Positions 1-26,361 of a stretch of 26,361 nucleotides of DNA are shown piece by piece. Under the pieces are notes generated by a model that ran no database searches, had not been told where the DNA came from, and saw only the letters and a program-made list of their open reading frames with translations. The translations under genes and the position numbers were made by a program. Source of the stretch: Bacteroidota bacterium (GTDB lineage: Bacteria > Bacteroidota > Bacteroidia > CAILMK01). Location of the stretch: contig JABDEJ010000028.1 in NCBI GenBank assembly GCA_013287095.1, positions 1-26,361 of the forward strand, given 5' to 3'. Position 1 is the stretch's first letter, and the number at the start of each line of letters is the position of its first letter.

Positions 1-2
1 AG

Positions 3-476
3 ACAAATTTTGCCAATGGTGAAGTTGATAAGATTGTAGAATTTGAATACAACGAAACAGGCTTATGTACCAGGGAAACACATACCATTACTGAAAGGAA
101 TGCCATGGAAATTGTAGAATACTCTTACAATGAACTTGGGAAAAGAACTACGTCAATAACCAAGGATCAGACGGGGGATGTGATTGGCTACCTTGAAGTT
201 GAGTATGATGAAAAAATGAACCCGGTGAAATATTTGAACGAAACTTCAGGCTTTTATAACAGCAAATCGATTCACCAGGTCGTTTATGATGACCAGGGCC
301 GGACAATTGAAAACGAGTATTTTGACATCCTTAACAATTTCCTGATGTCGAAGGAAAAATATGAATATGATGAGGACGGAAATATCGTGGAGGAAGAAAT
401 ATTTGAAACCAACCCTATGGCCGGCTTAAAAAAGACCCATTACAGGTTGAAGATTGAGTATGATTTTTACGGGTAA
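3..476 (+). CDS. YD-like repeat protein, 3' end only
   Basis: The frame is open from the first bases and ends at TAA 474-476, so the start lies upstream of the window; 157 residues are visible plus the stop. An internal Met codon at 105 is not the likely start because the same repeat pattern continues upstream of it. The protein is built of roughly 20-30 residue units with aromatic-acidic signatures such as FEYNETG, YSYNELG, VEYDEKM, VVYDDQG and YEYDEDG, which resemble the beta-strand/turn units of YD/RHS-like or similar antiparallel repeat proteins. No toxin domain, RHS core cleavage motif or membrane segment is visible in this part. Function unknown; a secreted or surface-located beta-rich repeat protein is a reasonable inference. 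It is separated from the sigma factor gene by 109 bp that contain a candidate promoter, so the two are probably not one operon. Confidence 0.7.
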   Translation, partial: TNFANGEVDKIVEFEYNETGLCTRETHTITERNAMEIVEYSYNELGKRTTSITKDQTGDVIGYLEVEYDEKMNPVKYLNETSGFYNSKSIHQVVYDDQGRTIENEYFDILNNFLMSKEKYEYDEDGNIVEEEIFETNPMAGLKKTHYRLKIEYDFYG

Positions 477-511
477 ATGTATCTTTTTCAAAAAAATCCC
501 GTTAACTTTCC

Positions 512-540
512 AACCAATTGGCTTGCGCTGTCGTCTTATA
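512..540 (+). promoter_or_regulatory. Candidate ECF-type promoter of the sigma factor operon
   Basis: AAC at 512-514 and CGTC at 532-535 are separated by 17 nt, which matches the AAC / CGTC pattern common to many ECF sigma factor promoters. The sequence continues as CGTCTTATA. Transcription would begin near 541-543, leaving a leader of about 43 nt before the ATG at 586. ECF operons often autoregulate, so recognition by the product of the downstream gene is inferred. A second AAC at 504-506 is spaced too far away. Confidence 0.4.
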
Positions 541-548
541 AGCGCAAG
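522..548. repeat. 8-bp inverted repeat flanking the candidate -10 element
   Basis: CTTGCGCT (522-529) and AGCGCAAG (541-548) are perfect inverted copies separated by 11 nt that hold the CGTCTTATA element. It may be an operator, or a hairpin if transcription starts upstream of it. No T-run follows, so it is not a typical terminator. Confidence 0.5.
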
Positions 549-585
549 AGATGTAAAAGGAATTTAAAAAACGGCTGAAACCAGC

Positions 586-1158
586 ATGGCGATTAACAAT
601 TTGGTCCAGGAAAAGGAACTCATAAGAGGTTGTCTCCGCAAAGACCGGCGTTGCCAGAAACTGCTGTTTGAAAAATATTTCCCTGACATGATGGCGATAT
701 GTATGCGCTATTCGAGAGACCGTGACGATGCCAAGGATATTTTGCAGGATTCTTTTATTAAGGTATTCTCAAAATTCGACTTATTTACCGGAGACGGAAC
801 GATAAAAGGATGGATACAAAGTATTGTGATCCGCACCGCCATAGATCATTACCGGAAACAACAAAGAGAGCATAAAAACATTGTTTCAGAAGAAGATTAT
901 TGGGAAAACGGAGAGAATGCCGAAATTGAAGCAGACCTGGCGGCAGAGGAAATTGTGAAAATCATCCAGACTTTACCTCATCTCCAGAGAACGGTATTCA
1001 ACTTGTTTGCCATTGAAGGCTATTCGCATAAAGAGATTGCCGACGAACTGGAAATAACTGAGGGCACCTCAAAATGGTACCTGTGTGAAGCCAGAAAAAC
1101 CCTAAAGCAGATACTTGCACCTGTATATGATCAAAAAGTAAAAGAGTATGCGGCTTAA
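586..1158 (+). CDS. ECF-family RNA polymerase sigma factor
   Basis: A 190-residue sigma-70 family protein of the extracytoplasmic-function class, the usual size for the group. Region 2 spans about residues 15-95, with the helix FEKYFPDMMAICMRY and the acidic DAKDILQDSFIKVF core, then GWIQSIVIRTAIDHYRK, which corresponds to region 2.4 and would contact the -10 element. Region 4 spans about 125-180, with the helix-turn-helix YSHKEIADELEITEGTSKWYL for -35 recognition. It would direct RNA polymerase to a small regulon when freed from its anti-sigma factor. Its last 11 bp overlap the start of the next gene, which carries an anti-sigma-like N-terminus, so the pair is very likely co-translated and cognate. 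The ATG at 586 is the first in frame after a nearby upstream stop and lies about 43 nt downstream of the predicted start site. It resembles the SigP-like sigma factors of T9SS bacteria, but orthology is not established from sequence alone. Confidence 0.93.
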   Translation: MAINNLVQEKELIRGCLRKDRRCQKLLFEKYFPDMMAICMRYSRDRDDAKDILQDSFIKVFSKFDLFTGDGTIKGWIQSIVIRTAIDHYRKQQREHKNIVSEEDYWENGENAEIEADLAAEEIVKIIQTLPHLQRTVFNLFAIEGYSHKEIADELEITEGTSKWYLCEARKTLKQILAPVYDQKVKEYAA

Positions 1159-2656
1159 GAGTCTGGATAAATATATCAAGGATAAGGTTCAGGGTTATAA
1201 AGCCCCTTACCAGGAAGACCTTTGGAAGGGTATTGAGGAAAAGCTGCCTGCGCCACGTGTACCAAATGGATATGGTTCATGGATGCTCCCTGTAGCGGCA
1301 ATAGTTGCGATTGCCATATTAGCGCCCTTCACCATTAAGTTTTATAATCTTACGGGGAGAACCCAGGTAGCAGTTCTTAAAAATAACGAAATCACCAAAT
1401 CAAAAAGTGAAATTGCATCGAATGGCAATAATGCTATAATTTCATCGTCGAAACCCAGCCTCGCTATCACTTCGATGTTATCTCCTGACGGACTGAAAAC
1501 CAGAAAAGTTGGTCATTTCAGACAAACGGCCAGGAATTCTAAAAGCGATTCAAAACATAATTTCGGAATTGAGAAAAGCGTCATTTCAGATGAAACTGTA
1601 TCCTTACCACAGCAGATCATTCAAACAACGGCAGTCGCTTCTAACAGTGAAAGTGCTTCCAAAAATGAAATGATGGCATATATTATGCCGGGTTTTTCTA
1701 CTATTGAAAATGGTGGATCCGGAGACATAAGTGATGCCAGTGATACAAAGTACCTAGACAGGAAGAATCCTCATCCGATAAACAACCAAAAATGGGAAAA
1801 CTGGCAAAGTATTTATTATGCTTTCTGGGATAATCCTGCTTATGCTGGTTCTGAGGGGAAAGTAAATATTTCAGCTGATTATAAAATAGATAATAGCATT
1901 GGAACTGTAACACCCAGTTCACAGCATACCTATAGTAACCTGGGCATTGATGGCTATATCCCCGGACTGGGGCTAGGAGTTGGCTTATATAAGGTTAGTG
2001 AGCTATCACCTTTTTCATTACAAAACACTTATGGGCTGGCGGTATCGAAATCGATTCTGCAATTGGGTTCTACAAGTGTCAAGATAGGCGTTTCTGGCAC
2101 TGCCATTGACAATAATTTCTTTTTTAGTCAGCTTAATTATTCAGACCAGATCAATCCAAAGTTTGGGTTTATAAATGCAACAAGTGAAAAGTATATCGAA
2201 GGCACTACCAGGGCCCTGGGATTAAATGCCGGCCTATGGGTAAGTAATCCCCATATTATTGCCGGTTTTGATGTTCAGGATATCAACCAGCCAAAACTCG
2301 GCATTTCAACTGATGCGCTTGCCCTCGATAGGCAATGGCGGGGAACTTTTGGATACAGGTTTGCCCCAACACCTGATTTGCAAATTATGCCGATGGCGAT
2401 AATTACCAGTGAAAGCAAGGTAAACCAGGTAAATACCATGTTGACAGCCGTTTATAAAGACAAATACATGCTGTCTTTTGCATACGGGAATATTGATCCG
2501 ATCTCCGGGCTTGGTAATACTTATGTATATGGTGCAGCGAGAATCGCAAAAAGAGTGCGTGTTTTTGCATCTTATGGTCTTAATTTAGACCTATTGCATA
2601 GAGATATCAATGAAACTTTTGTGCAAGCTGGGGTCAAAGTGCTTGTATTAAGATAA
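1148..2656 (+). CDS. Anti-sigma-like / transmembrane / PorP-SprF barrel fusion
   Basis: A 502-residue protein with three distinct parts. Residues 1-44 are short, charged and cytoplasmic-like (LDKYIKDKVQGY, then EDLWKGIEEKL), a pattern common in the N-termini of Bacteroidota proteins encoded just after ECF sigma genes. Residues 45-65 form one hydrophobic helix (WMLPVAAIVAIAILAPF). Residues 67-214 are a polar Ser/Asn/Lys-rich linker. From about 215 to the end lies a PorP/SprF-family domain, with the WQSIYYAFWDNPAYAG signature at 219-234 and a long run of alternating beta-strands to the C-terminus. There is no cleavable signal peptide, so one chain may cross the inner membrane, span the periplasm and insert in the outer membrane. 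This is the layout of the dual membrane-spanning anti-sigma factors described in Bacteroides. It overlaps the sigma gene by 11 bp and lies 5 bp before the sorting-domain gene. The anti-sigma role is inferred from position and layout. Confidence 0.8.
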   Translation: MRLKSLDKYIKDKVQGYKAPYQEDLWKGIEEKLPAPRVPNGYGSWMLPVAAIVAIAILAPFTIKFYNLTGRTQVAVLKNNEITKSKSEIASNGNNAIISSSKPSLAITSMLSPDGLKTRKVGHFRQTARNSKSDSKHNFGIEKSVISDETVSLPQQIIQTTAVASNSESASKNEMMAYIMPGFSTIENGGSGDISDASDTKYLDRKNPHPINNQKWENWQSIYYAFWDNPAYAGSEGKVNISADYKIDNSIGTVTPSSQHTYSNLGIDGYIPGLGLGVGLYKVSELSPFSLQNTYGLAVSKSILQLGSTSVKIGVSGTAIDNNFFFSQLNYSDQINPKFGFINATSEKYIEGTTRALGLNAGLWVSNPHIIAGFDVQDINQPKLGISTDALALDRQWRGTFGYRFAPTPDLQIMPMAIITSESKVNQVNTMLTAVYKDKYMLSFAYGNIDPISGLGNTYVYGAARIAKRVRVFASYGLNLDLLHRDINETFVQAGVKVLVLR

Positions 2657-2661
2657 TTGCC

Positions 2662-3024
2662 ATGAGACTTTATTATTTTATAATAATATTGGGACTGGCT
2701 GCAAATTATGGATGCACCAAACCGGGTGATGTGTTGCCGGCAAATATGCCACAACTATTTGTTCCGACGGCATTTACACCAAATGGCGATCATATTAACG
2801 ATACATTTTTAATAAAAGCTTCAGCACCTCTTACTTACTATCATATTGCTATTTATGATAATAATAATGTAATGGTGTACCAGGGCAGTAACATTTTGTC
2901 AGGTTGGGATGGGAATTACAAGGATGAACCACAGCCCATCGGTAGTTATCTTTGGGTGATCAACTACCAGGCAGAAGGAACAACGGTGGCTCAAATGAGT
3001 GGCTGGCTGGAATTGATAAGGTGA
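2662..3024 (+). CDS. Short secreted protein consisting of a T9SS type B sorting domain
   Basis: A 120-residue protein. Residues 1-18 are a hydrophobic export signal (MRLYYFIIILGLAANYGC); the Cys at 18 preceded by Gly suggests a lipoprotein, although the lipobox NYGC is atypical. After a spacer of about 13 residues, the rest is a nearly complete type B C-terminal sorting domain (gliding-motility C-terminal family). It begins FVPTAFTPNGDHINDTF, continues with the YHIAIYDNNNVMVYQG strand pair and a GWDGNYKDEPQPIGSYLWVI segment, and ends in a final strand. Normally this domain sits at the end of a large cargo and directs it through T9SS; here there is no cargo. It follows the PorP/SprF fusion by 5 bp. 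SprF-like proteins are known partners of type B cargo, so it may be the ligand of the neighbouring barrel. Confidence 0.8.
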   Translation: MRLYYFIIILGLAANYGCTKPGDVLPANMPQLFVPTAFTPNGDHINDTFLIKASAPLTYYHIAIYDNNNVMVYQGSNILSGWDGNYKDEPQPIGSYLWVINYQAEGTTVAQMSGWLELIR

Positions 3025-3045
3025 GGCACTTTATCAAACTTTTCT
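3013..3045. terminator. Bidirectional hairpin terminator between convergent genes
   Basis: TTGATAAGGTG (3013-3023) pairs with CACTTTATCAA (3027-3037) across a 3-nt loop, with one G-U pair, and a T-rich stretch (CTTTTCTT) follows. It overlaps the stop codon of the sorting-domain gene and the last codons of the minus-strand acetyltransferase gene, so it can serve both transcripts. Confidence 0.55.
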
Positions 3046-3534
3046 TCCCATAATCATCAAATCTCTTTCAACATCATCGAGCACTGCCACTCCTGGGAAA
3101 TGCCCCCAAGGCTCAAAGCCATATTTCCTGAAAAGATTAATGCTTGGTGCATTATGACCGAAAATAAAGCCAAGCAGATTTTTAATATCAAGCCTTTTGC
3201 AGTCATTGATCGCCTTTTCAAGCAGTTTTTGGCCTATTCCTTTGCCTTGTTCAGCCTTTGTGATATAGATGCTTACTTCGGCGGTATGCCTATATGCGGG
3301 CCGACCGTAGAAGGATTGAAAACTTGTCCAGGCGATGATTTTTCCGTCCTCTTCAACCACCCAAAGCGGACGGGTATCGGGATTATGGGCTTCAAACCAG
3401 GCGCGTTTGCTTTCAACAGTTACGGGTTCCAGATCAGCTGTAACCATCCTGCCCTCAATTGTTTCGTTATAAATGGAAACGATAGCCGGTAGGTCCTCGA
3501 TAGTTGCTTCTCTGACTTTTAGATCGGTGAGCAA
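3034..3534 (-). CDS. GNAT N-acetyltransferase, phosphinothricin acetyltransferase-like
   Basis: A 166-residue protein with the full GNAT fold. It starts with VREATIEDLPAIVSIYNETI, typical of the PAT (phosphinothricin/methionine sulfoximine acetyltransferase) subgroup. The acetyl-CoA binding motif A is EQGKGIG at 95-101, and motif B is NAPSINLFRKYGF at 128-140, followed by GHFPGVAVLDDVERDL, also PAT-like. It would transfer an acetyl group from acetyl-CoA to a small amine such as an amino-acid analogue; the real substrate cannot be read from sequence. The start is a TTG at 3534: no ATG lies between it and the in-frame stop just upstream, and the first internal Met is residue 30, inside the fold. 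The gene follows the acyl-CoA synthetase gene by 35 bp on the same strand and may be co-transcribed with it. The gap is almost pure A/T. Confidence 0.88.
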   Translation of the reverse strand: MLTDLKVREATIEDLPAIVSIYNETIEGRMVTADLEPVTVESKRAWFEAHNPDTRPLWVVEEDGKIIAWTSFQSFYGRPAYRHTAEVSIYITKAEQGKGIGQKLLEKAINDCKRLDIKNLLGFIFGHNAPSINLFRKYGFEPWGHFPGVAVLDDVERDLMIMGRKV

Positions 3535-3569
3535 TTTTTTTAATTTTTTAATTTTTCAATCTTTCAATT

Positions 3570-5336
3570 TCAAGCCTCGTCTTTATATATCTCAGCGATC
3601 AGGCTTTTGTATTTTTCCTGAATTACTTTGCGCTTTAGTTTCAATGTAGGGGTTATTTCACCGGTATCAATGGTCCATTCATCAGGAACCAGTACAAACT
3701 TTTTCACCCTTTCTACTTCGCTGAATTTCTTATTAAACTCATCACGAAGCTCCATGAATTTTTTTACAACCTCTTTTGATTTAAGCATATCTTCTTTGGT
3801 TTGAAATTCAAGTCCTTGTTGTTCACACCAGGCCGTCAGACTAGGAATAGCCGGCACGATCAAAGCGGAAACCGTCTTCTTATTCTCACCGATCACCATG
3901 ATCTGGTCAATCAGGAACGATTCTTTAAAAGAATTCTCAATAACCTGTGGGGCAATATACTTGCCACCTGATGTTTTAAACAATTCCTTTTTTCGGTCTG
4001 TGATTTTCAAAAATTTGCCATCCACAAGTTCGCCTACATCTCCCGTATGGAGCCATCCACCTTCATCTATCACGGTAGCAGTAAGTTCAGGCTGCTTATA
4101 ATAGCCAAGCATAACATTAGGACCTTTTAAACAGATTTCCCCATCGGGTGCTATTTTTACTTCCATTCCTGGCAATGGCGGCCCAACAGTGCCGATCATA
4201 CATTTCCCTTTTTTAAAATCGTTCACAGCAATGGCAGGCGATGCTTCTGTGAGACCATATCCTTCACGCACTTTGATGCCCGCGGTGTTAAAGATCCGGG
4301 CAAGACGGGGCTGTAAAGCAGCTGCACCGCTTACAATGCCGATAACATCACCACCCAGGTCTTCTTTCCATTTGCTAAAAACCAGTTTTCGGGCGATGGC
4401 TAATTGAATTTCATAAAATGGGTTTTGAAAAGTATCAACTTTGTAGTCATCTGTCAGTTTCATGCTCCAATCGAACATGGCTTTTTTAATGCCGGTCAGT
4501 TCCGAACCTTTATTTATGATCCTTTCATACATTTTTTCAAGCAAACGGGGCACAGTTGTAAAGAAATGCGGCTTTACTTCCTTGAGGCTTTCGGCCAGGT
4601 TCTCAACCCTTTCTGCGTAATAAACTGATACTCCAACATAAAAAAACAAATAACAAACCATTCGCTCAAATACGTGGCACAATGGTAATGAGCTCAGGAT
4701 CCGCATATCGGGCATCACAGGCAACACATGTGATCCTGCCTTTACATTGCTTTCAATATTGCGATGGCTGAGCATCACTCCTTTGGGTGTTCCTGTGGTC
4801 CCTGAAGTATATATAATGGTAGCAAGATCATCGGGGTTTACGTTGTCCTTAATTACTTTGATCGCTGCCTGGTGAGGCTCTCCTTCAATCAAAATCTCAG
4901 CCCAATTAGGAGCGCCTGCTACCTCATTAAAGGTATAAATTCTTTCCAATGATGGAATATCAGCCTTTATTCCTGATATCTTTTCATACAAAGATTTATC
5001 ACCTACAAAAGCAATTTTTACCTCAGCATCATTAAAAATATACCTGTAATCTTCGATGCTGATATTTGGATATACAGGGATATTAATAGCCCCGATAGCC
5101 ATCATTCCAATATCCACCATATTCCATCCGGGGCGGTTGGTGGCAATAATAGCAATTTTATCTCCGGGCCTTATCCCAATAGAATAGAGCCCATTACTTA
5201 CAGCATGGCATTTGTCTACAACTTCTTTTGTGGAGTATCCTTTCCATTTACCTTCAACCTTCTCAACAAGAGACCATTGTAATGGATGATGCTCAAGCTG
5301 GTATTCAAATACGTCAAACAATCTTCTGAATTCCAT
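3570..5336 (-). CDS. Long-chain fatty-acid--CoA ligase (AMP-forming)
   Basis: A 588-residue member of the adenylate-forming (ANL) superfamily, close to the FadD15-type long-chain acyl-CoA synthetases of about 600 residues. It activates fatty acids with ATP to acyl-AMP and then to acyl-CoA for beta-oxidation or lipid synthesis. The AMP-binding P-loop is YTSGTTGTPKG at 176-186. The adenine-pocket motif is GYGLTEASP at 359-367, the ribose-binding motif is WLHTGD at 428-433, and the hinge/CoA region is ITDRKKELFKTSGGKYIAP at 445-463. The C-terminal LKLKRK segment carries the position of the second catalytic lysine. All expected motifs are intact. No signal peptide is present, so it is cytosolic or membrane-peripheral. 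It is first in a minus-strand pair with the GNAT gene, and starts 119 bp from the divergent TPR gene. Confidence 0.95.
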   Translation of the reverse strand: MEFRRLFDVFEYQLEHHPLQWSLVEKVEGKWKGYSTKEVVDKCHAVSNGLYSIGIRPGDKIAIIATNRPGWNMVDIGMMAIGAINIPVYPNISIEDYRYIFNDAEVKIAFVGDKSLYEKISGIKADIPSLERIYTFNEVAGAPNWAEILIEGEPHQAAIKVIKDNVNPDDLATIIYTSGTTGTPKGVMLSHRNIESNVKAGSHVLPVMPDMRILSSLPLCHVFERMVCYLFFYVGVSVYYAERVENLAESLKEVKPHFFTTVPRLLEKMYERIINKGSELTGIKKAMFDWSMKLTDDYKVDTFQNPFYEIQLAIARKLVFSKWKEDLGGDVIGIVSGAAALQPRLARIFNTAGIKVREGYGLTEASPAIAVNDFKKGKCMIGTVGPPLPGMEVKIAPDGEICLKGPNVMLGYYKQPELTATVIDEGGWLHTGDVGELVDGKFLKITDRKKELFKTSGGKYIAPQVIENSFKESFLIDQIMVIGENKKTVSALIVPAIPSLTAWCEQQGLEFQTKEDMLKSKEVVKKFMELRDEFNKKFSEVERVKKFVLVPDEWTIDTGEITPTLKLKRKVIQEKYKSLIAEIYKDEA

Positions 5337-5455
5337 GTATGCTTTTGTGCCCTCTTTAAAACGATGCTAAAATAAATATTTATCCGGGATTTTGATATGA
5401 AGGTTCAATGTTAACAAAATAAACTAATTTCGATTGCGTTAGGTCTTAACAAAAT

Positions 5456-6607
5456 GTGAATTCTTGGAAGAAGGTGATTAGGAAAGGTATTATCCCGGTT
5501 TTTATTTTTATGGTATGTGGTTGTTATTCTGTTGAAGCACAGGATAGTATTGTCGCGAAGCTCGATCGCCAGCTCGCCGCTATGAAATATGATTCGCTTA
5601 CCGCGATAAACTCATCCACGGCAACCCTATACCCTGCCGAAGCAGCCTATGACATCGGGATGGCCTGGTATCAAAAAAACGATGACGACAATTGCATTAG
5701 TTTTATGAGCATTGCAATAAGAAAGGACCCCCAACTTGCCAAAGCATATTATTGCAGGGCGATGTCATTAAGTTCCATAGAAAAATATCTCCAGGGGATT
5801 GAGGATTTCAAAGCGGCAATCGAAATTGATCCGACAAACAGCGAATATTATAGTTCTCTTGGGGGAGTGTATTATAAAGTTCAGGACTATGACGATGCTA
5901 TGAAAAACCTAAAAATTGCTATTTCCCAAAAGCAGCCTTTTGAAGGGGCGTATTCATTAATTGTTGAGGTATATTCAGCACAAAACCAAATGGATAAGGC
6001 GCTTGACGCGCTGTATGTTATGAAAAACAAGGTTGCACCAACCTCAGATTATCATAAAGTTGCCTTGTATAATATAGGTTTGCTGGAGTTCTTAAATTCC
6101 AATTATGATAAAGCGGAGATGGCTGCGAAGGAGTACATTAAATCAACACGCAATGATTACAATGCATACCCTTTGTTGCTTCAGGTCTATTACGAAAAAA
6201 AGGAATATGACAGCGCTAAACCATTGAAGGACACCTTGTATCATGCATATACCAAAGGCAGATTAAGGAAAACATTAAAGGACAGGTTTTGTTTTGATCA
6301 GTTTAAGTGGAAAGACAAACATGTTGAGGCATTCGAAAAATTTGAAACCCCAAGAAATAAAGGCAATTCCAAACTGATATTTTTGGTTTTTAACAAAGAC
6401 AACAATATAGATTTAACAATCCAGACAGAGTACAATCCACTGTTGGTAGAGCTGGGTACCAATCTTAAATATGAGATAGGAGAAACAATAGGGGATAAAG
6501 AAGAGATATTCTCAAAACAATATGGGAGCGATATAAACTACGATGATTTGAAACAATCAGTGCTTGATATCCTGGATGGGAAACTGAAACCCAAGGATAG
6601 CCAATAA
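5456..6607 (+). CDS. Exported TPR-repeat protein
   Basis: A 383-residue protein starting with GTG at 5456; the ATG two bases earlier is followed directly by a stop in its own frame, and the next in-frame Met (residue 19) would cut the export signal in half. The N-terminus has basic residues KKVIRK, the hydrophobic stretch GIIPVFIFMVCGC and a possible cleavage site at VEA/QD. VCGC could alternatively serve as a lipobox. Residues about 60-240 contain at least four tetratricopeptide repeats with recognisable helices (AYDIGMAWYQKND, AYYCRAMSLSSIEKYLQGI, YYSSLGGVYYKVQDYDDAM, YNIGLLEFLNSNYDKAE). The last 90-100 residues form an unrecognised alpha/beta segment. TPR proteins are protein-binding scaffolds; the partner is unknown, and the site is likely periplasm or envelope. 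A TAATTTCG at 5425-5432 is a weak candidate -7 element. Confidence 0.85.
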   Translation: MNSWKKVIRKGIIPVFIFMVCGCYSVEAQDSIVAKLDRQLAAMKYDSLTAINSSTATLYPAEAAYDIGMAWYQKNDDDNCISFMSIAIRKDPQLAKAYYCRAMSLSSIEKYLQGIEDFKAAIEIDPTNSEYYSSLGGVYYKVQDYDDAMKNLKIAISQKQPFEGAYSLIVEVYSAQNQMDKALDALYVMKNKVAPTSDYHKVALYNIGLLEFLNSNYDKAEMAAKEYIKSTRNDYNAYPLLLQVYYEKKEYDSAKPLKDTLYHAYTKGRLRKTLKDRFCFDQFKWKDKHVEAFEKFETPRNKGNSKLIFLVFNKDNNIDLTIQTEYNPLLVELGTNLKYEIGETIGDKEEIFSKQYGSDINYDDLKQSVLDILDGKLKPKDSQ

Positions 6608-6665
6608 GAGAGGTTGTAAGAAGCTGCAAATGGTGACTTGGCTAAGAATGCAAGTAAAAAGCTGT

Positions 6666-6690
6666 CCCCCGCTGGCGGGGGCAGGGGGTG
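6666..6690. repeat. GC-rich palindromic intergenic element
   Basis: CCCCCGC (6666-6672) and GCGGGGG (6675-6681) form a perfect 7-bp stem around TG, followed by a G-rich tail to 6690. It stands out from the AT-rich surroundings and looks like a dispersed REP-like palindrome. Only one copy is visible in this window, so the repeat status is from general pattern memory, not from the window. Confidence 0.45.
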
Positions 6691-6693
6691 GGG

Positions 6694-6726
6694 TTTTCAT
6701 TAAACGAACCAAAACCCATATCTTTG
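6694..6726 (+). promoter_or_regulatory. Candidate Bacteroidota housekeeping promoter of the Fe-S gene
   Basis: TATCTTTG at 6719-6726 matches the TAnnTTTG -7 consensus of Bacteroidota exactly. TTTT at 6694-6697, 21 nt upstream, can serve as the -33 element. The predicted leader before the ATG at 6756 is about 20-25 nt. Confidence 0.45.
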
Positions 6727-6755
6727 CGTTTTGATTCGAAAACAACGATAGCGCC

Positions 6756-7082
6756 ATGATTACCGTAAGCGAAAAAGCAAAAGAAAGACTCGAAAGACTA
6801 AAAGTTGAAGAAGGGAAGCCTGAAAGCGCATTTCTGCGTGTTGGCGTGGCCGGCGGAGGTTGCTCGGGGCTGTCTTACAAGCTCGATTTCGATACAGAGA
6901 TCAAACCCGGGGATCAGATTTTTAATGATAATGATTTCCAGGTAGTTGTGGATATGAAGAGCTTTTTGTACCTGGCAGGTACGGAGCTTAACTACGATGA
7001 CAGCCTCAATGGCAAGGGCTTCGAGTTTCAAAACCCAAATGCCAGCAGAACCTGTGCCTGCGGTGAGAGCTTTGCCGTGTAA
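6756..7082 (+). CDS. Iron-sulfur cluster assembly accessory protein, HesB/IscA family
   Basis: A 108-residue A-type Fe-S carrier, the family's usual length. It carries the three invariant cysteines: C36 in GGGCSGLSY, and C100 and C102 in CACGESF at the C-terminus. It starts with ITVSEKAKERL and contains the conserved segment LYLAGTELNYDDSLNGKGFEF. Such proteins bind Fe or a Fe-S cluster between subunits and hand clusters to apo-enzymes in the cytoplasm. The gene is alone: the rest of an isc or suf operon is absent here, so I give no symbol (IscA, SufA and ErpA cannot be told apart). The ATG has a good promoter upstream, and the gene converges with the outer-membrane protein gene 43 bp away. 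No clear hairpin is seen in that gap. Confidence 0.93.
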   Translation: MITVSEKAKERLERLKVEEGKPESAFLRVGVAGGGCSGLSYKLDFDTEIKPGDQIFNDNDFQVVVDMKSFLYLAGTELNYDDSLNGKGFEFQNPNASRTCACGESFAV

Positions 7083-7125
7083 GGCAATCTCACTCAAAGA
7101 GCACAAGGCTTCGAACTGACGAACA

Positions 7126-8760
7126 TTACCCACTCTTGTGATGCTTTCTTAACCACATCCGTACTCCAATCCTAAACACGACAGCATCAAATGAAAATTT
7201 TATCGGAGATGACACAGTGGGCGAATTCTGGTCAGAAGCGGAATTCGTGTTGTAAGATGATTTAAAGATAGTGTTTTTCTCATTGGTAGTTTCATTGCCT
7301 AAGTTGCTGGTCCCGTTATAATTATCTTTAATCATCTGTGCTTTTTCGGGGATATCATAAATGCTGTTGAAACAGGCTTCTGCAAATAGATCGTAGGTGT
7401 AGTTTATCCAATATGCGGAGCCCAGAACAGCACTATATCCCAGTGATGTACCGCCGTAAAATTTTAAAATCGATTGACGGTCAAAATAGCCGCCATTGAG
7501 GAGCGCATGATTATCTTCGTATGCATAATAAACATTCCCTGACCCTATGAGCATTCCCAATCGGGCATAAGGCAATAATTTATGGATATGTGTAGCGATA
7601 ACAAATGATGGATTTACCTGTATCATATTGCCATATTCTGAGGTCTGATTACCAGTCTGGTATATATTTTGGGTCAATGTGCCTCCAGCGACAGCTTTTA
7701 TCGTTGAGCTTGCCACATAATTTAATCCAAGGTCAAAGCCTATGCATTCATTAAACATAAATGCCAACCCGAACCCCTCATTGATGCCATTGCCATAAGA
7801 TACGTTAATTGCTTTATAGGAATTGTCTGAAACACTATAATTTACATCGCCATTTGCAGCAAAACCATATCCAAGATTAACCCTTACAAAAAAATGTTGC
7901 ACAAAATAGTCTTCACGATATGGCTTAGGAAAATTTCTGATATTCATTTTTAGCCCTAAATTGAATGCCAGGCCTCCGAATGGCAGTTTATTTTCCGGCA
8001 ATGTTGTGGGTTGGGATGGCGTATGGGCATTATATGAATATGATTTTGTGAATATTTCTTCTTTTTCACTTACCGAAAGTTTTGGCAATTGATCAACACC
8101 ATTAAGGGTTTGGCTATACACACTGCCTTTTTCAGGTAAAAAACCAATGTCATTGAAAGACGCTTCGGCAAACACAATCCATTTATGGTTTTTCAATAGG
8201 ATATTGCAACCTAAAGCTGCTTGAAAGCCCGTTGCAAGTCCTCCGTATAATTTTAATTTGCTGTCGTCAAGATTAGGCTGATTTGGGCCAAAAGGACGGT
8301 TATTAACCGTCTCCATAAATACTTCGGGTGATCCTATGATCATTCCTGTTCTGATATAGGGTGCAAATCTTCCAACAGTGGTTGAAAATACAATGGATGG
8401 GGTTATTTGCCACATATTCCCGGATTTTAGTGCACTGTAATAGCCTGTGTCATGAGGCAATTCGTTATTTATTAGCCCATTTTCATATCCAATACCAAGC
8501 TCAACTCCAATGTTCTTATTATATTGATAGTCAACCGAAGCGTTGTAATAAAGCCCATTGCCAAGCTTTGATATGGTATTAGTAACATTTCCATTATTGG
8601 CATTCCTCAAATATTCCCCGTTAATTCCAATTCCATATCCGGCTGAGATTTTCAAATAAAATCTTGAAAGCAAGGAGTCTTTTTTTTGATTTTGCCCATA
8701 TAGTTCCTGGCAGATCAATCCGCAGAAAAAAGCTAACAAAATCAAAAACTTATGAATCAT
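7126..8760 (-). CDS. Outer-membrane beta-barrel protein with two homologous halves
   Basis: A 544-residue protein with a cleavable signal peptide (MIHKFLILLAFFCGLICQELYGQ, likely cut near residue 22). The mature chain contains two homologous copies of an outer-membrane barrel unit of about 260 residues, at about 34-275 and 289-537. Matching pairs are SAGYGIGINGEY with NLGYGFAANGDV, ITPSIVFSTTVGRFAPYIRTGMIIGS with the corresponding stretch at 380-407, YGG at 172 with YGG at 435, FAEASFNDIGFLPEK with FAEACFNSIYDIPEK, and LAFNLGLKMNI with VVFRIGVRMWL. The offset is about 257-263 residues. Each half has alternating polar/hydrophobic strands and ends in an aromatic-rich strand, as in OmpA-like or porin-family small barrels. 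It could fold as two 8-10-stranded barrels or one larger barrel. The substrate or role is unknown. It is transcribed alone, divergently from the glycosyltransferase gene 116 bp away. Confidence 0.82.
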   Translation of the reverse strand: MIHKFLILLAFFCGLICQELYGQNQKKDSLLSRFYLKISAGYGIGINGEYLRNANNGNVTNTISKLGNGLYYNASVDYQYNKNIGVELGIGYENGLINNELPHDTGYYSALKSGNMWQITPSIVFSTTVGRFAPYIRTGMIIGSPEVFMETVNNRPFGPNQPNLDDSKLKLYGGLATGFQAALGCNILLKNHKWIVFAEASFNDIGFLPEKGSVYSQTLNGVDQLPKLSVSEKEEIFTKSYSYNAHTPSQPTTLPENKLPFGGLAFNLGLKMNIRNFPKPYREDYFVQHFFVRVNLGYGFAANGDVNYSVSDNSYKAINVSYGNGINEGFGLAFMFNECIGFDLGLNYVASSTIKAVAGGTLTQNIYQTGNQTSEYGNMIQVNPSFVIATHIHKLLPYARLGMLIGSGNVYYAYEDNHALLNGGYFDRQSILKFYGGTSLGYSAVLGSAYWINYTYDLFAEACFNSIYDIPEKAQMIKDNYNGTSNLGNETTNEKNTIFKSSYNTNSASDQNSPTVSSPIKFSFDAVVFRIGVRMWLRKHHKSG

Positions 8761-8876
8761 GATATTCCCTCATTAGTTTTAATTGCAAGATAATGTTAAA
8801 ACGCATCAGAGGAATATCTATTGTCTTTTTTCGAAGTGTTTGAATACCTGTCATCTTATATCGTTAATATTGCTTC

Positions 8877-10424
8877 ATGGATTTCAATTATTTCCAGAGA
8901 CACGATCTTTTCATTTTATTTCCGGCGCTTGCTTGCCTGGTTGCTAGTATAGTTTTATACATCTATCCTAAAAATGAAAGATCCTGGCCTTCTTTACTTC
9001 TTTTAACCCTTGCAGCTTTGGGTTTAAGGGTATTTATGGCACATCTTGACCCATACTTATGGGACTGGGATGAGCGTTACCACGCAATGGTAGCCCGGAA
9101 TTTCATGTACCACCCTTTGGTACCTACGTTATATGACCATCCTGTTTTGGCTTATGATTTTAAAGATTGGACAAGGGACTATATCTGGATGCACAAACTG
9201 CCTCTGGCTATGTGGCAAATGGCCCTCAGTTTTTATTTTTTCGGTGTCAACCAGTTTACCGCCAGGTTCCCAATGGTTTTGGAAGGCACTTTAATGGTAT
9301 TGATCATTTATAGAATTGGGGTCATAACAATCAATAAACAAGCAGGTTATCTTTCTGCATTGATATATACCGTAAGTTTTTATGCGCTTTCTTTTATGAC
9401 CGGCGGGGAAGCACTCGACCATGTTGATTATGCACTACTTTTTTACGCTTCAGCCTCATTGTGGTCATGGCTGGAATATCGGGAATCATCTAAGATGAAG
9501 TGGGTCATACTTACAGGTATTTTTGCAGGGCTTGCTTTTATGAGCAAGTGGATCATGGGCCTTGTAATTTTTCCTGTATGGGGCATTAGCATTCTTTTCC
9601 ATGAAAGGAAGCAGCTTTCAGCCTACATCAATATCGGGATTGCATTTATAATAAGCATTATTGTATTCATGCCCTGGCAGATATACACTTATTTGCGGTT
9701 TCCTGTGGAATATGGATTCGAAACAAATTATAATACCCATCAGCATTTTTTCAAAGTGTTGGAAGCGCACTCAGGCACCGTTTGGTATTATTTAGAAAAC
9801 CTTGATTATAATTATGGTATGATTGTTCCTTACATTCTTCCTTTAGGTTTATTATTTATATGGTTGTATGCAAAAAAGATAGATTACATGATATCAATTA
9901 CTACTTTCATTATTATACCTTATCTCTTTTTCTCTCTGGGGCCTGCGACAAAAATGCCTGCTTATTGCTATTTTGTTTGCGCACCAATTTTTCTTGCTTT
10001 AGGAAGTTTTGCATTATTTGTGCAAAAATTAATGGAAAAATTGAAATGGCGGATAATAAAACCTGTTATTTGTTTAATTTTATTAACAATTTCCTGGTTT
10101 TCCATCGACCTTATTGGAATAGCAAAAATACATGCAGGGTATGACGATTTAAATCATTATAGAATTAATAAAGTTCAATTTACAGATTATTTCAGAAAGA
10201 TCAGCAAGACAGTTCCCAAGGAATATGTTATTTTTGGATTCCCGTATAATTCTGAAATAGAAATGATGTTTTATACGGGGAATACTTGCTATGATAATTT
10301 CCCGACTTTTAAAGAGTATAAAATATTAAAGAAATATCACGAAAAAATAGCCATTATTCAAACAAATAAAACACCTGACTATCTCATGAATGATCCGGAT
10401 GTCCTGAAAATTAAAATGTTTTAG
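8877..10424 (+). CDS. Integral membrane glycosyltransferase, GT39/PMT-like (ArnT superfamily)
   Basis: A 515-residue polytopic protein with about eleven hydrophobic helices, e.g. at 10-30, 38-55, 110-125 and repeatedly to about 415. A soluble tail of about 90 residues follows. The first large periplasmic loop has LWDWDERYHAMVARNF, where D65-E66 is the position of the catalytic Asp-Glu typical of GT39/GT83-family enzymes. Such enzymes use a polyprenyl-phosphate sugar and glycosylate proteins, lipid A or other lipids on the periplasmic side. Donor and acceptor cannot be read from sequence. The chosen ATG at 8877 gives an immediate amphipathic start followed by helix 1; there is no clear ribosome binding site. 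The gene precedes comM by 49 bp, but comM has its own candidate promoter, so coupling is unlikely to be functional. Confidence 0.85.
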   Translation: MDFNYFQRHDLFILFPALACLVASIVLYIYPKNERSWPSLLLLTLAALGLRVFMAHLDPYLWDWDERYHAMVARNFMYHPLVPTLYDHPVLAYDFKDWTRDYIWMHKLPLAMWQMALSFYFFGVNQFTARFPMVLEGTLMVLIIYRIGVITINKQAGYLSALIYTVSFYALSFMTGGEALDHVDYALLFYASASLWSWLEYRESSKMKWVILTGIFAGLAFMSKWIMGLVIFPVWGISILFHERKQLSAYINIGIAFIISIIVFMPWQIYTYLRFPVEYGFETNYNTHQHFFKVLEAHSGTVWYYLENLDYNYGMIVPYILPLGLLFIWLYAKKIDYMISITTFIIIPYLFFSLGPATKMPAYCYFVCAPIFLALGSFALFVQKLMEKLKWRIIKPVICLILLTISWFSIDLIGIAKIHAGYDDLNHYRINKVQFTDYFRKISKTVPKEYVIFGFPYNSEIEMMFYTGNTCYDNFPTFKEYKILKKYHEKIAIIQTNKTPDYLMNDPDVLKIKMF

Positions 10425-10448
10425 CAAATAGAAAAATTCCTAATTTCG
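10419..10448 (+). promoter_or_regulatory. Weak candidate promoter of comM
   Basis: TAATTTCG at 10441-10448 is one base from the TAnnTTTG consensus. TTTT at 10419-10422 lies 18 nt upstream. A start site near 10455 would give a leader of about 20 nt before the ATG at 10474. Weak, because A/T-rich matches are frequent. Confidence 0.3.
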
Positions 10449-10473
10449 TGTCAATCTAACCAGTTTAAGATTC

Positions 10474-12012
10474 ATGCTTGTCAAGACTTTCGGTTCTGCT
10501 GTTCATGGTGTTGATGCACAGACCATTACTATAGAGGTAAATGTAGGTGGAGGTTCAGGATATTTTATCGTGGGGCTTCCTGATAATGCAGTAAAAGAAA
10601 GCCAGACCCGTGTGGATGCAGCTATCATCAACAACGGATATTCAGCAACCCGAAAAAAGGTTGTGATAAATATGGCGCCGGCAGATATCCGTAAAGAAGG
10701 CTCTGCTTATGATCTTCCGATTGCCATTGGATTATTAGCTGCGACTGACCAGGTAAATCCTGAAGAATTAGATAAATACATCATCATGGGTGAACTGTCA
10801 CTCGATGGTGGGTTAATGCCAATAAGAGGCGCTTTGCCTATTGCGATCCAGGCACGTAAGGAGGGTTATAAAGGCATGATCCTCCCTATCCAAAATGCAA
10901 GAGAAGCGGCAATTGTTGATAAATTGGATGTATATGGTATTGAGACGCTTAAACAAGCTGTTGATTTTCTGAATGGCGATGAGGAAATAAAACCTACAAC
11001 AGTAAATACCCGTGAAGAATTTTACGACAGAATGAATCTTTTTGATATCGATTTTTCTGATGTAAAAGGCCAGGAAAATATCAAGCGTTCCCTGGAGATA
11101 GCAGCGGCAGGCGGCCACAATGTGATTCTCATCGGCCCCCCGGGCGCTGGCAAAACCATGCTTGCTAAAAGACTGCCGACCATATTGCCTCCACTCAACT
11201 TATTTGAAGCGCTTGAAAGCACTAAAATACATTCAGTTGCGGGCCATTTGGGCATTAATTCCTCATTAATCAGCGTTCGTCCTTTTCGTTCTCCACATCA
11301 TACCATAAGCGATGTTGCTCTGGTAGGAGGGGGTGGTTTTCCACAACCTGGTGAAATATCACTTGCACATAATGGGGTATTGTTCCTTGATGAATTGCCC
11401 GAATTTAAAAGAACTGTTCTTGAAGTATTAAGGCAACCGTTGGAAGAGCGAAAGATCACAATTTCGAGAGCGAAATTTTCTGTTCAATACCCGGCCTCAT
11501 TCATGTTGGTTGCAAGCATGAATCCTTGTCCCTGTGGGTATTACAACCACCCTGAAAAAGAATGCGTTTGCGGGCCGGGAATTGTGCAGCGGTACCTGAA
11601 TAAAATTAGCGGGCCGCTACTAGACCGCATTGATATTCATGTAGAAGTGGTGCCCGTGGCATTCTCTGAACTTACCAATACTCGCTCATCAGAAACCAGC
11701 GATAAAATCAGGGAGCGTGTCATAAAAGCCCGCCAGATACAGGAAAAACGATTCGAAGGCCAGGAAGGCATTTATAACAATTCCCAAATGAGCAGCAAAC
11801 AAGTGCGCGAGATCTGTGTGGTCACCACTGCAGGGCAGAACCTTCTCAAAACCGCTATGGAGCGCCTGAGCCTCTCCGCAAGGGCATATGACAGGATTCT
11901 TAAGGTATCACGCACCATTGCAGACCTGGCGGCCTCAGAAGACATTAAAATCGAGCATCTGGCTGAGGCAATCCAATACAGAAGTTTGGACAGGGAGAAT
12001 TGGGCTGGATGA
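10474..12012 (+). CDS. comM: ComM/YifB family Mg-chelatase-like AAA+ ATPase
   Basis: A 512-residue protein of the usual family length. The N-terminal ChlI-like domain (about 1-180) starts [15 protein letters not shown] and includes [24 protein letters not shown] residues around 64-84. The AAA+ core follows, with Walker A GPPGAGKT at 221-228, [15 protein letters not shown] near 268-282, and Walker B LFLDE at 303-307. A cysteine cluster (C352, C354, C364, C366) has the layout of a small metal-binding insert, and the C-terminal ChlI_C region includes [18 protein letters not shown]. ComM is a hexameric DNA helicase that extends branch migration during integration of transformed DNA; in non-competent bacteria its role is less clear. 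No other competence gene is nearby. It converges with the methyltransferase gene across a 63-bp gap with no clear hairpin. Confidence 0.95.
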
Positions 12013-12075
12013 GACCAGACCGGAAAGCGAATTGCGACTGGGATTTAATTTATTTGTTGTAAGGTTTTTAACGGA

Positions 12076-13014
12076 TTAAAAATCGAGGCTTTTGAATTCA
12101 TGCAATTTATTGATATTATTTAAGTTATCACCTACAAACTTAAGCCAACTTTGCTTAGCAGCCGTCAAGGAACAAGGTCCGTACGTAAATAGCCTGATGC
12201 TTCCTTTTTGAGATTCTCTCTGTAATATCTCTAATATTTCCTCTAATATTTTTCCGGTAAATGGTGTGTACATAAAGAAGACCGTTCCATTGGAATAACG
12301 CATTGAACGGGCATCTATATTAATAAATTCTACATTTTTTAAGTTTAATTCTGATGCGCAAAAGCTTGCATATTTGCAAAATTCCGGCTCAAATTCCACA
12401 CCTATGGATCTAACCCCGGTGAGTAAATTTACAAGAATGGAAACCTGACCTAAACCCGAGCCCAGATCATAAAAAATATCCGTTTCAGAGAAATGGACTT
12501 TTTTTACGAGTTCAAATATGATCCTTGCAGGCGTTTTTTGATAATAAACCATTTCCGGTTCCCGCTCTTTTGTCTCAAAAGGTGTCTCCAGAGTGGGAAG
12601 TATGCCATTGATCAGCAGGTCGAGGTTATCATAGCCAATCTCTTCATTGTCTTGTTCTTCCCATAATGAGTGGGCAAAGTATTTATCTATTTCCCGTTTA
12701 AAATCTATACCTCTGCAAATACCCGACTGGATTTTTGTGCGGATACGGAGAAACAAGCTATCGTTAATTTTTTCCAGTCGGGACTTTAGACTGATTGCGC
12801 GTTGTTTCAGGATGGATATTTCTTCTTTTGGATAGATTTCTCCGCTAAGGCAGTCGATTCGGTCAAGGATATGAAAATCAAGGTAATCTATTTCTTCGAT
12901 CCTTTTGGTAAAGCTTATTTCTTCGTATTGCCTATTACTATCCTCTATCGCCTCAATTTCTGATCTTATTTCTGACAAAAACATCTGTGGTTGAATATGT
13001 GATTTTCTAAGCAT
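12076..13014 (-). CDS. DOT1-like SAM-dependent methyltransferase with coiled N-terminal region
   Basis: A 312-residue protein. Residues 1-130 are charged, mostly helical and without a recognised domain. Residues about 150-295 form a class I methyltransferase fold. Motif I is DLGSGLGQV at 183-191, an acidic residue at the end of strand 2 is E207 in GVEFEP, the next acidic motif is INIDAR at 231-236, and the motif IV position is FFMYTPF at 246-252. The spacing, the preceding VYYQKTPARIIFELV segment and the motif I wording strongly resemble the catalytic core of DOT1 histone lysine methyltransferases. A bacterial protein of this type could methylate lysines on some protein or another substrate; the target is unknown. 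The family call is from motif memory, so a general small-molecule methyltransferase remains possible. The gene is alone on the minus strand. Confidence 0.75.
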   Translation of the reverse strand: MLRKSHIQPQMFLSEIRSEIEAIEDSNRQYEEISFTKRIEEIDYLDFHILDRIDCLSGEIYPKEEISILKQRAISLKSRLEKINDSLFLRIRTKIQSGICRGIDFKREIDKYFAHSLWEEQDNEEIGYDNLDLLINGILPTLETPFETKEREPEMVYYQKTPARIIFELVKKVHFSETDIFYDLGSGLGQVSILVNLLTGVRSIGVEFEPEFCKYASFCASELNLKNVEFINIDARSMRYSNGTVFFMYTPFTGKILEEILEILQRESQKGSIRLFTYGPCSLTAAKQSWLKFVGDNLNNINKLHEFKSLDF

Positions 13015-13333
13015 CCAAATATACAGACTTTGTTAAACTGAATTGCAAAGTTGATATTTATTATCGTCGTTTTAGATTCAATATTGCCACCGGAGGCAAT
13101 ATATTTATGGGCACTGTATTTTTTTATTATCTATATAGTATAAAAATTAATTTTCAAGCAAGTGTTTTTTCGATTATTTGCAAAACTGACAATAATCATA
13201 TTCTGCTCTGATTAACGTCATTTACCAACAAATCAGACTGTCACAACTTTGCATCGTTATTTTTATGCAACCGGAAATAGAAAAGTTGGAAAAGTAACAG
13301 TATTGAAAAGTAACCTTTAAAAAAAATTAACAT
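13015..13333. other. Intergenic region between divergent genes
   Basis: This 319-bp stretch separates the start of the minus-strand methyltransferase gene from the start of the membrane protein-YceI-porin unit, so it must hold both promoters. It is very AT-rich and has no reading frame of note. The only clear structure is the inverted repeat at 13081-13102. CAACTTTG-like sequences occur on both strands (around 13043 on minus and 13244 on plus) and are near matches to TAnnTTTG, but without a well-spaced -33 partner. Confidence 0.6.
13081..13102. repeat. 8-bp perfect inverted repeat, possible operator
   Basis: ATATTGCC (13081-13088) and GGCAATAT (13095-13102) are perfect inverted copies around a 6-nt centre, ACCGGA. 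No T-run follows on the plus strand. It lies in a divergent promoter region, so a dimeric regulator site is plausible, but no regulator is encoded beside it. Confidence 0.5.
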
Positions 13334-13750
13334 ATGAAAAAGATTCTCTTATCAGGTTTAATTGCAGGTTTGGTTTTATTAGTGCTGAGTTTACTTGGGC
13401 TATATATAACCATCTGGTTTCTTCCAGGCATTGCACTGGAATATTTTGATCCTTCCTTTAATACGCAGGAGAGCAGGGCTATGATTTTTTTCCTGCATCC
13501 TTTCGTTATCGGTATGGCACTTTCCTGGTTCTGGAACCAGTTTAAAGAAATCCTGAAAGGTTCTTTTATTACAAAAGGAATCGAATTCGGAGTGTTATAC
13601 GCGCTGGTAGCTTCATTCCCTATGATATGGTTGATTTATAGCGCCATGAATGTATCTCTTGCTATGGTTGCTACCTGGTTCATCCTGGCATTGGCACAGG
13701 GTGTGGTTGCCGGATTGGTATTTGAAAAAACGAACCCAATAAATAAATAA
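13334..13750 (+). CDS. Small four-helix integral membrane protein
   Basis: A 138-residue protein with four hydrophobic helices at about 4-29, 50-68, 84-103 and 107-130, a short loop with acidic residues after helix 1, and a basic segment between helices 2 and 3. I do not recognise the family and no catalytic motif is visible. It starts 4 bp after... that is, its stop at 13750 lies 4 bp before the YceI start, so the two are almost certainly co-transcribed and perhaps functionally linked. The start ATG is preceded by an A-rich stretch (AAAAAAATTAAC), common in Bacteroidota leaders that lack a Shine-Dalgarno sequence. It may belong to a broad group of uncharacterised inner-membrane proteins encoded beside YceI genes. 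Confidence 0.8.
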   Translation: MKKILLSGLIAGLVLLVLSLLGLYITIWFLPGIALEYFDPSFNTQESRAMIFFLHPFVIGMALSWFWNQFKEILKGSFITKGIEFGVLYALVASFPMIWLIYSAMNVSLAMVATWFILALAQGVVAGLVFEKTNPINK

Positions 13751-13754
13751 AGCG

Positions 13755-14348
13755 ATGAAAAATATGAAATATTTTAGAAAACTTGTGCTATCGGCCATGG
13801 CCGTGGCATTTTTGAGCGCTGCAGTTGCAGACAAAAATATCTACACTGTAGCAAGTGATTATGTGGTAACTATACACGGCACATCCAATCTCCATGCATG
13901 GGATGAAAAGGTGCAAAAAGTGACCGGAAAGGGAACCATTAACTGGAACAAAGACGGGAGTTTCGACCTGAGCGGTATCACTATAAAAATGGATGTCCAT
14001 TCCATCAAAAGCGATATGGGTTCTGTAATGGATAACAATACCTATAAGGCACTTAAAGCAGAGGAACATCCTGAAATTGTATTCACACTTCTGGGGCAGG
14101 CCAAATCTATTCTTGCCAACTCTAATAACAAGATCATTACCGTAAATGGCAACCTGACTATTGCTGGCGTCACCAGGTTTGTGGAAATGAAAGCAAAAGT
14201 AAATATGCAGGGGAAAGGTAAGCTGATCTTTGAAGGATCGCAACCAATTGTTATGTCAGATTATGGCATCAGTCCTCCGACGGCGATTTTCGGGACCCTT
14301 AAGACAGGGAATAATATTACAATCAATTTCAAGATAAGCTTCCAATAA
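13755..14348 (+). CDS. YceI-family periplasmic lipid-binding-like protein
   Basis: A 197-residue protein with a signal peptide (basic start, hydrophobic LVLSAMAVAFLSAAVA, likely cut after residue 25). The rest matches the YceI fold, an antiparallel lipocalin-like barrel. Signatures are IHGTSNLHAWDEKV near 40-53, the KAEEHPEIVFTL segment typical of the family (which usually reads FDaekyPeitF), then NGNLTIAGVTRFVEMKAKV, and a terminal strand. YceI proteins bind isoprenoid or other long hydrophobic molecules in the periplasm; the ligand here is unknown. It sits 4 bp after the four-helix membrane protein gene and 113 bp before the porin-like gene, which suggests an envelope operon. An inverted repeat lies in the downstream gap. 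Confidence 0.92.
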   Translation: MKNMKYFRKLVLSAMAVAFLSAAVADKNIYTVASDYVVTIHGTSNLHAWDEKVQKVTGKGTINWNKDGSFDLSGITIKMDVHSIKSDMGSVMDNNTYKALKAEEHPEIVFTLLGQAKSILANSNNKIITVNGNLTIAGVTRFVEMKAKVNMQGKGKLIFEGSQPIVMSDYGISPPTAIFGTLKTGNNITINFKISFQ

Positions 14349-14356
14349 AATATACC

Positions 14357-14398
14357 AATTACCTCTATTTTAGTAGAATGACTCAGGATGAGGTAATT
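14357..14398. repeat. 9-bp inverted repeat downstream of the YceI gene
   Basis: AATTACCTC (14357-14365) and GAGGTAATT (14390-14398) are perfect inverted copies separated by 24 nt. It begins 9 bp after the YceI stop. A T-rich tail (CTAATTTTTAAAC) follows at about 14410. It could be an inefficient terminator, an mRNA-processing hairpin or an operator for the porin gene. Confidence 0.5.
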
Positions 14399-14461
14399 AG
14401 AATAAGTAACTAATTTTTAAACAAATAATATTTACAGTAACACTTTTAAATTAAACAGACG

Positions 14462-15835
14462 ATGAAAAATTTTATTAAAACATTCTCAGCGCTGGCATCC
14501 GTAGCTATAGTAGCTTTTGGCATCCCGGCAATGGCTCAGGAACAACAGATGCAGTATTTCCGTCCTAACAACGGGAATGGTATCAACATGTTTGAGACGA
14601 CGAAAAGCGACACCACTTCATTCAAAAAAATGAAGGTATTTGTAGGCGGTAATTTTGAACAGGAATTCCAGGGACTAAGGGATCAGAATACTGCGATTTC
14701 TGTAATAAAGACAGTAGGTACCGTTAAAGGTAACGTTAACAATCTTACAGGACTTACGGACGGGTTTGACCTGGCTATGGCAAACATGAACCTTGATGCA
14801 CAACTGGATGACGGTGTGAGGGTAAGCCTCTCTTTGTACTTGTCTGCAAGACACCATGAAGAAACATGGGTAAAAGGCGGTTATATTCAATTTGACAAAC
14901 TGAAATTTCTGCACAGCAGGTTAATCGATACCCTTATGAATAGCTTTACCATTAAAATTGGTCAGTTTGACGTGGATTACGGTGATCAACACTTTCAAAG
15001 GTCAGATGGCGGTAATACCATTTACAACCCATTTGTAGAAAATTATATCATGGATGAATTTGCAACAGAATTGGGTGGAGAACTTTATTATCATAATAGA
15101 TCAGGTTTTTTTGCCATGGCTGGTGTTACAAACGGCGAACTTGACCCAACAGCATTGGCCCCAGTCAAAACTGATTCAACAACTTTAAAGACAAATGTTT
15201 ATGATGCAGCTTTTCACGCTAAAATCGGTTATGACAAACAACTGAGTAAGGATTTCAGGTTAAGGTTAAGTGCATCTGTCTATGAAGACCAGAGTTCTAA
15301 TAGCAATACTTTATTCGGTGGCGACCGTACAGGATCACATTATTATGGGATTATGTCAAACCCGACTACAGCAAGTGGTACTACTTTGAGCAATGCCAAT
15401 GATTATAACCCATTCGCAGGAAGGGTAAATCCGGGATTCAGCGAAGAAGTGAATGCATATATGGTAAATCTTTTACTGAAATACAAGGGATTGCAATTCT
15501 TTGGCACTTATGAAACAGCAAACGGAAGGGGAATTACGGAAAAAACCACTCGTAATGCATCTCAATACGCAGCTGATCTGATCTACAGGTTCTCAGCAGG
15601 TAGTGAAAACTTCTGGATCGGCGGTCGTTATAACAGCATGACAGCCGCCATCGTGGGAAATACGGGCAATATAACAGTTGACAGGGAAGCTGCCTCTATT
15701 GGCTGGTTCTTAACCAAAAATGTTATGCTTAAGGTTGAATATGTAAACCAGACGTACAACGGCTACAATAACACCAATATTCTGAATGGTGGCAGGTTTG
15801 ATGGATGGGTAGCAGAAGCCTCTATCGCGTTTTAA
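14462..15835 (+). CDS. Porin-like outer-membrane beta-barrel protein
   Basis: A 457-residue protein with a classic signal peptide (MKNFIKTFSALASVAIVAFG, then IPAMA/Q, cut after residue 25). The mature protein is rich in alternating beta-strands and Gly/Asn/Tyr. It has the segment IKIGQFDVDYGD at 164-175 followed by NPFVENYI, a pattern of phosphate-selective-porin-like proteins, and ends in a strand with a terminal Phe (VAEASIAF), the usual barrel-assembly signal. It is likely a 16-strand-class channel for small solutes; specificity is unknown. It is third in a plus-strand group after the membrane and YceI genes and is followed by a strong terminator, which supports it as the operon's last gene. 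Confidence 0.85.
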   Translation: MKNFIKTFSALASVAIVAFGIPAMAQEQQMQYFRPNNGNGINMFETTKSDTTSFKKMKVFVGGNFEQEFQGLRDQNTAISVIKTVGTVKGNVNNLTGLTDGFDLAMANMNLDAQLDDGVRVSLSLYLSARHHEETWVKGGYIQFDKLKFLHSRLIDTLMNSFTIKIGQFDVDYGDQHFQRSDGGNTIYNPFVENYIMDEFATELGGELYYHNRSGFFAMAGVTNGELDPTALAPVKTDSTTLKTNVYDAAFHAKIGYDKQLSKDFRLRLSASVYEDQSSNSNTLFGGDRTGSHYYGIMSNPTTASGTTLSNANDYNPFAGRVNPGFSEEVNAYMVNLLLKYKGLQFFGTYETANGRGITEKTTRNASQYAADLIYRFSAGSENFWIGGRYNSMTAAIVGNTGNITVDREAASIGWFLTKNVMLKVEYVNQTYNGYNNTNILNGGRFDGWVAEASIAF

Positions 15836-15886
15836 AAAATCAGTTAACATTCCGGTAATATTCCGGCCAAACCAAAAGGGGTTGTG

Positions 15887-15930
15887 AAGACACCGGTCAG
15901 GGATTTATTCCCTGACCGGTGTCTTTGCTT
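15887..15930 (+). terminator. Strong hairpin terminator after the porin gene
   Basis: AAGACACCGGTCAGGG (15887-15902) pairs perfectly over 16 bp with CCCTGACCGGTGTCTT (15910-15925) around a 7-nt loop (ATTTATT). A short T-rich tail follows. It lies 51 bp after the porin stop. Confidence 0.8.
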
Positions 15931-16000
15931 GTAAGATTTGGTGCCAAATGTAAAATATTTATAGCCAGCTAAGTGCTCATGAATTGCTAAAAAACAAACA

Positions 16001-16052
16001 ATTGGGCACAGTTATTCACATTCTGTGCAAAACCTGCACCTATAGGCCCAAT
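16001..16052 (+). repeat. Nested inverted repeats, possible RNA structure
   Basis: ATTGGGC (16001-16007) is inverted as GCCCAAT (16046-16052). Inside it, GCACAG (16006-16011) is inverted as CTGTGC (16023-16028). Outer and inner stems overlap by only two bases, so an outer 5-bp and an inner 6-bp helix can coexist, with CCTATAGG (16039-16046) in the third arm. Confidence 0.35.
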
Positions 16053-16240
16053 GTATAACATATATCGTTGTTAATAAGTGTTTTAAGTCATATTCCAACG
16101 CCCGAAACCAAATTGTAAGACATATCCCAGCCTGTTCATATTGCCTGAAACCCAACGAAAAAATGCGCCAAATCGGGTCAAAAACCCTGAAATCGGAATA
16201 TGCCCCGTTGATAAATTTTTAATAATTTTTGTGGCATCTC

Positions 16241-16271
16241 TTGGTTATTGCAAATGATTTCCGCAGATTTG
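16241..16271 (+). promoter_or_regulatory. Weak candidate promoter upstream of the giant gene
   Basis: CAGATTTG at 16264-16271 differs by one base from TAnnTTTG, and TTGG at 16241-16244 lies 19 nt upstream. A start site near 16278 would give a leader of about 360 nt before 16642, unusually long, so other promoters nearer the gene remain possible. Confidence 0.25.
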
Positions 16272-16641
16272 CACGGGGGAATTGAAAACCGAACCCACTC
16301 GAGAATGGACCATAACAAACTGCTTCACTTGTCAAAATACAGCCAGATACTGCGTATTTGCCTGATTACCACTTGGAAAAGTTGTTATGGATCGGGACGA
16401 GTAGTATAACAGGAAACAGGATCATAACACACATAGACGAAGTATGCATGTATTTTACATGTCCTTTTATTCTGTAAATGACGATAACGGCGGGCTCCAA
16501 AAGCCTTCCTTCGTAATTAATTTTGACGGCACCTCGCCGTCTGTTCTTGTTTATACCCATTTCGGGCACATCAAATCAAACTGCATTATTTAAGCAAAGA
16601 TGAATATATACCTAAAATTACACAACAAAATTAACCTAGAC

Positions 16642-19600
16642 ATGAGTAAGTATTACAGGCATTTTAAAATCTCCAGGACCGGGAAGCACGTATTGGCAAG
16701 TTTATTTGCCATGCTTTGTGTTCTAAGCGCAAGTGCACAATGGACCGTTAATACACTTAACAGTACAGGAGGCTCTGGCTTTAGTGGTTCCTTTGATTAC
16801 TGTATTAACAATGCACAAGCGGGAGACGAAATAGATTTTAGCGTCACGGGTACCATCTCTCTTCCTCATGATGAGATTGTATCACAAAAAAATGTGTATA
16901 TTAATGGTACATCTGCTCCCGGCTATTCGAGTACTCCCTTAGTACAGCTCGATGGGTTAACATACTCAGTGGATTTCGGACTTAATGTCAATGGGTCAGG
17001 TATTAGAGTTGTCGGGATGGCTTTTACAAATTTTACAAAGTATGGTTTGTATATTACCCAGGACAATGTGAAAATACAGTCTTGCTATATTGGTATAGAT
17101 ATAGGCACCGGCAACGACTCTGCATCGGCTACAGGTATATATATTAATGGTAGGTCTGGTACCGTTATAGGTGGTAATTCTACTACTTTAAGGAATTACA
17201 TCATTGCAGGTCCCCACACTACTGGTTCTACCGGTATGGGAATTTACCTGGCGAATAATGGCCTCACCTCTGGTACCACAGCCTCTAACATCCAGAATAA
17301 TTATATCGGTGTGAATCTGGCAGGCGCTGCCGCTTTAGGTGGCCAGTATTGGGGCGTATATATGGATAGTGTAAGTAATGGTAATACCCTTAATACAAAT
17401 CTCATCAGCGGTTGCGCGACAGACGGTGTGTATATGGGGGCCGACCTTAATGTACTTTATAATAATACCATCGGTATGAATGCCGCTGGTAGTGGCCCAA
17501 TTCCAAACGGGATTGGTGTTTACATTATCAATTCTTCTGAAAAAGTGGGTGCACTTGGTCTTGGAAACTGGATATCGGGAAACACGAATGAAGGTATATA
17601 TATAGAAGGTAGCGCAGGTGGCGGTGACAATACCGTAATAGATAATATCATTGGTCTTAATAGCTCGGGTACAACCGCTGTTCCGAATGGTGGCAACGGT
17701 ATCACGATTGCCCACACCCTCGGTGGCGCACCTACATCTAATGTGATCGGTGGTATAGATCCGGGTTTTGTTGATGCGAACTATATTTCAGGAAATGGCG
17801 GTGCAGGTATTGCTTTGGTTGCCACCGTCGGCAATTCCATCCAGGGGAATACCATCGGACTTAACGAAGCCGGTAATACAATAAGAGCCAATAGCGGCAG
17901 TGGGATAACCATTGATAATCTCAGTAACCACAATACCATTGGCGGTAGCTCACCGGGTGGCAATACTATATCTGGAAACGGAATTTATGGTGTATACGTA
18001 GGTGGATCAAATAATACGGTTTCTTATAATAATATAGGATTAAATAGTAGCCAGGGGGGCTCTTTGGGAAATACTTCCGATGGGGTTTTTGTAGATGGCA
18101 GAAACAGTGGCACCCCGGTTATAGGAACGATCATCACTGATAACTGGATATCCAGGAATGGCGGCAATGGTATATACATAAGAGGTAAGTATGCCACGCC
18201 AACCACTATTTTAGCAAACGTGATAGGATCAAATATTGGCAATACCAAAGCGCCGAATTTAAAGAACGGTATAAAAGTACAATCATCACACATAACCATT
18301 GGTGGTACTTCTTCTTCTTCTACCAACACCATCAGTGGTAATGATTCAGACGGTATATACCTAGACAGTGTTACAGATATTAATGTTATCGGTAACTATA
18401 TAGGCGTTGACCAGTTTGGTACGGGCGCTGTCGGTAATAGCCTTGACGGTATTCGCCTGGAGCATGACTCATCCATCAACATTGGGAATGGAAGCAGCAA
18501 TGTCATCAGCGACAATGGCGGTTACGGTATATATGTATTGGGAAAACAGGATACCATCGAAAACAACATCATAGGCCTTGATATCAGCTCGGCTAATTTT
18601 GGTAATAGCTTTAACGGTATATATGTAGATGGAACGCTATCCCCTATACGTTCTTCGTACACATATATTAATGGAAATACCATCAGCGCCAACGGGATTG
18701 ATGGTATAGGCCTCAATGGCCCGAGGGCGGATTCCGCCACCATAACCGGGAATACAATCGGTATGGATATCAGTGGTACCACAGCTCACGCAAATGGAGC
18801 TTATGGTGTTAACATTAATTCAGTAGCTAATATTATAGGAGGTGCCCCCGCCGGCCGAAATTATATTTCGGGAAATACGGCAGCAGGTATCCAGATCCAG
18901 GTTGCAGGGAAAAACACGATCAAGAGCAACTTTATCGGTTTGAATACTGCCGGTAATGCGGCTGTTGCCAACCATAGTAATGGTATCGTATTACTTTCTG
19001 CATCCGGTGGAGTTGTTATTGGTGATAACAGCGGATCAGATGGAAACTATATTTCCGGTAATGTCGGTGATGGTATCCTTATCGCAGGAGGAAGTGGAAT
19101 TGACAGTATCAATGGAAACTTTATCGGGATCGATGAGGCCAGCGGTTCCGCTTTGATACCTAATACGGCCAATGGTATCAACGTTTTTAGTAGCGGCAAG
19201 ATGAGGATCGGTACCACTGGTGGCGCACCCAATGTTATTTCAGGCAATGGTGGGAATGGTATTTACCTGGAAGTTGCTGCTGGTGCTGATACCATTTTCA
19301 ATAATTATATTGGTTTGTCGAGAGACGGGAGTAGCAATGCGGGCAATACCGGAAATGGTATCTTTATTAACAATAGCAATGGCGATGTCATCGGCGATAC
19401 ATTAACCGGGGGACAGAACTATATTTCAGGCAACCACCAGTACGGTATCAATATAAACACAGGACAAAACTTCATCAATGGCAACTATATAGGTTTAAAC
19501 CATGCAGCTACCACAGCAGAGCCAAATCTTGTTGGCGGTATTTTTGCAAATACGGCTGGCAACAAGATTGGTTATGGTACCTTGTCAGAAAGGGCTACCG

Positions 19601-22600
19601 GTTCGCGTCCAAAATTGTTCGTTTCAGGGAATACAGGTGTTCCGGGTATTTTGATCAATGCCAGTAATAACCTCGTTCAACATGCAGTTATTGGTGCCAA
19701 TGGCGTGATAACAACAGCTGTTGCCAACAGCATTGGTGTAGAAATAGAAGGTTCTTCAACGAGCGATACCATCGGTGGAACAACGGCCCTTAAGCAAAAC
19801 ATTATTTCAGGAAACTCTGGAGGAGGTATTTTGGTAACGGGTACTGCCAATAAAAACTTTATTATTGGAAACGTAATCGGGGCAAGTTCGTCTGCAGCAA
19901 CATTAGCTATTGGAAATTTCTACGGGATCGAATTTCTTAGTACTTCTGTACTTGGCAACCATATCGGTGGCAAGGCGACCGATTCAATGAATATTATTTC
20001 GGGCAATACCAACGATGGTATTGCATTAGCGGATGTGGGGCATGACACTATTTTAAACAACTATATTGGTGTCAATGGTGCCGGGACAGGTACCCTGAGC
20101 AACGGCCTTATTGGTATTTATATAAATAGCGATGCCAACCTGATAGGAGAGCGCGGTTGGGGAAATATCGTTTCCGGTAACACGGGAGGTGGGATACAAG
20201 TTAACGGAGGGGCTTCAAATATCATTGACTCAAACTATATTGGAACAAATGCAGCAGGTTCAAGTGCACTTGGCAACGGTTCTGGCGCGGGTATAGCTAT
20301 TACAGGTGCGGCAACTACTACTATTATTGAACGAAACCTCATTTCAGGTAACAGTGTTGCCGGGATTCACCAAAGTGTGGGTTCATCTACTATTACAGCT
20401 AACTTTATCGGTACAGACATTTTAGGTGCCAGCCGTCTTCCAAATGCAAATGGTATTGATATGGATGGAACCGCCAACAATGTTATCATTGGAGGCAGTA
20501 TCAAGCCTGGTGTCAGAAATGTTATTTCCGGAAACAATGGAGATGGTATTGTGGATGCTGCCGGTACTCCTTCAGGTGGTACGGTAACCATTACAGGGAA
20601 TTTTGTCGGTTTGAGCTCATCTGGTGTTGCAGCGCTTTTTAATGCCCATGGAATTGAATTACTGAACACTAATGGAACTGCCACGATTGGTGGCAACACC
20701 AAATCTGTGCGTAACTATATATCCGGAAACCAAGCGCAAGGTATTCTTATTGAAAGTGGCACACCTGTTATTACGGGCAATTTTATTGGCACTGATACTA
20801 CGGGTATTGCTGCAACAGGTACAGGTAATAGTACTGGTGTAGACGTTGAAGCTGGTACAAATGTGGTTATCGGTGGTTTAGCAGCAGGTGATACCAACGT
20901 AATATCTGGAAATACAAGTGCCGGCGTGTATATAAATACAAGCAACGTAACTGTAGAGAATAATTTTATCGGGGTAGATTCTACCGGTAATGTAAACCTT
21001 GCACATGCTGTTACAAATAATATACAAATTATTAGCGGTACAGGTAATGTTATCGGCGGAACAACATTCAGTGCCAGAAATGTTATCGGCGGCGTAAGCG
21101 GCGGTTCTGGCGTTAATATCGCTGGTGGCGCAGCTACCGTTGAGGGCAATTATATCGGTTGGGGCGATAATGGCAAAACAGCATTAAGCGGGTTTCATGG
21201 TGTATCAAGCCAGGCATCAGGAGCTGTACTCATTGGTGGTACGGTATTGAAAGCCAGGAACTATATAGCAAATCAAACTACCAATATAAAAATTGATGCG
21301 GGCTCTTCTAATACAATAGAAGGCAATTATATCGGTCTACACGTAAATGGGAAGGGCGTTACACCTTCGAGCATTACAAGCGGTGTAGGTATTCAGCTTA
21401 ATGGTGGAACAACAACTGTAGGTGGTACATCGGCAGCTGATGCAAACTGGATATCCTCAAATGATTCTAATGGTATATTAATATCAGGTGGTAGTTCAGG
21501 CAACCAGATCTACGGAAACGTTATCGGACGTGATTCACTTGGAGATACCGCCGCAAACAGCAGCGGTATCTATATAGCCAATGGTAATAATAACCTTATC
21601 GGTAATGGTTCTGCTACAGGGGCTGATACCATTGCGGATAATATTGGCGCAGGTGTTGTCGTTATGGTAGGGACAGGAAATACTATCGAAGCAAACAATA
21701 TATTTGACAATGATGCCGATAAGCATCATGGCGGTATTGACCTAAACAACGATGGTGTGACTCAAAACCAGTTGGGGAGTACAGCTTCAGGGCCAAATGA
21801 TTATGATAACTTCCCGATATTGAAGAGTTATATATATACGCCGCCCGTGATAGCCCCTCCGACTCCGTCACAAAACCAAATAAATTTTCAGATGATAGTT
21901 CCGACATCACAGGCAGGAAACTATCGGATTGATTTTTACTCAAATAATGATCTCGATCCACTTTTATATGGAGAAGGAGCTATCTGGATTGGCTCAACGA
22001 CTGTAAGTGCATCTAATGCGGCTACGATATACACCACTACTTTTGTTGGTGGTGGCCCGTATAGTTCCGTCAGCGCTACAGCAACGAATCTTGTTGGTTT
22101 TAGTACTGATGGTACCACCGGAAACACATCTGAGTTTTCAAAAACCCTTTATCCTCAGTTCCAGTTATCAACTGAGGTACCTGAGTTCCCACACCATGGT
22201 GTCCCAGGGGTTCAGGTTGTCATTCCAAATAATCCATCTCCAATAGTTCCATCCGATCATGCATTTTTCCATGACTCAACCTATATCGGCGCTCCGGTTT
22301 CACGTAAAGTATATGTACAAAATATAGGAGGTGATGTTCTTGATATCATAGACACATCTTCCCACATGCTTACAAAAGCCAATGCAGAATATACATTTAC
22401 AGATTCTGCCAGTAGTTCATTACAATATCCTAGCTTGACGCCATCTGCTTATGCACAACCTCCTTTCCAATTAGATGAAGATGGTTCCCACGCAGATAGT
22501 TTTATCTATACCCTTAAAGCTACCGCTACCGGCATTACACCTGTTTCCGTTTCGGCAGGGCGAGGTGTTACCTATAATGATACCGTAAGGTTTAATCTTA

Positions 22601-25600
22601 ACCAACCTGGTGAGGCTGTCTTTAATTTCTTATTGGCAGACTGGGTAGGTTGCTGGAACAAGCAGTATGTAGATCCTATCAATGGTCATGATACCAGTAC
22701 GGGTTCTACCATGGCCAAAGCAAAGAAAACCATTCAGGCGGCTATAAATGCAGCTTGTCCTCAAGGTACCATATATCTGTATCCATTATACAGTTACAAT
22801 ACCGGGACACCGATAACAAACAAGAGCTTAACGTTTACGGCAGTGCCGGGATATCCTGCAACGGATACCCTTTATCTGAAAGACCTTACGGTGAATTCTC
22901 TGCACGATACGCTGACCTTGAATCATCCGATGAATATCAGCGATAATCTTACATTGACTGCCGGACTTGTTCTTACTACGACGACGAATATGTTGACGCT
23001 GTCATGTATTGACTCATTTTCACCAGGTTCAAGGATAACGGGTGGAGGTGACTCTGCCTTTATTGATGGTCCTGTCAGTTTCCGTACTCGTGGTACCCAC
23101 GTTGATAATGTTGTTTTGCCTCTTGGTAAGAGTGATCCTGTTACCAAAGGGAAATTTTACAGGCCAGTTACCGTTACCAATCTTGATATAACAGATGGAA
23201 GTGCAGCGGGTAACAGATTTACGGCAGAAATGTTTAATGCAGATCCACATACAGCTGCAGGTTTGACTGGCCTGAAGGTTCCGAAATTAACAAATCTGAG
23301 CTATAGCAGGTACTGGCTTATCAATCATGATCTTCCACATAATGGTACTGTGAACAGTGCAGGTGTTCATCTTTCTTTTGACGAGGATGGAAGCTTATCC
23401 AAAGGATTTGAAGGCAATGACAGTATCAATGACATGACCAATATTACGATATTGAAAGGAACTGATTCAGGAACCTGGACAAGTCTTGGCGCAACTCCTG
23501 TGGATTATACACTTTTAGGAGCTCCTTATAGTGGTTACTACAGTGGAGATGTTGCTTCCATAAACGACTTCAGTTCGTTCAGTCCATTTGCAATTGGAAC
23601 AGGTTGTGGGCAGGATTCACAGCCACACGTTAAATATACTTTTTCAAATGGTTGTGTAAGTACCCCAATTACCTTTACAAATAATTCAACGATCGCAGCC
23701 GGATATTATATCCAGACTTATGTATGGGATTTTGGCGACGGAACGGCTCAGGTTATAGAAAATGGAACCTATAATCCTTTAGCTCCGAACCCTGGGCCAA
23801 TAGTGCATACTTATGCCCATCCTGGAAATTATACAGTGAGCCTGATGGCTACCAGCAATAAAGGCTGCCAGGTGGTTGTTTCAAAAAATATCATTATTTC
23901 TCCGCTGCCAAATGCAACGATTATTGGAAATTATGAAGTGTGCAAAGGTTCAGCGGCCACACTTACGGTAAATGTGAGCAACATACTTACCACAGACTCA
24001 TTTAAACTTACGTATCGTTCTACTACGGCGCCTGCTACCTTAGACTCTATAAAAGGCAGGGGACCTGGTGACTATACGATCACTACTCCGGCATATACTG
24101 CTAATTCATTGGATAGCCTCGTAGCTATATTGAACAAAACAACGGGTTGTTCTCAATCATTGAGTGGTGAGAAGACAACGATCACAGTAGATCCTTTAAG
24201 TGTAGGGGGTACATCAACTGGTGCAGCTACCGTATGTTCTTCAGTCAATAGTGGCACAATAGCTCTTGGCGGTCAGACAGGTAATATACTCAACTGGCAG
24301 TCATCTATTGATGGAGGTACTACCTGGACAAATACAGGAAGTGGAAACAATCCTTATACATATACAAATCTTACACAAACCACCCAATTCAGGGCTACTG
24401 TCCAAAGCGGTGTTTGTGCTTCAACTACATCAACAGGAACTACAATAACCGTAGCACCTCTTGTAACAGGAACAATCAATGCAGGCACAACGGTTTGTGC
24501 AGGAACAGCTGCAACGCTTACCATTACAGTCGGTAACACAGGTGGGGCAAACTGGAAAGCATATTACACAGAAGGCCTGGTTGTGAAATCAACTTCAGTA
24601 ATAGCAGGTACAGCCACGTCAGCATCGATTACGACAAATACATTGGCAACTTCCACAACGGTTACCCTGGACAGTATCGTCCTTACCAGTGGAACAGATT
24701 GCAAGGCAACTATAGTAGGACCATATAATATAGCAAACGTAACGGTGAGTCCGCTGCCATTTGCAACTATTGGAAATGGATCTACCATTTGTAACGGCGG
24801 CAATGGAACTGCAACCATAACTGTATCAGATGTAGCAGCAACTGATGCATGGAGTCTTACTTATACCGTAACTGGTTTCTCAGCTTCTACATTAACAGGT
24901 ACTGGTCCAAATACGGTTTCTATTACGACCTCTACATTGGCTACCGGTACGGTACCAATTACTTTAGGTACCATAACGAATACAACAACAACTTGTAGCC
25001 AGGCATTAACCGGTGTAACTGCAACCACGAGTATTACAGTAAACGCTCCTTCATTTGGAGGAACGACCTCAGGAGCAGCGACCGTATGTTACGGAACAAA
25101 TTCTGGCAACGTAACCCTCGGCGGTTCACCAGTAGGCACAGTATTAATGTGGCAATCATCGACTAACGGTGGTACGACCTGGAGCAATATAGTTAACACG
25201 ACTACAACCCAGCCGTACAGCAACCTAACCCAAACCACGCTATATCATGCAGTGGTACAAAACGGGGCATGTGCATCCACAGTATCCACAGGAACAACAA
25301 TTACAATTGATACCTTGCCATTGGCAACGATCAATGCCGGAGCTACAATCTGTGGAAATTCAACGGCAGCGCTTACAATAACAACTACCCATACTAAGGG
25401 CGAATCATGGTCGATCACCTATACAGAAGGGACGACACCGAGAACGGTCACAGGCACAGGCGATATTACCAAGGTAATCACAACCTTAGCTTCGTCAGCC
25501 GACTCAACCGCTTCATTTAATGTAACCCTTAACGGAATCAGTCTGACTTCAGGTTCATTAAACTGTGTAAACACCTTAAACAGTGTGGCAGTAGTAACAG

Positions 25601-26361
25601 TGACCCCGCTACCATATGCAACGATCGGCTCAAACCAGACTATATGTAACGGCAGCCAGGCGAATGCAACCATCACGGTATCAGACGTAGCATCCACAGA
25701 TGCATGGAGCCTTACTTATACGGTAACAGGTTTTGCCCAATCAACATTAACAGGTGTAGGCCCGACATCGGTATCGATAACGACTTCAACGTTGGCAACA
25801 GGTAGCCCGACAATTGTATTGAACAGTATCAAGAATACCTCGACGGGCTGCGTTCAGACATTGACCCCATTGGTTGGATCAACGATTACGATCACAGTGA
25901 CCACACCTACGGTAGGTGGAACCACTGCAGGCGCAGCAACAGTATGTTACGGTGCTAACTCAGGCAACGTAACCTTGAGCGGCCAAACCGGCTCTATATT
26001 AATGTGGCAGTCATCGACCAACGGCGGTACGACCTGGAACAACATAGCCAACACGACAGCAACCCAGCCGTACAGCAACCTTACCCAGACCACCCTTTAC
26101 CAGGCAGTGGTAGAAAGTGGGGTATGCCCATCAACGGTATCTTCGGGAACGACCATTACCATAGACACCTTGCCATTGGCAACGATCAATTTAGGTACAA
26201 CTATCTGCGCGCATTCAGTTGCAGCGCTTACAATAACGACAAGCCACACCAAGGGCGAGTCATGGTCGATCACTTACACAGAAGGCACGACACCAAAAAC
26301 AGTGACAGGCACGGGCGATATTACCAAAGTGATTACGACCTCAGTATCATCGGCAGACTCC
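16642..26361 (+). CDS. Giant secreted beta-helix / PKD / Ig-like repeat protein, 3' end beyond window
   Basis: One frame runs without a stop from 16642 to the last base: 3240 codons, incomplete at the C-terminus. Residues 1-32 are a signal peptide (KHVLASLFAMLCVLSASA/Q). An earlier in-frame ATG at 16600 exists, but 16642 gives the more usual signal peptide. Residues about 34-1714 are a right-handed parallel beta-helix made of about 25 units. Residues about 1715-1840 form the domain usually following such helices, ending GNTSEFSKTL. About 1840-2000 are unrecognised, with VYVQNIGGDVLDI resembling ASH/choice-of-anchor modules. At 2006 a second motif, DPINGHDTSTGST then AKKTIQAAI, starts another lyase-like region, ending FSSFSPFAIG near 2325. 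A PKD domain follows with WDFGDG at 2362-2367 and HTYAHPGNYTV from 2389. From 2421 on, tandem Ig-like modules continue past the window. It is probably a T9SS-exported adhesin; the expected sorting domain is not in view. Confidence 0.9.
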   Translation, partial: MSKYYRHFKISRTGKHVLASLFAMLCVLSASAQWTVNTLNSTGGSGFSGSFDYCINNAQAGDEIDFSVTGTISLPHDEIVSQKNVYINGTSAPGYSSTPLVQLDGLTYSVDFGLNVNGSGIRVVGMAFTNFTKYGLYITQDNVKIQSCYIGIDIGTGNDSASATGIYINGRSGTVIGGNSTTLRNYIIAGPHTTGSTGMGIYLANNGLTSGTTASNIQNNYIGVNLAGAAALGGQYWGVYMDSVSNGNTLNTNLISGCATDGVYMGADLNVLYNNTIGMNAAGSGPIPNGIGVYIINSSEKVGALGLGNWISGNTNEGIYIEGSAGGGDNTVIDNIIGLNSSGTTAVPNGGNGITIAHTLGGAPTSNVIGGIDPGFVDANYISGNGGAGIALVATVGNSIQGNTIGLNEAGNTIRANSGSGITIDNLSNHNTIGGSSPGGNTISGNGIYGVYVGGSNNTVSYNNIGLNSSQGGSLGNTSDGVFVDGRNSGTPVIGTIITDNWISRNGGNGIYIRGKYATPTTILANVIGSNIGNTKAPNLKNGIKVQSSHITIGGTSSSSTNTISGNDSDGIYLDSVTDINVIGNYIGVDQFGTGAVGNSLDGIRLEHDSSINIGNGSSNVISDNGGYGIYVLGKQDTIENNIIGLDISSANFGNSFNGIYVDGTLSPIRSSYTYINGNTISANGIDGIGLNGPRADSATITGNTIGMDISGTTAHANGAYGVNINSVANIIGGAPAGRNYISGNTAAGIQIQVAGKNTIKSNFIGLNTAGNAAVANHSNGIVLLSASGGVVIGDNSGSDGNYISGNVGDGILIAGGSGIDSINGNFIGIDEASGSALIPNTANGINVFSSGKMRIGTTGGAPNVISGNGGNGIYLEVAAGADTIFNNYIGLSRDGSSNAGNTGNGIFINNSNGDVIGDTLTGGQNYISGNHQYGININTGQNFINGNYIGLNHAATTAEPNLVGGIFANTAGNKIGYGTLSERATGSRPKLFVSGNTGVPGILINASNNLVQHAVIGANGVITTAVANSIGVEIEGSSTSDTIGGTTALKQNIISGNSGGGILVTGTANKNFIIGNVIGASSSAATLAIGNFYGIEFLSTSVLGNHIGGKATDSMNIISGNTNDGIALADVGHDTILNNYIGVNGAGTGTLSNGLIGIYINSDANLIGERGWGNIVSGNTGGGIQVNGGASNIIDSNYIGTNAAGSSALGNGSGAGIAITGAATTTIIERNLISGNSVAGIHQSVGSSTITANFIGTDILGASRLPNANGIDMDGTANNVIIGGSIKPGVRNVISGNNGDGIVDAAGTPSGGTVTITGNFVGLSSSGVAALFNAHGIELLNTNGTATIGGNTKSVRNYISGNQAQGILIESGTPVITGNFIGTDTTGIAATGTGNSTGVDVEAGTNVVIGGLAAGDTNVISGNTSAGVYINTSNVTVENNFIGVDSTGNVNLAHAVTNNIQIISGTGNVIGGTTFSARNVIGGVSGGSGVNIAGGAATVEGNYIGWGDNGKTALSGFHGVSSQASGAVLIGGTVLKARNYIANQTTNIKIDAGSSNTIEGNYIGLHVNGKGVTPSSITSGVGIQLNGGTTTVGGTSAADANWISSNDSNGILISGGSSGNQIYGNVIGRDSLGDTAANSSGIYIANGNNNLIGNGSATGADTIADNIGAGVVVMVGTGNTIEANNIFDNDADKHHGGIDLNNDGVTQNQLGSTASGPNDYDNFPILKSYIYTPPVIAPPTPSQNQINFQMIVPTSQAGNYRIDFYSNNDLDPLLYGEGAIWIGSTTVSASNAATIYTTTFVGGGPYSSVSATATNLVGFSTDGTTGNTSEFSKTLYPQFQLSTEVPEFPHHGVPGVQVVIPNNPSPIVPSDHAFFHDSTYIGAPVSRKVYVQNIGGDVLDIIDTSSHMLTKANAEYTFTDSASSSLQYPSLTPSAYAQPPFQLDEDGSHADSFIYTLKATATGITPVSVSAGRGVTYNDTVRFNLNQPGEAVFNFLLADWVGCWNKQYVDPINGHDTSTGSTMAKAKKTIQAAINAACPQGTIYLYPLYSYNTGTPITNKSLTFTAVPGYPATDTLYLKDLTVNSLHDTLTLNHPMNISDNLTLTAGLVLTTTTNMLTLSCIDSFSPGSRITGGGDSAFIDGPVSFRTRGTHVDNVVLPLGKSDPVTKGKFYRPVTVTNLDITDGSAAGNRFTAEMFNADPHTAAGLTGLKVPKLTNLSYSRYWLINHDLPHNGTVNSAGVHLSFDEDGSLSKGFEGNDSINDMTNITILKGTDSGTWTSLGATPVDYTLLGAPYSGYYSGDVASINDFSSFSPFAIGTGCGQDSQPHVKYTFSNGCVSTPITFTNNSTIAAGYYIQTYVWDFGDGTAQVIENGTYNPLAPNPGPIVHTYAHPGNYTVSLMATSNKGCQVVVSKNIIISPLPNATIIGNYEVCKGSAATLTVNVSNILTTDSFKLTYRSTTAPATLDSIKGRGPGDYTITTPAYTANSLDSLVAILNKTTGCSQSLSGEKTTITVDPLSVGGTSTGAATVCSSVNSGTIALGGQTGNILNWQSSIDGGTTWTNTGSGNNPYTYTNLTQTTQFRATVQSGVCASTTSTGTTITVAPLVTGTINAGTTVCAGTAATLTITVGNTGGANWKAYYTEGLVVKSTSVIAGTATSASITTNTLATSTTVTLDSIVLTSGTDCKATIVGPYNIANVTVSPLPFATIGNGSTICNGGNGTATITVSDVAATDAWSLTYTVTGFSASTLTGTGPNTVSITTSTLATGTVPITLGTITNTTTTCSQALTGVTATTSITVNAPSFGGTTSGAATVCYGTNSGNVTLGGSPVGTVLMWQSSTNGGTTWSNIVNTTTTQPYSNLTQTTLYHAVVQNGACASTVSTGTTITIDTLPLATINAGATICGNSTAALTITTTHTKGESWSITYTEGTTPRTVTGTGDITKVITTLASSADSTASFNVTLNGISLTSGSLNCVNTLNSVAVVTVTPLPYATIGSNQTICNGSQANATITVSDVASTDAWSLTYTVTGFAQSTLTGVGPTSVSITTSTLATGSPTIVLNSIKNTSTGCVQTLTPLVGSTITITVTTPTVGGTTAGAATVCYGANSGNVTLSGQTGSILMWQSSTNGGTTWNNIANTTATQPYSNLTQTTLYQAVVESGVCPSTVSSGTTITIDTLPLATINLGTTICAHSVAALTITTSHTKGESWSITYTEGTTPKTVTGTGDITKVITTSVSSADS
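17085..21546 (+). repeat. About 25 coding repeats of a 62-residue beta-helix unit
   Basis: The marker N-[YFTIV]-I-G-[LVMTI]-[ND]-x-x-G recurs about 25 times between 17085 and 21520 with spacing of 160-217 bp, mean near 185 bp (62 residues, about three helix coils). Each unit also carries an N-x-I-S-G-N-x(3-5)-G-I turn and, in most, a V/T-I-G-G turn. The DNA has diverged between units, so the repeats are old and held by protein structure. Similar units occur in many large bacterial surface proteins. Confidence 0.85.
23902..26361 (+). repeat. Tandem supra-repeats of 849-855 bp encoding three Ig-like domains each
   Basis: Copies start at the PLPxATI motif at 23902, 24751 and 25606; the third is cut by the window end (756 bp seen). 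Each copy contains three domains: one with TDxWSLTYTVTG-like and ITTSTLATG motifs, one with GGTTxGAATVCYG, MWQSSTNGGTTW and PYSNLTQTTLY, and one with TICxxSxAALTITT and KGESWSITYTEG. The first and third domain types are related to each other. Copies two and three are clearly closer in DNA than either is to copy one, mostly differing at third codon positions. Confidence 0.85.

What the first reader, a model, noticed from the sequence alone, without database searches (positions are those of the whole stretch)
586..3024. Self-contained T9SS-linked signalling unit: ECF sigma, anti-sigma fused to a PorP/SprF barrel, and a lone sorting domain
Three genes overlap or nearly touch (11-bp overlap, 5-bp gap) and end at a shared hairpin. 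The first encodes an ECF sigma factor. The second joins a cytoplasmic anti-sigma-like segment, one membrane helix, a 150-residue linker and an SprF-like outer-membrane barrel. The third is a signal peptide plus a type B sorting domain. Known: SprF-like proteins act with type B cargo, and in Porphyromonas a sorting-domain protein (PorA) feeds a pathway with the sigma factor SigP. Inference: the small protein is exported and sensed by the barrel, and the state of T9SS is passed directly across both membranes to the sigma factor, without a two-component system. I cannot say whether this exact triad has been described.
Basis: partly seen in the sequence, partly recalled or inferred. Interest (0 to 1): 0.87.

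Follow-up and report, generated by a model that had tools for sequence, protein, structure and literature searches.

The report
Anti-sigma factor wired to secretion carrier
Three neighbouring genes appear to form a wire across both bacterial membranes: a gene-switching protein is held by an anchor whose outer end is a carrier of the type IX protein export machine, with a tiny export-tagged lipoprotein encoded beside it, and related arrangements recur in other Bacteroidota.

Summary
The triad is real and conserved. The fusion (anti-sigma segment, one membrane helix, variable linker, PorP/SprF barrel) is one frame in the window and in all 6 homologues found. Eight genomes of a diverged set show sigma, PorP-fused anti-sigma and CTD lipoprotein in the same order (one fusion cut by an assembly gap). 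Two sister layouts turned up: anti-sigmas that end in a type B sorting domain (5 loci), and sigma, anti-sigma and separate PorP gene in a row (6 loci). On a sigma tree 17 such sigmas form one supported clade and the window's group lies nearby. The layout is that of the known Dma (dual membrane-spanning anti-sigma) family, with a T9SS carrier as barrel. Fused barrels mostly lack the C-tail cysteines that tie SprF to the gliding track (1 of 17 have any, against 35 of 43 unfused). An ECF-type promoter stands before the sigma gene in 9 of 11 PorP-fused loci. Best reading: docking or export of the small CTD lipoprotein on its tethered carrier controls the sigma factor. Binding, export and sigma release are inferred; one motif search found no T9SS gene as target, and three related loci lack the CTD gene. 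New variant of a known kind.

The parts
511..535 (+). putative ECF promoter CAACC-N16-CGTC, upstream of the sigma gene
   Evidence: the only AACC-N15/16-CGTC match in the window, where 0.83 are expected by chance, so weak by itself; the looser AAC-N16/17-CGTC precedes the sigma gene in 9 of 11 PorP-fused loci against 0.04 expected
586..1158 (+). ECF sigma factor, 190 aa
   Evidence: Pfam Sigma70_r2 1.4e-14, Sigma70_r4_2 6.6e-14
1148..2656 (+). fusion protein, 502 aa: anti-sigma segment + TM + linker + PorP/SprF barrel
1148..1279 (+). anti-sigma segment, residues 1-44
   Evidence: profile A5, built from this and related N-termini, marks ORFs that have an ECF sigma gene beside them in 87 of 88 annotated loci, and matches a Dma-type protein of Bacteroides nordii at E 1.1e-6
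1280..1351 (+). single membrane helix, residues about 45-68
   Evidence: hydropathy peak 2.26 at residue 45, no other peak above 1.6; modelled as helix 46-73 at low confidence
1367..1831 (+). variable linker, residues about 74-228, presumed periplasmic
   Evidence: alignment A1 diverges here; pLDDT under 50 up to residue 214; 23 Ser, 13 Asn and no Trp in residues 74-214
1832..2653 (+). PorP/SprF-type outer-membrane barrel, ending at its last strand without a cysteine tail
   Evidence: PF11751 6.1e-13; Foldseek matches to FadL, OmpG and, at rank 24, a chain of the T9SS RemA-CTD complex, 8gl6_F; no Cys in the protein
2662..3024 (+). lone type B CTD protein, 120 aa, lipoprotein-like signal peptide (Cys18), CTD at residues 34-120
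   Evidence: CHU_C 8.4e-16, TIGR04131 above cut-off, conserved Cys
3013..3037 (.). hairpin between the operon and the convergent gene 3034-3534
   Evidence: fold z-score -2.6

Best explanation
A Dma-type sigma/anti-sigma pair whose outer-membrane sensor is a T9SS type B carrier. The cytoplasmic N-terminus of the fusion holds the sigma factor, one helix anchors it in the inner membrane, a linker of about 155 residues crosses the periplasm, and the C-terminal PorP/SprF-type barrel sits in the outer membrane. The small CTD lipoprotein next door is the barrel's dedicated partner. Whether the T9SS delivers that partner to the tethered carrier changes the pull on, or the proteolysis of, the anti-sigma factor and so frees or holds the sigma factor, which drives at least its own operon. 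Shown by sequence: domains, order, conservation, promoter-like site, absence of the track tail. Inferred: sigma binding, topology, carrier-partner binding, export and direction of the signal.
For: Continuous fusion in the window and 6 of 6 homologues. Sigma, fusion and CTD gene together in 8 genomes among 247 relatives of G112 searched with the fusion alone (L252 is cut by an assembly gap). In the window's own family two homologues have contig lengths equal to those of CTD homologues (16172: P0003/P0013; 18121: P0004/P0011), which suggests linkage. The sigma tree has a clade of 17 (95/88) made only of T9SS-coupled loci, and the window's clade of 4 (98/91) holds PorP loci only. Five anti-sigmas end in a type B CTD themselves (Pfam for L110; own profile for all five). 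Cognate pairing of type B CTD and neighbouring PorP/SprF carrier is experimental in F. johnsoniae (PMC12618676, passages and section 10). Cysteines such as those that bind the C-tail of SprF to GldK (PMC12635249, passages) are absent from the last 35 residues of 16 of 17 fused barrels, present in 35 of 43 unfused; p 7e-8, rows not independent.
Against: No T9SS gene was recognised behind the strict promoter motif, 22 sites against 12 in the reversed control. G128, G386 and G347 lack a CTD gene next door. PMC12618676 (passage) reports that efficient type B secretion can need up to 235 C-terminal residues; the mature window protein has about 103. Type B CTDs are abundant (14 to 67 matches per genome in 8 genomes), so a CTD neighbour is weaker evidence than it looks. 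SprA is present in 24 of 24 genomes tested, including the three with Dma-type loci, so it does not discriminate. In the evenly drawn sample the T9SS-coupled layouts are few: 3 CTD-fused, 1 PorP-next, 0 PorP-fused among 62 annotated rows of 84. The model gives no confident structure outside the barrel.
Confidence: 0.5

Rival explanations
1. Ordinary Dma protein: the PorP-type barrel was recruited as a generic outer-membrane or vesiculation sensor and no longer works with the T9SS. The CTD lipoprotein is only a regulon member.
For: Same four-part layout as Dma (PMC13088901 section 6). Of 10 long relatives scanned, out of 66 classed 'other', 9 match small OMP_b-brl barrel families at E up to 0.003 (1 above the curated cut-off) and 1 matches nothing. 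The window barrel scores below TIGR03519's cut-off and lacks the track tail. Three PorP loci of the window's sigma clade have no CTD gene next door.
Against: PorP-type barrels and type B CTDs recur with these anti-sigmas in three layouts and at least two fused-barrel groups, which a generic sensor does not predict; the CTD gene sits directly behind the fusion in 8 of 8 of the diverged set.
Confidence: 0.25
2. Surface ligand sensor: the carrier displays the CTD lipoprotein as a sensing head, and an outside ligand, not secretion state, gives the signal.
For: In the 8 diverged triads the CTD protein has about 100 extra residues before the CTD (211-218 aa in all). Among CTD-fused anti-sigmas L110 has a PKD domain by Pfam, and L183, L264 and L267 look PKD-like by eye.
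Against: In the window family the mature protein is little more than the CTD, with almost nothing left to bind a ligand.
Confidence: 0.18
3. The anti-sigma part is a tether that keeps the carrier from joining the track; regulation is secondary.
For: Fused carriers mostly lack C-tail cysteines.
Against: An ECF sigma gene lies beside the anti-sigma gene in 87 of 88 loci.
Confidence: 0.05

Closest known systems
[quoted passage not shown] PMC13088901, three sections read; the Dma1 paper seen only as a reference)
   Same: anti-sigma N-terminus, one helix, long tether, C-terminal beta-barrel, next to an ECF sigma; the window's N-terminal profile matches Dma-type proteins in Bacteroides nordii and two Proteiniphilum genomes
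   Different: the barrel is of PorP/SprF type and a type B CTD lipoprotein follows; 9 of 10 other long relatives scanned match OMP_b-brl families instead
SprF-SprB and PorP-PG1035 carrier/type B substrate pairs (PMC9143113, PMC12618676, PMC12635249; passages)
   Same: a PorP/SprF-type barrel gene beside a type B CTD gene
   Different: the barrel is fused to an inner-membrane anti-sigma factor and lacks the C-tail cysteines of SprF; the partner is almost only a CTD
PorXY-SigP/PorA regulation of T9SS in Porphyromonas (PMC7712824, passages and abstract start)
   Same: an ECF sigma linked to T9SS
   Different: works through a two-component system; PorA is not type B
FecA-FecR-FecI type cell-surface signalling; FlgM-FliA export coupling (both recalled)
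   Same: outer-membrane state or export controls a sigma factor through its anti-sigma factor
   Different: one polypeptide would span both membranes here; the machine is T9SS

Membership tests
Dma family | N-terminal anti-sigma binding segment | tested here: met
   profile A5 matches ORFs beside sigma genes in Bacteroides nordii (1.1e-6) and two Proteiniphilum genomes (8.5e-6, 2.6e-5). That these are Dma loci rests on their layout and an NigD-like neighbour named by eye. Homology only; binding not tested
Dma family | single transmembrane helix | tested here: met
   one hydropathy peak
Dma family | long disordered tether | tested here: inconclusive
   about 155 variable residues under pLDDT 50 to residue 214, but the helices are under 50 too and the alignment has 7 rows
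Dma family | C-terminal beta-barrel | tested here: met
   PF11751, model and Foldseek; barrel type differs
Dma family | encoded next to an ECF21 sigma factor | tested here: inconclusive
   sigma adjacent; no ECF21 model at hand. The sigma lies in the 85-row group (99/93) that also holds the Dma-type sigmas L282-L284, apart from the 5 outgroup rows (long branches flagged there)
Dma family | inhibits its sigma and spans both membranes | not testable with these tools
   needs experiment
PorP/SprF carrier | PorP_SprF barrel | tested here: met
   Pfam above cut-off, NCBIfam TIGR03519 below cut-off
PorP/SprF carrier | twin-cysteine periplasmic C-tail for track attachment (shown for SprF; not all unfused barrels here have it) | tested here: not met
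   no cysteine in the window protein; at least two in the last 35 residues: 1 of 17 fused, 17 of 37 standalone, 6 of 6 PorP-next
PorP/SprF carrier | carries a cognate type B substrate | not testable with these tools
   adjacency only
T9SS type B substrate | TIGR04131 / CHU_C domain at the C-terminus and a signal peptide | tested here: met
   signal peptide read from the sequence by eye
T9SS type B substrate | exported by the T9SS | not testable with these tools
   shorter than the length reported for efficient secretion of some substrates (PMC12618676, passage)

The most novel reading that the evidence does not exclude
Bacteroidota have a class of trans-envelope sigma switches in which the anti-sigma factor is itself part of type IX secretion, either as carrier (fused PorP/SprF) or as substrate (fused type B CTD), so that secretion is read directly by one polypeptide crossing both membranes.
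Probability: 0.4. Interest if true: 0.92.

Novelty: new variant of a known kind. Interest (0 to 1): 0.78.

Why it matters
To my knowledge, how cells sense whether the T9SS works is open. A carrier or a sorting domain covalently joined to an anti-sigma factor would make this testable with a transcriptional reporter, and it would extend Dma-like signalling from vesicle control to secretion.

Tried and rejected
Rejected: the fusion as an artefact of a missed stop (continuous in the window and 6 of 6 homologues). Disfavoured: one origin of the PorP fusion (sigma tree, AU p 0.007; the test assumes that the group was named before the tree was seen, which was not so; the barrel tree also gives separate fused groups, quick method). 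One clade of all 21 T9SS-coupled sigmas other than L110 is not rejected (p 0.315). Led nowhere: plasmid search, genome-contig scan with A1 (412 pattern stretches, none confirmed), own genome (not held), regulon search by strict motif, SprA as a discriminator, a look for orphan CTD partners in G128, G386 and G347 (many CTD proteins, no clear answer).

Limits: of 84 rows, 62 were fetched and annotated (60). Classification used profiles that I built from the same loci. Of 94 loci, six without an anti-sigma hit were left out. In the sigma tree L100 (sigma cut by the locus end) and L198 (no adjacent sigma) are missing, L252 was relabelled PorP-fused by hand, and L201's sigma appears twice, as 'other' and as outgroup. 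In one search three PorP-next loci (L095, L102, L103) had too little upstream sequence. In one search barrels under 180 residues, with over 20 X, or duplicated were dropped. L258 (G347) has its anti-sigma and PorP parts in two frames; one search counts it as PorP-next, searches count its barrel as 'alone'. The Fisher tests treat related rows as independent. In one search only the first 160 residues of the longest downstream ORF were printed, and one site (L294) had none.

Full report
Observation. The second is a genuine fusion: the window protein and six homologues of 38 to 75% identity run unbroken from the anti-sigma segment to the barrel, with strong conservation of residues 1-71 and of the barrel and a free linker between. 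Hydropathy shows one membrane helix. In the AlphaFold2 model only the barrel is confident; the anti-sigma helices, the membrane helix and the linker are all near or under pLDDT 50. The third gene encodes a signal peptide with a conserved terminal cysteine and hardly more than a type B CTD.

Conservation. The window's genome is not held. Searches of genomes without names gave four kinds of locus. (a) Eight genomes (G112, G145, G297, G296, G032, G298, G076, G299), out of 247 relatives of G112 searched, with ECF sigma, anti-sigma fused to a PorP barrel, and a 211-218 aa CTD protein with a lipoprotein-like signal peptide, in that order and nearly touching (the G296 fusion is cut by an assembly gap). 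Their anti-sigma part is a tandem array with two to five profile hits. (b) G128 and G386, out of 247 relatives of G128, with sigma and PorP fusion but an rsmD-like gene (by eye) on the other strand next, and G347 with the parts in two frames and no CTD gene. (c) Five loci (L110, L174, L183, L264, L267) whose anti-sigma ends in a type B CTD, four of them followed directly by a larger CTD protein. (d) Six loci with sigma, anti-sigma of 239-274 aa and a separate PorP gene (L095, L100, L102, L103, L115, L268). In a sample of 148 Bacteroidota genomes drawn evenly, 44 had a match to the N-terminal profile at E up to 0.01; of 84 rows 62 were annotated: 3 CTD-fused, 1 PorP-next, none PorP-fused, 58 other. 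So the T9SS-coupled layouts are a minority of this anti-sigma family. Over all 88 annotated loci a sigma gene is adjacent in 87.

Trees. The sigma tree (91 rows) holds a clade of 17 sigmas, all T9SS-coupled (8 PorP-fused, 5 PorP-next, 4 CTD-fused; support 95/88). The window groups with G128, G386 and G347 (98/91). Both lie in a set of 36 rows, 15 of them 'other' (98/97). L110, the fifth CTD fusion, lies elsewhere. Joining all 21 T9SS-coupled rows other than L110 in one clade is not rejected (p 0.315); joining all 11 PorP-fused is (p 0.007). The barrel tree (60 rows, quick method) also places the fused barrels in two groups, and the PorP-next barrels among ordinary PorPs.

Promoter. AAC-N16/17-CGTC stands before the sigma gene in 9 of 11 PorP-fused loci, 3 of 3 usable PorP-next, 1 of 5 CTD-fused and 11 of 64 others, against 0.04, 0.02, 0.09 and 0.37 expected from shuffles. 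The window's copy is at 512-535. In F. [quoted passage not shown] Against a T9SS feedback here: in eight genomes the strict motif gave 22 sites against 12 in the reversed control; the sigma gene itself is behind it in five genomes, and no other downstream ORF looked like a T9SS part (judged by eye from the first 160 residues).

Carrier. SprF carries its substrate SprB and is then bound to the GldK track through C-tail cysteines (PMC12635249, passages). Fused barrels mostly lack any: 1 of 17 has a cysteine in the last 35 residues (P0007, within the barrel), against 6 of 6 PorP-next and 29 of 37 standalone barrels (p 7e-8 for fused against all 43 unfused). I read this as the track anchor having been given up for an N-terminal anchor to the anti-sigma factor. 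This is inference; 8 of 37 standalone barrels lack such cysteines too.

Relation to what is known. The four-part layout matches the Dma family as described in PMC13088901 (introduction, Das2 section and discussion read), including a three-gene operon for Dma2. The N-terminal profile recognises Dma-type proteins. So this is best filed as a Dma-like variant, with ECF21 membership of the sigma and the disorder of the tether unsettled. What I did not find in print, in the listings and 93 of an open-access library (Dma1's own paper and an ECF classification paper are not held), is a PorP/SprF or CTD fusion to an anti-sigma factor.

Verdict. Anatomy and conservation: strong. Carrier-partner-sigma mechanism: plausible, untested, about even odds.

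Noticed in passing
window 16600-26361 (+): Open reading frame of at least 3254 aa running off the window's right end, a repeat-rich surface-type protein by its sequence; whether it ends in a CTD is not visible.
   Followed up: no
window about 3-476 (+) and L112:4099-5016: A YD/RHS-like repeat gene (RHS_repeat 21.3 bits, just below the cut-off of 22) lies upstream of the sigma operon in the window, open to its left edge, and in G128, although the two fusions are only 20% identical.
   Followed up: partly
L259:1954-3972 (-), L253:2644-4539 (-): Tandem arrays of the short anti-sigma motif, five profile hits in L253 and, by eye, more copies in L259 than its two hits, which might bind several sigma copies.
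   Followed up: no
L110, L183, L264, L267: Anti-sigma factors that end in a type B sorting domain, each followed by a large CTD protein.
   Followed up: partly
L301, L303, L307: Similar lipoprotein-like ORFs stand behind the GGCAACC-N-CGTC motif in three genomes (G296, G297, G145), candidate regulon members.
   Followed up: no
L282:3312-4630 (-): The Dma-type gene in Bacteroides nordii appears as two adjacent frames in this assembly.
   Followed up: no
L092, L265, L266, L269, L270: Standalone PorP barrel genes paired with 199-214 aa lipoprotein-like CTD proteins and no sigma factor in the stretch read: a possible source of the fused module.
   Followed up: partly
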